Shown here: piece by piece, positions 1-64,000 of the stretch
Position numbering within the stretch: the first letter of the stretch is position 1
Layout: every line of letters begins with the position of its first letter
Origin: Clostridia bacterium
Lineage (GTDB): Bacteria; Bacillota; Clostridia; Christensenellales; Aristaeellaceae
Assembly (NCBI GenBank): GCA_017547285.1
Contig: JAFYQB010000055.1
Location: 1 to 64,000, forward strand
DNA: 64,000 bases
Reading direction: 5' to 3'
The notes under the pieces: generated by a model
Told to the model about the DNA's origin: nothing
Database searches by the model: none
Seen by the model: the letters and a program-made list of their open reading frames with translations, nothing else
Made by a program: the position numbers and the translations under genes

Positions 1-625
1 CGATGCCTGCTTTTGACCACTGGGAGCCAAGCAGATTGCGGCGGTGGGATTCACTGCTCATAAAAGCGGCCTGCGATTTTTCCACTGTGGCGTGGTGGGC
101 AATGTTTTCGCCTACAGAAGTGAAAGAATAGCCAAAGTGCTTCAGCATCTGAGATGCTGTTCCATAGGTTGGAGACGTATGGGAGAAATATTTCCTGTCG
201 TTCATGTCTTTGCTTTTGGCTCTGGCAATGCTGCATAGTACAGGATCAGCCTTTAATGCGGGCAAACCATTGGCAATTCGGTCCTGATTTAGCAAAAATA
301 ACGCATTTTCCTCTTGCACGCTTATAGAAGGTGTAGTATAATCATCGCCGTTAGATGGAGGAATCGTTGCATCAGGTTTTTTCGTTGCCGTTGGCTTGGG
401 CGCAGGCGTGTTTGTCGGCGCTTCGGTAGGCAGCGGACTGGGTGCGGTGGGTGTTGCTGTGGGCTGAGGAACAGAGGGCTGGGTATAACAGCTGTTGTTC
501 TGGCGGTACGGCCATCCGCTGAAACCAAACTGGGAAGTGGGCGCAGAGCTGTTTGCCAGCGCAGTGCTTCCGGTCATGATGCTTACGGACAGTGCAAGGG
601 CAGTCAGCTTTTGTTTCTTGTTCAT
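1..625 (-). CDS. Exported CAP-domain (YkwD-like) protein, truncated by the window edge
   Basis: The reading frame opens at the ATG at 625 and runs off the left edge after 208 codons without a stop. An AGGAGGT-type binding site lies 5 bases upstream (631-636 on the plus strand). The protein has a signal peptide (MNKKQKL, a hydrophobic stretch, cleavage near ALA-NS around residue 24). A Pro/Thr-rich linker (PTATPTAP, PKPTATKKP) follows, then a CAP/SCP domain with QDR, KYFSHTSP, GENIAHH and SESHRRNLL. The two His and the GENI segment are the family's conserved pocket. Secreted bacterial CAP proteins of this type are common in spore formers, often as spore-associated YkwD-like proteins, and their biochemical role is unclear. 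The missing C-terminus should be only the last few strands of the domain. Confidence 0.9.
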   Translation of the reverse strand, partial: MNKKQKLTALALSVSIMTGSTALANSSAPTSQFGFSGWPYRQNNSCYTQPSVPQPTATPTAPSPLPTEAPTNTPAPKPTATKKPDATIPPSNGDDYTTPSISVQEENALFLLNQDRIANGLPALKADPVLCSIARAKSKDMNDRKYFSHTSPTYGTASQMLKHFGYSFTSVGENIAHHATVEKSQAAFMSSESHRRNLLGSQWSKAGI

Positions 626-645
626 AGAGTACCTCCGGTAAAGTA

Positions 646-667
646 GTTGCGTTATTAAGAACGCAAC
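646..667. repeat. Perfect 8-bp inverted repeat in the leader of the CAP gene
   Basis: GTTGCGTT (646-653) and AACGCAAC (660-667) are separated by 6 bases. The repeat sits just upstream of the CAP gene's binding site on the minus strand. It could be an operator or an mRNA hairpin. No regulator can be named from the sequence. Confidence 0.55.
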
Positions 668-774
668 AAAATCGTAATATATTTGCAATATAATATCAAT
701 CAAATTGGCAGTGTGCTGCCATGGGAATGTTTCCAAACGGATGCATTCGCCCAATATTAGAGGAGGAACGCGCC

Positions 775-1167
775 ATGAACCTTGTAAAGTGCCCCCGTTG
801 TGACCTGAATTACATCCTCGATACCGAAAAGTACTGCAAGATCTGTCTTCGTGAAATGAAGGGCAGCCATGTGGAGGATGAGATGGAGCTGTGCTCTGTG
901 TGTAACGAAGCGCCTGCTCTGCCCGGTCACGATGTGTGCCTGAGCTGCCTGAAGGAAATGAGCGGCAATAATACGGACGGCGATGTGGAAGACAACAGCC
1001 CTGTTGTGGATGAAAGCACCATTGGTCTCAATTCTGTGAGCAATATGGAAGAAATCATTCCCCAGATCGACGACGACGATGACTTTGCTGATCTGGACGG
1101 CGATCTCTCTCTTGAGAGCGTGATCGAAGAAGAAAACGAAGATGAAGAAGACGAAGACGACGAGTAA
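775..1167 (+). CDS. Small double zinc-ribbon protein with acidic tail
   Basis: This is a 130-residue protein. The ATG at 775 is chosen because AGGAGG lies at 761-766; an in-frame ATG at 721 has no such site. The first 60 residues carry four CxxC pairs (C6/C9, C21/C24, C40/C43, C55/C58), spaced as two zinc-binding knuckle modules. From about residue 65 the chain becomes strongly acidic and ends in a run of Asp and Glu. There is no membrane segment or signal peptide, so it is probably cytoplasmic. It lies 18 bases upstream of the metallophosphoesterase and is probably cotranscribed. I do not recognise a named family. Zinc ribbons with acidic tails often bind proteins or nucleic acid, but that is inference only. 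Confidence 0.8.
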   Translation: MNLVKCPRCDLNYILDTEKYCKICLREMKGSHVEDEMELCSVCNEAPALPGHDVCLSCLKEMSGNNTDGDVEDNSPVVDESTIGLNSVSNMEEIIPQIDDDDDFADLDGDLSLESVIEEENEDEEDEDDE

Positions 1168-1185
1168 TCCGTAAGAGAGGGACGA

Positions 1186-1881
1186 ATGTCTGTATTTGCA
1201 ATCGGCGATCTCCATCTGCCTGGTCATGAGCAAAAGCCCATGGACGTATTCGGCAGTCATTGGGATCGCCATTTTGAAACCATCAGCGAAAACTGGCAGC
1301 AGAAAATCACTGAGGATGATATCGTTCTGATTCCCGGCGATATCAGCTGGGCCATGCAGCTGAGCGAGGCGGCGGATGACTTGAATGCCATCGGAAGCCT
1401 TCCGGGCACGAAACTGCTGCTGCGCGGAAATCATGATTACTGGTGGAGTTCGCTCAGCAAGCTGCGCGCGGTGCTCCCGGAAAAAATGCATGTGATTCAG
1501 AATGACGCCATGCGGATTGGCGATCATGTATTTTGCGGTACGCGCGGATGGAATTTCCCTACTGCGCAGCAGGCGCTGAGCGCGCAGGATGAAAAGGTGT
1601 ACCTGCGCGAACTGATGCGGCTGAAAATGTCGCTGGATCAGGCGAAAAAACTGGGCGGCGATGTGACGGTCATGCTGCATTTCCCGCCTTTGTTTGCGGA
1701 TGGCATCAGCACCGCCTTTACGGATATTCTGGAGTCGTATCAGGTTCAGCGTGTGGTATACGGTCATTTGCACGGAGCGGGCATCAAAATCGGCTTTGAA
1801 GGCGTGCGGCAGGGGATTGAATATCATCTTGTTTCCTGCGATGCGCTCCAGTTTAATCCGGTTTGCATTATTTCAGAATGA
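1186..1881 (+). CDS. Calcineurin-like metallophosphoesterase
   Basis: The protein has 231 residues and a full set of metallophosphoesterase motifs: GDLH (D8, H10), GDISW (D52), GNHDYWW (N82, H83), the HFPP histidine (H165) and GHLH (H194, H196). These ligands hold the two metal ions of the active site. The family includes phosphatases and phosphodiesterases acting on nucleotides, phosphoproteins or nucleic acid. This subgroup (predicted phosphohydrolases of the COG1768 type) has no settled substrate. The protein is soluble, with no signal peptide. A GAGAGGGA binding site precedes the ATG, and a strong terminator follows at 1948-1996, ending the two-gene unit with the zinc-ribbon gene. Confidence 0.88.
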   Translation: MSVFAIGDLHLPGHEQKPMDVFGSHWDRHFETISENWQQKITEDDIVLIPGDISWAMQLSEAADDLNAIGSLPGTKLLLRGNHDYWWSSLSKLRAVLPEKMHVIQNDAMRIGDHVFCGTRGWNFPTAQQALSAQDEKVYLRELMRLKMSLDQAKKLGGDVTVMLHFPPLFADGISTAFTDILESYQVQRVVYGHLHGAGIKIGFEGVRQGIEYHLVSCDALQFNPVCIISE

Positions 1882-1947
1882 AATATAAATAAATTATTAA
1901 AACTTTTTAACAAAAATGTAACATTGTGATTGCGAACGGGCGTTCGC

Positions 1948-1996
1948 AGCCCTGCAAACCCTTGTGACAAAAGGGTTTGCAGGGCTTCTTTTTTTA
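1948..1996 (+). terminator. Rho-independent terminator after the metallophosphoesterase gene
   Basis: AGCCCTGCAAACCCTT pairs with AAGGGTTTGCAGGGCT across a short loop and is followed by an uninterrupted T run. The long GC-rich stem makes this one of the clearest terminators in the window and separates the first genes from the division cluster. Confidence 0.92.
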
Positions 1997-2102
1997 TTCA
2001 AAAATAGATGCGAATATGCGTTCTCATAAAATGAATGAGTCTGTGTTTAGTTTGTTTCAAAATAAAAAAATGCGGAAGTTTTGAGGTATGGCTCAACCGG
2101 AA

Positions 2103-2149
2103 AAAGTGGAGTATAATGGTTGCACATCCCTAAAAAGGGTGAAAAGTGG
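2103..2149 (+). promoter_or_regulatory. Promoter and candidate MraZ operator boxes upstream of mraZ
   Basis: A perfect TATAAT lies at 2112-2117, but no good -35 box precedes it. Around it are AAAGTGG (2103-2109), the variant AAAGGGTG (2134-2141) and AAAGTGG again (2143-2149). MraZ of other bacteria autoregulates by binding direct GTGG/TGGG-type repeats upstream of its own gene, so these copies are reasonable operator candidates. Binding here is inferred. Confidence 0.5.
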
Positions 2150-2175
2150 AGGCAAAAGGGAGCGGGGTGAAGGGC

Positions 2176-2679
2176 ATGGATGATGAAAAACGCATGAACA
2201 GCGTTGCAGCTGAAATGCCCAGACCGGCACGAAAACCCCGTTTCTTCGGCAGCTACGACCATTCGATCGACGCCAAGGGTCGAATCATTATCCCTACGGT
2301 GTACCGCAAAGAACTGGGCGAGAGTTTCACCATTACCGTGGGTCTGGATGATCAGTCCATCGCAATTTATCCGGACGCTGCTTTTGATGAAATGGTGGAA
2401 GCACTGTACAGCATGAACCGCCGCAAGCCCGCCGTTCAGCGCCAGCAGGATCATATTGCCAAGTTCAGCTATCCCGGTATGCAGGCCGATAATCAGGGCC
2501 GCGTGCTTTTACCGGTCAAGCTCCGTCAGTATGTTCTGGGCGAGGCGAAGGATGTGGAAATCAGCGGTGCGCTGGATCATATCCGCATCGTAGACAGCGC
2601 CATCGCACTGGCCGAGGATACCTATTATAAGGAACACAACGAAGAAATCCGCAACGAAATTGCGGACATGGATGAATAA
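2176..2679 (+). CDS. mraZ: MraZ, transcriptional regulator of the division and wall cluster
   Basis: From the ATG at 2176 the product has 167 residues. It carries the duplicated SpoVT/AbrB-like MraZ fold, with FFGSYDHSIDAKGR in the first half and PGMQADNQGR in the second; these are the two DxxxR signatures. MraZ forms a ring-shaped oligomer that binds repeats upstream of its own gene and controls dcw transcription. Most MraZ proteins are about 143 residues and begin right at the FFGSYDHS segment, so this one has an N-terminal extension of about 25 residues whatever the start. A GTG at 2146 and an ATG at 2194 are alternatives. The gene leads the cluster, and the ftsL-like gene follows after 21 bases. 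The rsmH gene that normally comes next is missing. Confidence 0.95.
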   Translation: MDDEKRMNSVAAEMPRPARKPRFFGSYDHSIDAKGRIIIPTVYRKELGESFTITVGLDDQSIAIYPDAAFDEMVEALYSMNRRKPAVQRQQDHIAKFSYPGMQADNQGRVLLPVKLRQYVLGEAKDVEISGALDHIRIVDSAIALAEDTYYKEHNEEIRNEIADMDE

Positions 2680-2700
2680 ACAGGCAAAGGGGAACCGGAA

Positions 2701-3330
2701 ATGTCACAGTATCAGCCGATGTACGATACCTTTCAGCGCGAACAGCGGGAGCGGTTTGTTCCCTCTACCCGCATTAATGTTTCAGCAAGCGTTCATCTGC
2801 CCGGCAGCGAACTGGATCCGGTGACCGGTCAGCTCAAGCCTGAACGTGTGCGCCGTCACCGTACGCAGGCGCAGCGTCTGGAACAGCTTCGTCTGGAGGA
2901 AGAGGACCGCAAGCTGAAGGAATCGCTCGCCCGTGAAATGAAAAAAGGGGGCGTACGCATTACGTGGCTCACGGCGCTGGTCGTGTGCTCGGCGCTGCTG
3001 TTTGTATGCCTGTTTACCCTTGGTTATCAGCACAGCATGATCACTGCGTGCCAGGCTCAGATCAATATGCTGGAGAAGGATATCAAAGTCTGCACTGAGC
3101 GAAACGAACTGCTTGGCAATGAACTGGAGGCCGCCCGTGATATCAGCAATATCGGCTATGCAGCGCGCAATCTGGGCTTGATTCGTGCGGAAGCAGTAGA
3201 AGCGGTTCACCTCACGGCTGTGGATACCCGACCGCAGGCTTCGGTCCGGACTGCCTATGTGATTCCGGACAGCATCGAAACAACGGCGCAGGCCACGCAT
3301 GTGCCTGTGATTGCCAGCGCGGGCAACTGA
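2701..3330 (+). CDS. ftsL: FtsL/DivIC-like septum formation initiator protein
   Basis: The protein has 209 residues. A charged cytoplasmic region of about 90 residues, rich in Arg and Glu, is followed by one transmembrane segment (about 97-117, TWLTALVVCSALLFVCLF). A short coiled coil follows (about 120-155, with INMLEKDIKVC and LLGNELEAA), then a Thr/Ala-rich extracytoplasmic tail. This is the FtsL/DivIC bitopic layout, and the position between mraZ and the PBP gene is that of ftsL. FtsL bridges DivIB/FtsQ and the FtsW-PBP synthase pair. The N-terminal part is much longer than in B. subtilis FtsL (117 residues). Sequence conservation in this family is low, so the call rests on layout and location. 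Confidence 0.8.
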   Translation: MSQYQPMYDTFQREQRERFVPSTRINVSASVHLPGSELDPVTGQLKPERVRRHRTQAQRLEQLRLEEEDRKLKESLAREMKKGGVRITWLTALVVCSALLFVCLFTLGYQHSMITACQAQINMLEKDIKVCTERNELLGNELEAARDISNIGYAARNLGLIRAEAVEAVHLTAVDTRPQASVRTAYVIPDSIETTAQATHVPVIASAGN

Positions 3331-3427
3331 TTTTGTTATCAAAAGCAGTAGAAAGTCGAAACACACATAAATCCGCTCAAAGCGTCATACATCCCTGTGA
3401 CTGCTCATAGAGGGGAAGGATGTTGTG

Positions 3428-5548
3428 ATGACAGAGCTGCATATCCGCAGGCGGGTTTTTACGCTGCTGATGCTGCTGGTGTTTCTGTTTGTCCTGCTGT
3501 TTTTAAGAATTACCTATCTGACCACCACGCTTTCGGCGGAACTGACTGCCCGCGGCGTGAAACAATGGACGCGCGAAGGTACGGTTTATGCCCGGAGAGG
3601 CAGTATCCTGGACGCGAACGGTCAGACGCTGGTCATGAGCGCGACCGCTTACATCGTAAATGCAGATCCACGAAAGATATCGGACATGTCTTTGTTCACA
3701 CAAACGATATGTCCGATTTTGGATTTGGATGAGGAAAGTACGTCCCAAAAACTGTCGGATAAAAGAAAGGCTTCGGTAACCCTGAAACGGCAGGTGCCGC
3801 GCGAAACGGCCGATGAGCTGAGAAAGCTTCAGTCATCCGGCAGCGAGGCCGTTCAAAAAGAACTGAAAGCGCTGCTGTTTGACGAAGATGTGCGCCGTGT
3901 TTACCTGAAAAATGCGTTTCTGGTGCAAACCCTGGGACTGACGAATGTGGACGGCATAGGACAGTCAGGTCTGGAAGCGCAGTATGAAACGCTGTTAAAA
4001 GGTGCGGCAGGAAGGACACTGCGCAGCGTGGACGGAAGATCACAAACGATCTACGACAGACAGAATCTTTATATAGAACCTCAGAACGGAAATGACCTGA
4101 AGCTGACGATCGACACCAATATACAGGCAGTATGTGAAAAGGCCATGCGCGAGTGCTATGAGGTAAACAAGGCGCAGGCGGTGCATGTCATCGCAATGGA
4201 TCCCTATACGGGCGCTATTCTGGCCATGTGCTCAAAGCCCGATTATGATCCAAACAATCCGCCGCGCGCGCAGGTGGACGCGCTGAATCAGATGATGCGC
4301 ATCCGTCTGATCACAGACGCATATGAGCCCGGTTCCACCTTCAAGATTCTCACCGCTGCAGCAGCCCTGGATGCGGGCGTAACCACGCCGGAAGATTCCT
4401 TTTACTGTTCGGCCAAAATCACCGTGGACGGGGATACCATACGCTGCTGGGGACGGCCGCATGAGGCGGAAACCATGGCGCAGGCATTGCAGAACAGCTG
4501 CAATCCCGTTTTTGTAGAACTGGCGCTGCGGCTTGGAACAGAGCGTTTTTATCAGTATCTGCGTGCGTTCGGGCTTGGAGCGCGAACCGGCGTGGATCTG
4601 CAGGGAGAAGCGGCAGGCATACTGATACCTGAAAGGAATGTCAAAAATGTGGATCTGGCCCGGATCGGCTTTGGCCAGAGCATTGCGGTAACGCCGATTC
4701 AGCTGCTCTCGGCAGCATGCTCGGTGATCAACGGCGGAAGACTGATGCAGCCCTACCTGCTGAAGGAAGCTGTTTCGCCGGACGGAACGGTCATTTACCG
4801 TTCTCAGCCCAAAGTGCTCAGCCATCCCGTTTCCGAAGAAACCAGCACGCTCATGCGCAGCCTGCTGGAACAGGTGGTCAGCATTGGCGGCGCCAAAAAT
4901 GCAGCGGTTCCCGGCTATCTGGTGGGCGGCAAAACAGGAACGGCGCAGGTGTACAAGGAAGGAAAGATTGTGCGGGATGTGCATATCGGTTCCTTTCTGG
5001 GGTTTGCTCCGGCAAATGATCCGCGCATTGCGCTGCTGGTGATCGTGGATGAGGCAGACACGCCTGTTGACTATGGCGGCACAACTGCTGCGCCTTTTGC
5101 TGGACAAATCCTCTCAGATGTGTTACCTTATTTAGGTTGTAAGACTGTTTCGGATGCGGAACGGATGGAAAGGGAAGTTCCTGATCTGACAGGTCTTTCT
5201 CTGGCACAGGCCAGACAGCTGGCATCAGAGGCGGGTTTTCGTGTACTGGATGACGGAAGCGGTGCAGTTGTTACTGCGCAAATGCCGGGTGCGGGCGCAA
5301 AGCTGATAGCCGGCGGCCAGATGATGCTTTATACCTATACAGACAATCCCCCTCAGCCAGAGCAGGTGGTTTGCGTTCCGGACGTGCTGGGCCGATCTCT
5401 TGCACAGGCGGCTACACTGCTCAGGCAGCGCGGACTGGAAATGCAGATCGAGGGATCCGGTTATGCTGTGCGGCAGGAACCGGCAGCAGGATCCTATGCC
5501 GCACAGGGGTCGATTGTCAGGGTGAATTTTGAAATGCCCAATCCATAA
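3428..5548 (+). CDS. spoVD: Class B penicillin-binding protein with two PASTA domains (FtsI/SpoVD type)
   Basis: This 706-residue transpeptidase crosslinks septal or spore-cortex peptidoglycan. It has an N-terminal anchor (about residues 10-32) and a dimerisation domain. The transpeptidase motifs are STFK (Ser303 as nucleophile), SCN in QNSCNP and KTGTAQ. Two C-terminal PASTA domains begin VPDLTG and VPDVLG. The ATG at 3428 is chosen because GGGGAAGG lies 8 bases upstream; a GTG at 3425 is in frame. PASTA domains are typical of SpoVD and of some Gram-positive division PBPs. Bacillus carries pbpB and spoVD side by side here, but this cluster has a single gene, so it may serve vegetative division, sporulation or both. 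It lies directly before murE. Confidence 0.93.
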   Translation: MTELHIRRRVFTLLMLLVFLFVLLFLRITYLTTTLSAELTARGVKQWTREGTVYARRGSILDANGQTLVMSATAYIVNADPRKISDMSLFTQTICPILDLDEESTSQKLSDKRKASVTLKRQVPRETADELRKLQSSGSEAVQKELKALLFDEDVRRVYLKNAFLVQTLGLTNVDGIGQSGLEAQYETLLKGAAGRTLRSVDGRSQTIYDRQNLYIEPQNGNDLKLTIDTNIQAVCEKAMRECYEVNKAQAVHVIAMDPYTGAILAMCSKPDYDPNNPPRAQVDALNQMMRIRLITDAYEPGSTFKILTAAAALDAGVTTPEDSFYCSAKITVDGDTIRCWGRPHEAETMAQALQNSCNPVFVELALRLGTERFYQYLRAFGLGARTGVDLQGEAAGILIPERNVKNVDLARIGFGQSIAVTPIQLLSAACSVINGGRLMQPYLLKEAVSPDGTVIYRSQPKVLSHPVSEETSTLMRSLLEQVVSIGGAKNAAVPGYLVGGKTGTAQVYKEGKIVRDVHIGSFLGFAPANDPRIALLVIVDEADTPVDYGGTTAAPFAGQILSDVLPYLGCKTVSDAERMEREVPDLTGLSLAQARQLASEAGFRVLDDGSGAVVTAQMPGAGAKLIAGGQMMLYTYTDNPPQPEQVVCVPDVLGRSLAQAATLLRQRGLEMQIEGSGYAVRQEPAAGSYAAQGSIVRVNFEMPNP

Positions 5549-5565
5549 GGATGGAGGAATACATC

Positions 5566-7029
5566 ATGTTACTGAAGGAATTGCTTGCAGAAGTTCCCGG
5601 CATTCTGGGAACGCGCGGCAATATGGAAATGGAAATCGGCGCACTTGTCACCGACAGCCGTATCAAGGAGCCGGTCAACGGCGGTTTGTTCTTCTGCATC
5701 AGCGGTATGCACTTTGACGCGCATAACTATGCGGATCAGGTGGCGCAGTTCGGTTGTACTGCGCTGATCGTGGAGCGCTTTCTGGAAAGTCCGCTGGCGC
5801 AGGTGAAGGTGGAAAATGTCCGTTCTGCCATGGCCTACATCGCATCTGCGTTCTACGGCCATCCCAGTCGCCAGATGCGCATGATCGGCGTAAGCGGCAC
5901 CAAGGGAAAAACCACCACCAGCTTCCTGATGAAATCCGTTTTGGAAAAGGCGGGCATGAAAACGGGTCTGATCGGCACCACCGGCAACATGATCGGCGAA
6001 AAACATCTGCCCGGCAATATGACCACGCCTGACCCTGTGGAACTGCACCGTACCCTCAGGCAGATGGCGGATGAAGACGTGCAGGCCGTCAGCATGGAGG
6101 TCAGCGCCCATGCGGTTGATATGCACCGTCTGGACGGCGTGGTGTTTGAGGCTGCCTGCTATACGAATCTGTCGCAGGATCATCTGGACTATTTTGGCAC
6201 CATGGAGCGTTATTTTGAGGCCAAAAAGAGTTTCTTCATGCACGGCGCTGTACAGAATGCTGCACTGAATGCAGATGAGGAAACCACAGACAGCATCCGT
6301 GCGGATATCAAATCGCCGTATCTTACCTTTGGTATCAGCGCCAAGGCGGATGTGTTTGCCCGTGATATCGAAATCAGCGAAAACGGCGTTTCCTTCCAGA
6401 TCAGCCTGCATGGTATGGAAACCATGCCCATTGCCATGCACCTGACCGGCATGTTCAACGTTTACAATGCGCTGGCGGCAGCCTCCATGGCCATGATCAT
6501 GGGCATTGACAAAGAAGCCATCCGCGAAGGTCTGGAGAGTGTACAGAACGTCCCCGGACGCGTGGAGGTGCTGGATACCCATACGCCTTATAAGGTGATT
6601 CTGGACTATGCCCATTCTCCGGATGCGCTGGAAAACGTGCTCAAAACCGTACGCGCTTTCACGCGCAGCCGACTGATTGCACTGGTAGGCTGCGGCGGCG
6701 ACCGTGATAAGGGCAAGCGCCCCATGATGGGCGAAATCGTGGGCAGGATGGCGGATTTCTCCATCCTGACCAGTGACAATCCCCGTACCGAGGATCCCAT
6801 GGCTATTCTGGCCTCCGTAGAGGAGGGTATGAAACGGACCGATGGCGAATATGTGCTGATCGAGAACCGCCGCGAGGCCATCCGTCATGCACTGGAAATG
6901 GGCTGTGAGGGCGATGTGATCATTCTGGCAGGCAAGGGAAATGAAACCTATCAGGATATCATGGGCGTCAAATATCCCTTTGACGAAAAGGTCGTTGTTC
7001 AGGAATTGCTGGATGAAATGCGTGCATAA
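5566..7029 (+). CDS. murE: MurE, UDP-MurNAc-tripeptide ligase (meso-DAP adding)
   Basis: The enzyme adds the third amino acid to UDP-MurNAc-L-Ala-D-Glu using ATP, in the cytoplasm. From the ATG at 5566 it has 487 residues. The P-loop is SGTKGKTTT (about 110-118) and the central domain has the usual Mur ligase SMEVSAHA and TNLSQDHLDYF segments. The substrate loop reads DNPR at 404-407, the signature of meso-diaminopimelate-adding enzymes (lysine-adding enzymes differ there). The start at 5566 has GGAGG at 5553-5557; the upstream in-frame ATG at 5551 overlaps that site and is unlikely. MurF, which normally follows, is absent and mraY comes next. Confidence 0.96.
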   Translation: MLLKELLAEVPGILGTRGNMEMEIGALVTDSRIKEPVNGGLFFCISGMHFDAHNYADQVAQFGCTALIVERFLESPLAQVKVENVRSAMAYIASAFYGHPSRQMRMIGVSGTKGKTTTSFLMKSVLEKAGMKTGLIGTTGNMIGEKHLPGNMTTPDPVELHRTLRQMADEDVQAVSMEVSAHAVDMHRLDGVVFEAACYTNLSQDHLDYFGTMERYFEAKKSFFMHGAVQNAALNADEETTDSIRADIKSPYLTFGISAKADVFARDIEISENGVSFQISLHGMETMPIAMHLTGMFNVYNALAAASMAMIMGIDKEAIREGLESVQNVPGRVEVLDTHTPYKVILDYAHSPDALENVLKTVRAFTRSRLIALVGCGGDRDKGKRPMMGEIVGRMADFSILTSDNPRTEDPMAILASVEEGMKRTDGEYVLIENRREAIRHALEMGCEGDVIILAGKGNETYQDIMGVKYPFDEKVVVQELLDEMRA

Positions 7030-7050
7030 CCGTACCAAGGAGGAAAGACG

Positions 7051-8052
7051 ATGCTTAAGCTGTTTCTGTCTCTGGTTGTTTCTGTGATTGCCATGCTGCT
7101 CATCGGACCGCGTGTGCTGCCGATTCTGCGCAAACTCAAATTTGGTCAGTCCATTTATGAACTGGGTCCCAAAAGCCACCAGGTCAAGCAGGGCACGCCT
7201 ACCATGGGCGGTCTCATGTTCTCTGCCGTTGCGTGTGTGGCTGCGCTGGTTTTCCACGGTGCATGGTTTGGTTTTGCGGATTTTACGATTGGACTGATCT
7301 TTGTTTCCCTCGGCAGCATGCTGGTGGGCTTTGTGGATGACTACATCAAGGTGGTCAAAAAGCGCAATCTTGGCCTGATCTGGTGGCAGAAGATTGTGGG
7401 TCAGGTGGCGGTCGTGGTCATTTTCTCCCTGTACTGCTACCTGCATCCGGATGTAGGTTCCAAGGTGATCATTCCCTTCTTCAACGTGGAGTGGGATCTG
7501 GGCGTCTTCTATGTGCCGCTGATGGCTGCTGCCATGATCTTTATGATCAACAGCGCCAACCTGCAGGACGGTTTGGACGGTCTGCTTTCTACGGTAACGG
7601 TTGTGGGCGGAACCGGCTGGGCGATCATTGCCATGATCGTATCCGGAGGCGGCGCAATCGCTTCCGGGCTCGCCGGCAACTATCAGAACCTTGCCATCTT
7701 TGCCATGGCGCTGGTGGGCGGCTGCATCGGATTCCTGCGCTTTAACCGTTATCCCGCCATGGTGTTCATGGGCGATACCGGCAGCATGTTTATCGGCGGC
7801 GCGCTGGTGGGCATGGCCATGCTCATGCGCATGCCGATCCATATGATCTTTATGAGCATCACGCTTCTGGCCTCCTCTTTCAGCGTGATCATTCAGCGTG
7901 CATACTTTAAGGCCACTCACGGTAAGCGCATCTTCAAAATGTCGCCCATTCATCACCACTTTGAGCTGTGCGGCATGACCGAAAAGCAGATTGTGCGCAT
8001 GTACGCCATCGTGGAAGCCATTGCCTGCGTGATCGCCATTCTGTCCATCTGA
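7051..8052 (+). CDS. mraY: MraY, phospho-MurNAc-pentapeptide transferase
   Basis: This 333-residue integral membrane enzyme moves phospho-MurNAc-pentapeptide from UDP to undecaprenyl phosphate, forming lipid I. About ten transmembrane segments are visible. The catalytic features are in place: the FVDDYIK segment (D96, D97, K100), NLQDGLDGL (N170, D173, D176), FMGDTGS, and the HHHFELCG segment (H301-H303) typical of MraY. Length matches the family (about 320-360). It lies 21 bases after murE and 18 before murD, with an AGGAGG-type site before the ATG. Confidence 0.97.
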   Translation: MLKLFLSLVVSVIAMLLIGPRVLPILRKLKFGQSIYELGPKSHQVKQGTPTMGGLMFSAVACVAALVFHGAWFGFADFTIGLIFVSLGSMLVGFVDDYIKVVKKRNLGLIWWQKIVGQVAVVVIFSLYCYLHPDVGSKVIIPFFNVEWDLGVFYVPLMAAAMIFMINSANLQDGLDGLLSTVTVVGGTGWAIIAMIVSGGGAIASGLAGNYQNLAIFAMALVGGCIGFLRFNRYPAMVFMGDTGSMFIGGALVGMAMLMRMPIHMIFMSITLLASSFSVIIQRAYFKATHGKRIFKMSPIHHHFELCGMTEKQIVRMYAIVEAIACVIAILSI

Positions 8053-8070
8053 TAGCGGAGGGAACATATT

Positions 8071-9432
8071 ATGGAACTGTGTGGTAAGAAAATCCTGCTG
8101 GTCGGTATGGCGCGCAGCGGTATTGCCGCTGCAGAACTGCTGCAGAAGCGCGGCGCGACAGCTGTTCTGAACGACCGCAAAAAGGAAAGCGATTTTGGTA
8201 CCGACCTGGACGGTCTCAAGGCCATTGGCTGTGAATTCCGTCTGGGCGAGGATCCTGTTGCGCTGCTTGGCGAAGTGGACGGTCTGGTCATCAGCCCCGG
8301 CGTGCCGATCACTGCGCCCGTGGTAACTGCCGCAAAGGAAAAGGGCATTCCTATGGTGGGCGAGATGGAACTGGCGGCTTCCCTTTTGAGCAGCTCCTAT
8401 GTGGCCATTTCCGGCACCAACGGCAAGACCACCACCACTACGCTGGTGGGCAAGATTTTTGAAAATGCAGGCCGTGTTACCCATGTGGCCGGCAATATCG
8501 GCTATCCTGTTTCTGCGGTCGCCATGAACGACCGCAAAGAAGATATGAGCGTGATCGAAGTGTCAAGCTTCCAGCTGGAAAGCATTGATACTTTCCATCC
8601 GCGCGTAGCCGCTTTGCTCAATATCACCGAGGATCATCTCAACCGTCATGGAACGATGGCCGAGTATATCCGCCTGAAAAAGCGCATTTTTGAAAACCAG
8701 ACCGCCGAGGATTACGCAGTGCTGAATATGGACGATCCGGAACTGATGAAAATGGTTCCCGATCTCAAGGCGCAGGTTGCCTTCTTCAGCCGCACGCAGA
8801 AGGTGGAAAACGGCGCGTTTGTGGAGGACGGCAAGATCGTCTGGCAGTGGAAGGGCGCACGCCGCGTGATCTGTGACGCGGATCAGATTCTGATCCCCGG
8901 CCCGCACAACCTTGAAAATGCGCTGGCTGCGACAGCCATGACCTGTGTGCTTGGTGTTCCGTCTCCCGTGATCCGCCATACGCTTATGAGCTTTACCGGC
9001 GTGGAGCATCGCATTGAAAAGGTGCGCGTGTTTGAAGGTGTTACCTACATCAACGACTCCAAGGGCACCAATGTGGATTCTACCATCAAGGCCGTGCAGA
9101 GCATGAAGGCGCCCACGGTCATCCTGCTGGGCGGCTATGACAAGCATACCGATTTTATGCCCCTGTGCCGCGAGATGGTGGCTTCCGGTCAGATCGCTCA
9201 TGCGGTTGTGTTGGGCGAAACCGCCCGCCAGATCCGCGAACAGCTGGAAGAAGTCGGCTATACCGCCATTACCCGTGCCTACAGCATGCAGGACGCGGTA
9301 GATAAGGCGCGCAGTCTGGCGGTTGCGGGCGGCAACGTGCTGCTCTCTCCTGCCTGCGCCAGCTTTGACATGTTCCGCGATTATGAGGAGCGCGGCAGGG
9401 TGTTTAAGGAGATCGTGAATCAGCTGAAGTAA
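8071..9432 (+). CDS. murD: MurD, UDP-MurNAc-L-alanine:D-glutamate ligase
   Basis: The protein has 453 residues, the usual MurD length. The N-terminal Rossmann-like domain starts KKILLVGMARSGIAAAE and the ATP-binding P-loop is SGTNGKTTTT (about 113-122). The central domain has EVSSFQLE and NITEDHLNRHG. The C-terminal domain has NDSKGTN and LSPACASFDMF. It adds D-glutamate to UDP-MurNAc-L-Ala in the cytoplasm. The stop codon sits 8 bases before a hairpin that takes in the ftsW ribosome binding site, which suggests translational coupling to the next gene. Confidence 0.96.
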   Translation: MELCGKKILLVGMARSGIAAAELLQKRGATAVLNDRKKESDFGTDLDGLKAIGCEFRLGEDPVALLGEVDGLVISPGVPITAPVVTAAKEKGIPMVGEMELAASLLSSSYVAISGTNGKTTTTTLVGKIFENAGRVTHVAGNIGYPVSAVAMNDRKEDMSVIEVSSFQLESIDTFHPRVAALLNITEDHLNRHGTMAEYIRLKKRIFENQTAEDYAVLNMDDPELMKMVPDLKAQVAFFSRTQKVENGAFVEDGKIVWQWKGARRVICDADQILIPGPHNLENALAATAMTCVLGVPSPVIRHTLMSFTGVEHRIEKVRVFEGVTYINDSKGTNVDSTIKAVQSMKAPTVILLGGYDKHTDFMPLCREMVASGQIAHAVVLGETARQIREQLEEVGYTAITRAYSMQDAVDKARSLAVAGGNVLLSPACASFDMFRDYEERGRVFKEIVNQLK

Positions 9433-9439
9433 CCCATAG

Positions 9440-9510
9440 AAAACCCTTCCCTGCGTGGAGGCGATGCATACAGAAGATAAAGCATCTGTTTCCATCGAAG
9501 GGAGGGTTTT
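9440..9510 (+). promoter_or_regulatory. Terminator-like hairpin that sequesters the ftsW ribosome binding site
   Basis: AAAACCCTTCCCT (9440-9452) pairs with AGGGAGGGTTTT (9499-9510), giving 12 pairs with one bulge. An inner stem GATGC/GCATC (9463-9467, 9482-9486) shortens the loop. The 3' arm contains GGAGGG, the binding site for the TTG at 9512, and is followed by a T run. The 5' arm begins 8 bases after the murD stop, within the footprint of a terminating ribosome. Confidence 0.6.
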
Positions 9511-9511
9511 T

Positions 9512-10651
9512 TTGAACCAGCCGAAACCGCTGTTTGCGGATCGATATCTGAAAAAACATCGTACAGGCGTGGATCATACGCTGCTTGCGGTGCTGGCACT
9601 GCTGCTGATGGGCGGCTTGCTTACACTGTTCAGCGCTACGTATTACAAGGCTGTCCAGAGCGGTGATGCGCTGCTGGAAGTGAAACGGCAGCTGGTTGGC
9701 ATCGCTCTGGGAGCGGTGCTTATGCTGGTTACCAGCCGCATTCCCTACGCATTCTGGCGTGATCCGCGCGTGGTGGTTGGGGCGCTGGCGGCCAGCTATG
9801 TACTGCTGATTCTGGTTATTATTCCGGGGATCGGCGTGTTCTTGAACGGATCAAGAAGGTGGCTGAATATTGCAGGCATGAGTTTTCAGCCATCTGAAGT
9901 GGCAAAGATCGCTTCTGTGCTGTATCTGGCTTCCACACTCAGCTTCCGTCTGGGTCAGGTGGAACATTTCTGGAAAGGGATTGTGCCGCTGCTGATCGTG
10001 CCTGGCCTCATGTTTCTGCTGATCCTGGAACAACCGAATCTGTCCACAGCGGGCAGCATTGTGATCGTAGCGGTTCTGATGATGCTGCTGGCAGGGGCGA
10101 AATGGGGGCATCTGACCTTCATGGGAGTCGCCGGTTTCTGCCTGGGAGCGGTCTATGCGTGGACGGAACCCTACCGACGCGAGCGTCTGCTTTCTTTCCG
10201 GGATCCTTTTGCGCAGATGAGCGATGAAGGATATCAGCTTTCACAGTCACTGATTGCCATCGGCTCGGGCGGCCTGTTCGGGCGTGGACTGGGGCAGGGC
10301 AGGCAGAAGTTCAGCTTTCTGCCATATCCGGAAAGTGACTTCATCTTTGCCATCGTAGGCGAGGATTTCGGCTTGTTCGGCTGTGTGATTGTGATCCTGC
10401 TGTTTGTGGCCTTTGCATTCGCAGGCATGCGCATCGCTGTCAGCTGTCCGGACCGTTACGGCTGCCTGCTGGCGGCGGGATTGACGGCCATGATCAGCGT
10501 GCAGGCGGTGCTCAACATCGCCGTGGTGATCGGCGTAATGCCCACAACAGGTCTGCCGTTGCCGTTTTTCAGCGCAGGCGGTACGTCCATTTCTCTTTTG
10601 ATGGCTTCCACCGGTATCATTCTCAGTGTATCCCGTTCGTCGCAAAGATGA
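9512..10651 (+). CDS. ftsW: FtsW, SEDS-family septal peptidoglycan glycosyltransferase
   Basis: FtsW polymerises lipid II at the septum with its partner class B PBP. From the TTG at 9512 the product has 379 residues and about ten transmembrane segments. Typical SEDS segments are NGSRRWL, FQPSEVAK, EDFGLFG and PFFSAGGTS. The TTG start is preferred because GGAGGG (9501-9506) lies 5 bases upstream. An in-frame ATG at 9464 has GGAGG only about 2 bases away, and a GTG at 9455 is also in frame. Either would add 16 or more residues (MHTEDKASV), which do not look conserved. No murG follows, unlike most clusters, and murA comes next. Confidence 0.93.
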   Translation: MNQPKPLFADRYLKKHRTGVDHTLLAVLALLLMGGLLTLFSATYYKAVQSGDALLEVKRQLVGIALGAVLMLVTSRIPYAFWRDPRVVVGALAASYVLLILVIIPGIGVFLNGSRRWLNIAGMSFQPSEVAKIASVLYLASTLSFRLGQVEHFWKGIVPLLIVPGLMFLLILEQPNLSTAGSIVIVAVLMMLLAGAKWGHLTFMGVAGFCLGAVYAWTEPYRRERLLSFRDPFAQMSDEGYQLSQSLIAIGSGGLFGRGLGQGRQKFSFLPYPESDFIFAIVGEDFGLFGCVIVILLFVAFAFAGMRIAVSCPDRYGCLLAAGLTAMISVQAVLNIAVVIGVMPTTGLPLPFFSAGGTSISLLMASTGIILSVSRSSQR

Positions 10652-10719
10652 GCTTTTCTTTCACACAATGTCGGGCATGACATAGGATGCTGCATGGAAT
10701 GCTTGACGGAGGTGGAATG

Positions 10720-11982
10720 ATGAGCGTCCTGCGAATTTGCGGAGGCAGACGTTTGGAAGGAGAATGGACGGTTCACAGCGCGAAAAACGCTGTTTTGCCC
10801 ATTATGGCCGCGTCTATTCTGACGGACGAAAAAACGGTATTGACAGACTGCCCTCTTTTAAGCGATATTGGATATATGGGCGATATTCTGGAAACGCTGG
10901 GTTGCCGGGTGGAACGGCGGGCAGGCAGTATACATATTGATCCGCAGGGGTTGTGCAGTTGGGAAATGCCTGATGCGCTTTCCAAAAAAATTCGTTCATC
11001 CATTTTTCTGATGGGGCCCATTCTGGCTCGTTTTGGCAAAGCAGCGGTTACTTTCCCGGGCGGCTGCGAAATCGGGCTCAGACCCATCGATCTGCATCTG
11101 AGCGGACTGCGGCAATTAGGGGTTGACATTCGTGAAGAGGGCGGGATGATCTACTGCGACGGCAGCTGCATGAAGGCCGGAACGGTTCATTTTGATTATC
11201 CCAGCGTCGGCGCAACGGAAAACGTGATGATGGCGGCTGTGCTTTTACCGGGAAGGACCGTGCTGCACAATGTGGCCCGCGAGCCGGAAATTGTGGATTT
11301 GCAGCAGTTCCTTCGAAAAATGGGCGCGGACGTAAACGGTGCAGGCACCCACACCATTGTGGTAGAGGGCGTTCACAAGCTGCATGGCGTTGACTATCAG
11401 CCCATGGCTGACCGTATTGTGGCAGGCACACTGCTGGCAGCTGCGGCTGCAACAGGAGGCAGCATCCGCCTGTACAGAACTCCGTGTGCGGAATTGTGCG
11501 CTGTGTTTGCCAAACTGCGGGAAATGGGCTGTGCGATCTGTGAACAGGATCAGACTGCTGTTTTGCAGGCCCCGTCCCGCCTGAATGCGTTTGCACTGCT
11601 GCAAACGCAGCCTCATCCTGGATTCCCTACGGATATGCAGGTGCAAATGCTTGCTTTGGCGGCAATGGCAAAGGAAACTTCTGTGGTTGTGGAGAATGTA
11701 TTTGAGAACCGGTTTACCCACGCGGGGGATCTGAACCGCATGGGCGCGGATATCTGGGTGAACGGGCGCACTGCTGTGGTCAAGGGCACGGAAAGGCTTT
11801 TTGGCACAAAGGTGGCCGCGCGCGATCTGCGCGGCGGAGCGGCGCTGGCGATTGCAGCGCTGGCAGCAGAAGGCGAAACCACGATCGAACGTGCCGAACT
11901 GATCGACAGGGGATATGAACGGCTGGAGGAAATGCTGAGCGCTTTGGGCGCACAGGCCAGCCGCATGGATACAGGCGTATAA
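10720..11982 (+). CDS. murA: MurA, UDP-GlcNAc 1-carboxyvinyltransferase
   Basis: This is the first committed step of peptidoglycan synthesis, adding enolpyruvyl from PEP to UDP-GlcNAc. From the ATG at 10720 the product has 420 residues, exactly the family length. The substrate-binding SAKNA places Lys22 and Asn23 at the usual positions. The active loop FPGGCEIGLRP carries Cys116, the residue alkylated by fosfomycin, so the enzyme should be sensitive. The C-terminal DRGYERLEE is also typical. An adjacent ATG at 10717 is only 3 bases from the GGAGGTGG site, so 10720 is preferred. Its place after ftsW, where murG is usual, is the common Clostridia variant with murA in the cluster. Confidence 0.95.
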   Translation: MSVLRICGGRRLEGEWTVHSAKNAVLPIMAASILTDEKTVLTDCPLLSDIGYMGDILETLGCRVERRAGSIHIDPQGLCSWEMPDALSKKIRSSIFLMGPILARFGKAAVTFPGGCEIGLRPIDLHLSGLRQLGVDIREEGGMIYCDGSCMKAGTVHFDYPSVGATENVMMAAVLLPGRTVLHNVAREPEIVDLQQFLRKMGADVNGAGTHTIVVEGVHKLHGVDYQPMADRIVAGTLLAAAAATGGSIRLYRTPCAELCAVFAKLREMGCAICEQDQTAVLQAPSRLNAFALLQTQPHPGFPTDMQVQMLALAAMAKETSVVVENVFENRFTHAGDLNRMGADIWVNGRTAVVKGTERLFGTKVAARDLRGGAALAIAALAAEGETTIERAELIDRGYERLEEMLSALGAQASRMDTGV

Positions 11983-12003
11983 AACGCCGGGAGGATGCAA
12001 TAC

Positions 12004-12900
12004 ATGAGCTGGAAAAGCAAAAGAAGGGCGGCTGAGCAGCAGCCGGAGGAAGCCTTCGAAGCCTACGGGGAATATCAGTATACTTATCAGCCGCAGGAGG
12101 ATCAGCCCTCCTCTGCGGCTGCGGCGGAACGCGCGCGTCAGGCGCATGTCAGGCGAAAAAATCACGTGTTTTTTCGCTTCTTGCTGCTTTTGGCCATTGT
12201 GACGGTTGGCGTGGTGGTTGCTCAGCAAACGCTTTTCAGGCTGGAAACGGTTTATGTGATCGGCAATCAGGAAAAAACGCCTCAGCAGGTGGTTATTTCC
12301 TCCGGGCTGGCCCGCGGCCAGAACATGCTCAACATCGAAGAAACGGATGTTGCAAAGCGCATGGCGGAGGATCATACCATCATTTTCAAAGGAATGCAGA
12401 AGGAATATCCGTCCACCATTCATCTCTACATTGAAGAACGCAAAACCGTTGCGACCATGCAGTGGCTGGGAATGCTGTATACGCTGGATGGTCAGGGCAT
12501 GGTGATGAAAATGGAAAATTCCTCCATCCTTCCGCAGGGCCTTCCGGTGGTAACAGGCTTCAAGGCCAGCAGCGTGACCGTGGGCCAGCTGCTTGGGCTC
12601 AAGGACATAACACAAATGGAAGCCTATCAGACCGTGATGTATGAACTGAGCCAGCAGATCTATGCGGATCAGGTGTCAGAAATCAACCTTGCCGATCCTG
12701 AAAACATCTATCTGGTTACGCTGGAGGGCGTAACAGCCCGCCTTGGAAGCGCAGAATGGATGGAAGGAAAAATAGGCGCTGTCAAAACCTGCATGGGTTA
12801 TCTGCGCCAGCTGGGCAAGACGGATGGCGTGCTGGATGTGGCGGATGTGACGGATTTGCAAAACGCGGAAAACGAAGCAAAATATATGCCGGAAGACTGA
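12004..12900 (+). CDS. divIB: FtsQ/DivIB division protein with POTRA domain
   Basis: The protein has 298 residues. A cytoplasmic tail of about 55 residues rich in Gln and Glu precedes one membrane segment (about 56-76, FFRFLLLLAIVTVGVVVA). A POTRA domain follows (FRLETVYVIGNQ through LYIEERKTVATM), then the FtsQ-type beta domain with LYTLDGQGMV. DivIB/FtsQ recruits and regulates FtsL, DivIC and the septal synthase. The ATG at 12004 is chosen because GGGAGG (11989-11994) lies 9 bases upstream; the ATG at 11995 directly abuts that site. It ends 187 bases before ftsA, a gap that has its own promoter. Confidence 0.9.
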   Translation: MSWKSKRRAAEQQPEEAFEAYGEYQYTYQPQEDQPSSAAAAERARQAHVRRKNHVFFRFLLLLAIVTVGVVVAQQTLFRLETVYVIGNQEKTPQQVVISSGLARGQNMLNIEETDVAKRMAEDHTIIFKGMQKEYPSTIHLYIEERKTVATMQWLGMLYTLDGQGMVMKMENSSILPQGLPVVTGFKASSVTVGQLLGLKDITQMEAYQTVMYELSQQIYADQVSEINLADPENIYLVTLEGVTARLGSAEWMEGKIGAVKTCMGYLRQLGKTDGVLDVADVTDLQNAENEAKYMPED

Positions 12901-12960
12901 AAAGAATGTCAGTTTTTACAAGTGTGTTTTCAAATTCATGAAAAAAAGGCAGGATTACGC

Positions 12961-13056
12961 TTGCGTATTTATGCCAAAACGGTTACAATAAATAATGGTA
13001 GTTTGGGTGCTTTGTATTGCGGGCGCCCTTCCCGCCGTTGCAAGAATACCAACGGC
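12961..13056 (+). promoter_or_regulatory. Promoter and leader hairpin upstream of ftsA
   Basis: TTGCGT (12961-12966) and TACAAT (12984-12989) are spaced by 17 bases, a good sigma-A-type promoter. Downstream, GCCGTTG (13034-13040) and CAACGGC (13050-13056) form a perfect 7-bp stem with a 9-base loop. This allows ftsA-ftsZ to be transcribed apart from the upstream wall genes. Confidence 0.65.
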
Positions 13057-13087
13057 TGATACCTGATGAACAGGGGAATGCTTTATT

Positions 13088-14278
13088 ATGAAATCTACTA
13101 TCGCAGCCATTGATTTTGGCACAAGCAAAATCGTGACGCTGGTAGCCGAGGACAGCGGCAGCCGGCGCTGCGACATCGTTGGCGCAGGCACTGCCTCCTA
13201 CGAAGGTTTTCTGGATGGAGAATGGAATGACGCCGCCAATCTGAACGAAGCGATTCAGAAGTCTGTCACCGAGGCGGAAACGCAGGCGAAACGCAAGATC
13301 CGCGAGATCAATGTGGGTGTTCCGGGTGAGTTTACCCGCGTATACGCCGTGGAAGCCAGCGTAACCGTTCAGGGTGCAGATCCTCATGTAACGCCCAAAC
13401 ATGTGGAAAAAATCTTTACGGAAGCGGACAAGCTGCTGTCCCCTGTGCGCGGCGTGGTGATCCACCGCAGCCCTGCCTGGTTTATGGTGGACGGCGGCAA
13501 AAAAACGCTGGAGCCCGTTGGCATGAAGGGCACGGAACTGAAGGCGCTGGTCAGCTTTGTGGTGGCTGATACCTTCTTCCTGGATGACGTGATGGCCCGT
13601 CTGCACGATATGAACATCACCGTCAGCGGCTTCTTCTCCAGCTGCACCGGCGAAGCCATGCTCTACCTGCTGGAGGAAGAGCGTGACCGTACTGCCATCC
13701 TCATCGATATCGGCTATCTGTGCACGGACGTTATGGCGGTGGAAGGCGATGCTATTATTTTCCAGAAGACGCTGCCGGTAGGCGGCGGCCATATTGCTGC
13801 TGATGTTTCCGAGGGCCTCAATATCCGTCTGGAAGCGGCCGAGCAGATCAAACGCGAGTACGTGTATGGAATTTCCACCATCACGCAATCCTATGACGTG
13901 AGCGGTGAAGGCATCAAGACCGAAACCTACACGCAGGAGCAGGTTGCAGCTGTGCTGGAACCCCGTGTGGATGAAATTGCCGATATGATCCGGGAATGCC
14001 TGGAGGACAGCGGCATCAAGCTGGGCAACTGGTCTGCCGTTTACCTGACCGGCGGCGGACTCAGCCTTAACCGCGGCGGCCGTGACTATCTGTCCGCCAA
14101 GCTGGAGCGTCCTGTGCGCGACACTGTCAAGCGCACCAACAAGCTTTCCAGCCCCATTTATGCCAGCGCCATGGGCCTGCTGGATCTGATTATGGATACC
14201 ATCGAATCCCGCAACGCGCCTGCCACCGGTGTTTCCGGCAGCGTGAAGGAGTTTTTCAGGAGCCTGCTGGGCGGCTGA
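13088..14278 (+). CDS. ftsA: FtsA, actin-like membrane tether of the Z ring
   Basis: The protein has 396 residues. The actin-fold phosphate loop is AIDFGTSKIV near the N-terminus; the second, ILIDIGYLCTDV, lies near 200-211 and the adenosine motif VYLTGGGLSL near 318. The last residues, GSVKEFFRSLLGG, form a short amphipathic helix like the membrane-targeting end of FtsA. FtsA anchors FtsZ filaments to the membrane and recruits the later division proteins. It is somewhat shorter than B. subtilis FtsA (about 440 residues). The ftsZ gene follows after 46 bases with its own GGAGG site. Confidence 0.94.
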   Translation: MKSTIAAIDFGTSKIVTLVAEDSGSRRCDIVGAGTASYEGFLDGEWNDAANLNEAIQKSVTEAETQAKRKIREINVGVPGEFTRVYAVEASVTVQGADPHVTPKHVEKIFTEADKLLSPVRGVVIHRSPAWFMVDGGKKTLEPVGMKGTELKALVSFVVADTFFLDDVMARLHDMNITVSGFFSSCTGEAMLYLLEEERDRTAILIDIGYLCTDVMAVEGDAIIFQKTLPVGGGHIAADVSEGLNIRLEAAEQIKREYVYGISTITQSYDVSGEGIKTETYTQEQVAAVLEPRVDEIADMIRECLEDSGIKLGNWSAVYLTGGGLSLNRGGRDYLSAKLERPVRDTVKRTNKLSSPIYASAMGLLDLIMDTIESRNAPATGVSGSVKEFFRSLLGG

Positions 14279-14324
14279 TGCCGTGCAAAAGGCAGCATTT
14301 GATAAAGTGCAGGAGGATTGAACA

Positions 14325-15788
14325 ATGCTTGAATTTCAGATTGAAGATCAGCTGAGTTTTGCTACCATCAAGGTCATTGGCTGCGGCGGCGCCGGCAACA
14401 ACGCCATCAACCGCATGGTGGACGCCGGTCTGAAGGGCGTTGATTTTATCGCCATCAATACCGACCGTCAGGCTCTGGCAATGAGCAAGGCCACCACCAC
14501 GATCCAGATCGGCGAGAAACTGACCAAGGGTCTGGGCGCTGGCGCTGTGCCTGATGTAGGCCGCCGTGCTGCTGAAGAAAGCCGCGAAGAGATTGCTGCC
14601 GCCATTAAGGGCGCGGATCTGGTGTTCGTTACCGCAGGTATGGGCGGCGGCACCGGTACCGGCGCGGCCCCCGTTGTGGCAGAGATCGCCCGCGATATGA
14701 ACTGCCTGACCATTGCCGTGGTCACCAAGCCTTTTGCCTTTGAAGGCAAGCAGCGTATGAAAAATGCCGAAATGGGCATGATCGACCTGAAGCAGCGTGT
14801 GGACACGCTGGTGGTTATCCCCAATGACCGTCTGCTGCAGGTGGTTACCAAGGGTACTTCCATGCTGGAGGCTTTCCGCATTGCGGATGATGTGCTCCGT
14901 CAGGGCATTCAGGGCATCAGCGACCTGATCGCTGTGCCTGCGCTGATCAACCTGGACTTTGCCGACGTGAAGACGGTTATGGAGTCCGGCGGCATGGCTC
15001 ACATGGGTATCGGCATCGGCAAGGGCGAAAACCGTATGGTGGAAGCCGCCAAGAATGCCATTTCCAGCCCGCTGCTTGAAACCAATATCGACGGCGCGCG
15101 TTCGGTGCTTATCAACATCACCGGCGGCGAGGATATGAGCATCATCGATATCAATGAAGCTGCCAACCTGGTTATGCAGGCGGCGGACAGCGAAGCCAAC
15201 ATCATCTTCGGTGCCGGCATCGACGAGCGTCTGCAGGATGAGGTTCGCATCACTGTTATCGCTACCGGTTTCGAAAAGACGCCCTTCCCCAGGAAGGAAG
15301 AAAAGAAAAAGTCTTCCGGCGAACGCGACTGGACCCGCAGCTTCGGCGGCAGCGCCTTTGGCGCCGGCCCCATGGTTCAGCAGGAATATGCAGCGCCTTC
15401 TTACGAGGATATGAGCTTCAATATGCCCATGGATGAAGAAAATATGGGCGGTTTTGGCTACAACATGGGCGGCAGCGCCGTTCCTACTCCCGCTGCCATG
15501 CCGCAGATGATGCAGCAGCAGGGCTATGCCAATCCTTACACTCAGCCTTATCAGGCGAATCAGTTCGGCCAGGCTGACTATGGCACACCTTTCCAGAGTG
15601 CGCCCCAGCAGCCCGTTCAGGCTCAGATGGAGTATGCTCAGCCGTATCAGGCCATGCAGCCTGTGCAGCAGCCCGAACCGACGCCCGTGCAGCAGCCTGT
15701 CCAGCCTCAGCCTGTGCCCCAGCAGCCTGCTGTGGAACGCAACAGCCTTGGCGTTCCTGCTTTCCTGCGCCGTCCTACCCGCAAGTAA
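14325..15788 (+). CDS. ftsZ: FtsZ, tubulin-like division GTPase
   Basis: The protein has 487 residues. The GTPase domain begins with [15 protein letters not shown] and has the tubulin signature GGGTGTG (about 107-113) and NLDFADV, the T7 synergy loop. After about residue 330 comes an unusually long linker rich in Gln and Pro, with many QQP repeats. The chain ends in [12 protein letters not shown], the conserved C-terminal peptide that binds FtsA and other partners. Bacillus FtsZ is 382 residues, so the extra length is nearly all linker. The gene is the last of the cluster and ends at a bidirectional terminator. Confidence 0.97.
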
Positions 15789-15800
15789 ATCAAATATCCG

Positions 15801-15836
15801 AAACGCCTCTGCGACAAAAGTCGCAGAGGCGTTTTT
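15801..15836. terminator. Bidirectional terminator between ftsZ and the exonuclease gene
   Basis: AAACGCCTCTGCGA (15801-15814) pairs with TCGCAGAGGCGTTT (15821-15834) around a 6-base loop, with a T run on the plus side. The genes on both sides converge here, and the right edge touches the exonuclease stop codon. Confidence 0.9.
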
Positions 15837-16678
15837 CAGCGCAGTTGAATGGCTTTAAGAACTTGGGTGGTTGTCATATCCGGCAGGAAATATTGCAGCT
15901 CACTCAACGTATAGGGGAGAGGAACGTTTCCTGTCAGGTGAATGAGTTTTTGATTCTGCCGCAGGCGTTCATGATTTTGCCGGATGGATTGTTGGATGCC
16001 TGGTTTTGTGATTTTCTCTGTATGGGCAAGAAGCTGTTCAAGGGAACCAAACTGATGCAGCAGTGCGGCAGCCGTTTTGGGGCCAACACGATCTGCTCCT
16101 TTGATGTTGTCCGAAACATCGCCCGTCAAGGCTTTGAAATCTGCATATTGAGAGGGGAAAATATCAAATTTGTTTTGCAGCCATTCCGGCGTGCAGATGA
16201 CGGTCTTATCACCGCGATACCGCAGGATGGATACCCGTTTGGAAATCAACTGAAAGAAATCACTGTCAAAAGAGGCGATGATGACCTCAAACCCGGTATC
16301 AGCAAGACGGGCGTAGGCTGCCATCCAGTCATCCGTTTCACAGTCTGTGGTTTCGGCATGACGTATCTTCAGGTAATCCAACGCGGCCTTAATGTCCGGC
16401 AGCTGGGAGAAGGGTGTTTCGCTTTCCGGCATCTGACTGTAATCGGTTCGGTTTGCTTTGTAATCTGCATGAATGGCTGAACGCTCGTTTTTGTGTTCAC
16501 CGTCAAACAAAACGGCTGCATGGGTGGGGTTGGTCATACGGATCATTTTGAGCAATGCGCCAACAAAGCCGAGCGTGCCGTGAATGGCTTTCCCTTCAGC
16601 GTTGATGATTCGTGCAGGCATTCCGAAAAACATCTGGAAAAGCAGATTGCTTCCATCCACCAGCAGCAGGCGTTTCAT
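15836..16678 (-). CDS. 5'-3' exonuclease (PolA N-terminal-like, YpcP/ExoIX type)
   Basis: The protein has 280 residues and matches the 5' nuclease domain of DNA polymerase I without polymerase parts. Visible motifs are LLLVDGSNLLFQ, VLFDGEHKNERS, DYKANRTD, ETDDWMAAYA, ASFDSDFFQL, GDVSDNIKGADRVGPKTAAALL. The Asp residues are those that bind the catalytic metals. The helix-hairpin-helix in GADRVGPKTA contacts DNA. Such stand-alone enzymes remove RNA primers and flaps. The ATG at 16678 has AGGAGG 6 bases upstream; an ATG at 16684 abuts that site. The convergent position after ftsZ replaces the sporulation sigma-factor genes often found there in Bacillus. Confidence 0.92.
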   Translation of the reverse strand: MKRLLLVDGSNLLFQMFFGMPARIINAEGKAIHGTLGFVGALLKMIRMTNPTHAAVLFDGEHKNERSAIHADYKANRTDYSQMPESETPFSQLPDIKAALDYLKIRHAETTDCETDDWMAAYARLADTGFEVIIASFDSDFFQLISKRVSILRYRGDKTVICTPEWLQNKFDIFPSQYADFKALTGDVSDNIKGADRVGPKTAAALLHQFGSLEQLLAHTEKITKPGIQQSIRQNHERLRQNQKLIHLTGNVPLPYTLSELQYFLPDMTTTQVLKAIQLR

Positions 16679-16774
16679 AAGCATCCTCCTTTGGTCTGTC
16701 ATAAAAGTATAGCATATGATCCGGTATTTGCACATCAGCGGCGGCATACAATTTCAGGAAGGGGAGGCGATGAA

Positions 16775-17785
16775 ATGGCCAAAGAGCATTCAGGGGCATT
16801 CGCCTGTACAGGAGCGGTGATTGGAGCAGGATTTGCTTCCGGACGCGAAATCGTTGCTTTTTTTGCACGTTATCAGCAGCACGGAAGCTGGCTTGTGATT
16901 CTTGCTGCGCTGACGATGACGGGGCTTTGTCTGCTTTGCATGAAGACGGCGTGCAAAAACGGCTGTGACTGGGTGAATACGCTGTGCGGCAGCCGTCTGG
17001 CTGCGGTCTGTCCGCTGCTGCTGATGACGCTTACTGCGGGGGCGATGATCTCTGCTTCCGGCCATATCACCGCACTTGTATGGAGACATTCCCAGGCATA
17101 TGTTCTGGGAATGCTGGGAACACTGCTGTTTGCAGGAGTGATTGGAAACCGGAGCCTGAAAGCGCATGGCGCTGTCAGTGCATTGCTTGCCATTGGCCTG
17201 TTGTGCGCGCTGCTGGCTGCATTGACTAAACTTCCCCTGAAAGCGGTCCAAACAGAAACAGTCTTTGGTTTCAAAACGCTTGTCATTGCAGGCATACGTG
17301 CGGCAGGCTATGCAGCCATGAATGTGGTGCTGGCGATCGGTGTGATTTATCGTACCGCCGTCAGTTGCCGAAAGATTCGTCGGACGGCTATGCTGTTTGG
17401 CCTGATGACCGGCATGCTTATGATGCTCAGTTATCAGGTGTATCTCCGTTTTCCGGCATCAAAGCAAATGGCCTTCCCCATGATCGGACTGCTGAATGGT
17501 TATGGGAAGATTGGTTATCTTTCAGGCGCTGCTTTGCTGTATCTGTCGGTTGTCACTACGCTGGCATCTGTGCTGTATGCGCTTCGGAATGCCGCGGAAA
17601 ACCGGATTTCCCGTCGCGAATGGCGCTGGCTGGTTGTTTATGGCATACCGCTGTGGGTGGCAGGGATCGGATTTGAGGGAATCGTAGACCGGCTGTATGC
17701 GCCTGCAGGGCTGATCTGCCTGATGATTGTTTTTCTGCCCATGATGAAAGCGCTGCGAAACAAAAGCAAGGCAAGTTTTTCTTGA
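16775..17785 (+). CDS. YkvI-like polytopic membrane protein (putative transporter)
   Basis: This 336-residue protein is mostly hydrophobic, with about nine to ten membrane segments. It opens with GAVIGAGFASGREIVAFF, a glycine-rich unwound first helix typical of LeuT-fold transporters and of the YkvI family (COG3949). The ligand is unknown. The ATG at 16775 is 7 bases after GGGGAGG; an ATG at 16770 is in another frame. The stop codon overlaps the -35 box of the next promoter. The gene is otherwise alone, divergent from the exonuclease gene. Confidence 0.75.
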   Translation: MAKEHSGAFACTGAVIGAGFASGREIVAFFARYQQHGSWLVILAALTMTGLCLLCMKTACKNGCDWVNTLCGSRLAAVCPLLLMTLTAGAMISASGHITALVWRHSQAYVLGMLGTLLFAGVIGNRSLKAHGAVSALLAIGLLCALLAALTKLPLKAVQTETVFGFKTLVIAGIRAAGYAAMNVVLAIGVIYRTAVSCRKIRRTAMLFGLMTGMLMMLSYQVYLRFPASKQMAFPMIGLLNGYGKIGYLSGAALLYLSVVTTLASVLYALRNAAENRISRREWRWLVVYGIPLWVAGIGFEGIVDRLYAPAGLICLMIVFLPMMKALRNKSKASFS

Positions 17786-17835
17786 CAATTCCGATTGAAT
17801 ACAGTACGATGAATTCAGTTGTACAAACGATTGCA
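17782..17835 (+). promoter_or_regulatory. Promoter and LacI-family operator upstream of maltose phosphorylase
   Basis: TTGACA (17782-17787), a 17-base spacer and TACGAT (17805-17810) make a strong promoter. At 17822-17835 the sequence TACAAACGATTGCA matches the LacI/MalR half-site consensus TGCAAACGTTTGCA at 12 of 14 positions. Its place just after the -10 box is suited to repression. Catabolite control by CcpA or a MalR-like regulator is likely, but no regulator gene lies in this window. Confidence 0.7.
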
Positions 17836-17857
17836 CATCCTAAAGGAGCAGATTCAT

Positions 17858-20116
17858 ATGCATTTTATCATTCATCCCTGGAAAGTAGCCGAAACCGGCC
17901 TGGACAAGGAACACATCCGCCTGTCTGAAAGCCTGACCTCCACCGGCAATGGCTATATGGGCATGCGCGGCAATTTTGAGGAAGACTACTCAGGCAATAC
18001 GCATTTGGGCACCTATATCGGCGGCGTTTGGTTTCCGGATAAAACCCGCGTTGGCTGGTGGAAGAACGGTTATCCGCAGTATTTTGGCAAGGCCATCAAC
18101 TGTGTGCGCATGAACGGCATTCATGTGCAGGTGGACGGCGCGGATCTGGATCTGAATAAGGCGGACGTGGTGGAATTCTACCGCGAACTGGATATGCAGA
18201 GCGGCCTGTTCCTGCGTACCTTTACCGTTAAAACCGAAAAAGGTCTTCTGAAGGTACGGGCGGAGCGTTTTGTATCGCTGGATCAGAAGGAGCTGCTGGC
18301 AATCCGTTACAGCATAACGGCGGATTATGCCGCGCATATCGAAATGCGCCCCTATCTGGATGGCAATGTTCGCAACCTGGACAGCAACTATGATGAAACC
18401 TTCTGGGATATGCTGGCCGAGGAAGAAAGCGTGGACGGCGCTGCCATTCTGACCAAGACCAGGAAAAACCCGTTCGGCACGCCGCGCTTTGCCGTGGCTG
18501 CCGCCATGAGCTGCTGGTCGGATGAAATGGAAATGCAGAGCCGCAAGCTGGAGAGCGGCTATGCGGAAATGCTGTATTCCGTGGATGCTGAGGCCAATGA
18601 GCGCATCACCCTTGAAAAGTATGTGCTGTGTTTTACCAGCCGCGATTATGAACAGAAAGTGCTGACCACCATGGCACTCCGTGCGGCTTCCCGAGCCCGC
18701 GAGGTGGGGTATGAAGAACTGCGCACCGCTCATGCCAACGCGTGGAAGGCGCGCTGGGCAGGCTGCGATGTGACCATCGAAGGCGACGATGCGGCGCAGC
18801 AGGGCATTCGTTTCAACCTGTTCCAGCTTCTGAGCACCTACTCCGGCGATGACCCGCGCCTGAATATTGGCCCCAAGGGCTTTACCGGCGAAAAGTACGG
18901 CGGCGCAACCTACTGGGATACCGAGGCGTACTGCCTGTCCGTGTACATGGCGATCGCCGGACAGGATGTGGCCAAACAGCTGCTTCTTTACCGCTGGATG
19001 CAGCTGGACGGCGCATATGAAAATGCCCGTCAGCAGGGTCTGCAGGGTGCGCTGTATCCCATGGTGACCTTTACAGGTATTGAATGTCACAACGAATGGG
19101 AAATCACCTTTGAGGAAATTCACCGAAACGGTGCGATCGCCCACGCCATTTTCAACTACGCTACTTACACAGGCGACTATGGCTATATGCTCAGGGAAGG
19201 CCTGGATGTGCTGTGCGGCATTGCACGCTTCTACACCGACCGCGTGCATTTCTCCAAACGCAAGCAGAAATATATGATCCACGGCGTGACCGGCCCCAAC
19301 GAGTATGAAAACAACGTAAGCAACAACTGGTACACCAACCGTATTGCTGCATGGAGCATCGGTCTGTTTGTGACGCAGGTACACCGCGCCAGCAAGGAAC
19401 GTCTGGAGCAGCTGAATATTACGCCTGAAGAGATCGCCCACATGCTGGATGTGGTGGAGCGCATGTACTATCCCGAAGATGAAGATCTGGGCATTTTTGT
19501 GCAGCATGATACCTTCATGGATAAGGATCTGATGCGTGCCAGCGATATTCCTGCCGATCAGCGCCCCATCAACCAGCACTGGTCCTGGGACCATATTCTG
19601 CGCAGCTGCTTCATCAAGCAGGCTGACGTTCTGCAGGGCCTGTATTTCCTCAATCATCTGTACGATGAAGAGACGATCCGCCGCAATTTTGATTTCTACG
19701 AGCCCATGACGGTGCATGAGAGCAGCCTGTCTCCCTGTGTTCACAGCATTCTGGCGGCGCAGCTGGGTTACCATGACAAGGCGGTGGAAATGTATCAGCG
19801 TACCGCACGTCTTGACCTGGATAATATTAATAACGACACGGAAGATGGTCTGCATATCACCAGTATGGCCGGCAGCTGGCTCTCTATGGCGCATGGCTTT
19901 GCAGGTATGCGCACCACCGATGGCCTTGCGCTGAATCCCTTCCTGCCTGACGCCTGGAAAGGCTATGCCTTCCAGTTCCACTACCGCAATCGCGTGATCC
20001 GCGTAAGCGTCAAGCCCGGCGAAGCCTGCGTGGAGCTGCTGGAAGGCGCGCCGCTCACACTCAGCCTCTGCGGCGAGGAAGTGCGTCTGGAAGACCGCAT
20101 CGTACACGCCATCTAA
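17858..20116 (+). CDS. mapA: Maltose phosphorylase (glycoside hydrolase family 65)
   Basis: The enzyme splits maltose with phosphate into glucose and beta-glucose 1-phosphate in the cytoplasm. The 752 residues match the family length, and the sequence follows bacterial maltose phosphorylases closely. Diagnostic segments are GYMGMRGNFEE, GVWFPDKTRVGWW, NIGPKGFTGEKYGG, TYWDTEAY, GIECHNEWEITFEEIHRN and TGPNEYENNVSNNWYTN, where Glu482 is the general acid. Kojibiose and trehalose phosphorylases belong to the same family but differ around these loops. The ATG at 17858 has AAAGGAG upstream. No beta-phosphoglucomutase or maltose transporter is nearby, so the product must be used by enzymes encoded elsewhere. 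Confidence 0.92.
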   Translation: MHFIIHPWKVAETGLDKEHIRLSESLTSTGNGYMGMRGNFEEDYSGNTHLGTYIGGVWFPDKTRVGWWKNGYPQYFGKAINCVRMNGIHVQVDGADLDLNKADVVEFYRELDMQSGLFLRTFTVKTEKGLLKVRAERFVSLDQKELLAIRYSITADYAAHIEMRPYLDGNVRNLDSNYDETFWDMLAEEESVDGAAILTKTRKNPFGTPRFAVAAAMSCWSDEMEMQSRKLESGYAEMLYSVDAEANERITLEKYVLCFTSRDYEQKVLTTMALRAASRAREVGYEELRTAHANAWKARWAGCDVTIEGDDAAQQGIRFNLFQLLSTYSGDDPRLNIGPKGFTGEKYGGATYWDTEAYCLSVYMAIAGQDVAKQLLLYRWMQLDGAYENARQQGLQGALYPMVTFTGIECHNEWEITFEEIHRNGAIAHAIFNYATYTGDYGYMLREGLDVLCGIARFYTDRVHFSKRKQKYMIHGVTGPNEYENNVSNNWYTNRIAAWSIGLFVTQVHRASKERLEQLNITPEEIAHMLDVVERMYYPEDEDLGIFVQHDTFMDKDLMRASDIPADQRPINQHWSWDHILRSCFIKQADVLQGLYFLNHLYDEETIRRNFDFYEPMTVHESSLSPCVHSILAAQLGYHDKAVEMYQRTARLDLDNINNDTEDGLHITSMAGSWLSMAHGFAGMRTTDGLALNPFLPDAWKGYAFQFHYRNRVIRVSVKPGEACVELLEGAPLTLSLCGEEVRLEDRIVHAI

Positions 20117-20122
20117 AACCTC

Positions 20123-20150
20123 ACAATCCGATTGCCTCCCGCATAGAATG
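20123..20150 (+). promoter_or_regulatory. Candidate sigma-K promoter for dpaA
   Basis: AC (20123-20124), 17 bases, then CATAGAATG (20142-20150) fits the sigma-K consensus AC-N16/17-CATANNNTA except for the last base. B. subtilis spoVFA is sigma-K dependent in the mother cell. Transcription would start near 20156, inside the loop of the hairpin at 20131-20180. The match is short and unproven. Confidence 0.45.
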
Positions 20151-20183
20151 CAATATCTTGCATCGGCGGGAGGCGATTTTGTT
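20131..20183 (+). terminator. Hairpin after mapA, overlapping the dpaA ribosome binding site
   Basis: ATTGCCTCCCGC (20131-20142) pairs with GCGGGAGGCGAT (20166-20177) with one G-T wobble, and ATGCAA/TTGCAT (20148-20153, 20158-20163) forms an inner stem. A TTTTGTTT tract follows. It should end mapA transcripts. The 3' arm contains GGGAGG, the binding site for dpaA, so transcripts reading through from mapA would also hide that site. Confidence 0.7.
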
Positions 20184-20184
20184 T

Positions 20185-21006
20185 ATGAAAAAAATGCTGC
20201 TGGTTGGCGGAGACCGGCGCATGGCCTGTCTTGCAGACCTGTTGGAACATCAGGGCTTTCAGGTGGAAACAATGGGACTTCGTTCCGGGGAGATCGTACA
20301 TAGTGATTGGGCGGATGCAGTGCTGTTTGCCTATCCGTTTTCTGTGCGAAACGGAGTAATACCGACCCTGACCGGGGAAAAGCTGCATCCGGAAACAATA
20401 TTGGAAAAAATCAGGGAAAACACGCTGCTGATCACGGGGAAGGGAATGGAAGGATATATCCGGCAGGAAACGCCGAGATTAAAACGTTATACAGATGCTG
20501 CTGTGCTGGAAAAACGAAATGCAGAGCTTTCTGCGGAGGCGGCTGTATGCGAAAGCATGCTGCACAGCCGGCTGGCGCTGATGGATTCCAATGTGCTGGT
20601 TACAGGCTATGGTTTGTTCGGACGTGCGCTTGCACTGCGGCTGAAAACGCTGAATGCAAAGGTATGGATCGCGGCAAGACGCGAACAGCAGCGCCGGCAG
20701 GCGGAGGCGGATGGCATGCAGACGGTATCGATTCTTGAAATGGCGGATGTACTGCCTGAAATGAATCTGATTCTGAATACCGTTCCTGCCCGCATTTTTG
20801 CGGAATTCCATTTCAAACAGATACCCAACGACTGCTGGCTGCTGGAACTGGCCAGTGCGCCATACGGCTTTGATGCAGAAAGCGCAAGGACGATGGGCAT
20901 AGCCTGTGCACAGCTGCCGGGGCTTCCGGCACGGTATTCGCCCGAGAGCGCGGCTATGGCGCTTATGGAAGCGGTCATGGAACTGACAGGGGAGGCTGCG
21001 TTGTGA
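20185..21006 (+). CDS. dpaA: Dipicolinate synthase subunit A (SpoVFA)
   Basis: Together with DpaB this enzyme makes pyridine-2,6-dicarboxylate from dihydrodipicolinate in the mother cell for the spore core. From the ATG at 20185 it has 273 residues. It has an N-terminal segment (KKMLLVGGDRRMACLADLL), an NAD(P)-binding Rossmann fold (LVTGYGLFGRALALRLK, about 138-154) and a substrate domain with LELASAPYGFD. A TTG at 20179, 5 bases after GGGAGG, is an alternative start adding two residues. B. subtilis SpoVFA is 297 residues. The stop overlaps the dpaB start, so the two are coupled. The presence of the pair is strong evidence that this organism forms endospores. Confidence 0.92.
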   Translation: MKKMLLVGGDRRMACLADLLEHQGFQVETMGLRSGEIVHSDWADAVLFAYPFSVRNGVIPTLTGEKLHPETILEKIRENTLLITGKGMEGYIRQETPRLKRYTDAAVLEKRNAELSAEAAVCESMLHSRLALMDSNVLVTGYGLFGRALALRLKTLNAKVWIAARREQQRRQAEADGMQTVSILEMADVLPEMNLILNTVPARIFAEFHFKQIPNDCWLLELASAPYGFDAESARTMGIACAQLPGLPARYSPESAAMALMEAVMELTGEAAL

Positions 21007-21593
21007 AAAAACTGACCATCGGTTTTGCATTAACAGGTTCTTTTTGCACCTTTGAACGTGCAATTGGCCAGATGGAGGAACTGGTACGGCGCGGATACGA
21101 AGTACTGCCGGTTCTTTCCTTTCATGCCGGCGAGCTGGATACAAGGTTCATGACCGCACATGAGGTACGGGAACGTGTGCAGCACATCACCGGTCACGAA
21201 CCAATCGATACATTGACCGCGGCCGAACCCATCGGCCCCAAGCGCATGTGCGATGTATATGTGGTCGCGCCGATCACAGGCAACAGCCTGTCCAAACTGG
21301 CGAATGGTCAGTTTGATACGCCTGCCATGCTGGGGGCCAAGAGCCATTTGCGAAACGAAAAGCCGCTGGTGCTGGCTGTATCCACCAATGACGGACTGGG
21401 CGCGGCAGCGCAGAACATCGGCAGGCTTTTGCAGTGGCGAAACGTTTACTTTGTGCCCTTCGGTCAGGATGACCCGATTAAGAAACCGCGTTCGCTGGTA
21501 GCGGATTTTGAACAAATCCCGCGAACCATTGCCGCTGCGCTGGCTGGTATTCAGCTTCAGCCCATGCTGATACCGTCCAAATTGATGAATTAA
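21003..21593 (+). CDS. dpaB: Dipicolinate synthase subunit B (SpoVFB)
   Basis: The protein has 196 residues and a flavoprotein-like fold (TIGFALTGSFCTF at the start, VVAPITGNSLSKLANG in the middle, LAVSTNDGLGAAAQNIGRL later). This is the pattern of DpaB, the partner of DpaA in dipicolinate formation. The GTG at 21003 overlaps the dpaA stop by 4 bases (GTGA). Expression therefore probably depends on the same mother-cell promoter as dpaA. The following gap carries a new promoter for the next gene. Confidence 0.93.
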   Translation: MKKLTIGFALTGSFCTFERAIGQMEELVRRGYEVLPVLSFHAGELDTRFMTAHEVRERVQHITGHEPIDTLTAAEPIGPKRMCDVYVVAPITGNSLSKLANGQFDTPAMLGAKSHLRNEKPLVLAVSTNDGLGAAAQNIGRLLQWRNVYFVPFGQDDPIKKPRSLVADFEQIPRTIAAALAGIQLQPMLIPSKLMN

Positions 21594-21623
21594 TGCCGGA
21601 TAAGCAAAAATACTGTAACAAAC

Positions 21624-21652
21624 TTGCAACAAAACCGTTTTTGCGGTAAAAT
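21624..21652 (+). promoter_or_regulatory. Sigma-A-type promoter for the RsiV-like gene
   Basis: TTGCAA (21624-21629), a 17-base spacer and TAAAAT (21647-21652) lie 38 bases before the ATG at 21691. Confidence 0.65.
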
Positions 21653-21690
21653 AAAAGATGCTCTTATCTGCCAAAGAGGGAGGAAAGAAA

Positions 21691-22806
21691 ATGCTGAAAA
21701 GATGGATGATGCTGCTCCTGGCAGCGCTTATGTGTGTTTTTTCGCAGGCGTTTGCTCAGGAAATCATTATAGAAGATGTGCAGACCCGAATGGGGGAGAA
21801 CGCGGTCGTTTATCCCCAATTAAACGGTATGACGGATCAGAACATCCAGCAGAAGATCAATGATGATATCGTGACTGAATCCGGCGTAACCAACCACATG
21901 GTTTCGCTCTTTACGCTTACAGGACAGCAGACGCTGAATGTGACATACGACGCTTACCTGAACGAGAACGTTTTTTCCGTCGTGATCAGCGCAAAGGGAA
22001 AGCTGCCGAAGGTACGCGACGGTCACAGCTACACCGCGCTGACCTATGACCTGGAAACGGGGGAGAGGCTCAGGCTAGATCAGATCTTCAGTGATGTGGA
22101 TGCTGCCGTGGCTCTGATGGAAACAAAAGCAATCGAAACCCTTTCTGAGGAGCTGAACGGCTACCTGGAATACAGCGAACTTACCCCGCTGCCTGTGGAT
22201 TCTTTTACAGTGAATGAAGACGGCATTACTTTCTGGTATCCGGCGGAGCAGTTTTCGCTTGTCAGCGGCTGGAGCGGCGCGTGCCAGTTCTGGTATGAAG
22301 AACTGGAAGGGCTGCTGATCGATGACCGGCAGCCCCTGACCGCGGCGGAACAGAAGGAAGCGATTGAACAAAGCGTTTCATCCGGTATGCTGCCTCATGT
22401 GCCTGTTCGGATGGGGCAGAACATGCAGGAGATCACAGATGCCTACCGCCTCCTGCGCACGCCGGATGCGTTCCCGGGCGGCAGGTATTTCCTGATGGAG
22501 GATCCTGCCTTCCGCAGCGTGCTGGTGATTTCGGATTCGCTGCAGGCGGATTATGCCAATTCTGTGGTCGAAGGCATTCAGCTTCGCCGGGGCGGCCTGC
22601 AGGGCCTGATGATCGGCCGTACTGCTCAGCCGGAATGGCGCGCAATACTGGGCGAACCGGCGGAAAGCCTGGTCATGACCGAAAACATGGCCTTTGATTA
22701 CGGCCTTTGCGAAGGTACTTTTGATCGGTATCATTACGGAGAATACGAGCTGAGACTGTATGCGGATGCCGAAGGCATTCTGTATGCAATTCAGCTTTGC
22801 AAATAA
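21691..22806 (+). CDS. Exported protein with RsiV-like (DUF3298/DUF4163) domain
   Basis: The protein has 371 residues with a signal peptide (MLKRWMMLLLAALMCVFSQAFAQ, cut after AFA near residue 22). The first half looks like the DUF4163/DUF3298 pair found outside the membrane in the anti-sigma factor RsiV and in many exported Firmicute proteins (NAVVYPQLNGMTDQNIQQKIN, SYTALTYDLETGERLRLDQIF, DGITFWYPAEQ). The C-terminal half, from about 225, is not recognised. There is no membrane anchor other than the signal, so it is probably secreted or cell-wall retained. GGGAGGA precedes the ATG at 21691. The function is unknown. The ftsK gene follows after 21 bases. Confidence 0.75.
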   Translation: MLKRWMMLLLAALMCVFSQAFAQEIIIEDVQTRMGENAVVYPQLNGMTDQNIQQKINDDIVTESGVTNHMVSLFTLTGQQTLNVTYDAYLNENVFSVVISAKGKLPKVRDGHSYTALTYDLETGERLRLDQIFSDVDAAVALMETKAIETLSEELNGYLEYSELTPLPVDSFTVNEDGITFWYPAEQFSLVSGWSGACQFWYEELEGLLIDDRQPLTAAEQKEAIEQSVSSGMLPHVPVRMGQNMQEITDAYRLLRTPDAFPGGRYFLMEDPAFRSVLVISDSLQADYANSVVEGIQLRRGGLQGLMIGRTAQPEWRAILGEPAESLVMTENMAFDYGLCEGTFDRYHYGEYELRLYADAEGILYAIQLCK

Positions 22807-22827
22807 CAAACGGAGGAATGTACCATT

Positions 22828-25674
22828 ATGGCCAAACGCAGCAACAACAAAAAAGCTGCACAATTCCATTCCAATACGCTGGCGGCCTTTGTGACCGTCG
22901 GCATTCTTCTGATTGCGCTGGGTGTAGTCAGCCTGCTTTCTGTTGTGGGCGGATTGAGAGGTTCGGTGTTTGACTGGGTTAAGCGCGTGATGCAGGGCCT
23001 TGGTGGAGGCCTGTGCGTGGGCGTGAGCGTGCTGTTACTCTGGCTGGGCGTGCTGGTGGCTTTTTCAGCCGGCCGTCTCATGCCCAAACGCGGCTTCATC
23101 CTGTTAACGGTCCTGTTTGCGGCTGTATTGGGCATTATCAACCTGCTCAGCAAAATCGGCACTTACAGCCTGATGGATTACCTGGTCGGCCAGAATAAAA
23201 ATGCCGTGCCGCCGATGGCTGCTCCGGAGGGTTTTGGAAGCATGATCAAAGCGGCCTTTGGCGTTTGTGCAGCCAGCGGAGCGTTCGGCGGCGTGATTGG
23301 TATGCTGCTGGCCTGGCCCGCGTGGACCTTTCTTGGCGGTACGCTGGGAACGGTTGCGCTTGGTCTGATTTGCGCGGTCTGTCTGCTGCTGGTTTCAAGA
23401 TTTGATCTGATGCAGATGGTAGACACGGTTCGCGGCGGAATAAAAGCGCGCAGTGAAAAAAAACAGCAGCAGCTCGCTCAGGAGGCATATCAGCAGCAAC
23501 TGGCGCTGCAGAGGCAGCAGGCGGAGGAAGCAGAGCGTATGCGTCAGAACGCCGCTTATATGCGACAGAATCAGCCTGTTTATCAGCAGCAGTCGTATGC
23601 GCCTTATACCGGCATGGTGAACCAGCCTGTCCAGCAGCCTCAGGGCGAGATTTACGATGAGATCATTATTCCTCAGGGCAAGCAGCCTCTGTGGCGTACC
23701 AAAAAAGCCAAAAAGGAGCAGCCGCAGCCTCAGGAGACGGAAGGCAGCTATCAGACGCGCATGACGTTCACGCCCAGCGAAATGGGTGTGGAACAGCCGG
23801 AAACCAGGCTGGATGATACACTGGTACTTTCTTCCACCAAAAGGAAGACGCTGGAGCGCATTGAAAACATCCGCAAACGCAAAGCGGAACTGGCGGTGGA
23901 TATCCAGGGTGATGAACAGGCCAGAGAAAATGTGGTTCCGGCTGCCATGACGTTTGCGCCTGCCGTACAGGCACAGCCTGTGTTTGTGGAGCCGGAAGCA
24001 GAGGAAGAGCCTGAAATGGAAGTGGAACTGCCGCCTATCGTCCAGCCTGAAAAAGAAAGGCAGGACGCCTACAAACGTCCTGTTAAAATGGCGCCGCCTC
24101 CTTCGTTTATGCCTTTGGACGGCCCGGTTACCCCGGATGGCAATCCCGAATCTGCCGGCAATCCCGCCCAGATCTATTCGCATAAAAAAGAGGACAAGCC
24201 CCAGTATGCAGTGGAAAAACTGCCGTATGCCTATCCGTCGATCGACCTGCTCAACCAGCAGCAGCGCCGTGAAAATGTGGATACCCGTACTGCTGATACC
24301 GAAGGCGCTTCCCGTCTGGAGAAAACACTGGAAAGTTTCGGCATTCCTGCTCGTGTACAGCGCGTGACGCATGGCCCGGCTGTGACCCGTTTTGAACTGG
24401 GACTTGTTTCCAGCGGCATTAACGTCAAACGAATCATGGGCATTGCTGATAACATCGCGCTGGATATGGCAGCCAACGGCGGCGTACGCATTGAGATCCC
24501 TATTCCGGGCACCAATCTTTTTGGCGTAGAGGTGCCCAATAAGGAAATTCAGAGCGTTACGCTGGCCGAAGTGCTGATGAGCAATGAAATGCGTTCCGCC
24601 AAATCGCCGCTGGCTGTTGCGCTGGGACGGGATATCGCCGGCAAACCGGTGATATGCGATATTGCCAAAATGCCTCACCTGCTGATTGCCGGTCAAACCG
24701 GCAGCGGTAAGTCCGTTTGCATCAACGCCATTATCAACAGTCTCCTCTTCCGTTCCTCTCCCGAGGAAGTGCGAATGATCATGATCGACCCCAAGGTGGT
24801 CGAATTGCAATGCTACAACGTGGTGCCGCATCTGCTGATTCCCGTGGTAAGCGATCCTCACAAGGCTGCGGGCGCATTGCAGTGGGCGGTTGCGGAAATG
24901 CTGGACCGCTATCACAAAATGCAAAGCAAGAATGTGCGTGAAATTTCCGCCTACAACGCCAAGCTTGGCCCCGATGAAGAAAAACTGCCGCGTATCGTGA
25001 TCATCATTGACGAGCTGGCTGACCTGATGCTGGCCTGTAAAAAAGAAGTTGAGGAAAGCATCATCCGCATCGCGCAGCTGGCCCGTGCGGCTGGTATCCA
25101 CATGATCGTTGCCACGCAGCGTCCCACGGTGGACGTTATCACAGGTCTGATCAAGGCCAACATTCCCTCCCGCATTGCGTTTGCGGTTTCTTCCAGCCTG
25201 GACAGCCGCACAATCCTTGACCAGAACGGCGCAGAAAAACTGTTGGGCAAGGGCGACATGTTCTTCTTCCCGACCGGAGCCAGCTCTCCCATTCGTGTGC
25301 AGGGCTGCTTCCTGAGCGACGCAGAAACCGAACGGGTGATGGATTATATCGGTTCTCATTCCCGTGTGGATTTCGATCCCAGTGTGATCGAAGCCATGGA
25401 GGCGGATGATGAAAGCTCTGCCGCGATCGCTGATACGGATGACAGCGAAGGTCTGGACGACCGTCTGGCCGAGGCCATTGAAATGGTGATTACAGACGGA
25501 CAGGCTTCCATCAGTATGCTGCAGAGGCGTATGAAGATCGGCTATGCACGCGCCGGAAGGCTGATTGACGATATGGCTGCGCGTGGTATCGTAAGCAAAT
25601 CCGCAGGCAGCAAGCCGCGTGAGGTGCTCATCAGCCGCGAAGAGTATGAACGGATCAAAGATACATTGCTGTAA
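22828..25674 (+). CDS. ftsK: FtsK/SpoIIIE DNA translocase
   Basis: This 948-residue motor pumps DNA through the septum during division or into the forespore. It has four or more N-terminal membrane segments (within residues 10-195) and a long linker rich in Gln and charged residues (about 205-450). The RecA-like motor domain follows, with the P-loop GQTGSGKS near 622-629 and the Walker B segment [10 protein letters not shown] near 722-731. The C-terminal winged-helix gamma domain ([20 protein letters not shown]) reads DNA polarity sequences. B. subtilis SpoIIIE is 787 residues; the difference is the linker. Only one copy is seen here, so whether it serves division, sporulation or both cannot be told. 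Confidence 0.94.
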
Positions 25675-25697
25675 TACCAAAGAGGAGAACATATCCG

Positions 25698-26771
25698 ATG
25701 AAAGATATCATGCGTTTTGATACCGTTGCGCTGGATGATGCACAAAGCGCACTGGTGATTATTGATCAGACCAGGCTGCCCGGAGCAATCGAAATGCTGC
25801 ATTTGAAGACCCAGAAGGAGATCTGGGACGCGATCTATCTTTTGCAGGTGCGCGGTGCGCCTGCGATTGGCGTAGCGGCCGGATACGGCATTTATCTGGC
25901 TGCCAAGGAAATCGAGACCAGTGATTACGATACGTTCCTAGCCCGTTTCCGTGAAGCGAAGGATTATTTGAATTCCTCCCGTCCCACGGCCGTGAACCTG
26001 AGCTGGGCACTGAACCGCATGGAGCAGGTTGTGCTTGCCAATGCGGAGAGGACGGTAGCCGAGATCAAGGAACTGCTGCATGCCGAGTGTGAAGCGATCA
26101 GAGATGAAGATGTAGCCATGTGCCGCGCCATCGGCGAATATGGCCTGAGCCTGATCAAAAACGGCGATGGTATTCTGACGCACTGCAATGCCGGTCAGCT
26201 GGCAACGTCCAAGTATGGTACGGCGCTGTCACCCGTCCATCTGGGTCGCGAGAAGGGCATGAACTTCCGCGTGTACACGGATGAGACACGTCCGCTCTTG
26301 CAGGGTGCGCGTCTGTCCGCTTTTGAAATGGTCGCTGATGGCGTGGATACCACTGTGATTTGCGATAATATGGCTTCCCAGGTCATGAAAAACGGCTGGG
26401 TCAACGCTGTGTTTGTAGGCTGCGACCGCGTGGCCGCCAATGGCGATGCATGCAATAAGATCGGTACTTCCGGCGTTGCCATTCTGGCAAAGCACTACGG
26501 CATTCCGTTCTACGTACTCGGTCCCACATCAACCATCGACATGAGTATTGAAAGCGGCGATGAGATCGTGATTGAACAGCGCCCTGCCCATGAAGTGACG
26601 GAAATGTGGTACAAGCAGCGTATGGCTCCCGAAGGCGTGAAGGTCTACAATCCTGCCTTTGATGTGACTGATCACGAGCTGATTACCGGCATTATCACTG
26701 AAGAAGGAATCGCTTATCCGCCCTATACCGAAAGCCTGAAAGCGATTTTTGAAAAGAAAAAAACCAGATAA
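25698..26771 (+). CDS. mtnA: S-methyl-5-thioribose-1-phosphate isomerase (MtnA)
   Basis: The enzyme isomerises methylthioribose 1-phosphate to methylthioribulose 1-phosphate in methionine salvage; relatives act on 5-deoxyribose 1-phosphate. The protein has 357 residues. It carries [13 protein letters not shown], the catalytic Cys in [11 protein letters not shown] (about 162) and the catalytic Asp in [10 protein letters not shown] (about 243), plus [11 protein letters not shown]. It is related to eIF2B subunits, but the Cys and Asp mark the isomerase. No mtnK, mtnN or drd genes are adjacent, so the exact substrate is uncertain. It lies 23 bases after ftsK and ends at a terminator. Confidence 0.9.
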
Positions 26772-26777
26772 CAAAAG

Positions 26778-26812
26778 CGGCTGAATGATCATTTTCATTC
26801 AGCCGTCTTTTA
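26778..26812. terminator. Bidirectional terminator between mtnA and the SH3/PG-binding gene
   Basis: CGGCTGAATGA pairs with TCATTCAGCCG around a short loop, with a T-rich tract on the plus side and A-rich sequence on the other. The flanking genes converge. Confidence 0.85.
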
Positions 26813-26830
26813 TGGTGTGAAACAAGGAAA

Positions 26831-28222
26831 TTACCAACTGTATTTGCTGGCCTTGTCCACCGCATTCTGATGGTCGGGATCCACCACGTCGGTGCCGTGC
26901 GTCTTGCTGTTTTTGAAGTGAATGCACAGGTGACCGTCAAATTCGTTTTCAATGGTGGTGGTGCCATGGGGCATACCGTTCATGGAGGCGGCATATACGT
27001 GACCGTTGTATTTGATCAGAATGGCACGTCTGCGCCAGCTGTAGGTTCCGCCGTAAATCGATTTAATGGTTTCGGTGTCTTTGTCTGAGCGGGGCTCAGC
27101 GTCCATGTGGTCGCCGCCGGACCAGCGAACCATTTCAAAGGTTTTGCCGGTGCCAATGTCCTTCACGGTGAAGCGGGCGCCTTTGGGAATGACTTTGCTT
27201 ACATTATCCTTATACCAGTCAAGCACTTCGGTTTTGCCACCATCGGAGGAAGAACTGGCGGAAGACGCGTTGGCAGCGTCCTCACCGAAAAGTACGCGAA
27301 TGGTGGATGCACCGGCAATTCCATCGGCTTTCATGCCGCGCTTCTGCTGAAACTTTTTGACGGCCTGATAGGTGCCGTTTCCGTAATCGCCGTCGATTGC
27401 GCCGTCATAGTAGCCGAGGCATTCCAGCGCCTGCTGAAGCTTGACTACCTTGCTGCCGCTGTCGCCCTTGCGGGAAGTTGCGGGCGCAGAACCAATCTCG
27501 TTTACGCTGCTTACAGTAGGATACCTGGATTTGTCGTTCTCTTCGGTCTTTTTAACCGGTTCGGTCTTGTTTTCGGTACCGGCAGGACTGCTGCCGGGTT
27601 TGGGCTGCGTGGTGAGGGATTTGGAACTGCATTTGCCGAAAATGCTCTTGACGGTGCGTTCGCCTGCATAGCCGTCGGCAGTCAGTCCCCTGGCTTTCTG
27701 ATAAGCTTTTACAGCTGCGGTGGTACCGCTGCCGTAATCACCATCAAGTTTCCCGTTGTAGTAACCAAGGATCTGCAAAGCCTGCTGCAGCTTTTTTACG
27801 TCGCTGTTGTTGTCGCCAACGCGCATGATGCCGGGAGCGGAGCCAAGCGCTTTGATCTTGGCTGATACCGACGTGCCGGCGGCAGAAACGGGCTTTTTTT
27901 CAGAGGCGGAAGGAACGCCGCCGGAGGACTTGACATATTTTTTCATTAAATAACCGGTATACTTTCCATAGCGCACTTTGTACCATTCTCCGCTGGCGCT
28001 GATGATATCCACATCTTCGCCGGTACGCAGGGTTTGCAGGGCTTTGGACTCTTTGTCAGCCTCTTTGCGAAGGACTACTTTGGCATTGGTGGTACCTTCG
28101 GTAGCGGCTTTGGCAGCGTTGGGCATCAGAAAAAAACTGGCGCCGATGACTGCGCTTAGAACAATGCAGGTCATACGCTTGAATGCATCTTTGGCAAAGT
28201 GTTCAGTGCTGTTAAAAAACAT
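26831..28222 (-). CDS. Exported SH3/peptidoglycan-binding protein with an unassigned C-terminal domain
   Basis: The protein has 463 residues. An N-terminal signal peptide (KRMTCIVLSAVIGASFFLMPNAAKAA, cut near residue 40) is followed by a bacterial SH3 domain (about 45-100, VVLRKEADKESKALQTL). Two peptidoglycan-binding type-1 domains come next (about 130-195 and 245-315, each with KLQQALxxLGYY). The C-terminal domain (about 345-463) has GGDHMDAEPRSDKDT, YAASMNGMPHG and HLCIHFKNSKTHG followed by DHQNAV. Its conserved His, Asp and Cys resemble a catalytic site, but I do not recognise a named enzyme family. It is likely to act in the wall. A strong promoter lies upstream (28283-28311, minus strand) and AAAGGAGG precedes the ATG. 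Confidence 0.8.
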   Translation of the reverse strand: MFFNSTEHFAKDAFKRMTCIVLSAVIGASFFLMPNAAKAATEGTTNAKVVLRKEADKESKALQTLRTGEDVDIISASGEWYKVRYGKYTGYLMKKYVKSSGGVPSASEKKPVSAAGTSVSAKIKALGSAPGIMRVGDNNSDVKKLQQALQILGYYNGKLDGDYGSGTTAAVKAYQKARGLTADGYAGERTVKSIFGKCSSKSLTTQPKPGSSPAGTENKTEPVKKTEENDKSRYPTVSSVNEIGSAPATSRKGDSGSKVVKLQQALECLGYYDGAIDGDYGNGTYQAVKKFQQKRGMKADGIAGASTIRVLFGEDAANASSASSSSDGGKTEVLDWYKDNVSKVIPKGARFTVKDIGTGKTFEMVRWSGGDHMDAEPRSDKDTETIKSIYGGTYSWRRRAILIKYNGHVYAASMNGMPHGTTTIENEFDGHLCIHFKNSKTHGTDVVDPDHQNAVDKASKYSW

Positions 28223-28282
28223 AACAACATGCCTCCTTTCATGGCCTTGAGCGCATTAATCACACACGGATCAACCTCTTTC

Positions 28283-28311
28283 AATATATTACAAAAGCAT
28301 TAAAAAGTCAA
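28283..28311 (-). promoter_or_regulatory. Sigma-A promoter of the SH3/PG-binding gene
   Basis: On the minus strand TTGACT (28306-28311) and TATATT (28283-28288) are separated by 17 bases, close to consensus. Confidence 0.7.
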
Positions 28312-28394
28312 CTCGTTCTTGTTATATGTTACAGCTGTTTCGTCATAAACATGAAATCGAATTGGACTTCTTTTAATCAAAATTGTTGAAACTA

Positions 28395-28423
28395 TTGACG
28401 AAAGAGCCTTTCATGATTAAACT
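28395..28423 (+). promoter_or_regulatory. Promoter of the large unrecognised protein
   Basis: TTGACG (28395-28400), a 17-base spacer and TAAACT (28418-28423) precede the ATG at 28502, leaving a leader of about 70 bases. It diverges from the promoter at 28283-28311. Confidence 0.6.
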
Positions 28424-28501
28424 GTTATGGTGTTCATTGTTCATTCATATTTGGCTCATGGAATGGACACATTGAAAACTACATTAAGGGGTATCTATTT
28501 T

Positions 28502-31015
28502 ATGAAGGAGATCAACGGCACCATTACGCTTGCCTATGTGGAGGAGGACAACAGGCAACGCGTTATTTTTCGTGTGATTCCGCTTTGCACCCGAGAGGGC
28601 GGCACTTTTCACGGCGGAGCAGACGAATTTCCGGATGAAGGAAGCCTGCGAATTGTGCCCGATAAGCGCGAACAGAGCACTTTTAAGGAAAGAATGCGCG
28701 AACTTGGGGGCCTGTGTGTGATCCAGCTTGCCAGCGAAGGCAAGGAACTGATGAAGGTTCGTCAAAACCGCAACTATGCGCCTGACCAGGGCGAAAAGAA
28801 TCAGATGGCTATTTATTCCGATGTCATCTGTGAGTTTGCTGAGGACAGCTGTTTTGAAGTGATCGAGAACGGATCCGCTGCCGCAGCGGCCCTGACCAAA
28901 AAGGTTTTGATTCACAAAAACAAAATGCTTTATGGTCCTGTTGAAAAAGCGGAAGCTTCCAGCGTAAAGTTGGATGAAATGAAGCCGTTCGGCAACGATC
29001 GTTTCCTGCTGCACACGATCGAAACCGCTCAGCTGGGTAAGCACCAGATCTACTGGGACCCCGAAGCCACCCTCAACTGGCGCCAGCGCCGCAATTCCCT
29101 GCGTCGCAAGGACCGTCCTCAGCAGGAAGAACAGTCCATCGAGGCCAAAGCGATCGAAAACAAGCGCATTCTGGATGAAAAGCGCAAAGAACGCGAAAAG
29201 CAGGAGGCCGAAGCGGCTGAAAAGCAACAGCAGCCCAGAGAACAGGCTGCTGAGAATCCCTCTGCTGAGGAAGAAAAGCGTCAGCAGCTGAAGGCTGAAA
29301 AGGCCGCGCGTAAAGCTGAAAAAAATCGTCAGGCACGTCAGGAACAGAAAGAAAAGGCGGAGAAGCCGGACGAAAAAGCTGCTGAGAAACCCGTGGAAAA
29401 ATCCGCTGAAAAGCAGCCGGAAAAGAAAACAGAGGAAACGGCAGACGTTCTTCCGATCGGCACAAAACTGGATATTCTGGACAGCGCCCTGCCTTTTGAT
29501 CAGCAGATTTCCCGTCTGGCACAGCCTCTGAGCGAAACAGCCAACCGTCTGTCTGCCGATCTGGAAACACAGCCGGTAGAAGAGGAGTCCTCCGAGCCGG
29601 TAGCGCATTTTAATGGCACGCCTCTTGCACGCAACAACGGCAAGCCCATCCGCAGCAAAACAAAGCCGGAAAATGTGCATCACGTAGTGGAACAGCAGCT
29701 GCAAGGTCAGCGCGACGAAGTGATGGGTGCTGAACTGGGGGCCGGTGCCTACGGCATGATCCGTAATCCCATCGAAAGCCTGCGTGAGTGTCTGGAATAT
29801 GCCTGGCAGAATACCGAGATTCGTGAGCAGGCCATGGAAATGCTCATGGCCAACGAAGGCTTTGTGGCGGATATGACTGCCGAACTGCGCAAGAGCGGCA
29901 TCAACCTGCAGGCCTCTGCCGCAGCTCAGGAACAGCTGGCAGAAATCGAGGCGGAACGCCTGAGCCTGCTGATGCAGCTGGAAATGGCCAAGGAAAATAC
30001 CCGCAAGCACCGCGAAGAAGTGATCGCTTCTGCTGCCCAGAAAAAACGCGATGAGATCGAACGGCTCAAGAACGAAGTCAAGCAGCTGGAAGCCACATGC
30101 CGCAAACTGACCGAAGCCAACAAGGCCCTCAGCAGCGAGAATGCACAGCAGGTTACGAATTTCCTTTCCAGCCATATGACCTGTATGGGCGGCGCTGAAG
30201 AAAACCGGGTGCTGCTTTCTCCTGTTATCGGCAGCGAATACGACCGTCACGAGCTGGCTGAGAATCTGCGTGTGCATATGAACGACACCGGCTTCTCCAT
30301 CAGCGAAGATGAAGCTATGAGCCTGCTGATCAACTTCTCCCTGTATGATGCCGTGTGCCTTTGCGCACAGACGGTGCAGGATGCCCAGGCGTTTGCACAG
30401 GTTCTGCTGGAAAGCTTTGGTCTGCAAAGCGTATCTGCTACGGTTGCGGCTGGCGCTTCTGTGGAAATGGCCAGCCTGCTGGGTGAAAACACCCGCCGTA
30501 CCCCCACGGTTTCGGTTCAGATGCTGGGCAGCAGCGCAGTGAGCGTTTACGGTCACAAGACCATTTATCTGACAACTACTGCCAAAATGCCAACGGAAGC
30601 GGACATGATGCTGCCTTTCCCGTGCGTGCGTGTACCCGCCATGCTCAAGCGCGTTTTCGGTCAGGCTGCCGAGTGGAAGCCCGTTCAGCCTGCTGCGCTG
30701 GCCTCTTTCGCCGGTATTGCTTCGGATTCTCATCCCATTATGGATGAAGCGGAAAAGTGGTTCCGTGAACTGCGCCATGCTCTGAAGGAGGAGAACATCA
30801 TCGTTCCCGATGTGGTGCTCACCTGCATGCGCCGCTTCATGGAGGTTGCCAGCCGCAAGGTACGCGGCGGCTTCCTGGCTGCAGCGGATATCGCTGTTTG
30901 CCACTGGATTGTTCCCGCTCTCCTGTGGAGCCAGTGCGACCGCGAAAAGATGCTGCAGACGATGGCTGGTTTGCCTCGTACGCTGGAACAGCTTCGCGTT
31001 CAGTCATTTAGTTAA
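28502..31015 (+). CDS. Large unrecognised coiled-coil protein, possibly with a degenerate AAA+ domain
   Basis: The protein has 837 residues; the ATG at 28502 has AAGGGG about 10 bases upstream, and an earlier in-frame start at 28427 has no binding site. The N-terminal 190 residues are rich in beta strands. A Lys/Glu/Gln-rich linker of about 140 residues follows (many AEK and EEK repeats). A second coiled coil spans about 480-570 (IEAERLSLLMQLEMAKENTRK). The C-terminal 260 residues read like an AAA+ domain whose P-loop has decayed: the segment around LYDAVCLCAQTVQDAQAFAQ sits where a GxxxxGKT would be, and no intact Walker A or B is present. No signal peptide or membrane segment is seen. I cannot name a family. 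Confidence 0.8.
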   Translation: MKEINGTITLAYVEEDNRQRVIFRVIPLCTREGGTFHGGADEFPDEGSLRIVPDKREQSTFKERMRELGGLCVIQLASEGKELMKVRQNRNYAPDQGEKNQMAIYSDVICEFAEDSCFEVIENGSAAAAALTKKVLIHKNKMLYGPVEKAEASSVKLDEMKPFGNDRFLLHTIETAQLGKHQIYWDPEATLNWRQRRNSLRRKDRPQQEEQSIEAKAIENKRILDEKRKEREKQEAEAAEKQQQPREQAAENPSAEEEKRQQLKAEKAARKAEKNRQARQEQKEKAEKPDEKAAEKPVEKSAEKQPEKKTEETADVLPIGTKLDILDSALPFDQQISRLAQPLSETANRLSADLETQPVEEESSEPVAHFNGTPLARNNGKPIRSKTKPENVHHVVEQQLQGQRDEVMGAELGAGAYGMIRNPIESLRECLEYAWQNTEIREQAMEMLMANEGFVADMTAELRKSGINLQASAAAQEQLAEIEAERLSLLMQLEMAKENTRKHREEVIASAAQKKRDEIERLKNEVKQLEATCRKLTEANKALSSENAQQVTNFLSSHMTCMGGAEENRVLLSPVIGSEYDRHELAENLRVHMNDTGFSISEDEAMSLLINFSLYDAVCLCAQTVQDAQAFAQVLLESFGLQSVSATVAAGASVEMASLLGENTRRTPTVSVQMLGSSAVSVYGHKTIYLTTTAKMPTEADMMLPFPCVRVPAMLKRVFGQAAEWKPVQPAALASFAGIASDSHPIMDEAEKWFRELRHALKEENIIVPDVVLTCMRRFMEVASRKVRGGFLAAADIAVCHWIVPALLWSQCDREKMLQTMAGLPRTLEQLRVQSFS

Positions 31016-31018
31016 ACC

Positions 31019-31056
31019 CAAAGCCCGCCGCATTTTTCTGCGGCGGGCTTTGCTGT
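31019..31056 (+). terminator. Terminator after the large unrecognised gene
   Basis: AAGCCCGCCGCA (31021-31032) pairs with TGCGGCGGGCTT (31039-31050). The T tract is weak (TGCTGTGTTAT). Confidence 0.75.
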
Positions 31057-31114
31057 GTTATAAGAAATTGGAGCGCTCTGCCGTACTGCTTGCAGACTGA
31101 ACAGGAATTGATTT

Positions 31115-31157
31115 CGAATAAACAAACATCGCCGGATGGGGGGACCATCCGGCGATG
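31115..31157 (-). terminator. Terminator after the class A PBP gene
   Basis: CATCGCCGGATGG (31127-31139) and CCATCCGGCGATG (31145-31157) are perfect complements. On the minus strand the stem is followed by TTTGTTT, so it ends transcripts of the PBP gene. Confidence 0.85.
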
Positions 31158-31162
31158 CGCGT

Positions 31163-33901
31163 TTAATAGGCACTGGCCATTGCCTGCGTGAGCACAGCCA
31201 TGGCGCTTGCGACATCGGATGTGCTGGGATTGCCCTGAATGATGGATTCCAGCGACATAACAGCATTGTAAATGCTGAAGTAGGTACTGGATGCTGGATC
31301 CAGTCTGTTCATCAGCCCATAGGCGCTGTCCAGCAGCTGGCGTGCATCGGGGATGAGCGTGTTTTCAACGACGGGATCGCTGTAATTGCCGCTGGAAGCG
31401 GTGGTGTGCAGTACGCAGGGAACCAGCGATGCGCTCATGCCAAGGTATTCGGAAATAACGGGGGCATATTCGCTGTCATTGGCGTATGCGCTGAGCGGAT
31501 GACCGCCGGGAATCACCACAGAAGCGCCGGTGGCCGTGGCAGGGCAGAACTTGGTGGCGGGCATGCCGCTCTGGGCGCAGACAGTCATTTCCTGATGCAT
31601 CTGGCAGTACACCGTAGGGACTGTTGGTTCATACCAGTAGTCGGTAACCACGCCGTAGCCAAGGCTGTCACTACGGCAGGCCTGCGTAGCCAGCTGACCG
31701 CTTACGCCGCATGTGGTGGCCTTCACCAGTCCGGCCTCTTCGGCGGAATACCCGAGGATGTCGCGGTTGTCCAGTCCCTTGTGGATCCTGGTCATATAAT
31801 CCTTCCAGATGGGCAGCGCGCCGTTGGAACCGGTGGATTTGGAGGAAAGCGGTTTGTAGTTGTCGTGGCCCACCCAGATGGAGGAAACATACCAGCCGGT
31901 AAGGCCAACGAAGGTTACACCGCGCTGGTCGCTGTTGGTGCCGGTTTTACCGGCAACGGTCTGTCCGCTCAGTTTGGCAGCCGTACCTGTACCGCTTTGC
32001 ACGACGGTTTTCATCATATCCACAATCATCCAGGCTGTGGAGGGTTTGAAGACCTGACGACGATCCTGCACAGCATGGCTGTCGTAGATGACGTTTCCGT
32101 TGCTGTCCGAAATGCCGAGGAAGGAAATGGGTTCCAGATAAACGCCGCCATTGGCCAGCGTACCGTAGGCTACGCTCATTTCCAGCGGTGTAATACCGCT
32201 GGAGCCCAGTGAAAGGCCGAAAGGCGTAGCGTCGATGTGCTCGCGATCAACGCCCATCTGCAGCAAATAGTTGGCTGAACGATCCACGCTCACCAGATCC
32301 ACCAGTGCGCGCGCGGTAGAAGTGTTGTGGCTGCGCCGCATGGCATTGCGAAGCGTCTCGGGACCTTCATAGCCGCTGGAATAGTTGCGCGGCCAGGTAT
32401 CCTTGCCGTCGTCACCCTTCCAGCCGGAAATGGGAATAGGCATGTTGTACACGACGGTTGCGGGGGAGTAACCAAGCTCCAGCGCAGGAGCATATACGGC
32501 AATGGGTTTGATGGTGGAGCCGACAGGCATCTGAATGCCGGTAGCGCGATTGAGCGTTTTGCGGGCGTCAGGCTTGGTGCGTGATCCCACGATGGCCTTG
32601 ATCTCGCCTGTGCGGTAATCAAGCACCACTGCGCCCACCTGCGGCTGCACGATTTCGGTGTAGGTTCCGTCATGATTGAGCGTGCGGTATACCTTGTCGC
32701 TGGGATCCCGCAGAGACGGCCAGCTTGACCAGTTAAAGATGGTGTCTTCCACCGCTTTCTGGATCCCGGTATCCAGCGCAAGGGTTACATGGTAGCCTCC
32801 GGTGCGCAGCTCGGTTTCCATCTTGGCACGGTTCTCGCTGTTGTCTTCCAGACCATTCAGCTCCAGGAAGCAGTCCACAATGTCCGTGACCGCATATTCC
32901 ACGTAATGGGCGTACTCATACATGCCGTCGCCCTCTGTGCCGGAGGAGACGAGTACATTTGCAGTAGCGGGATTCAGCGCGTCCTGATACTGCTGCTGGG
33001 TGATGAATTCATTTTCATACATGCAGCGCAGCACATAATCCGTGCGGTTGTTGGTAATGGCGGGGTAGTCGGTGGTGTCGGAGGTGCGGGTATAGAAGTT
33101 GCGCCGGGGATTGTAGTAATAGGGATTGGAGGTAAGACCTGCCAGCATGGCGCATTCGCGCAGAGTAAGTTCGCTGAGCGGTTTGCCAAAGTAGCCTTCG
33201 CAGGCCACCTGCACGCCGTAGTAGTTTTCACCCAGATAGATGGTGTTCAGATAGTACTCCAGAATCTGCAGCTTGGAGTACTGGGTTTCCAGCTGCATGG
33301 CCAGCCAGGCTTCCTGAATTTTGCGCTTGTAGCTGAGTTCGTTGGAAAGCACGGTGTTTTTAATCAGCTGCTGAGTGATGGTGGAGCCGCCCTGTTGGCT
33401 GCCGGAAACAAAGTTGTTGACAAACGAACCGATGATGCGCTTGATATCGATGCCGTTATGGGTATAAAAGCGCGCATCCTCCACAGCGACGAAGGCATTT
33501 CGCAGGTTTTCCGGCATAAGGGCAATGTTGACCATGATGCGGTTTTCAGTGCCTTTGTAATCGGTGATCACATTTCCCTGCGTATCATAAAGAAAGGATG
33601 TCTTGTCCTGCGCATCCAGCAGGGTCAGATCCAGCGTTGGAGCCGTTTCCATGTAGCCTTTCGCAATGCCAAGCACTGCGCCGCCGGCGGCAAGTCCGCA
33701 CAGCACGATCAGCAAAACCAGCATGCGTACGGCGTTTACCAGTACGGACAAAACAAAATTGGGTTTGCGCAGGCGCGGTTTGAAAATGGTACGTTTCCGG
33801 GATGAAAGGCGTTCGCTTTCGGGCAGCTGGTACACATCGTTCTCTTCCCAGCCCTGAACCTGATAAGATTGATTGTTTTCATATTGAGGCTGCTGATACA
33901 A
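31163..33901 (-). CDS. ponA: Class A penicillin-binding protein (glycosyltransferase and transpeptidase)
   Basis: This 912-residue bifunctional peptidoglycan synthase has a cytoplasmic tail of about 48 residues and a membrane anchor (about 50-82). The GT51 domain has EDARFYTHNGID (Glu141 as base), GGSTITQQLIKN and KIQEAWLA. The transpeptidase domain has GSTIKP (nucleophile near Ser463), SHN in RRSHNTS and KTGTNSDQRG near 652. The start is a TTG at 33901 with GGAGGG 7 bases upstream; no ATG gives a better reading. A promoter with extended -10 (TGCTATAAT, minus strand, 33949-33957) precedes it. The C-terminal 150 residues beyond the transpeptidase include a Cys-containing region and a helical tail of unknown role. 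Confidence 0.94.
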   Translation of the reverse strand: MYQQPQYENNQSYQVQGWEENDVYQLPESERLSSRKRTIFKPRLRKPNFVLSVLVNAVRMLVLLIVLCGLAAGGAVLGIAKGYMETAPTLDLTLLDAQDKTSFLYDTQGNVITDYKGTENRIMVNIALMPENLRNAFVAVEDARFYTHNGIDIKRIIGSFVNNFVSGSQQGGSTITQQLIKNTVLSNELSYKRKIQEAWLAMQLETQYSKLQILEYYLNTIYLGENYYGVQVACEGYFGKPLSELTLRECAMLAGLTSNPYYYNPRRNFYTRTSDTTDYPAITNNRTDYVLRCMYENEFITQQQYQDALNPATANVLVSSGTEGDGMYEYAHYVEYAVTDIVDCFLELNGLEDNSENRAKMETELRTGGYHVTLALDTGIQKAVEDTIFNWSSWPSLRDPSDKVYRTLNHDGTYTEIVQPQVGAVVLDYRTGEIKAIVGSRTKPDARKTLNRATGIQMPVGSTIKPIAVYAPALELGYSPATVVYNMPIPISGWKGDDGKDTWPRNYSSGYEGPETLRNAMRRSHNTSTARALVDLVSVDRSANYLLQMGVDREHIDATPFGLSLGSSGITPLEMSVAYGTLANGGVYLEPISFLGISDSNGNVIYDSHAVQDRRQVFKPSTAWMIVDMMKTVVQSGTGTAAKLSGQTVAGKTGTNSDQRGVTFVGLTGWYVSSIWVGHDNYKPLSSKSTGSNGALPIWKDYMTRIHKGLDNRDILGYSAEEAGLVKATTCGVSGQLATQACRSDSLGYGVVTDYWYEPTVPTVYCQMHQEMTVCAQSGMPATKFCPATATGASVVIPGGHPLSAYANDSEYAPVISEYLGMSASLVPCVLHTTASSGNYSDPVVENTLIPDARQLLDSAYGLMNRLDPASSTYFSIYNAVMSLESIIQGNPSTSDVASAMAVLTQAMASAY

Positions 33902-33948
33902 GCAAAAGTCCCTCCTGTCAATGGCGGTCCCAAATGAGGACCATTTGT

Positions 33949-33957
33949 ATTATAGCA
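33949..33957 (-). promoter_or_regulatory. Extended -10 promoter of the class A PBP gene
   Basis: On the minus strand TGCTATAAT is a perfect extended -10 element. No clear -35 box precedes it, as is usual for this class. Confidence 0.55.
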
Positions 33958-34053
33958 TAAATGAAGGCAGACTGCCATAGTACCGGGTGTAACAATGCGC
34001 AGGCGTTTTTGGCAGAGCTTGCGCATATCTATCAGAACGAAGGAGGGATGGAG

Positions 34054-34704
34054 TTGACTGCATACCGACGGAAAGCCTGGGGGAGATCGGCGGTGTTTTT
34101 TTCACTGCTGTTTCTGGCCGGCCTCATTTTGCTGGAACGCAATCTGAGCCAGACCATGCTGGATATGGCGTTTGCAGAAGCGTATTCCACAGCGGTGGAA
34201 ACACTGAACCGGGCGGTGAAGCAGGTAACGGAAGACGAAGTTGAATATGCGGAACTGGTGGACGTAAAGCTGGATGCCGAAGGCCATGTGACCATGCTGC
34301 GGGCGGATGCGATGCGTATGAATGAACTGGCGGCAAAGACCGCACTGACGGCTGAAACGGAACTCAACAGTGCTGAAAATCAGATTGTGCGCATCCCGCT
34401 GGGTGCAGCGCTGGGGGTAAAGAGCATGTCTGGCTTCGGCCCCAAAATGTCCATGCAGATTCTGCCGGTAGGGTCCGTGCATGCAAGCTTTGACACGGAA
34501 TTTGAATCCGCCGGAATCAACCAGACCCGTCACCGGATTTTTCTTACGCTCAGAGCTACGGTCAGCCTCATCATTCCCACCGGATCACAGCTGGTGGAAG
34601 TGGAGAGCAAAATACCCATAACAGAAAGCATTATTGTGGGAGCGGTGCCGGACAGCTTTGTGGACGTTAATGATCAGAAGGATATTCTGGATCTGGCGCC
34701 CTGA
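34054..34704 (+). CDS. yunB: Sporulation protein YunB
   Basis: The protein has 216 residues from a TTG at 34054. AGGAGGG at 34041-34047 lies about 7 bases before that TTG, while the ATG at 34048 directly follows the site; either start keeps the same protein apart from two residues. It has an N-terminal membrane segment (about 13-30, AVFFSLLFLAGLILLE) and a YunB domain: NRAVKQVTEDEVEYAELV, TMLRADAMRMNELAAKTA, IPLGAALGVKSMSGFGP, HRIFLTLRATVSLIIP. In B. subtilis yunB is expressed in the mother cell under sigma-E and is needed for normal spore formation; its biochemical role is unknown. Confidence 0.9.
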   Translation: MTAYRRKAWGRSAVFFSLLFLAGLILLERNLSQTMLDMAFAEAYSTAVETLNRAVKQVTEDEVEYAELVDVKLDAEGHVTMLRADAMRMNELAAKTALTAETELNSAENQIVRIPLGAALGVKSMSGFGPKMSMQILPVGSVHASFDTEFESAGINQTRHRIFLTLRATVSLIIPTGSQLVEVESKIPITESIIVGAVPDSFVDVNDQKDILDLAP

Positions 34705-34777
34705 CAGCGGTGTTTTCGTGCGAAAAATCGTTACATTTGTGATGGCGATTCCTTTGCTGACGAGTATTGTCCGATGC

Positions 34778-34806
34778 TTGACACGTTTACACTTTTGTAA
34801 TAAAAT
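34778..34806 (+). promoter_or_regulatory. Sigma-A promoter of the CARDB-like surface protein gene
   Basis: A perfect TTGACA (34778-34783), a 17-base spacer and TAAAAT (34801-34806). The leader to the ATG at 34945 would be about 130 bases. Confidence 0.75.
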
Positions 34807-34910
34807 ATCATAGACGAAGCATACTCGGAAATGTGGAATCATTTGGCGCGAAAAAGGCAAAGCTATACAATGATTCGCGCAAAAGCCCCATAGAGCCATC
34901 GGCCTGCCGA

Positions 34911-34937
34911 AGGGAGGAAGGGGCGGCTGTGCCGCCC
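34911..34937 (+). promoter_or_regulatory. Ribosome binding site followed by a GC hairpin just before the start codon
   Basis: GGGAGGAAGG (34911-34920) is followed by GGGCGGC (34921-34927), a TGT loop and GCCGCCC (34931-34937). The ATG at 34945 is thus about 28 bases from the site in linear distance. Folding of the stem would bring them close. The arrangement is unusual. Confidence 0.55.
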
Positions 34938-34944
34938 GACGTAC

Positions 34945-37017
34945 ATGATGAAACGCAAAGGATTTGTTCTCTGTCTGGTGCTGGCAGTATGCATGCTGCT
35001 GGCTGGTTTTGCTGCGGCCGAAACCACGGATCCCATCGTAGCCAGCATGGAGCTTACGCCCAGCAAGATTACCGGACCCGGCGAGGTGACGGTCACCATC
35101 ACCATTTCTAACTCCAGCGATAAGGATTTGCAGGATCCTGTTGTGCTGTATGATCCTGCTGCACAAATCGTTTCGGATTTCGGAACCAACGGCGCAGCCA
35201 TGCTCAAGGCCGGCGAGACCCGCACCTGGACCGGAACGTATGATGTGAATCAGCGCACGCTGGATAACGGCTTTGTGGTGTATTACGTGAAGTACACGCT
35301 GTACAACGAAAACGGCAAGGCTGTTGAACAGAGCCAGTCCATTCGTCAGAAGATCAGTCTGCAGACGGCTGAAACGGATATTGAAGTCAAGCGCACCATC
35401 AGCCCTTCTGTTGCCCGCGAGGGTCAGGAAGTTGTTGTTCGTTATGATATTTCCAATACCGGCACGGTCGCGCTGCTGAATGTGGGAATTCAGGAAAACA
35501 AGGACATCTACAGCAAAAAGCAGACCATTCCGCGCCTGGAGCCTGGTCAGACGGCTGAGATCAAGTATCCTGTGAAGATGGGAACCAGGGATCTGACCAG
35601 CAGCGCCGCGATTACCTATACCTCTGAAAACCAGTCCAAAGAACAGACCTATAAGGTGCAGGAGCAGATCATCCGTTTCGGCGAACCGGAACTTTCTGCC
35701 GTGCTTGCCTCCAGCGCAAAGGGCGTTGTGGAGAACGGCGCCATCACGCTGACGCTTACACTGAAAAATACCGGCAGCGTAGACTACAGCGATATCCGCG
35801 TGAGTGACGCCGCACTGGGCGATGTGTTTACCAATCAGGAACTCAAGGCAGGCAAGAGCCTTGAACTGACCAAGGAAGTAACCGTCCCCGAGACCACAGA
35901 TTATCAATTCGTTATCAATGCAACTGATGCGACCGGGACCGAGACCTCTATCTCTACGGATAAACTGACCATTACGGCTGTCAATCCCGAAGATGCCCTC
36001 AACCTGGAAGTCATCGCCATTCCCGACCGCACCGAGGTATTTGAACAGCCGGGTCATGTGCGGTTTACGCTGAATCTTACCAATGTGAGCAAGGTGGATG
36101 CCACCGATGTAACCGTTTCTCACGGCGAAACGGAACTGTACACTTTCAGCAGCATCAAGGCAGGCGAGACCCGTACCCTGTCCCGCGACTTTGCACTGTC
36201 CATGGCCGGCAAATATCGCTTTACCGTTACTGCGAAGGATCCTCTGGAAAGCGCCATGAGCTTCCAGAGCAATGAAATCCAGATCGCGTTCTCCGTTCCC
36301 ACGCCCGCGCCTGCTACCCCCACGCCGGCTCCGGAACCCACGCCTGAACCTACATTTGCCAAGGCGACCATCCCGCCCATCACCGACCGCAGCGTTGGTA
36401 CTGTGCCGAAGGTTATCCAGTATATTCTGGGGCCGGTTCTGATCCTGTCTGGCGTTGCACTGCTGGCAGCCGTTACGCTGCTGATCATTGCTTCCAAGCG
36501 TCGTCACGACCAGAAAAAAGCTTCTGAAGCTGCCGTTGATCAGCTGGAGCGTGCTGAACGCCGCGATTACATTACTCCTGCAGAAGAAGCGGGGGAACCG
36601 GAATACAAAGAGCCGGCTTCCGAAACGTTGAAGGCTCCCACTGTGAATAGCAGTGCGCTGGACGGCGAGGAAGAGGAATATGAACTGCCTCATATGAAGT
36701 ATGCACGCAGCGCTCGTCCTGCTGAGCCCGTTGTACAGGACAATGAATATGATGGGACGGATGTGTATACCGACGAGGAAACCTATTATGAGGAACCTGG
36801 TTCGGACGAAGCCTACTACGATGACAGCTATTACGCCGGTGATAATGAAGAAACACTGAGCTGGGAAGAAACATCCTACGAGGAATCGAGTGCCCAGCTG
36901 CCTGTATACGGCGAGGAAGAAACTTCTGAAGAGGAACCGGAAGCTGCAGCGCAGGAAGCTGTAAAGAAGCCGCTGCGCCGCTCACGCCGGTCCCGCAGCA
37001 AGGGCGCAAAAGCCTGA
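34945..37017 (+). CDS. Membrane-anchored surface protein with CARDB-like repeats and acidic tail
   Basis: The protein has 690 residues: a signal peptide (cut near AAA-ETT, about residue 26), then four beta-sandwich repeats of about 100 residues. These begin near 33, 145, 248 and 352, each with a GxVxVTxTxxNxS or NTG-type strand, as in CARDB/NEW3 domains. A Pro/Thr linker follows (TPAPATPTPAPEPTPEP, about 450-470), then one membrane segment (about 492-515) and a cytoplasmic tail of about 170 residues rich in Glu and Tyr, ending in a basic cluster (RRSRRSRSKGAKA). The extracytoplasmic repeats probably make protein or glycan contacts, but no ligand is evident. No LPXTG anchor is present. The ATG at 34945 is chosen; ATG 34948 is equally possible. 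Confidence 0.78.
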   Translation: MMKRKGFVLCLVLAVCMLLAGFAAAETTDPIVASMELTPSKITGPGEVTVTITISNSSDKDLQDPVVLYDPAAQIVSDFGTNGAAMLKAGETRTWTGTYDVNQRTLDNGFVVYYVKYTLYNENGKAVEQSQSIRQKISLQTAETDIEVKRTISPSVAREGQEVVVRYDISNTGTVALLNVGIQENKDIYSKKQTIPRLEPGQTAEIKYPVKMGTRDLTSSAAITYTSENQSKEQTYKVQEQIIRFGEPELSAVLASSAKGVVENGAITLTLTLKNTGSVDYSDIRVSDAALGDVFTNQELKAGKSLELTKEVTVPETTDYQFVINATDATGTETSISTDKLTITAVNPEDALNLEVIAIPDRTEVFEQPGHVRFTLNLTNVSKVDATDVTVSHGETELYTFSSIKAGETRTLSRDFALSMAGKYRFTVTAKDPLESAMSFQSNEIQIAFSVPTPAPATPTPAPEPTPEPTFAKATIPPITDRSVGTVPKVIQYILGPVLILSGVALLAAVTLLIIASKRRHDQKKASEAAVDQLERAERRDYITPAEEAGEPEYKEPASETLKAPTVNSSALDGEEEEYELPHMKYARSARPAEPVVQDNEYDGTDVYTDEETYYEEPGSDEAYYDDSYYAGDNEETLSWEETSYEESSAQLPVYGEEETSEEEPEAAAQEAVKKPLRRSRRSRSKGAKA

Positions 37018-37036
37018 AACAACTGAAGAATCAATG

Positions 37037-37062
37037 AAGGAGCATCCGCAAGGATGCTCCTT
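37037..37062 (+). terminator. Terminator after the surface protein gene
   Basis: AAGGAGCATCC (37037-37047) pairs with GGATGCTCCTT (37052-37062), followed by TTTTATG. Confidence 0.85.
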
Positions 37063-37100
37063 TTATGTGCTGTAACAAATGTCGAATGCTGTTGTTTGGG

Positions 37101-37129
37101 TTGAAAACACGCTTGAAATAAGGTATAAT
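37101..37129 (+). promoter_or_regulatory. Sigma-A promoter of the DUF2461 gene
   Basis: TTGAAA (37101-37106), 17 bases, TATAAT (37124-37129), 26 bases before the ATG at 37156. Confidence 0.7.
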
Positions 37130-37155
37130 AAACAGATGAAAGGATGATTACTGCT

Positions 37156-37851
37156 ATGTTTCAGGGCTTCCCGGAAGAGACGATCCGCTTCTTTCTGGAT
37201 TTGAGATTTCACAATGAGGTACCGTGGTTTCACGCGCATCGTGAGGAATACGAAGCGTATGTGCGCAAGCCGTTCCGCGAGTTTATCGAGGCAATGGCGC
37301 CTGCTGCGCTTGCTATTGCCGATGATATCGATACGCGTCCCAATAAGTGCCTGGCGCGTATCAACCGCGATATCCGCTTTACCCGTGACAAGTCGCCGTA
37401 CCGCGATCATATGTGGCTTTTGTTTCGCCGCTCCGGCGAGGAACGTGCCCATTCGGTCATGTACTGGTTCGAACTTTCACCGGAAGTGGTGGAGTGGGGA
37501 CTTGGCTTCTGGGGCGATAATCGTCCGGCGATGGATGCGCTGCGCAGGCGCATGACGGAGAAACCCAAAGAAGTACAAAAGGTGCTCAGACAATGCGGTA
37601 TCCCGGATGATACGCTTCACATTTATGGCGACCGTTATCGCAATATGAAGCCTCCTGCCGGCATGCCCATGGATCTGGCCATGCTTTACCCCTGTAAGGA
37701 GATCTATGTAAAGCGCGTGAATACGCCGCTTTCGCTGATCTACACCCCGGAACTGATTAATGTGGTATCGCAGGATATGCTGCGATTGAAGCCGCTGTAT
37801 CATCTGCTGCGCAGCTGCGCGGATGAAGGTATGGCACGTTTGGAAGGTTAA
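37156..37851 (+). CDS. DUF2461-family protein
   Basis: The protein has 231 residues from the ATG at 37156. It matches the DUF2461 (TIGR02453) family: an N-terminal FQGFPEETIRFFLDL, NEVPWFHAHREEYEAYVRKP, then ARINRDIRFTRDKSPYRDHM, and an SPEVVEWGLGFWGD segment. No signal peptide or membrane segment is seen. The family has no known function. An ATG at 37144 is in frame but abuts the AAAGG site, so 37156 is preferred with modest confidence. The phosphomutase gene follows after 11 bases and is probably cotranscribed. Confidence 0.85.
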   Translation: MFQGFPEETIRFFLDLRFHNEVPWFHAHREEYEAYVRKPFREFIEAMAPAALAIADDIDTRPNKCLARINRDIRFTRDKSPYRDHMWLLFRRSGEERAHSVMYWFELSPEVVEWGLGFWGDNRPAMDALRRRMTEKPKEVQKVLRQCGIPDDTLHIYGDRYRNMKPPAGMPMDLAMLYPCKEIYVKRVNTPLSLIYTPELINVVSQDMLRLKPLYHLLRSCADEGMARLEG

Positions 37852-37862
37852 GGAGGAAATTT

Positions 37863-39365
37863 ATGAATTTGCGCAAACTCAAAAGCGGTTCGGATGTTCG
37901 CGGCATTGCCGTGGGCGAAGAGGCAGTACTGACGGCAGATGTGGCAAGGGTGCTTGGCAAGGCTTTCGCTGTCTATGTGGCTTCCAAAACCGGAAAGAGT
38001 GTTGCTGATGTAACCATCGCTCTGGGCCGTGACAGCCGCGTTTCCGGCCCGGCTCTTTTGCAGGGTGCGGCAGAAGGCATTGTTGCCGCCGGCGCACAGG
38101 CTGTTGATTATGGCATGTGCACAACGCCTGCCATGTATATGGCGATTCTGACGGAAGGTTTCCAGCCGGATGGCTCTATCATGGTAACTGCCAGCCATCA
38201 TCCCTGGAAGCTGAACGGCCTCAAGTTCTTTACGGCGGAAGGTGGCCTGGGCTTTGCTGAACTGGATGAAGTGCTGAGCCTTGCTGAAAATCCCGCCGAA
38301 AACAATGATGTTCCCGGCACGCTTACGCAGAAGCCTTTCCTGCCCACCTATCAGGAGCATTTGAAGCAGCTGATTATTAACGGCGTGGATCCTGAAGTGC
38401 AGAAGCCTTTGCTGGGCCTGCATGTGGTGGTGGATGCCGGCAACGGCGCAGGCGGCTTCTATGCCAATATGCTGGAAGAGCTGGGCGCATGGGTGGAAGG
38501 CAGCCAGTTCCTGGAGCCGGACGGCCTTTTCCCCAACCATATTCCCAACCCCGAAAACAAGGAGGCCATGGCTTCCATTTCTGAAGCGGTCAAGCGCGTG
38601 GGTGCGGATCTTGGCGTGATTTTTGATACGGACTGCGACCGCGCTGCCATTGTGGATCAGACCGGCAAGGAGATCAACCGCAATCGCCTGATCGCCATGA
38701 TCAGCGTGATTCTGCTGGAAGAAATGCCCGGTGCGACCATTGTGACCGACTCCGTGACCTCCTCTGGTCTGGCGGATTTCATCAAGGAGTGGGGCGGCGA
38801 GCATTACCGCTACAAGCGCGGTTACCGCAACGTCATTGATGAAGCCATCCGCCTGAATGAGGCCGGCATCAACTGTCCGCTGGCCATTGAAACCAGCGGT
38901 CATGCTGCTCTGCGTGACAATCATTTCCTGGATGACGGCATGTATTTGGTTACGGTCATGCTGATCCGTGCCATGCAGCTTAAACAGCAGGGCGAAACGC
39001 TTGGCAAGCTCTTGGAAGGCCTGCGCGAACCTGTGGAAAGCACCGAAATCCGGCTGAAAGTGCAGGGGGAGGACTTTACCAATACTGCCCGCCAGCTGAT
39101 TGAGCATGTGCTGGAATATGCTACGGAACATGAAGACTGGCACATTGCGCCCGATAACCGCGAAGGTGTGCGTATTTCCTTTGATGCTGATGGTGAACTG
39201 AACAGCGCATGGTTCCTGCTGCGCCTGAGTGTGCATGATCCTGTCATGCCCCTGAATGCCGAAAGCGATGTACCCGGCGGCGTAAAGACCGTTTTGGCTA
39301 AGCTGTATGAAGCGCTCAAGGGACAGGAAGGCGTTGACCTTGCACCTCTGGAAGCTGCCCTGTAA
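37863..39365 (+). CDS. Phosphomannomutase/phosphoglucomutase
   Basis: This 500-residue alpha-D-phosphohexomutase interconverts hexose 1- and 6-phosphates. The active-site serine lies in TASHHPWKLNG (Ser111), a variant of the usual TASHNP. The metal site is FDTDCDRAA (D255, D257, D259), the sugar-binding loop is ETSGHAAL and the C-terminal phosphate-binding loop reads PDNREGVRIS. The variant active loop and overall layout resemble mutases of the plant/actinobacterial type rather than GlmM, so the substrate (mannose or glucose phosphate) cannot be fixed. GGAGG lies 6 bases before the ATG. It follows the DUF2461 gene and ends at a bidirectional terminator. Confidence 0.9.
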   Translation: MNLRKLKSGSDVRGIAVGEEAVLTADVARVLGKAFAVYVASKTGKSVADVTIALGRDSRVSGPALLQGAAEGIVAAGAQAVDYGMCTTPAMYMAILTEGFQPDGSIMVTASHHPWKLNGLKFFTAEGGLGFAELDEVLSLAENPAENNDVPGTLTQKPFLPTYQEHLKQLIINGVDPEVQKPLLGLHVVVDAGNGAGGFYANMLEELGAWVEGSQFLEPDGLFPNHIPNPENKEAMASISEAVKRVGADLGVIFDTDCDRAAIVDQTGKEINRNRLIAMISVILLEEMPGATIVTDSVTSSGLADFIKEWGGEHYRYKRGYRNVIDEAIRLNEAGINCPLAIETSGHAALRDNHFLDDGMYLVTVMLIRAMQLKQQGETLGKLLEGLREPVESTEIRLKVQGEDFTNTARQLIEHVLEYATEHEDWHIAPDNREGVRISFDADGELNSAWFLLRLSVHDPVMPLNAESDVPGGVKTVLAKLYEALKGQEGVDLAPLEAAL

Positions 39366-39384
39366 AGTCTGAATCACAAAAGTT

Positions 39385-39413
39385 AACCGCGTATCCATTC
39401 AGGATACGCGGTT
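39385..39413. terminator. Bidirectional terminator between the phosphomutase and kinase genes
   Basis: AACCGCGTATCC (39385-39396) pairs with GGATACGCGGTT (39402-39413) around ATTCA, followed by GTTTTAT on the plus side. The flanking genes converge. Confidence 0.88.
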
Positions 39414-39416
39414 GTT

Positions 39417-40019
39417 TTATACGCCGAAACGATATTCTTTTTCTTCTTTGTCGTTAGGTATAAGGCCAAAGTGACGAATAACAAGATCGGCTACTTCATC
39501 AGGTGAAAGGTTTGTATTATCGATTTTTAGATGATTCGGGAACCATATTTCATCCGGTTCGGAGTTCAGTCTGTGCTTTTGCATACCCTCCAGCAAGTTC
39601 TGTCGACTCCATGTCAGATCCTTTTTGGAAGGCTTGCGCTCCATGCGGTGAGGCGTGGCATTACGCTCCAAACGGGTTTCCAGCGCTGCGTTCAGTTCGA
39701 CAAAATAGAAGTTTCCTCCGCTTGCAGTGAACAGATCAGAAAGCTGGTTCAGATAAGCGCGTTCCTCCGGCATTTCAAAAGCACAAACATAGGTAAAAAT
39801 CAAGTCAACATGATGCCGGATAGCAATCTCAAAGGCTTCCTTACGAAAAACAGCGTTAAATTCTTTTTGAGCCGGCGTTGCAAACCCAAAAATCCGGTCA
39901 GAGACCTCTATGCTGTCATGATTCATCATCAAGTTGTATTTCAACTTGTCACGGATGCTTTCTGCAACGGTCATTTTCCCTACCGCCTGCGGCCCGCATA
40001 CGATGATCAGATTGGCCAT
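39417..40019 (-). CDS. Small P-loop kinase of unknown substrate
   Basis: The protein has 200 residues and an N-terminal P-loop GPQAVGKMT (about 9-17), followed by a DSIEVSDRIF segment and a lid-like region with ATPHRMERKPSKKDL. The fold is that of the shikimate kinase and nucleotide kinase group. It is probably a kinase on a small molecule, since no second domain is present. GGAGG lies 7 bases before the ATG at 40019. It ends the minus-strand run that begins with the U32 gene, 23 bases after the shikimate kinase gene. It might be a tailoring kinase, but the substrate is not indicated. Confidence 0.75.
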   Translation of the reverse strand: MANLIIVCGPQAVGKMTVAESIRDKLKYNLMMNHDSIEVSDRIFGFATPAQKEFNAVFRKEAFEIAIRHHVDLIFTYVCAFEMPEERAYLNQLSDLFTASGGNFYFVELNAALETRLERNATPHRMERKPSKKDLTWSRQNLLEGMQKHRLNSEPDEIWFPNHLKIDNTNLSPDEVADLVIRHFGLIPNDKEEKEYRFGV

Positions 40020-40042
40020 GTTTTTCCTCCCGAACGGACTTT

Positions 40043-40549
40043 TCAGCCGAAACGGCGTACCAGGTCTTCCAGTGCGGCCAAACCGTTGTGGAAGCCGTTG
40101 CCGTTATCCATTACCACATCCGCTGCGCTGCGGTAAATGGGCATGCGCTCGTTGTAGATGCGCTCCACCTCTTCGCGGCCCTTTTGCGCCAGATAGGGGC
40201 GTTTTTCAGCGCGGATATCCAGCATAATATCGTCGATCGGCCGGTCAATCAGCACGATCAGACCATGGTTGTGCATGAGCTGGCGATTCTCTTCGCGCAG
40301 GCAAACGCCGCCGCCTGTAGAGATAATGCCGGGTGTAGCGTTGATGAGCTTTTGCAGAAGGCGGGTTTCCGCATCACGGAAAGCCTGTTCGCCAAAAGCA
40401 GCATACAGCTGCGCTGTATCCATACCGGTGGCTTCAGTCAGGTAAACATCCGTATCCAGATAGGGGATCTGCAATTTTTGTGCAACGCGGCGACCCAGCG
40501 CACTTTTACCGCTGCCGGGCATGCCTACCAGAAAAATGTGTCGATCCAT
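40043..40549 (-). CDS. aroK: Shikimate kinase
   Basis: The protein has 168 residues. It phosphorylates shikimate at the 3-hydroxyl with ATP, a step towards chorismate and aromatic amino acids. The P-loop is GMPGSGKS (about 9-16). The shikimate-binding residues are in LDTD near 32-35 and STGGGV near 76-81, and the lid has EKRPYL. The length is typical of AroK/AroL. It is the fifth gene of the minus-strand run, after the histidine kinase (32 bases away). No other aro genes are in the window. Confidence 0.93.
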   Translation of the reverse strand: MDRHIFLVGMPGSGKSALGRRVAQKLQIPYLDTDVYLTEATGMDTAQLYAAFGEQAFRDAETRLLQKLINATPGIISTGGGVCLREENRQLMHNHGLIVLIDRPIDDIMLDIRAEKRPYLAQKGREEVERIYNERMPIYRSAADVVMDNGNGFHNGLAALEDLVRRFG

Positions 40550-40581
40550 AATCCCCTGATCCTCCTTCGTGTGTACACGGG

Positions 40582-42060
40582 TTAATGCGCTTCCAGCATG
40601 GGCGGTTCTCTGAGTGTGGACAACCGCAGGGTGAAGCGGAAGCCCGCGCCTTCTTCCAACGGCAGCACTTCCAGCGCCTGGCCGTGCAGATCCATGATCT
40701 GCTTGCAGATGCTAAGTCCCAGACCAGTGCCTTTGCCTGCTGTGTGCGCTTTGTCCACCTTATAAAAACGCTCAAACAGATGCTCACGGTCATGTGGCGA
40801 GATAGCTTCGCCCTCGTTCTCTATCGTAACCGCTACAGTGCTATTATCATGCAGCAAAGTGGTGGCAATTGTCAAGCGTCCTTTGTCAGGAACAAACTTA
40901 AGTGCATTGTCCACGATGTTGTGAAACACCTGAGAAATTTTGTCGTTATCAGCCAGCACAAAGCAGGGTTCCTGGGCAAATTCCAGCTGCATGTCCAGCT
41001 GCTTGTCCTCAATATCCGTCATGCGGCCGATAATGACGCGTCGAATGAGTTCATTCACGTCGAAATCCGTCATGTTGAGCTTGACAACACCCTTGTCCAT
41101 GCGGCTCAGCTGAAGAAGATCGGCAATCAGACGCTTCATGCGGCTGGTTTCATCATGAACAATTTGCAGATAGCGGGGCGACTCCTCCGGCGGAATGGTG
41201 CCGTCCAGCATGCCTTCTACAAAGCCGTGAATGCTGGTAACGGGGGAGCGCAGCTCGTGGCTTACATTGGCTACAAATTCCTTGCGGCCTTCTTCCACCT
41301 GTTCCAGCTTTTCAGCCATGACGTTGAATGCGCCAGCCAGCTGGCGAACTTCGTTTACGCCGGTTACTTCGGCACGGGTGGAAAGCTTACCGCGGCTCAT
41401 TTCTTCGGCAGCGTTGGTGATGACGGTCAGCGGATGCACGATGCCGCGCGCGTAAAATGCCGTACCTGCAATGGCCGCCAGAGAGGCCAGCGCAAAGCCT
41501 ACTGCAATTTGCAGAAGCATGCCGTGGTATTCCGCGTCAATGATCTGTGCGCTGGTGTGAATGAATACTGCGCCCAGTACTGCGTTGTTCTGCACATAAG
41601 GAACGGCGACCGTGAATACAGGGCCGTGCGAATCGCGGAATGTGGCAAGCACTTCTTCGCCGCTGAGCACGCGTTTAAGGGTATACGCTACATCATCCGC
41701 ATTCAGGTTGCTCAGGATATCGGGACTGCTTTGCAGAGCGGACTGCATGTTGTCACGCACACGGCCGTTGCGGTCTACGATCAATATGTAAGCGTTGTAA
41801 TCCTGATATACGGTAGCCGCCTTGCGCTGCAGATAAATCATACTTTCAGACTGCCGGTTCAGATAATCGTTGAGGATAGTATCCTCCACCTGACCGGCAA
41901 GATACGCGATTTCCCGCGCCTGCATCAGAAGGCCTTCCATGCGGCTGTCCACCATGGATGAACGGATGGAGAACATGGAAAACGCGCCGCCGATGAGCGC
42001 AACCAGCAGAATGACGACCATAAACAGCGCCAGCAGCCGGTCAAACATGCTTTGAAACAT
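40582..42060 (-). CDS. Sensor histidine kinase (HAMP, HisKA, HATPase)
   Basis: The protein has 492 residues. Membrane segments at about 13-33 and 184-205 enclose an extracellular sensor region of about 150 residues (a CHASE-like or PAS-like segment). A HAMP domain follows (EEMSRGKLSTRAEV), then the H-box VSHELRSP with His268 as the phosphorylated residue, a HisKA dimerisation domain and an ATPase domain with N-box DNALKF, G1 FEREYKVDKA-like and G2 GTGLGLSI motifs. It resembles PhoR/WalK-type kinases. The ATG at 42060 has AAAGGA 8 bases upstream. It lies 19 bases after its partner response regulator gene and is transcribed with it. The signal sensed is not evident. Confidence 0.92.
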   Translation of the reverse strand: MFQSMFDRLLALFMVVILLVALIGGAFSMFSIRSSMVDSRMEGLLMQAREIAYLAGQVEDTILNDYLNRQSESMIYLQRKAATVYQDYNAYILIVDRNGRVRDNMQSALQSSPDILSNLNADDVAYTLKRVLSGEEVLATFRDSHGPVFTVAVPYVQNNAVLGAVFIHTSAQIIDAEYHGMLLQIAVGFALASLAAIAGTAFYARGIVHPLTVITNAAEEMSRGKLSTRAEVTGVNEVRQLAGAFNVMAEKLEQVEEGRKEFVANVSHELRSPVTSIHGFVEGMLDGTIPPEESPRYLQIVHDETSRMKRLIADLLQLSRMDKGVVKLNMTDFDVNELIRRVIIGRMTDIEDKQLDMQLEFAQEPCFVLADNDKISQVFHNIVDNALKFVPDKGRLTIATTLLHDNSTVAVTIENEGEAISPHDREHLFERFYKVDKAHTAGKGTGLGLSICKQIMDLHGQALEVLPLEEGAGFRFTLRLSTLREPPMLEAH

Positions 42061-42079
42061 GGGTGATTCCTTTCAGCGG

Positions 42080-42787
42080 TCAGTTTGCCTTGTATTCAAA
42101 CTTATAGCCCACGCGCCATACGGTGTGAATCTCCCAGCCGTATTTCTCGCATTCGGGCAGTTTTTCGCGCAAACGCTTGATGTGTACGTCCACCGTGCGG
42201 CTGTCGCCAAAGAAGTCGAATCCCCATACGCGCTCCAGGAGCTGTTCGCGGGTAAACACCATGTTGGGATGGCTGGCCAGATAGTACAGTACTTCCAGCT
42301 CTTTGGGCGGCATTTCCAGTTCGCGGCCTTCGTACGTTACTTCGTAGCGTGCCAGACTGATGGTCAGCTGGGGGAAACGCAGGGTATCGTCATTTTCCGT
42401 TTGTTTTTCCTCAGCGGCAGGCGCGCGGCGCAGAACAGCCTTTACGCGGGCGACCAGTTCTTTGGTTTCAAACGGCTTGGTTACGTAATCATCCGCGCCC
42501 AGTTCCAGCCCCAGCACCTTATCAAAGGTTTCATCTTTGGCTGTGAGCATGATGACCGGCGTCTTACTGGTTTTGCGAATTTCTCTGAGAACCTGCAGAC
42601 CGTCCAATCCCGGCAGCATCACATCCAGCAGAACAAGCGCGGGAACTTCCTTGCGGAAGGATTCAAGCGCTGTATCGCCGCGAGCGGCCTCGGTTACGGC
42701 AAAGCCTTCTTTCTCAAGGTACAAACGAACCAGATGGCTGATGTTGGGGTCATCATCCACCAGCAGAATGCGCTGCTTTTCAGACAT
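42080..42787 (-). CDS. OmpR/PhoB-family response regulator
   Basis: The protein has 235 residues. The receiver domain has the acidic pocket LVDDDPN, the phosphorylated Asp55 in LLDVMLPG, Thr in MLTAKDE and Lys in YVTKPFE. The C-terminal winged-helix domain (about 135-230) has PPKELEVLYYL and the recognition segment SRTVDVHIKRLREKL. Its target genes are unknown. It pairs with the adjacent histidine kinase. The ATG at 42787 follows AAGGAG. Upstream lies mutS2, 21 bases away, so the regulator gene is probably transcribed from the U32/mutS2 promoter or from an internal promoter that I cannot identify. Confidence 0.94.
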   Translation of the reverse strand: MSEKQRILLVDDDPNISHLVRLYLEKEGFAVTEAARGDTALESFRKEVPALVLLDVMLPGLDGLQVLREIRKTSKTPVIMLTAKDETFDKVLGLELGADDYVTKPFETKELVARVKAVLRRAPAAEEKQTENDDTLRFPQLTISLARYEVTYEGRELEMPPKELEVLYYLASHPNMVFTREQLLERVWGFDFFGDSRTVDVHIKRLREKLPECEKYGWEIHTVWRVGYKFEYKAN

Positions 42788-42808
42788 GACAATCGTCTCC
42801 TTCCGTAA

Positions 42809-45166
42809 TTACTTGAGCGTGACAACTGTAACGCCCTGTTCGCCCTCGCCGTACATGCCGTCGCGGAACTTTTTGACGTTCAGATGTGATTTCAGATGGC
42901 GCTGGATACCGGTGCGCAGAACACCGGTTCCCTTGCCGTGGATAATGCTTACTTCGTTCAGACCGCCAAGCGTGGCGTCGGCCAGATAGATATCCACCGC
43001 GCCAATGGCTTCCTCCAGCGTCTGACCGCGTACGTCGATCTCCATGGGTACGGAGGCCTTGGCGGCAGAAACCTTATTGATCACGCGGCTCTTCTGCGGT
43101 TTTTCAGCTTCCACCAGCTTCAGCTGACTCAGGTGCGCCTTCATCTTGATGATACCTGCCTGAATCTGCACTTCGCCGTTACGATCGGGCGCAGAAAGCA
43201 CAGTACCCTTGGTGCCCAGATGCACGATTTCCACACTTTCACCCACGCGTACGGTTTTGGGCGGGGTGAAGTTGACGGCGCTCTTTTCGCTCAGGCCTTC
43301 GGAAAGCGCGTCAATCCCTTCCTCCATGCGCTTTTTGAGCTTCTGAACTTCGTGTTCAGGCGTCGCGGCCTGCTTTTTCATGGCTTTAAGCTCACGCAGA
43401 ATACTCTCGGATTCGCGCTTGGCATTTTCCATGATGCGGCGCGCTTCTTCTTTAGCCTTTTTCAGGCTCTTTTCGCGGCTCTGCTCAATTTCTGTACGCA
43501 GCTTTTCAGCTTCGTTGCGCAATTTGACGGTCTCACGGCGGGTTTCTTCGGCAATGGCGCGCTCACGTTCGGCGATCTGACGGTGATATTCCGCATTGGC
43601 AATGACATCCTCAAAACGGATATCTTCCTTGGAAAGCAGTTCCTTGGAAGCGTCAATGTAGCTTTCGGGCAGGCCAAGCTTGCGGGAAATTTCAAACGCA
43701 TTGGATTTGCCGGGTATGCCAATGGACAGGCGGTAGGTGGGACGCAGGGATTCCACGTCAAATTCCACGCTGGCGTTTTCAATGCCGGGGGTGCTTAATG
43801 CAAAGGCCTTGAGCTCGCTGTAGTGCGTAGTCGCCATGGTGCGGATGCCGCGCTTTAAGAGGCTGGAAAGAATGCTCTGCGCCAGCGCTGCGCCTTCGGT
43901 GGGGTCGGTGCCGGCGCCAAGCTCGTCAAAGAGCACCAGATCATCGTTGTCCACGTTCTTCACAATATTGACGATATTGGTCATATGGGAGGAGAAGGTA
44001 GACAGGGACTGCTCGATGGACTGTTCGTCGCCGATATCTGCATAGACCTTGTGGAAGAAGCTCATCTCCGTGCCGTAATCGGCGGGCACATGCAGACCGC
44101 TCATGGCCATCAGCGTAAAGAGGCCGACGGTTTTGAGCGTGACGGTCTTGCCGCCTGTGTTGGGGCCGGTGATGATCAGCGTAGTAAAGTCGTCGCCCAG
44201 CCAGAGATTGCTGGGAACCACCTTTTCGGGATCAATCAGCGGATGACGGCCACGGATGATTTTGACATAGCCTCGGGTGTTCATTTTGGGCAGCACGCCG
44301 AACATGCTGCGGCTGAGCATGCCCTTGGCAAAGGCAAAATCCAGATGCGTGAGCAGGGAAATGTTCAGATCAAGGTTTTCGGCATTCGGACCGATGCGGT
44401 CGGAAAGGGCCTGCAGAATGCGGGCGATTTCCAGCTGTTCCTTGGCGCGCAGCTGCTTGAGATCGTTGCCCAGCTCCACCACGAACATGGGCTCGATGAA
44501 CAGCGTAGCGCCGGAGGCGCTCTGGTCGTGTACAAGACCCGGCACGTTGGCGCGGCACTCAGCCTTGACGGGGATGCAGTAGCGGTCGCCGCGCATGGTG
44601 ATGATGGAATCCTGCAGGTTCTTGGCAAAAGAACTGGAACGGATCATCTGGTTCAGCTTTTCGCGCATGCGTTCGTTGGCGGAACGAATCTGGCGGCGAA
44701 TCTGGAACAGATCAGCGGAAGCACGGTCGGCAATTTCCTCTTCGCTGATGATGGCAGTGGTGATATCGTTTTCCAGACCATCCAGCGTGGTAATGCGGCT
44801 GGCATAGCCGGTCAGAATGGGTGTATCGTCTTTTTCGCGCACCAGCGCAGAACGCGCCATTTTGGAGGCACGCAGGCAGGCGGCCACATCCAGCAGTGCA
44901 CGGGGGCTGAGACACGCACCCTTGGCTGCCAGCTTGATGTGCTCGCGCACGTCCGGGAAAGAAGCCAGAGGATGCCCGCCCAGATAGCTGATGAGCGTAA
45001 CAGCTTCTTCGGTTTCGTCCAGCGAATGGACGGTGTCGGAAAAATCAACGCACGGAACCAGAGCAAGGCATTTTTCCTTGCCCATATCGGTGAGTGCATA
45101 GCTGGCCAGACGTTCGCGGATTTTGGTAAATTCCAGTACGCGCAATGCACGATCCTGTTCAGACAT
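42809..45166 (-). CDS. mutS2: MutS2 (RqcU), ribosome-collision ATPase with Smr domain
   Basis: The protein has 785 residues from the ATG at 45166; the ATG at 45175 adds three residues but abuts the AAAGGG site. The N-terminal core and clamp lead to the MutS-type ATPase with the P-loop GPNTGGKT near 331-338 and Walker B DDLVLFDELGAGTDPTEGAA. A long coiled coil follows (about 525-635). KOW-like and C-terminal Smr domains end the chain; the Smr active-site loop is HGKGTGVLR. MutS2 of B. subtilis splits collided ribosomes rather than repairing mismatches. The Smr motif is intact, so nuclease function is possible. It lies between the U32 gene and the two-component genes on the same strand. Confidence 0.93.
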   Translation of the reverse strand: MSEQDRALRVLEFTKIRERLASYALTDMGKEKCLALVPCVDFSDTVHSLDETEEAVTLISYLGGHPLASFPDVREHIKLAAKGACLSPRALLDVAACLRASKMARSALVREKDDTPILTGYASRITTLDGLENDITTAIISEEEIADRASADLFQIRRQIRSANERMREKLNQMIRSSSFAKNLQDSIITMRGDRYCIPVKAECRANVPGLVHDQSASGATLFIEPMFVVELGNDLKQLRAKEQLEIARILQALSDRIGPNAENLDLNISLLTHLDFAFAKGMLSRSMFGVLPKMNTRGYVKIIRGRHPLIDPEKVVPSNLWLGDDFTTLIITGPNTGGKTVTLKTVGLFTLMAMSGLHVPADYGTEMSFFHKVYADIGDEQSIEQSLSTFSSHMTNIVNIVKNVDNDDLVLFDELGAGTDPTEGAALAQSILSSLLKRGIRTMATTHYSELKAFALSTPGIENASVEFDVESLRPTYRLSIGIPGKSNAFEISRKLGLPESYIDASKELLSKEDIRFEDVIANAEYHRQIAERERAIAEETRRETVKLRNEAEKLRTEIEQSREKSLKKAKEEARRIMENAKRESESILRELKAMKKQAATPEHEVQKLKKRMEEGIDALSEGLSEKSAVNFTPPKTVRVGESVEIVHLGTKGTVLSAPDRNGEVQIQAGIIKMKAHLSQLKLVEAEKPQKSRVINKVSAAKASVPMEIDVRGQTLEEAIGAVDIYLADATLGGLNEVSIIHGKGTGVLRTGIQRHLKSHLNVKKFRDGMYGEGEQGVTVVTLK

Positions 45167-45198
45167 ATGTTTCATCCCTTTCTATGGGAAATGCAGGT

Positions 45199-47568
45199 TT
45201 ATTCTACGCCGCGCAGCCAGTGACCGGCGGTGGTTTGGGCGGAGGCGGGGGAGATGCCTTCGCCGCGCAGCAGCGCTGCAAAAGCGCTGGTCAAAGCGAT
45301 TTGTTCTTCGGACGATTCTACTGTGAAATGAAGCAGTGCGCCGGCGTTTAGTGCGCGCCGGTCGGCATCGTGAGCGCGCAGATCGGTGGGCAATGCGCCC
45401 AGCACCTGAATTTCACAGCCTTCTGCAAAGCGGGTGCGAGCCAGCGGGAACTGGTAGCCCTTGCGATCCGTCATCACAGCGTTTTCTCGTCCGCAGACAG
45501 CGGCTGCGGTTTTACACAGGCGGCAGTTAGCGCGGTTGGCGCTCAGCCCGAGGCGTACGCGCTCGGGACAGTGGTTGAGCAGCATCAGCATTTCGCGGCC
45601 GTACATCTTCATTAGTCGAGGCATAGCAGGCACGCCCTTCTGATCCTGATAGCTCCATTCCGGCCACAGCATGCAGGCGGTCACGCCGGTATTGCGGACG
45701 ACCTGAACAGCTTCGGCATTGGTGACAGGCACGCCTTCACCCGCGATCATGGGAAGATCCGGCAGAAGCGCAAGCTGTGCCACGCTTTCCGCCCAAATAC
45801 CAGCCAGACGGTCTTTGTTTTCTTTGATGACGGGAAGAGTGTTTTCCAATGCGGACTGCGTCATTTGCGGGGGCAGACGAAGCCAGCAGCGCGCCGTCAG
45901 ACGATTGCTCAGATCAGCAGCAAGCGCATCGGGCGTAAACGCTTTGGGAGCATAAACCAGCAGGGAAGCGCCGGCATCCGCCAGCTTTTCAGCCATAGCA
46001 GGATCGCTGAAAATGACAGCAAGGGATCCCTGACTGACAGGGGTGCCAGCTCTTCTGTCCATCTGGAAATGATCTGGCTGACGGTTGGCGGGCGCGGCAA
46101 AATCAGCAATTCTTGCTTCAATCAGCTTGTCCACCGCCTCACGGCGCAGGGCGTTGAGCGCACTGACGGGCAAAAATACGCCTTCCTCAACTGTCGCCTG
46201 CACATTCTCACAAACAAAAGGCGTGCCGCCCAGCTTTTCCAGCTGCTTACGTGCGTCATCTGCCGTAGAGGCCCGTTTTTGAGCGGACTGCACATCGTCG
46301 CCCTGCACGGTAACGCTGGTTTGACCATCGCTCATGGAAAGCTGCATCGGCTGGCCAACAGCAAAGCGGGCGAACATGGAAACAGGGATCGGCTTTGATT
46401 CGTGAGCGCGGGCTTCTTCTACCTGCACAGCATCCGTCAGACGGGCGACAGGAGTGCCGGGCGTTACGCGCAGGCCGGGGCGAAGGCGCAGCGTGGCCGT
46501 CTGTCCGGCTGGAACGTCGGGACCGGAATAACGCATATCCTCGTCCTTCTGGCCGCGAAGCTGCAAACTGTCGCCATTATGCAAATCACGATCAGTGCGC
46601 ATGGAGGCAAAATCACGGCGTACAGAAAGAATTTCGCCCAGGGGCAGGCCTTCGTGACTCACACGGTCGGGGGTGATCATCTCCGCATCTTCCGCGCTGA
46701 AGGCGTGACCGCGCGTAAAGCCGCCGCGGTTGAAGATCTGCATGAGCTTTTCTTTTTCCTTGAAATCACCGGGACGGAACTCGCCTTTGACAATCTGGTC
46801 CAGTGCGCGGCGGTAGACGGATGTGACCACCGCCACGTATTCGGGACTCTTCAAACGGCCTTCAATCTTGAGAGAAGCTACGCCTGCCTCGCAGAAGGCG
46901 GGAAGATCATCCAGCGTGCAAAGATCGCGCAGGGAGATCAAAGGACCATTTTCGCCGCCCAGACGGAATTCCTGACGACAGGGCTGCGCACAGCGTCCGC
47001 GGTTGCCGCTGCGCCCGCCGGCCATGCTGCTCATCAGGCAGCGGCCGCTGACGGCGGTACACAACGCGCCATGCGCGAAAACCTCGGTTTCAATACCGGT
47101 TTCGCATACCCGGCGAATATCCTCCATGCTGCATTCGCGGGCAAGTACCACACGGTCAAAGCCCAGCTTCTGCGCCATACGCGCCCCTTCGGCATTGCAA
47201 AGCGCCATCTGGGTGCTGGCGTGCAGGTGCAGGCTGGGAAAATCACGCCGCACCATGGCAGCCACACCCTGATCCTGCACGATGACGGCATCCGCACCGG
47301 CAGCCTGAATGGCCGTCAAAGCCTGATAAACGCCTTCCAGCTCGGATGGCTTGACCAGCGTATTGACGGTTACGTGCACACGCGCATGGTGCAGATGGGC
47401 ATAGCGAACAGCGCGTTCAAGCGCTTCGTCATCAAAATTGACAGCGCTGGCACGCGCTCCAAAGGCTTTGTATCCAAGATAAACAGCATTCGCGCCGCAG
47501 TCGATGGCTGCATGCAGGGCGGCTTCATCGCCCGCGGGACAGAGCAGTTCCGGCAGTTGAAGAGGCAT
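45199..47568 (-). CDS. Peptidase U32-family protein (putative RlhA-like rRNA hydroxylase)
   Basis: The protein has 789 residues: an N-terminal U32 domain with ELLCPAGDEAALHAAIDCGANAVYLG, then MSSMAGGRSGNRGRCAQPCR (the Cys cluster), SLRDLCTLDDLPAF, KIEGRLKSPEYVA. The C-terminal half is the DUF3656-like part that is common in such proteins. U32 members were first listed as collagenases, but E. coli RlhA hydroxylates C2501 of 23S rRNA and TrhP modifies tRNA. An rRNA or tRNA role fits its position before mutS2. The exact activity is unproven. It starts the minus-strand run of six genes. The binding site before the ATG at 47568 is weak. Confidence 0.85.
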   Translation of the reverse strand: MPLQLPELLCPAGDEAALHAAIDCGANAVYLGYKAFGARASAVNFDDEALERAVRYAHLHHARVHVTVNTLVKPSELEGVYQALTAIQAAGADAVIVQDQGVAAMVRRDFPSLHLHASTQMALCNAEGARMAQKLGFDRVVLARECSMEDIRRVCETGIETEVFAHGALCTAVSGRCLMSSMAGGRSGNRGRCAQPCRQEFRLGGENGPLISLRDLCTLDDLPAFCEAGVASLKIEGRLKSPEYVAVVTSVYRRALDQIVKGEFRPGDFKEKEKLMQIFNRGGFTRGHAFSAEDAEMITPDRVSHEGLPLGEILSVRRDFASMRTDRDLHNGDSLQLRGQKDEDMRYSGPDVPAGQTATLRLRPGLRVTPGTPVARLTDAVQVEEARAHESKPIPVSMFARFAVGQPMQLSMSDGQTSVTVQGDDVQSAQKRASTADDARKQLEKLGGTPFVCENVQATVEEGVFLPVSALNALRREAVDKLIEARIADFAAPANRQPDHFQMDRRAGTPVSQGSLAVIFSDPAMAEKLADAGASLLVYAPKAFTPDALAADLSNRLTARCWLRLPPQMTQSALENTLPVIKENKDRLAGIWAESVAQLALLPDLPMIAGEGVPVTNAEAVQVVRNTGVTACMLWPEWSYQDQKGVPAMPRLMKMYGREMLMLLNHCPERVRLGLSANRANCRLCKTAAAVCGRENAVMTDRKGYQFPLARTRFAEGCEIQVLGALPTDLRAHDADRRALNAGALLHFTVESSEEQIALTSAFAALLRGEGISPASAQTTAGHWLRGVE

Positions 47569-47596
47569 TGAAAAGGCTCACTTTCGGATTGTGATG

Positions 47597-47634
47597 TAAA
47601 AAAGGCGCGAAGGGAAAACACCCAACGCGCCGTT
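47597..47634 (-). terminator. Terminator between the cyclophilin and U32 genes (minus strand)
   Basis: On the minus strand GGCGCG with GGG and CCC pairs back to CGCGCC, followed by seven T. It ends cyclophilin transcripts, so the U32 run should use its own promoter. Confidence 0.8.
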
Positions 47635-47642
47635 TTGGCTGA

Positions 47643-48158
47643 TTACAGCTTGGTGAAGGGATATTCGACGCCGTTGGTCTCCACGCGGATGGAGGCGATG
47701 ACCTGCGGCTCCAGCGGACGGTCCATGCGGTCGGTCTTCTTGGACACGATGCCGTCAGCCACTTCCATGCCGGTAAGCACCTTGCCGAAAGCGGCATAGG
47801 AGCCGTCCAGATGGGGGCTGTCGCTGGTCATGATAAAGAACTGGGAACCGGCAGAGTCCTTCATCATGCTGCGGGCCATGCTCAGCACGCCGTAGGTGTG
47901 CTTGAGATTGTTGGCAACGCCGTTCTGGATGAACTCACCCTTGATGCGGTAGCCGGGGCCGCCCATGCCGGTGCCGTTGGGGCAGCCGCCCTGAATCATG
48001 AAACCGGGAATGCAGCGGTGGAAGATGAGGCCGTCATAGAAGCCGCCGTTGGCCAGAGAAATGAAGTTGCCAACGCTCTGGGGAGCAATTTCGGGATACA
48101 GTTCGCCCTGCATCACGCCGCCGTTTTCCATGGTGATGGTAAAGATGGGATTCGCCAT
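47643..48158 (-). CDS. Peptidyl-prolyl cis-trans isomerase, cyclophilin type
   Basis: The protein has 171 residues and is a single cyclophilin domain. Visible segments are FISLANGGFYDGLIFHRCIPGFMIQGG (substrate-binding Arg and Phe), HTYGVLSMARS, SAGSQFFIMT and HLDGSYAAFGKV. There is no signal peptide, so it is cytoplasmic and assists folding of proline-containing proteins. It has its own promoter 77 bases upstream (48235-48263) and a terminator downstream, so it is an independent gene. The leader contains the inverted repeat ACTGAT-CAA-ATCAGT (48181-48195). Confidence 0.95.
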   Translation of the reverse strand: MANPIFTITMENGGVMQGELYPEIAPQSVGNFISLANGGFYDGLIFHRCIPGFMIQGGCPNGTGMGGPGYRIKGEFIQNGVANNLKHTYGVLSMARSMMKDSAGSQFFIMTSDSPHLDGSYAAFGKVLTGMEVADGIVSKKTDRMDRPLEPQVIASIRVETNGVEYPFTKL

Positions 48159-48234
48159 TGTGTAATAACCTTCTTTCTGAACTGATCAAATCAGTAACTA
48201 TTTCAATCAACGAGACCACAAAATCTCATATTGC

Positions 48235-48263
48235 ATTATACCCTTTTCAGGAAGGGATTGCAA
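48235..48263 (-). promoter_or_regulatory. Sigma-A promoter of the cyclophilin gene
   Basis: On the minus strand TTGCAA (48258-48263), 17 bases, perfect TATAAT (48235-48240). Confidence 0.75.
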
Positions 48264-48302
48264 TGGAGGATACGGTAAGTTTGCAGTGTGTTCCCTGTTT
48301 GT

Positions 48303-48626
48303 TCATTTTTGGGAATCCTCTGTTTCAGCCAGCCAGATCTTTTGCGCGAAGCCGCCGCGGTTTTCAGCTTTGACTTTGCGGATGGCTTCCACCTCATCCC
48401 ATGTGCTTCCGCGTGCTGTGATGACCGCGCGGATCACTTCCAGCAGGTCGGCCAGTTCCTCCATGGATTTGTCCTGCTGATATTCTGCCAGTTCTTCGTT
48501 CAGCTTTTGATCCAGCGCATCCAGATAGGCGGGATCATTCAGCGCACGGCATATACAATTCTGACCGTTTGCTTTGATGATTTCCGGTATGCGGTCGCGT
48601 ACCAGCTTGTTGTGAACGGTTTTCAT
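48303..48626 (-). CDS. MazG-like NTP pyrophosphohydrolase-fold protein
   Basis: The protein has 107 residues, all alpha-helical. The pattern KLVRDRIPEIIKANG followed by KLNEELAEY and ELADLLEVI is that of the MazG/PRA-PH group, where the EExxE and ExxD acidic residues hold the metal in an NTP pyrophosphohydrolase. Such house-cleaning proteins remove unusual nucleotides. It starts 3 bases after the ispE stop (GGGAGA before the ATG), so the two form one unit. Confidence 0.82.
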   Translation of the reverse strand: MKTVHNKLVRDRIPEIIKANGQNCICRALNDPAYLDALDQKLNEELAEYQQDKSMEELADLLEVIRAVITARGSTWDEVEAIRKVKAENRGGFAQKIWLAETEDSQK

Positions 48627-48629
48627 GCG

Positions 48630-49544
48630 TTATTCTCCCAGGGTATGCGTTACCCACACCTCGCCCCAGCCGTTCTGCTGTGCGATGGGGCGCATTTTTT
48701 GACAGGCGGTTTCAGCAGCTTCTTTACTCGCAAATACACCGTAAACAACGGAGCCGCTGCCGGTCATCATGCCGCGAACTGCGCCAAGCGCTTCCAGCGC
48801 TTTTGCGGCTTCTCCGATGGCGGGACGCGCCTGCACGCTTACGCCTTCCAGCACATTATTCATGGCCTTTCCGAGTGCAGCCAGATCATAGGTAACCAGT
48901 GCATTCTGTGCCATGTCCGTCTGAGGGCGTGCAAGTGTGTCGGGATCCAGCGCGTCAAATGCGCCGAACACTTCTTTGGTGCTCAAACCGCCGCAGGGCT
49001 GCAGCATGACCAGATGAATGCCGGGAGCGGGGGAAAGCGGCGTGATTTCTTCGCCGATGCCGCCTACGCGCGCCAGACCGCCGGTCAGCATAAAGGGAAT
49101 ATCCGCTCCAAGCGAAAGCCCCAGCTTGAGCAGCTCTTCCTCGGTGAGAGTCAGGTTCCACAGCTGTACCAGTCCGCGCAGCGCAGCGGCGGCGTCGGCG
49201 CTGCCTCCGCCCATGCCCGCGCCGGAAGGAATGGTTTTCAATAGCCGCATCCGCGCGCCTTTCTGCACGTTGCAGTAATCGCGCAGCTTTTTGGCGGCAC
49301 GGTAGACCAGATTGCTTTCATCATAGGTTACGGCGGCGGAGGACAGTTCATCTCCGCCGGCGGAAACGGAAGATTGCATTTCTGCTGCATCTTCCAGAGT
49401 CAGTGTATCCGCTTCTTCCAGCCAGAGCGTATCGTGCATGTCCACGCTCTGCATCAGCATGTCCATCAGGTGATAACCGTCTTTGCGGGTACCCAGAATA
49501 TCCAGCGTCCAGTTGATTTTGGCATGCGCCTTCAGACAAAGCAT
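48630..49544 (-). CDS. ispE: IspE, 4-diphosphocytidyl-2-C-methyl-D-erythritol kinase
   Basis: The enzyme phosphorylates CDP-methylerythritol in the non-mevalonate isoprenoid pathway. From the ATG at 49544 it has 304 residues. The GHMP-kinase motifs are AHAKINWTLDI near the N-terminus, PSGAGMGGGSADAAAAL (about 90-106) for ATP and TGSGSVVYG near the end. Further upstream starts in the same frame, such as 49589, lack a binding site. Its product feeds undecaprenyl phosphate used by MraY and the PBPs. The promoter reads TTAACT-N17-TATACT on the minus strand and sits inside an inverted repeat. Confidence 0.94.
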   Translation of the reverse strand: MLCLKAHAKINWTLDILGTRKDGYHLMDMLMQSVDMHDTLWLEEADTLTLEDAAEMQSSVSAGGDELSSAAVTYDESNLVYRAAKKLRDYCNVQKGARMRLLKTIPSGAGMGGGSADAAAALRGLVQLWNLTLTEEELLKLGLSLGADIPFMLTGGLARVGGIGEEITPLSPAPGIHLVMLQPCGGLSTKEVFGAFDALDPDTLARPQTDMAQNALVTYDLAALGKAMNNVLEGVSVQARPAIGEAAKALEALGAVRGMMTGSGSVVYGVFASKEAAETACQKMRPIAQQNGWGEVWVTHTLGE

Positions 49545-49563
49545 TGCATCAAGCCCTTTTGAT

Positions 49564-49589
49564 ATGGTATAGTAACCATAGTATACCAT
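49564..49589. repeat. Inverted repeat in the divergent ispE/DUF1934 promoter
   Basis: ATGGTATA (49564-49571) and TATACCAT (49582-49589) are perfect complements separated by 10 bases. The right arm overlaps the minus-strand -10 box (49580-49585), so a protein bound here would affect ispE transcription. Confidence 0.55.
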
Positions 49590-49608
49590 TTTTTGATGAA
49601 AGAGTTAA
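49580..49608 (-). promoter_or_regulatory. ispE: Promoter of ispE
   Basis: On the minus strand TTAACT (49603-49608), 17 bases, TATACT (49580-49585). Confidence 0.6.
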
Positions 49609-49623
49609 GGGGGTAACTGCCGA

Positions 49624-50076
49624 ATGACGGCGATTCCTGTATTGATTTCTCTTAAATCCACTGCGCACCGCGAGGAAGCCGCTGAAGATGAGCGCATGAG
49701 CATGCTCACTTCCGGAACCCTGGAGGTGGACGATACCAAAGCTGTCATCCGCTACGAAGAAAGCATTGATGAAAGTCTGCCGCCGCAGCCGGTGGAGATT
49801 CTGGTGGAAGAGGAAACCGTTACCATGAACCGCGGCGGCTCGTATTCCACGCAGATGGTGTTCCGTCTGGGCTGCCGCTACGAGGGACAGTATCACACAC
49901 CTTTTGGCGATATGGATCTGGCCTTGTACTGCACCCGTCTGGGGTATGATCTGGGCGATGACGGCGGTGCGCTGGAATTGAGCTATCAGCTGGATATCAA
50001 CGGCAAGTTTGCAGCGATGCACGATATGGAACTGAACCTGTTCAAGCAGGGCGAAGGCAATGCTTCTGAAAAGTGA
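49624..50076 (+). CDS. DUF1934 (YwiB-like) protein
   Basis: The protein has 150 residues and reads as a calycin-like beta barrel: alternating strands such as PVLISLKST, GTLEVDDTKAVIRYEES, ETVTMNRGG, STQMVFRLGCRYEG, and LELSYQLDINGKFAAMHDMELNL. It matches DUF1934/YwiB, a family of unknown function found in Firmicutes. An AAGGGGGT site precedes the ATG at 49624. It overlaps the next gene by 17 bases, so they are translated together. It diverges from ispE. Confidence 0.85.
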   Translation: MTAIPVLISLKSTAHREEAAEDERMSMLTSGTLEVDDTKAVIRYEESIDESLPPQPVEILVEEETVTMNRGGSYSTQMVFRLGCRYEGQYHTPFGDMDLALYCTRLGYDLGDDGGALELSYQLDINGKFAAMHDMELNLFKQGEGNASEK

Positions 50077-50596
50077 GCAGCAGAGGCTGTATGCGCTGAT
50101 GCCTCAAGAAAGCCGCTGCTTTGTGCGTGTGTGCGATCATGAGACTGCCTTGTGGGTCAGTGATCTGCCGCGCAGAATGGCTGATTGCTCATCAACCGGA
50201 AAATTGCTGAAAGAAGAGGGATTCCTGGCTCGGCTGGATGATCAAAGCCGCCTTTGGTATATCGACTGGACAGCTGAACGCTGGCAGGCTGTATTGTCAG
50301 GGATGCCGAAGGAACTGCCTGCGCTGCCGGTGGTGGAAGCGTACCATGAGGCCTACGCGCTGTGCCGTTTGTATCTGCTCCATCCCTCCGAATGGAATGA
50401 AGAGCACCTGCCAACGCTGCGCAAAACGCTTAAACTGTCCGAAAGCCGACCTGACATGATACTGCGCGGCGTTCGCGCACTGCGCGAAGAATCGGCGGTA
50501 CGGCTGCGCGAAGGCAAATCCATTGCACATGCGGCGGGAATGATTCTTGCTGCCTGGCTGAATGAACTTGAAAACGGAAAGGAGACGAAACCATGA
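50060..50596 (+). CDS. Unrecognised 178-residue protein
   Basis: The ATG at 50060 lies within the end of the DUF1934 gene, and the stop overlaps the start of the next gene, so the three are tightly coupled. The middle segment (GKLLKEEGFLARLDDQSRLWYIDW, about 46-70) looks like a winged helix, with a charged helical C-terminal half that includes LRKTLKLSESRPDMILRG. There is no signal peptide or membrane segment. I recognise no family. It may be a DNA- or RNA-binding or partner protein of the adjacent MBL-fold hydrolase, but this is only a guess from context. Confidence 0.7.
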   Translation: MLLKSEQQRLYALMPQESRCFVRVCDHETALWVSDLPRRMADCSSTGKLLKEEGFLARLDDQSRLWYIDWTAERWQAVLSGMPKELPALPVVEAYHEAYALCRLYLLHPSEWNEEHLPTLRKTLKLSESRPDMILRGVRALREESAVRLREGKSIAHAAGMILAAWLNELENGKETKP

Positions 50597-51240
50597 TCCT
50601 CAAATATCTTGGACACGCTTTCTTTACCATTTCTCTGGAAAACGGCAAGGTGATCGCCTGCGATCCCTACGGTGATTTTTATGATTACCCCAAACGCAAT
50701 GTAGCGGCGAATTACTGTCTGGTAAGCCATCACCACCATGACCATGACGGTGTGGAACAGTGCCTGCAGCCCGGCGCACAGGTGATTGATACGGCTGGCG
50801 TCCACAAGCTGGGGGACGGTGTAACCGTACGTTCTGTTGCGACCTGGCATGATGATAAACAGGGCGCGCTGCGCGGCAGCAACCTGATTCATATTGTGGA
50901 AGCCGAGGGACTGCGCATCGCTCATGCGGGCGATTTGGGCCATATGCCGGATGCTTTCCAGATCAGACAGCTTGGCCGCATCGATGTGCTGCTGGTCCCT
51001 GTTGGCGGCTACTATACCATTGACGCAAAGACTGCGCTGGAACTGTGCCGGCTGCTGCAGCCTGTATGTGCTGTTCCTATGCATTATCGTACCCAGTACG
51101 ATCCGGATATGCCTGTGGGCACGCTGCGTGATTTCCTTGATCTTGCCAAAGCTGAGGATGCGCAGATGCCGCTGATGCGCATTGCCAAGGCGGATATCCT
51201 CGAACGGCCGTCCGTTGTAACACTGGCGATTCAGGCATAA
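50593..51240 (+). CDS. Metallo-beta-lactamase-fold hydrolase (UPF0173-like)
   Basis: The protein has 215 residues. The metal motif HHHHDHDGV (about 46-54) and later HAGDLGH and MHYRTQ histidines hold the metal pair. The chain starts LKYLGHAFFTIS, the pattern of the COG2220 group of Zn-dependent hydrolases related to UlaG. The substrate is unknown. The ATG at 50593 overlaps the preceding stop by 4 bases, and a terminator follows at 51251-51277. Confidence 0.88.
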   Translation: MILKYLGHAFFTISLENGKVIACDPYGDFYDYPKRNVAANYCLVSHHHHDHDGVEQCLQPGAQVIDTAGVHKLGDGVTVRSVATWHDDKQGALRGSNLIHIVEAEGLRIAHAGDLGHMPDAFQIRQLGRIDVLLVPVGGYYTIDAKTALELCRLLQPVCAVPMHYRTQYDPDMPVGTLRDFLDLAKAEDAQMPLMRIAKADILERPSVVTLAIQA

Positions 51241-51250
51241 ATTCATGGAG

Positions 51251-51277
51251 CGGAGGCTGGCGCTTCCGTTTTTTTTG
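51251..51277 (+). terminator. Terminator after the MBL-fold hydrolase gene
   Basis: CGGAGG pairs with CTTCCG (one G-T pair) around CTGGCG, followed by eight T. Confidence 0.7.
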
Positions 51278-51291
51278 ACGGGGTGAAACAA

Positions 51292-51669
51292 GTGTTTGAT
51301 ACAGAGCGGTTTTTCTGTGCGGTGATCGAACAGAATGCAGATGCGCTGCGGACATTTTTCCATCAGGATGCATGGGTAGAGTGGCTGTGTACCTGCGAGC
51401 ATTTTACCGTGGAGGAATACATCCGCGCAAATTGCGAGTATCCTGGCGCGTGGCGCGGCGCTGTTGAAAAGTGCGTCTGGACGCAGGAGGGGTGCGTGCT
51501 TGCTGCAAAGGTGTGGCCAAAGGATGAAAGCAACTCCTTCCATGTGGTTTCCTTTGTTCGGATCGCGGATGGGAAAATAGCCTCCATGGAGGAATACTGG
51601 TCGGACGATGGCCCTGCGCCCGAATGGCGGCGGCAGATGAACATTGGTTGCCCGATCAAAAATGAGTAG
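51292..51669 (+). CDS. NTF2-like (SnoaL-type) protein
   Basis: The protein has 125 residues from the GTG at 51292, which has GGGGTG 6 bases upstream; a GTG at 51283 is also in frame. The pattern of helix then strands (FFCAVIEQNADALRTFFHQDAWVEW, FTVEEYIRANCEYPGAW, FHVVSFVRIADGKIASMEEYWSDDG) is that of NTF2/SnoaL small folds. The conserved SMEEYWSDD ending is typical. The family binds or isomerises small molecules, and its role here is unknown. The methyltransferase-like gene follows after 20 bases. Confidence 0.75.
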   Translation: MFDTERFFCAVIEQNADALRTFFHQDAWVEWLCTCEHFTVEEYIRANCEYPGAWRGAVEKCVWTQEGCVLAAKVWPKDESNSFHVVSFVRIADGKIASMEEYWSDDGPAPEWRRQMNIGCPIKNE

Positions 51670-51689
51670 TGGAAAGAGGAACACCAGCC

Positions 51690-52751
51690 ATGATTGCTCT
51701 GCCTGAATATGAACGGCAAAAACTGAAAAAGGTACTGGAAATCGCCGAAAATAATCTGCGTGCGCTGGAGCTGTTTAGCAGTTATCTGCACATATGCCCT
51801 CGGTTTGTAAAGGCGGAGGATATCAAAAGTCTCACTGAGTGCGGTGTGGATGTGGGAACCGCGGAACGACTGCTGGTGGCTGCTGCCTGCGGGCTGGACG
51901 GCGAAACGCGTCCTCAGGATCAGGTCATGGAGGAACAGTATTTCCGGCATGCCATTCATCTTCTGGATGCGCAGGAGTGCGGGCAGGATCCGTATTATCA
52001 GACCATCCAATTGCCGGAAACCTCCCGCGGTAAATGGAAAATGGGCTACAAGACCATCGAAGCCTATGAACTGTTCACTTCGGACGATCTGAAAACGCTG
52101 CCGGAAGGACGCGAAATTCCGCAAACGGGCTTTTTTACCGAAGCTTTCCGTGCGCCGATCGTGGAGGAAAACGGACGTGAATGGATGACCGTTACCCCCA
52201 GCGAGATCAACACCATGACCGCTGATATTCAGGCGGCATACGGCAAAGTAGCGGTGTTTGGCCTTGGACTGGGCTATTACGCCTTTATGGCATCCGAAAA
52301 GCCGGATGTAAGCGAAATCGTGGTGATCGAACGCGATCCGGAAGTGATATCCCTGTTCAGGGAGTTTATTCTGCCGCAGTTCCCGCACAAGGAAAAGGTA
52401 ACGGTCATGGAAGCAGACGCCTATGTGTTTGCGGAAAACATGGGCAATAAGCAGTTTGATTGTGCCTATGTGGATATCTGGCACGATGTGCTGGACGGCG
52501 TGGAAATGTATCTCAAAATGAAGCGGCTGGAAAAGCATTCGCCGGATACGAAATTTATGTACTGGATCGAGCCCAGCATGCTGGCATGGCTGCGCGGCAT
52601 GGCACTGATGGAAGTTGCCGAAAATACGGAAGGTCCAATGATGAAAACCATCGGATGCGTTTCAAACGTTGATGAACTGATGAACGCGCTTTCGGATGAA
52701 AGTCTGAAAAAGCTTGCGCCGGAAATTCCTCTGGAAGTGGCGCAAAGATAA
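51690..52751 (+). CDS. Methyltransferase-like Rossmann-fold protein
   Basis: The protein has 353 residues. A helical N-terminal domain of about 120 residues is followed by a SAM-binding Rossmann fold: VFGLGLGYYAFMAS, the acidic strand end IVVIERDPEVISLF, TVMEADAYVF and DCAYVDIWHD. The pattern is like spermidine-synthase-type methyltransferases, without a clear catalytic motif. The ATG at 51690 has AAGAGGA upstream. The substrate is unknown. It ends at a bidirectional terminator. Confidence 0.78.
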   Translation: MIALPEYERQKLKKVLEIAENNLRALELFSSYLHICPRFVKAEDIKSLTECGVDVGTAERLLVAAACGLDGETRPQDQVMEEQYFRHAIHLLDAQECGQDPYYQTIQLPETSRGKWKMGYKTIEAYELFTSDDLKTLPEGREIPQTGFFTEAFRAPIVEENGREWMTVTPSEINTMTADIQAAYGKVAVFGLGLGYYAFMASEKPDVSEIVVIERDPEVISLFREFILPQFPHKEKVTVMEADAYVFAENMGNKQFDCAYVDIWHDVLDGVEMYLKMKRLEKHSPDTKFMYWIEPSMLAWLRGMALMEVAENTEGPMMKTIGCVSNVDELMNALSDESLKKLAPEIPLEVAQR

Positions 52752-52755
52752 ATGC

Positions 52756-52797
52756 AAAGCAGCGCCTGTGCACTTCAAACGTGACAGGCGCTGCTTT
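52756..52797. terminator. Bidirectional terminator between the methyltransferase-like and PHP-UvrD genes
   Basis: AAAGCAGCGCCTG (52756-52768) pairs with CAGGCGCTGCTTT (52785-52797) across a 16-base loop. The flanking genes converge. Confidence 0.85.
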
Positions 52798-52801
52798 GTG
52801 T

Positions 52802-55800
52802 TTAGAAATCAAACAGCGTAAGCTGTTCCGTTTTGGGGATTTTATTGCGCGGACGGATGTCGCCGCGAATGACGGCGGAGGGCAATTCGCCGACAAACGG
52901 GGAAGCCTTGCCGCCGCAGGTCAGAATCAGCTCTTCTTTGGCACGGGTGACGCCTACGAAAAAGAGGCGGCGTTCTTCTTCGATATCCGTCTTCTTGTGC
53001 GCATGCTCCAGCGGAAGCGTGCCTTCGGTCAAACCGGCGAGGAAGACCACCGGGAACTCAAGACCCTTCGCGCCGTGCAGCGTCATCAGCCGTACTGCGC
53101 CGCTTGCGTAGCCGCTGCCGGAGATACGGCGTATATCCGCGCTGTCGTCCGTGCGCAGATTGTTCAGCAGCGAAGTCAAATCATCGTGGAAAACGGCGGC
53201 GTTCAAAAGCCTGGATACAGCGTCGCTTTCCAGCTTGCACAGAGCGGCAAGCGTCTCCAGCTGCTTGCGCGGTTTATCCTGCATAATGCGCGGAGCAAAC
53301 GTGTGAACTGCCTCTACCCAAGGATACAGGAGCGGAAAATCCGACAGCTCGTTCGCAAGAAACTCAGGATCGGGCTTTTCGGAGGATGAAAGCGCAACAG
53401 CAGCAGGCTGGATCAGTGCTGCCGGAATGCGCCACAGGCCGTCCAATGCGGCGTGCAGGGATGCGCTGTCATGCGGATCCATCAGGCTTGCAAAGAAGCC
53501 AAGCATTCCCTGAACAGCCTTATCACTCAAAAATTCATCATGGCCGGAAATCACACAGGGAATGCTGTCGTGCGCAAGTGCGGTTTCGATCTGTTCCAGC
53601 TGGCGGTTTGTGCGGCACAGAATGGCGATTTCGGAGAAGGAACGTGTGCTGGTGCGCTCACTTCGGTCATTCTGCGCATCCAGCATATCCACGCCGCCGG
53701 CCATGCGTGCAATTTCCTTGGCGATCCACACGGATTCGGAAAATCCGTCCGGCGCTTCCATCAGTCGAATGCTGGCGTTCGAGGGGCGGTTGGCGATCAG
53801 CACGCGTTCCATGCCAGGATTGCGGCAGATTACACTGAGGGCAGCTTCCACAACCTGCGGCGAGGAACGGTAGTTCTGGCTCAAACGAATGAGCTGTGTA
53901 TCCGGATAGGCAGCAAGGAATGTGTCAAAACAATCCGCCTGCGCACCGCGGAAGCCGTAGATGGCCTGATCCGGATCGCCGATGACAAACAGGCTCTGGC
54001 TTTTCTCGCTCCAATGGCTGACCAGCGCATGCTGCACAGCGTTGATGTCCTGAAATTCATCCACCAGCAAGTGGCGAAACTGCTTTTTGGCAGTAACAGG
54101 CGTTTGCAGCGCATGAAGCAGCACGTCATCCAGATCACGCAGCCCCATTACATTCAGCCGCTGCTCATAAGCCGCAGGCAGCCACGCAGGCATGGCTGCA
54201 GTTTCATCGGTTCGCACACAGAGATTATTTTTGTACAGTGAAAGCAGACGCAGGCATTCGGCGGGGGAAAGGCGCTCGTCGTGTTCTTCCAGAAGCGTTG
54301 CCACAATTTCCTGCGCCTGTGCGCGGGTGATAATGGGTTTTCGATCCAGCAGATTCATGCAAATCGCGTGAAAAGTGCCAACCGTCAGCCCGCGCACCGC
54401 CTTTTTTCCCAGCTGCGCCGTTAAACGTTCCAGCATTTCGCCAGCAGCCTGACGGGTGAAGGTGACGGCGGTGATCTCAGCAGGTGAAACGCCGAGTTTT
54501 TCAATCAGGTAGGCAATGCGGGAAACCAGCGTTTTGGTTTTGCCGGTACCGGGCCCTGCCACGACTGCGGTGCAGCGTGCTGCGGTTTCCACAGCCTGCT
54601 GCTGTTCGGTATTCAGCAGAACGGCAGGCTGCATCGCCGGTTCGGTGTTCTCTTCGGCGGACGCTTTCTTCTGCTTAACGCCCTGCGTTTGGTATTTTTT
54701 CTTTCCGGAAAGACCGGCCAGTTCCAGAAGGCTAGTCTGACCGGAAAGGCGTTCGACCTCTCCGGGTTCAAAAAGCCTGATAATGCCGTATTCGCCATCG
54801 TATCCCGCCTGACGGATGACCTGGCCCTGCCGCAAACGGCGAACGGCTTCGGCCACGATTGGGCCGCCTGCACTTTCAAGTGTTTCCAGAGGCAAAGTAC
54901 GAAGAATGTCAAACTCGCTGCCCAGTTTGCCAAGCAAAGCAAAATAGGCGGCATTCACCTTTTTGGAGACGGGAGAAACGCCGTAACAGTCTGCCAGCAG
55001 TTCCGGCAGGGGCATCAGACTTTCAAAAAGTTTGGGTAATTTGCAGGGCTCGGTGCGGTCTGCCAGCTCTTCCACGCGGTGCAGAACCCCAACTGTCAGT
55101 TTGCGTCCGCAGACAGGGCAGCGGCCGTTCAATTCTACGGTTTGCGCGGGCTCCAGACAGCAGTGACAGTTGCGGTGGCCATCCAGATGGTATTTGCCTT
55201 CTTCGGGATAAAACTCAATGGTTCCGAAGAAGCCTTCGCCGGTCTCAATGGCGTGCTTGACAGAAGGATAACTCAGCTCGCAGTCAAGCAGATTGGCTTC
55301 GCGGCCAAGTTTGGCGGGAGAGTGAGCGTCCGAGTTGGAAACAAGCGTGTATCCATCCAGCATGGAGAGCCTGCGGTTCATCAGCGGATCGGAAGAAAGG
55401 CCGGTTTCCATGGCGTGAATATAGGGAGCCATGTCGCCAAAACATTCTTCCACAGTGCCAAAATCAGAAAAAGCCCCGAAAAGCGAAAAGTGCGGCGTCC
55501 AGATATGCGCAGGAATGTAAATTGCTTCAGGACAGCATTCCAGCGTGATTTCCAAAAGATCGCGGCTGTCCATACCGAGGATGGGACGGCCATCGCTGTG
55601 CAGATTGCCGATGGCTTCCAGTCGGTGGGAGAGTTCCTCCGCCGCTTCAATGGAGGGAAGTAGAATCACATGGTGTACTTTGCGCGTTTTGCCGCTGCGC
55701 TTGTAGATGGTGCTGATCTCGCCGGAAAGCACGAAGCGCGGCGCGGTTGTGGGCTGCACCTCACAGGGCAGAACCAGTTCATCCTTCAGCCGGTACAGAC

Positions 55801-55981
55801 CTTCTTCGGCGGGAAGCAGCATTTCCTTCAGTTCCTGCCGCCATGCCGGATGGGTGAAATCACCCGTGCCGATCAGACCGATTCCCTTACGGCGTGCCCA
55901 CAGATCCAGATGGGGCGCATCGCAGTCGCGGCTTGTAGCGCGGGAAAAACGGGAGTGAATGTGCAGATCGGCAATCAGCAT
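52802..55981 (-). CDS. PHP-domain and UvrD/Rep-helicase fusion protein with C-terminal clamp motif
   Basis: The protein has 1059 residues. The N-terminal PHP phosphoesterase domain has HIHSRFS, GTGDFTH, SGEISTIYKR and SNSDAH. A zinc ribbon follows (CHCC and CPVC, about 271-296). From about 455 comes a superfamily 1A helicase with GPGTGKTKT (about 477), TFTRQAAGEM, DEFQDINAVQ (about 640), GDPDQAIYGFRG, QNYRSS and TLHGAKGLE (about 970). The last residues are EQLTLFDF. QLTLF (1053-1057) matches the QL(S/D)LF motif that binds the DNA polymerase sliding clamp. Fusions of PHP and UvrD are known in bacteria and archaea, but their role in repair is undefined. The promoter on the minus strand overlaps the acyltransferase promoter. 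Confidence 0.93.
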   Translation of the reverse strand: MLIADLHIHSRFSRATSRDCDAPHLDLWARRKGIGLIGTGDFTHPAWRQELKEMLLPAEEGLYRLKDELVLPCEVQPTTAPRFVLSGEISTIYKRSGKTRKVHHVILLPSIEAAEELSHRLEAIGNLHSDGRPILGMDSRDLLEITLECCPEAIYIPAHIWTPHFSLFGAFSDFGTVEECFGDMAPYIHAMETGLSSDPLMNRRLSMLDGYTLVSNSDAHSPAKLGREANLLDCELSYPSVKHAIETGEGFFGTIEFYPEEGKYHLDGHRNCHCCLEPAQTVELNGRCPVCGRKLTVGVLHRVEELADRTEPCKLPKLFESLMPLPELLADCYGVSPVSKKVNAAYFALLGKLGSEFDILRTLPLETLESAGGPIVAEAVRRLRQGQVIRQAGYDGEYGIIRLFEPGEVERLSGQTSLLELAGLSGKKKYQTQGVKQKKASAEENTEPAMQPAVLLNTEQQQAVETAARCTAVVAGPGTGKTKTLVSRIAYLIEKLGVSPAEITAVTFTRQAAGEMLERLTAQLGKKAVRGLTVGTFHAICMNLLDRKPIITRAQAQEIVATLLEEHDERLSPAECLRLLSLYKNNLCVRTDETAAMPAWLPAAYEQRLNVMGLRDLDDVLLHALQTPVTAKKQFRHLLVDEFQDINAVQHALVSHWSEKSQSLFVIGDPDQAIYGFRGAQADCFDTFLAAYPDTQLIRLSQNYRSSPQVVEAALSVICRNPGMERVLIANRPSNASIRLMEAPDGFSESVWIAKEIARMAGGVDMLDAQNDRSERTSTRSFSEIAILCRTNRQLEQIETALAHDSIPCVISGHDEFLSDKAVQGMLGFFASLMDPHDSASLHAALDGLWRIPAALIQPAAVALSSSEKPDPEFLANELSDFPLLYPWVEAVHTFAPRIMQDKPRKQLETLAALCKLESDAVSRLLNAAVFHDDLTSLLNNLRTDDSADIRRISGSGYASGAVRLMTLHGAKGLEFPVVFLAGLTEGTLPLEHAHKKTDIEEERRLFFVGVTRAKEELILTCGGKASPFVGELPSAVIRGDIRPRNKIPKTEQLTLFDF

Positions 55982-56019
55982 GGGGAAAGTCCTCCTGTGG
56001 TATCAGCGGAATTGTCAAT

Positions 56020-56071
56020 ATTATACCGCGTTCCGCTCTCGTTGACAATCGCTGTCCGGCTGTGGTTTAAT
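56020..56071. promoter_or_regulatory. Divergent promoters with overlapping -35 boxes
   Basis: Minus strand: TTGTCA (56043-56048), 17 bases, TATAAT (56020-56025), for the PHP-UvrD gene. Plus strand: TTGACA (56042-56047), 18 bases, TTTAAT (56066-56071), for the acyltransferase. The two -35 boxes share five base pairs, so RNA polymerase cannot occupy both at once. Confidence 0.65.
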
Positions 56072-56102
56072 AAAGGCATCATCGAGCAAAAGGGGAAACG
56101 GT

Positions 56103-57092
56103 ATGGAAGCCATCCGTAAAATGCTGGGCAGATATCGCAACGAAATCAAAGGAATTGCCATTCTGTGGGTGGTGTTTTTTCACGCCCGCCTGGGACTGGA
56201 CGGACTGCTTTATCAGGTGCAGCGAATCGGGTATGGCGGTGTGGATATCTTTTTTTTCATGAGCGGTTTCGGACTGTTCTATTCGCTGGAAAAAGATGCT
56301 GATCTGGGCCGTTACCTGATTCGAAGAGGGGAGCGGCTGCTGCCTTCCTATCTGACGTTTTGTTTCATGTGGCTTGCAGTAATGCTGCCCCGTTTTGGTC
56401 TTGGAACGGCCAATGCCGCCCGTGTTGCGCTGAGCAATCTGTCGATGCTTGGATTTCTGACGGGAACAGACCGTTACATCAACTGGTATACGGGTGCGTT
56501 GCTGATCTCTTTGCTGCTTGCACCGTTTTTTCATGCGGCGCTGAAGCCGGGCAAGCGTTACTGGCTTCGTGCGGCTGCGCTGCTGGCAGTTCTGTTTGCT
56601 GTGGGCCTTGGTTTTATTGATGACAGTCGATATATGATGATCTCGCGCTTTCCTGTTTTTGCGCTTGGCATGGTTGCGGCGGGATGCGAAGTGAAAGAAC
56701 GGAATCTGAAACTGGCGCTGCCTGCATTGGGAGCGGGAGCCTTGGCTGCGCTGTTTGTGCTGTACCGGTGCCTGAACCGCTATGTGGAACTGCTGGTGCC
56801 CTACGCCATGTACTGGCATCCTTTTGTACTGATCGCGCCCGCTTTGTGCCTTGCTTTCGGTTGGGCGTTTGCGCATGTGCCTGCAGCGATGCTAAAGCCG
56901 CTTCGCTTCCTGGGCGGGGCTTCTTTTGAGATTTTCCTTTTTAACGTCTGGTACGAAGTGCTTGGCCCGGAAATCGGGCTGATGAGCACGCCTCTGGAAT
57001 GTATGCTGTGGAGCATTGGTACGGTTGCGCTGGGCTGTATCTATCATCTGTTGATCACTGGCGTTATGAAAAAAAGAAAGAATACGCACTGA
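56103..57092 (+). CDS. Acyltransferase family 3 membrane protein
   Basis: The protein has 329 residues and about ten membrane segments. It matches the acyltransferase-3 family (WecH/OafA type): KGIAILWVVFFHARLG near the N-terminus with the conserved His, then GVDIFFFMSGF and RGERLLPSY. Such proteins move acetyl or succinyl groups onto wall or surface glycans. The acceptor is unknown. The upstream promoter is at 56042-56071. No glycan genes are next to it; tRNA genes follow. Confidence 0.87.
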   Translation: MEAIRKMLGRYRNEIKGIAILWVVFFHARLGLDGLLYQVQRIGYGGVDIFFFMSGFGLFYSLEKDADLGRYLIRRGERLLPSYLTFCFMWLAVMLPRFGLGTANAARVALSNLSMLGFLTGTDRYINWYTGALLISLLLAPFFHAALKPGKRYWLRAAALLAVLFAVGLGFIDDSRYMMISRFPVFALGMVAAGCEVKERNLKLALPALGAGALAALFVLYRCLNRYVELLVPYAMYWHPFVLIAPALCLAFGWAFAHVPAAMLKPLRFLGGASFEIFLFNVWYEVLGPEIGLMSTPLECMLWSIGTVALGCIYHLLITGVMKKRKNTH

Positions 57093-57117
57093 ACGTTCAG
57101 AAAATCTAAAAAAGAGG

Positions 57118-57147
57118 TTGACAAGATACGGGATGACGTGGTATCAT
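57118..57147 (+). promoter_or_regulatory. Promoter of the tRNA cluster
   Basis: TTGACA (57118-57123), 18 bases, TATCAT (57142-57147), with the first tRNA at 57182. The long spacer and strong -35 are consistent with a stable-RNA promoter. Confidence 0.65.
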
Positions 57148-57181
57148 ATCAGACGTGTCTTGAGCAATCTTGGCCGTGTGT

Positions 57182-57257
57182 GACCCATTAGCTCAGTTGG
57201 CAGAGCACCTGACTTTTAATCAGGGTGTCTGGAGTTCGAATCTCCAATGGGTCACCA
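57182..57257 (+). tRNA. tRNA-Lys (TTT anticodon)
   Basis: GACCCAT pairs with ATGGGTC, a GCTC/GAGC D-stem is present, the anticodon stem CCTGA/TCAGG holds CTTTTAA, and the T-loop is TTCGAAT. CCA is encoded. The anticodon is TTT. Confidence 0.96.
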
Positions 57258-57272
57258 TTCCTCTTTCTCCCT

Positions 57273-57356
57273 GCGGGCGTGGCGGAATGGCAGACGCGCC
57301 AGACTTAGGATCTGGTGCCAAATGGCGTATGGGTTCAAGTCCCTTCGCCCGCACCA
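57273..57356 (+). tRNA. tRNA-Leu (TAG anticodon)
   Basis: GCGGGCG pairs with CGCCCGC, the anticodon loop CTTAGGA lies in CCAGA/TCTGG, and a long variable arm follows. The length of 84 bases including CCA fits a class II tRNA. Confidence 0.96.
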
Positions 57357-57377
57357 ATTACATTTCCAGCGGAGCGT

Positions 57378-57452
57378 GCGGTAGTAGCTCAGTGGTAGAG
57401 TGCCACCTTGCCAAGGTGGATGTCGCGAGTTCGAATCTCGTCTACCGCTCCA
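57378..57452 (+). tRNA. tRNA-Gly (GCC anticodon), first copy
   Basis: GCGGTAG pairs with CTACCGC, the anticodon loop is TTGCCAA, the T-loop is TTCGAAT and CCA is encoded. It is identical to the copy at 57803-57877. Confidence 0.96.
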
Positions 57453-57455
57453 TTT

Positions 57456-57529
57456 GCGGGTGTAGCTCAATGGCAGAGCTCCAGCCTTCCAAGCTGGCTA
57501 CGTGGGTTCGATTCCCATCACCCGCTCCA
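57456..57529 (+). tRNA. tRNA-Gly (TCC anticodon)
   Basis: GCGGGTG pairs with CACCCGC (G-U-free) and the anticodon loop is CTTCCAA. CCA is encoded. It follows the first Gly-GCC gene by 3 bases. Confidence 0.95.
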
Positions 57530-57532
57530 GCA

Positions 57533-57566
57533 GAAAAAGCCTTCGACTTTCGTCGAAGGCTTTTTC
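57533..57566 (+). terminator. Terminator of the tRNA cluster
   Basis: GAAAAAGCCTTCGAC (57533-57547) pairs with GTCGAAGGCTTTTTC (57552-57566) around TTTC. Confidence 0.9.
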
Positions 57567-57750
57567 AATACAACAAGGGCCAAACAAAAGAAATTTCATT
57601 TTGATTTGCTTGCTGAACGACTCGTCCAAAAGGCATGCAAAAGATTTTTTTATGTCCATTACACGTGCTTTCGATATTCCGCGTTCCATTGGGGATTTTG
57701 CTGCGTAAAAAACTTTGAAATAAAAAATTGAAAAAATTCGAAAAAAGGGG

Positions 57751-57779
57751 TTGCATTTTCTACGGGACGGTGCTATAAT
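57751..57779 (+). promoter_or_regulatory. Promoter of the second tRNA-Gly gene
   Basis: TTGCAT (57751-57756), 17 bases, perfect TATAAT (57774-57779), 24 bases before the tRNA. The 170 bases upstream are AT-rich with no gene seen. Confidence 0.75.
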
Positions 57780-57802
57780 GCTCAAGCAGTCGAACGGAGC
57801 AC

Positions 57803-57877
57803 GCGGTAGTAGCTCAGTGGTAGAGTGCCACCTTGCCAAGGTGGATGTCGCGAGTTCGAATCTCGTCTACCGCTCCA
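57803..57877 (+). tRNA. tRNA-Gly (GCC anticodon), second copy
   Basis: Identical in sequence to 57378-57452, with its own promoter and terminator, so it is transcribed alone. Confidence 0.96.
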
Positions 57878-57880
57878 GTT

Positions 57881-57914
57881 AACAGCTTTCCAAGTTTGGA
57901 AAGCTGTTTTTCTT
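57881..57914 (+). terminator. Terminator of the second tRNA-Gly gene
   Basis: AACAGCTTTCCA pairs with TGGAAAGCTGTT around a short loop, followed by TTTTTCTTTG. Confidence 0.88.
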
Positions 57915-57985
57915 TGTTTCAAAAATAGTTTGAATGCAGGAAAGTTTTTGTGCCTTCTAGAATTTTGTAAAAAGGAGGTGCAGCG

Positions 57986-58798
57986 ATGATTCGAAGAGTG
58001 TTTCAGTTTGGTTTGCTGGTTATTGTGCTGATGAGTTTGACTTTTTGCGCCAGGGCGGATGAACTGACGGTTACGTTCTTCAACGCCGGAAAAGCGGACG
58101 CCTGTCTTTTACAAACTGCAAACAGCACGGTACTGATTGATACTGGCAAGAATAAATTCGGCAAAAAACTTGCTGCATATTTGAAAGAAAACGGCATTGA
58201 AAAAATAGACGTGCTGTTTATCACGCATTTTGATAAGGATCATGTAGGCGGGGCAGATACGGTGCTGGAAGAAGTGAAAGTCCACAAGATCTATGAGCCT
58301 GCCTACGTCAGCGACAGCAAACAGTATACCCAGTACAGGGAAGCGATGGACGCGGCGGGTATGCAGGCGAAAACACTGGAACAGAATATCGCCTTTGAAC
58401 TGGACGGCGTTCAATACATTGTGGATGTAGCCAATCAGAGCTTTTACGGTGATGATGAAGAGAACGATTTTTCGTTGGTGATTGCCGCTGCATATGGAGA
58501 GACCAGTTTTTTGTTCGCAGGCGATGCGGAGAATCCACGTCTGGGCGAGCTGCTTTCGGAAGGGGTCGGGACATACGACGTGCTGAAAGTGCCGCATCAT
58601 GGCAGAGCAGAAAAACTGAGCGCATCCTTCTTTCAGACCATCAGACCGAAGTATGCGGTGATCACCAGCGAGGAAGAAGAGCCGGAGGACGCGACTGTAG
58701 TCAATATGCTGAGAAAATACGGTCAGGTGTATCTGACCCGTTTGGGCAATGTGGTCTGCACAACAGACGGGAAAAACCTTTCGGTATCACAGAAGTAA
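57986..58798 (+). CDS. Exported metallo-beta-lactamase-fold protein (ComEC-like domain)
   Basis: The protein has 270 residues with an N-terminal signal peptide (MIRRVFQFGLLVIVLMSLTFCARA, ending near 24). The catalytic segment is THFDKDHVGG (about 70-79), followed by FAGDAEN and PHHGRAEKL. This is the fold and motif set of the MBL domain at the C-terminus of ComEC, but without the competence membrane part. Soluble relatives cleave nucleic acid or other phosphodiesters. Outside the cell it could degrade extracellular DNA, which is an inference. An AAGGAGGTG site precedes the ATG at 57986. Confidence 0.85.
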   Translation: MIRRVFQFGLLVIVLMSLTFCARADELTVTFFNAGKADACLLQTANSTVLIDTGKNKFGKKLAAYLKENGIEKIDVLFITHFDKDHVGGADTVLEEVKVHKIYEPAYVSDSKQYTQYREAMDAAGMQAKTLEQNIAFELDGVQYIVDVANQSFYGDDEENDFSLVIAAAYGETSFLFAGDAENPRLGELLSEGVGTYDVLKVPHHGRAEKLSASFFQTIRPKYAVITSEEEEPEDATVVNMLRKYGQVYLTRLGNVVCTTDGKNLSVSQK

Positions 58799-58815
58799 TC
58801 AAAGGAGAGGGCAAA

Positions 58816-60468
58816 ATGCCTCAATATACCATCGGAATTGACTTTGGCTCCTTAAGCGGACGTGCAGTGCTGGCGAACGTGGCGGACGGCCGCGAAATTG
58901 CATCAGCACAACTGGATTACCCTCACGCGATTATGGACAGAAAGCTGCCCTGCGGCAAAGCGCTTCCGCAGGACTGGGCATTGCAGCATCCGCAGGATTA
59001 CCTGGATGTGCTGGATCATGTGCTGCCGCTTTTGGCCGCGAGTGTGGATCCTCAGGACATTATCGGTATTGGTCTGGACTGTACGGCAAGCACGGTTCTG
59101 CCTGTCTGTGCTGAGGGTGCGCCGCTTTGCTTTGATCCGGCGTTCGCAGAAAATCCCCATGCCTATGTGAAAATGTGGAAGCACCATGGCGCACAGGAAC
59201 AGGCCAGCCGCATGACGCTGCTGGCGCAAAGCCGTGGGGAAGAATGGCTTCCTTACTACGGCAGCATCGTGAACGCTGAGTGGTATTTCCCCAAACTGCT
59301 GGAAACGCTGGAGGATGCGCCGGAGGTCTATCACGCGATGGCGCATTACGTAGAAGCAGTGGATTGGCTGGTGTGGCAGCTGACGGGTACGCATACCCGT
59401 AGCTACTGCTGTCTGGGATACAAGTCTTTTTACAAAGACGGCAAATTTCCGGAAAAAGACTTCTTCCGTGCGCTGAATCCCGCCTTTGAAAATGTTATAG
59501 AAGAAAAAGTCAGCGGCCCGATTGCCGCGCTTGGTTCATGCGCTGGAAAGTTGACGGAGGATGCTGCCAAACGCTACGGCCTGAAAGCAGGTATTCCGGT
59601 AGCGGCAGGAAACATTGATGCGCATGTGTGTCTGCCTGCTGCGGGGGTTGACAGCGCGGGCAAGCTGCTGGCGATTGTCGGAACTTCTACCTGTCACATA
59701 GTCCTTGGCACAAAGGCGTTGCCGGTGCCAGGCATGAGCGGCGTGGTGAAGGACGGCGTTCTGCCCGGACTGGCTGCATATGAGGCCGGTCAGAGCTGTG
59801 TGGGGGATAGCTTCCACTGGTTTGAACGCAACTGCGTATCCTCTGCTACCCGTCATGAAGCTGCCGAAAAGAATATTTCTGTGCAGGCGTTGCTCACAGA
59901 AAAAGCGGCTCGTTTGAAACCGGGACAGAGCGGATTGGTTGCGCTGGACTGGTGGAACGGCAACCGCAGCGTGTTGGCGGATACAGATTTGACGGGCATG
60001 ATCCTCGGCATGACGCTGCAAACCGCGCCGGAGGATATCTACCGCGCGCTGATCGAATCCACTGCCTATGGCGCACGTGTGATTCTGGAAAACTATCGTG
60101 AAAGCGGCGTGCCCGTGCAGGCGTTTTATGCCAGCGGCGGCGTATCGCAGAAAAACGCGCTTGCCATGCAGATCTATGCCGATGTGCTGCAAATGCCGGT
60201 ACACATTGCGGATGCGGCGCAGGGGCCTGCACTGGGCAGCGCCATTTATGCGGCGGTTGCAGCCGGCGTATACAGCGATGCGGCAGAAGGCGCGCGCAGA
60301 ATGGGCGCAAAGGTTGCCCAAACCTACGATCCCATTCCTGAAAATGTTTGCGTATATGAAAAACTGTATCAGGAATACAAACAGCTGCACGACTATTTCG
60401 GACGAGGCGTCAACCCTGTGATGAAAACGTTGAAAGCGCTAAAGAAAGGCGGTAACAACCATGAATGA
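58816..60468 (+). CDS. araB: Ribulokinase (AraB)
   Basis: The protein has 550 residues and belongs to the FGGY sugar kinases: N-terminal GIDFGSLSGRAVL, then GLDCTASTVLPV, then GNIDAHV and AIVGTSTCHI, and the adenosine-binding FYASGGVSQKN. The N-terminal GSLSGR and length of about 550 are typical of L-ribulokinase rather than xylulokinase or glycerol kinase. It phosphorylates L-ribulose to L-ribulose 5-phosphate. The stop overlaps the araM start by 8 bases, so the pair is cotranslated. No araA or araD is adjacent. Confidence 0.9.
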   Translation: MPQYTIGIDFGSLSGRAVLANVADGREIASAQLDYPHAIMDRKLPCGKALPQDWALQHPQDYLDVLDHVLPLLAASVDPQDIIGIGLDCTASTVLPVCAEGAPLCFDPAFAENPHAYVKMWKHHGAQEQASRMTLLAQSRGEEWLPYYGSIVNAEWYFPKLLETLEDAPEVYHAMAHYVEAVDWLVWQLTGTHTRSYCCLGYKSFYKDGKFPEKDFFRALNPAFENVIEEKVSGPIAALGSCAGKLTEDAAKRYGLKAGIPVAAGNIDAHVCLPAAGVDSAGKLLAIVGTSTCHIVLGTKALPVPGMSGVVKDGVLPGLAAYEAGQSCVGDSFHWFERNCVSSATRHEAAEKNISVQALLTEKAARLKPGQSGLVALDWWNGNRSVLADTDLTGMILGMTLQTAPEDIYRALIESTAYGARVILENYRESGVPVQAFYASGGVSQKNALAMQIYADVLQMPVHIADAAQGPALGSAIYAAVAAGVYSDAAEGARRMGAKVAQTYDPIPENVCVYEKLYQEYKQLHDYFGRGVNPVMKTLKALKKGGNNHE

Positions 60469-61807
60469 TTTTGCCCATATGACATTGGAAGAACTGATCT
60501 GCGAAGGCGGCTATGACTGTGAATGCGGCCGCCATCATGAGGCGGGACTCAAATATCTGAAAATCGGCCGCAATGCGGTGCAGTACACGGCTGAGGCCCT
60601 GAAGACGGTTGGCATCACCAAACCCTTTATCGTGTGCGATGTAAATACCAAAAAGGCAGCGTGGGACAAGGTAAAGGCCGAGCTGGACAATGCTGGCATC
60701 AGCTACACGCTGTTCTGCTTTGAACAGGCCCATGTGGAGCCGGACGAGCATTCCGTGGGCGCGCTGTGCATGGCGTTTGATCCGACCTGCGACGGCGTGA
60801 TGGCCATCGGCTCCGGCGTGATTAACGACTGCTGCAAGGTGCTGGCGCATGCCATCGGCTGCCCGCAGATGGTGGTGGGCACCGCGCCCTCCATGGACGG
60901 CTACGCATCCAACTCTTCTTCCATGATCCAGAACCGAGTAAAAGTAACGCTGTACAACGCCTGCCCAGGCGCGATCATTGCCGATACCGAGATCATGAAG
61001 GATGCGCCCGCACGTATGCTGTGGGCCGGTCTGGGTGATATGCTGGCCAAGTATATCGCGCTTTGCGAGTGGCGCATCAGCCATATGGTTACGGGCGAAT
61101 ATTACTGCGAAGCGGTTGCGGGCCTCATGCGCAGTTCCCTTGCCAAAATCGTAGCGGCAGCGCCCCGGCTGATGGACCGCGATCCCGATGTGATCGGCGC
61201 GGTGGCGGAAGGACTGGTGCTTTCCGGCCTTGCGATGGCGTTTGCCCAGATTTCCCGTCCTGCTTCCGGTCTGGAACACTATTTCAGCCATTTGTGGGAG
61301 ATGTTCGCGCTGGACCGCGGCCTGCCCATGGAACTGCACGGCATTCAGGTGGGCGTTGGCACGTACCTGACCTTCAGAATTTATGACCGTTTGCGCGATA
61401 TCACCCCCAGCCGCGAAACTGCAGAAAAGGCCATGGCGGAGTTCGACCCGGCTGTGTGGGAAGAGCGCGTGCGGCGCATTTTCGGCAAGGCTGCTCAGAC
61501 TCTGATCGACAAGGAGAAGTCCATCTGGCACAAGAACGATCCCGCTGAACATCGGAAGCGCATGGATATTATTCTTGCCAACTGGGAGCAGATCATGAAA
61601 ATCGCCGAGGAAGAACTGCCGCCTACGGATGACATCGTTGCGCTGATGGAAAAGCAGGGAATGCCCATCCATCCTGCCGACATTGATGAAAACGAGCAGG
61701 ATGTGCATGATGCTTTTGTGGCCTCCCGTGATATCCGTGACAAGTATCTGACCAGTTCCATGCTGTGGGATATCGGCCTTTTGGAAGATTTCCCGCTTGA
61801 TCTGTAA
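60461..61807 (+). CDS. araM: sn-Glycerol-1-phosphate dehydrogenase (AraM/EgsA)
   Basis: The enzyme reduces dihydroxyacetone phosphate to sn-glycerol 1-phosphate with NAD(P)H. The protein has 448 residues and is like B. subtilis AraM. It has the NAD-binding region AIGSGVINDCCK, the metal-ligand segments SMDGYASNSSS, SGLEHYFSHLWEM and ELHGIQVGVGTYL. In archaea this activity starts membrane lipid synthesis; in Firmicutes it feeds heptaprenylglyceryl phosphate. B. subtilis also keeps araM in its arabinose operon, so this pairing with araB is a conserved association. A terminator lies downstream. Confidence 0.92.
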   Translation: MNDFAHMTLEELICEGGYDCECGRHHEAGLKYLKIGRNAVQYTAEALKTVGITKPFIVCDVNTKKAAWDKVKAELDNAGISYTLFCFEQAHVEPDEHSVGALCMAFDPTCDGVMAIGSGVINDCCKVLAHAIGCPQMVVGTAPSMDGYASNSSSMIQNRVKVTLYNACPGAIIADTEIMKDAPARMLWAGLGDMLAKYIALCEWRISHMVTGEYYCEAVAGLMRSSLAKIVAAAPRLMDRDPDVIGAVAEGLVLSGLAMAFAQISRPASGLEHYFSHLWEMFALDRGLPMELHGIQVGVGTYLTFRIYDRLRDITPSRETAEKAMAEFDPAVWEERVRRIFGKAAQTLIDKEKSIWHKNDPAEHRKRMDIILANWEQIMKIAEEELPPTDDIVALMEKQGMPIHPADIDENEQDVHDAFVASRDIRDKYLTSSMLWDIGLLEDFPLDL

Positions 61808-61830
61808 ACAAACAGTAAAAATGCATTTGA

Positions 61831-61868
61831 AAAGCCTCTGTAAACACGGTTTTGCAGAGGCTTTCTGT
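61831..61868 (+). terminator. Terminator after araM
   Basis: AAAGCCTCTG (61831-61840) pairs with CAGAGGCTTT (61855-61864), followed by CTGTATG. The T tract is short. Confidence 0.75.
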
Positions 61869-61897
61869 ATGAAAAACTTTTCTTTCGGCTGAAATTG

Positions 61898-61906
61898 TGA
61901 TATAAT
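61898..61906 (+). promoter_or_regulatory. Extended -10 promoter of iorAB
   Basis: TGATATAAT (61898-61906) is a perfect extended -10. No clear -35. The leader contains GCGGAG/CTCCGC, a small hairpin upstream of AAGGAGG. Confidence 0.6.
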
Positions 61907-61978
61907 TTACAGATAACCGATTTATCAGCAATTTTCGCGGAGTTGTCTTTTCACTCCGCTTGCAAGGAGGAACCTTTG

Positions 61979-63712
61979 ATGGAACAGATGAAACGGCTGA
62001 TGCTTGGCAACGAAGCTGTTGCCCAGGGTGCATGGGAGGCCGGTCTGCGCGTAGCGGCCAGCTATCCCGGAACCCCCAGCACCGAGGTGACGGAATGTCT
62101 GGCGAAATATCCGGAGATCAACTGCCAGTGGGCGCCCAATGAAAAGGTAGCCGCTGAGGTTGCTTTTGGCGCAGCGATTGCCGGCGGCCGCTCCATTACC
62201 TGCATGAAGCATGTAGGTGTGAATGTTGCTGCCGACCCCATTTTTACCGCTGCCTATACCGGCGTTCGCGCCGGTATGGTGATTGTGTGTGCGGACGATC
62301 CCGCCATGCATTCCAGCCAGAATGAGCAGGACAGCCGTTATTATGCGCGTGCTGCCCATATTCCCATGCTGGAGCCTTCTGACAGCCAGGAATGCAAGGA
62401 ATTTACCAAGCTGGCTTATCAGTTGAGCGAAGAACTGGACACGCCCGTGTTTGTACGCCTGACCACCCGCATTGCGCATGCACGCAGCGCGGTTACGCTG
62501 GAACCGCGTGAAGAAGTGGCGCTCAAGCCCTACCAGAAGGATGCCATGAAGTACGTGATGATGCCCGCAATGGCACGTAAACGTCATCCTGTGGTGGAAG
62601 CGCGAGAGATCAAGCTGGCCAAAGACGCCAATACCATGCCCATCAACCGCGTGGAAATCCGTGATACCAAGGTAGGTATCGTAACCAGCGGCGCCTGCTA
62701 TCAGTATGTGCGCGACGCCATGCCTGAAGCCAGCACCCTCAAACTGGGTCTGGTGTACCCCCTGCCCATGGAACTGATTGCTGAGTTTGCGTCCAAGGTG
62801 GAAAAGCTGATCGTGATCGAGGAACTGGAAGGTTTGATCGAACGCGATATCAAGGCTGCCGGTATTGAATGCGTGGGCAAGGAACTGACCGGGATCCAGG
62901 GCGAACTGAGCGTGGAAAAGCTGCGCACCATCCTGTGCGGCGCGGAAGCGCCCGCTGCCCCCAATGCAGAACTGCCTGTGCGTCCTCCGGTGCTGTGCCC
63001 CGGCTGCCCTCACCGCGGCGTGTTCTATGCCATCAATCGTCTCGGCCTGAACGTGATGGGCGATATCGGCTGCTACACGCTGGCTGCGCTGGCTCCGCTG
63101 TCTGCTGTGGATGCTTGTCTGTGCATGGGCGCCAGCATCGGCATGGCAAGCGGCGCAGAACGCGCACAGGGCAGGGAATTCAGCCGCAAAACGGTCGCTG
63201 TACTGGGTGACAGCACCTTCATCCACAGCGGCATCACCTCTCTGATCGACGCTGTGTATAATCAGGAAACCATTACGGTCATCATTCTGGATAACCGTAT
63301 TACCGGTATGACCGGCCATCAGCAGAACCCCGCTTCCGGCAAGGATATCCACAACCAGCCTGCCCCTCAGCTCAACATTGAAAAGCTGGTGGAAAGCTGC
63401 GGCGTGAATGATATTACCATCGTTGATCCTTTCGATCTGAAAGCCACCGAAGCCGCCCTCAAGGCCGCTACCGCCCGTGAAGAGGTAAGTGTGGTCATTG
63501 CCCGCCGTCCCTGTGCGCTGCTGGACAAAACGCCCAGGAAGCCCTACGTGATTGACGGCTGCAAGGGCTGCGGCGCCTGCATGAAACTGAGCTGCCCGGC
63601 CATTGAACGCCACGGCAAGCTGGTCAAGATCAATGCCGCGCTGTGCAATGGCTGCGGTATGTGTGAGCAGGTATGTCCCTTCAAGGCCATCAAGTGCGGA
63701 GAGGAGTGCTGA
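61979..63712 (+). CDS. iorA: Indolepyruvate:ferredoxin oxidoreductase, alpha subunit
   Basis: The enzyme oxidises aryl pyruvates from aromatic amino acids to acyl-CoA with reduced ferredoxin. The protein has 577 residues from the ATG at 61979 (AAGGAGG 8 bases upstream). The pyruvate-oxidoreductase domain leads (SYPGTPSTEVTE). A TPP-binding region (LCPGCPHRGVFYAIN, GDSTFIHSGI, LDNRITGMTGHQ) follows. Two [4Fe-4S] motifs close the chain: CKGCGACMKLSCP and CNGCGMCEQVCPFKAIKC. This C-terminal ferredoxin domain is typical of IorA. The iorB gene starts 2 bases after the stop. It works with strictly anaerobic amino acid fermentation. Confidence 0.94.
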   Translation: MEQMKRLMLGNEAVAQGAWEAGLRVAASYPGTPSTEVTECLAKYPEINCQWAPNEKVAAEVAFGAAIAGGRSITCMKHVGVNVAADPIFTAAYTGVRAGMVIVCADDPAMHSSQNEQDSRYYARAAHIPMLEPSDSQECKEFTKLAYQLSEELDTPVFVRLTTRIAHARSAVTLEPREEVALKPYQKDAMKYVMMPAMARKRHPVVEAREIKLAKDANTMPINRVEIRDTKVGIVTSGACYQYVRDAMPEASTLKLGLVYPLPMELIAEFASKVEKLIVIEELEGLIERDIKAAGIECVGKELTGIQGELSVEKLRTILCGAEAPAAPNAELPVRPPVLCPGCPHRGVFYAINRLGLNVMGDIGCYTLAALAPLSAVDACLCMGASIGMASGAERAQGREFSRKTVAVLGDSTFIHSGITSLIDAVYNQETITVIILDNRITGMTGHQQNPASGKDIHNQPAPQLNIEKLVESCGVNDITIVDPFDLKATEAALKAATAREEVSVVIARRPCALLDKTPRKPYVIDGCKGCGACMKLSCPAIERHGKLVKINAALCNGCGMCEQVCPFKAIKCGEEC

Positions 63713-63714
63713 AC

Positions 63715-64000
63715 ATGAAGAATTTTGATCTTGTCATTGTTGGCGTTGGCGGTCAGGGCACCCTGCTCGCCAGCAAGATTCTGGGCCATCTGGCGCTGAG
63801 TGAAGGCTGCGGCGTCAAAGTAAGCGAGGTTCACGGCATGAGCCAGCGCGGCGGCAGCGTGATCACCCATGTGCGCGTAGGCGAAGAAGTATACTCTCCT
63901 ATTGTGGCGGACGGACAGGCGGATTTTCTGCTCAGCTTTGAAGAACTGGAAGCTGCTCGAGCCGCTTCTTTCCTGAAGGAAACCGGCGTTGCCATTGTCA
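63715..64000 (+). CDS. iorB: Indolepyruvate:ferredoxin oxidoreductase, beta subunit, truncated by the window edge
   Basis: The first 95 codons are present. The N-terminus VIVGVGGQGTLLASKIL and SEVHGMSQRGGSV is the gamma-domain signature of 2-oxoacid:ferredoxin oxidoreductases, here as the separate IorB subunit. The ATG at 63715 follows GGAGAGGAG inside the end of iorA. The remainder lies beyond the window. Confidence 0.93.
   Translation, partial: MKNFDLVIVGVGGQGTLLASKILGHLALSEGCGVKVSEVHGMSQRGGSVITHVRVGEEVYSPIVADGQADFLLSFEELEAARAASFLKETGVAIV

Follow-up and report, generated by a model that had tools for sequence, protein, structure and literature searches.

The 68-bp gap between the mapA stop and the dpaA ATG in our window (the whole 64-kb stretch of DNA analysed here) probably holds one fused element, in which the terminator of mapA, a sigma-K promoter for dpaA and the ribosome site of dpaA are merged. 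Dipicolinic acid is a spore-specific chemical, and the dipicolinate pathway branches off the synthesis of lysine and cell-wall precursors. In the mechanism that we propose, a hairpin followed by a T tract would end mapA-derived RNA as an intrinsic terminator. The stem of this hairpin would also pair with the dpaA Shine-Dalgarno sequence (SD), resulting in poor translation of dpaA from any RNA that reads through from mapA. Late in sporulation, mother-cell sigma-K would initiate transcription at TCACA-N15-GCATAGAATG, the spacer and -10 element of which are the 5' arm of the hairpin. Because the predicted start falls in the apical loop, the sigma-K RNA would lack the 5' arm of the outer stem, which could then not form, and the SD would be open to the ribosome. 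Together with dpaB behind it, dpaA would be off at two levels in growing cells, since the same hairpin would both terminate mapA RNA and hide the SD, and it would be expressed solely through its own sigma-K promoter. The proposed benefit is that lysine and diaminopimelate precursors would not be drained into dipicolinate during growth. The coordinates of the features are collected in Table 1.

Table 1. Positions of the genes and signals around the mapA-dpaA gap of the window, and of the g16 histidine-kinase-like leaders (locus coordinates).
Feature	Position	Strand	Basis or remark
mapA, glycoside hydrolase family 65 (GH65) phosphorylase	17819..20116	+	NCBIfam NF010380, 1156 bits
mapA stop TAA	20114-20116	+	sequence
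sigma-K -35 element TCACA (consensus KCACM)	20121..20125	+	AC at 20123-20124
hairpin 5' arm	20131..20142	+	inside promoter; untranscribed from predicted sigma-K start
sigma-K -10 element GCATAGAATG	20141..20150	+	consensus GCATANNNTA, differs at last base
CATAGAATG, N17 downstream of AC	20142-20150	+	sequence
hairpin inner helix and apical loop	20146..20164	+	ATA of -10 within internal loop
predicted sigma-K transcription start, apical loop	20155..20158	+	promoter geometry, C of CATA at -15
hairpin 3' arm	20166..20177	+	folding, genus alignment
dpaA SD GGGAGG, within hairpin 3' arm	20168..20173	+	sequence, folding
T tract TTTTGTTT, immediately 3' of stem	20177..20184	+	intrinsic-terminator signature for mapA
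dpaA, dipicolinate synthase subunit A	20185..21006	+	NF006162 E 2.2e-39; TIGR02853 E 3.3e-29
dpaB, dipicolinate synthase subunit B	21003..21593	+	NF006161, 265 bits, above cut-off
g16 histidine-kinase-like leaders	L160 865-936; L153 833-904; L177 624-696; L151	minus (L151)	

The profile scores of DpaA lie under the curated cut-offs, yet these profiles are its best match, and a DpaB that scores above its cut-off is encoded directly downstream, overlapping dpaA in the same orientation. Translation of dpaA may start at the ATG at 20185 or at an in-frame TTG at 20179; many of the relatives have a TTG within the T tract or downstream of it. Our comparison set consists of 17 genomes of the genus and our family set of 308 genomes, mostly metagenome-assembled and from uncultured organisms. 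The mapA gene adjoins dpaA upstream in all 17 genus genomes. MapA is 77-92% identical in 16 relatives (C-terminal 465-477 aa compared), and the DpaA proteins of the genus are 38-51% identical to that of the window.

The original prediction had described a 12-bp hairpin that carries GGGAGG in the 3' arm and is followed by a T tract, and this structure is found at the predicted place. In the computed fold, positions 20131-20142 pair with 20166-20177 to form an outer stem of 12 bp with the inner helix above it, and the region folds at -50.1 kcal/mol compared with -38.1 ± 3.5 for shuffled sequences, none of which folded as well (0/200). Of the ORF starts in the window, 59 have an SD, and none of these is buried as deeply as that of dpaA, which costs 19.9 kcal/mol to open against a median of 3.8. 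The hairpin also has the composition of an intrinsic terminator, a G+C-rich 12-bp stem followed directly by the T tract, in 17/17 genomes; this tract is interrupted in some members (G000 TTTTGTTT, G002 TTTTGGTT, G004 TTTTCATTTT). We infer that it terminates mapA transcription efficiently and that the RNA reading through it is translationally silent. A simple terminator scan missed the mapA-dpaA hairpin because its loop limit was 8. An Rfam search of positions 17000-23500 matched no family up to E = 1, and the exact-arm pattern of the hairpin has one site in its own genome.

In all 17 genus genomes, both arms are retained before dpaA, the SD lies in the 3' arm and a T tract follows. Neither a hairpin arm nor the CATA element has been lost in any of them, an outcome on which the original prediction depended. 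In the genus alignment, 99.5% of the outer-stem cells are paired, compared with 43-66% in slid controls, and the outer stem contains 16 double-change cells against 4.9 in shuffles, more than in every single shuffle. Stem covariation reaches 0.348 versus 0.199 in shuffles, with 0/500 as high. On a tree built from MapA and DpaA, three covarying pairs have changed state a minimum of 5, 3 and 4 times; the number of independent contrasts is below what significance would require. The inner helix is kept as well: judged by eye, the GATG of the -10 element lies opposite a downstream CATC or CATT in nearly all members. A covariance model run against the 308 family genomes scored the 17 dpaA loci at E <= 4e-16, and no other match fell below 1.7e-9; since these 17 loci trained the model, the informative part of the search is that no other strong matches were found. 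At the level of sequence, the promoter motif, the hairpin, the SD in its 3' arm and the T tract are jointly conserved and covary in the genus.

The promoter itself, TCACA-N15-GCATAGAATG (20121-20150), fits the sigma-K consensus of KCACM at -35 and GCATANNNTA at -10 (PMC3416734, Table 4) with a spacing of 15 ± 1 bp between the two blocks (PMC517825); the final two bases of its -10 element are TG, against TA in the B. subtilis consensus. The interval originally given (20123-20187) placed the element correctly and began two bases inside the fuller -35 match. By itself such a match is near chance, with 0.42 + 0.48 (about 0.9) expected in a 64-kb window, and the promoter is convincing because it is conserved among the relatives. 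AC-N16/17-GCATAnnATG stands before dpaA in each of the 17 genus genomes, and it is this conservation, not the lone match, that supports the sigma-K fit proposed earlier for the AC-N17 element in the hairpin. Across the family, AC and CATAnnnT are found in 70 of the 81 dpaA leaders in which the start and CATA could be placed, positioned about 50 bases upstream of the protein's first conserved motif. In the dpaA leaders of g72 (L135, L136, L142, L154, L121 and others) we observed CATAnnnTC, often without AC at the usual distance, and the mother-cell promoter before dpaA may differ there.

Genus-wide, the pattern CACM-N14-16-GCATANNATR has 117 matches in the 17 genomes compared with 12 for a reversed control pattern. 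These matches precede aspartate-semialdehyde dehydrogenase, aspartokinase, murA, Cys-rich and collagen-like coat candidates and other genes, all named from their N-terminal sequences. Aspartate-semialdehyde dehydrogenase and aspartokinase belong to the same pathway as dipicolinate. Judging from the genes behind it, the sigma-K motif marks late mother-cell genes throughout the genus. Sigma-K is also encoded: a protein of G000:C122 has TIGR02846 as its best family at 271 bits, below the curated cut-off of 298.65, and scores above the cut-off for NF004471 (SigK). A SigE gene is present as well. A sigma-70-like match at 20120-20149 (9 of 12) is no better than those in shuffles and was set aside.

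We then compared RNA arriving from upstream with sigma-K RNA, the start of which was set 13 or 15 bases 3' of the C of CATA. Averaged over the 17 genomes, opening the SD costs 17.9 kcal/mol in the RNA from upstream versus 3.6 in the sigma-K RNA, as computed for free RNA at 37 °C without ribosomes or co-transcriptional folding. This modelled drop, from about 18 to about 4 kcal/mol, agrees with the earlier proposal that a sigma-K transcript without the 5' arm would expose the SD. When promoter segments from other genera were swapped in, masking was gone; a leader's own segment beats 98-100% of the swaps in 17/17 genomes, and therefore the 5' arm is fitted to its own SD and is not just C-rich. 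The dpaA leader consequently combines the two marks of a masking leader, an SD sequestered in the long RNA and an internal promoter that, by its geometry only, starts inside the hairpin. Masking would be physically expected to act as a second lock on dpaA. The original prediction went too far in restricting dpaA translation to sporulation "by promoter choice alone", because termination and masking arise from the same hairpin and are inseparable by sequence.

The structure could alternatively be the terminator of mapA, squeezed with the promoter and the SD into the 68-bp gap, in which case burial of the SD would be a by-product without regulatory effect, there being hardly any read-through RNA left after termination. 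We regard this explanation as quite possible, if short of probable, and several observations outside the mapA-dpaA gap speak for it. Most other genera of the family have a free dpaA SD, and since they do without masking it appears dispensable for dpaA control. The genera that have no terminator at the dpaA gap mostly belong to this free class. Strong masking with preference for the own segment occurs outside the genus in g12 (two genomes), g58 and g65, each time followed by a T tract (short in g58, T3), and g17 and g6 provide single, weaker cases. Masking is also not general for sigma-K genes: among the genes surveyed it is strong only at dpaA and at the murA of G016 and G014. Apart from these two genomes, the conserved murA sigma-K promoter of the genus is mostly unmasked, and the asd SD is unmasked in the genus. 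In the dpaA leader of L235, from distant Clostridia, the sigma-K -10 element TCATAAAATG lies inside a perfect terminator palindrome and the SD outside it, by its layout a promoter within a terminator without masking. The choice of SD was automatic in the swaps of family leaders, in the survey of other sigma-K genes and in the L235 analysis; a high masking value at L348 was discounted for a doubtful ORF call. Against burial as a pure by-product, any G+C-rich 3' arm would terminate, yet the arm is the SD itself in 17/17 genomes. Furthermore, the SD pairs with the promoter segment without a T tract in G134, in some g16 leaders and at the murA of G016, all weak or single cases, and masking must physically act on whatever read-through exists.

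The opposite emphasis, a hairpin that mainly controls translation and terminates poorly, as at T4 gene e, seems unlikely. The interrupted T tracts of G000, G002 and G004 would agree with it, but in each of the 17 genomes a long, G+C-rich stem is immediately followed by T, and there is no evident reason for co-transcribing mapA and dpaA. We consider recognition of the promoter by sigma-E, either alone or together with sigma-K, very unlikely. This question arises because the -10 sequences of the two factors are alike, KCATANANTN for sigma-E overlapping GCATANNNTA for sigma-K, and genes for both factors are present; however, the -35 AC is at the sigma-K distance genus-wide, TYATATTT is not seen, and dpaA of C. 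difficile is sigma-K-dependent. The coincidence of a functionless hairpin with a chance promoter match, for which the expectation of about 0.9 motifs per window could be cited, counts as refuted by conservation in 17/17 genomes and by covariation despite the low identity of the DpaA proteins. For the preferred reading, a fused terminator, promoter and ribosome site, the simplest history is that the mapA terminator merged with the dpaA promoter and SD and that masking came along, because the masked leaders outside the genus carry T tracts, murA and asd are mostly unmasked and the SD of L235 is free. Termination may even be the selected trait and masking its by-product, since nearly all strongly masked cases outside the genus have a T tract.

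The masking logic is already known from T4 gene e and B. subtilis sigG; as far as we found, a masking hairpin that doubles as a terminator is new. By the account in the excerpts of PMC5942855 (Masuda 1988; Sun 1991), translation of the RNA that reads into B. subtilis sigG (spoIIIG) from PspoIIG is proposed to be blocked by a hairpin of 20+ bp, which cannot form in RNA from sigG's own sporulation promoter. The dpaA gene resembles sigG in logic: both are sporulation genes located behind another gene, hidden in the read-through RNA and free in the RNA from their own promoter. Conversely, sigG is a forespore gene of sigma-F/sigma-G whereas dpaA is a mother-cell sigma-K gene, and the same excerpts do not describe the sigG hairpin as the terminator of the upstream gene. 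In phage T4, the ribosome sites of gene e (lysozyme), soc, 49 and I-TevI are concealed by folding of the long early RNAs, and late promoters within the DNA encoding the 5' strand produce well-translated RNAs, with an effect of about 100-fold for gene e (excerpts of PMC3014915). Gene e thus shares with dpaA a masked long RNA and a translatable short RNA from a promoter inside the hairpin; unlike dpaA, it relies on phage late promoters and not on a sporulation sigma factor, and a terminator role is not described in those excerpts. The dpaAB operon of C. difficile is sigma-K-dependent with a mapped promoter (excerpts of PMC3789822). Compared by description only, it is the same operon under the same sigma factor, whereas neither a masking hairpin nor a terminator overlap is mentioned in these excerpts. 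Our literature search of open-licence papers found nothing direct on a promoter inside a terminator of this kind.

Terminators with an internal mother-cell promoter and the next gene's SD in the 3' arm might recur at several sporulation genes of this Clostridia family, a tentative generalization that we consider rather doubtful. The candidates at dpaA are those of the genus, g12, g58 and g65. In g16, a histidine-kinase-like gene between ruvA and dpaA is preceded by a hairpin with the SD GGAAGGTG in its 3' arm, followed by T4 and the ATG, and the 5' half of this leader contains a sigma-E-like TCATATTG...GCATATAAAG. Hairpins that resemble terminators and contain the next gene's SD were also seen in other genera (L092, L093, L089, L095), where the next genes are asparagine synthase, D-Ala-D-Ala carboxypeptidase and an ORF of 63 aa whose hairpin includes a sigma-K match. 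Among the candidates for recurrence, asparagine synthase belongs to g4, the D-Ala-D-Ala carboxypeptidase to g63 and a small ORF with GCACA..GGCATAGGATG to G314.

The window contains a second large hairpin at 9433-9514, between murD and an ftsW/spoVE-like gene, with the sequence CCCTTCCC...GGGAGGG and T7. The SD of the next gene (about 9500-9506) lies in its 3' arm, with a TTG start at 9512, and its opening cost of 18 kcal/mol is the second highest in the window. Nearly all genus genomes keep this hairpin, with an inner GATGC/GCATC helix, an ACnAAAG loop and a T tract that is sometimes absent. It matched no Rfam family above threshold and a model of it matches essentially only the genus, making it a candidate new structured leader.

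At 10663-10726, in a division and cell-wall gene cluster, a conserved sigma-K-type promoter (AC-N16-CATAnnATG) lies directly 5' of the genus murA, which points to a supply of MurA specific to sporulation; in the G016 promoter, the spacer pairs with the SD of murA. For the conserved GCATAGGATG before murA, a coding role was rejected, since both the pattern across the genus and the leaders of murA identify it as a conserved sigma-K-type promoter. At asd, named by its N-terminal sequence (L289 / G000:C4, about 5085-5112, minus strand), we observed apparent tandem promoters, TTGACA...TATCAT and then a sigma-K match CACA-N14-GCATAGGATA, with the SD unmasked.

If the fused element operates as proposed, a compact genome would obtain a stop signal, a developmental promoter and a ribosome site from one short stretch of DNA, and a spore-only pathway would be locked twice without any regulator. 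Leakage of dpaA would plausibly be costly because of the point at which its pathway branches off lysine and cell-wall precursor synthesis. The arrangement would carry the logic known from T4 and from B. subtilis sigG over to a metabolic gene of the mother cell, and it would provide a sequence rule, complementarity between promoter spacer and SD, by which further cases could be sought in uncultured spore formers.
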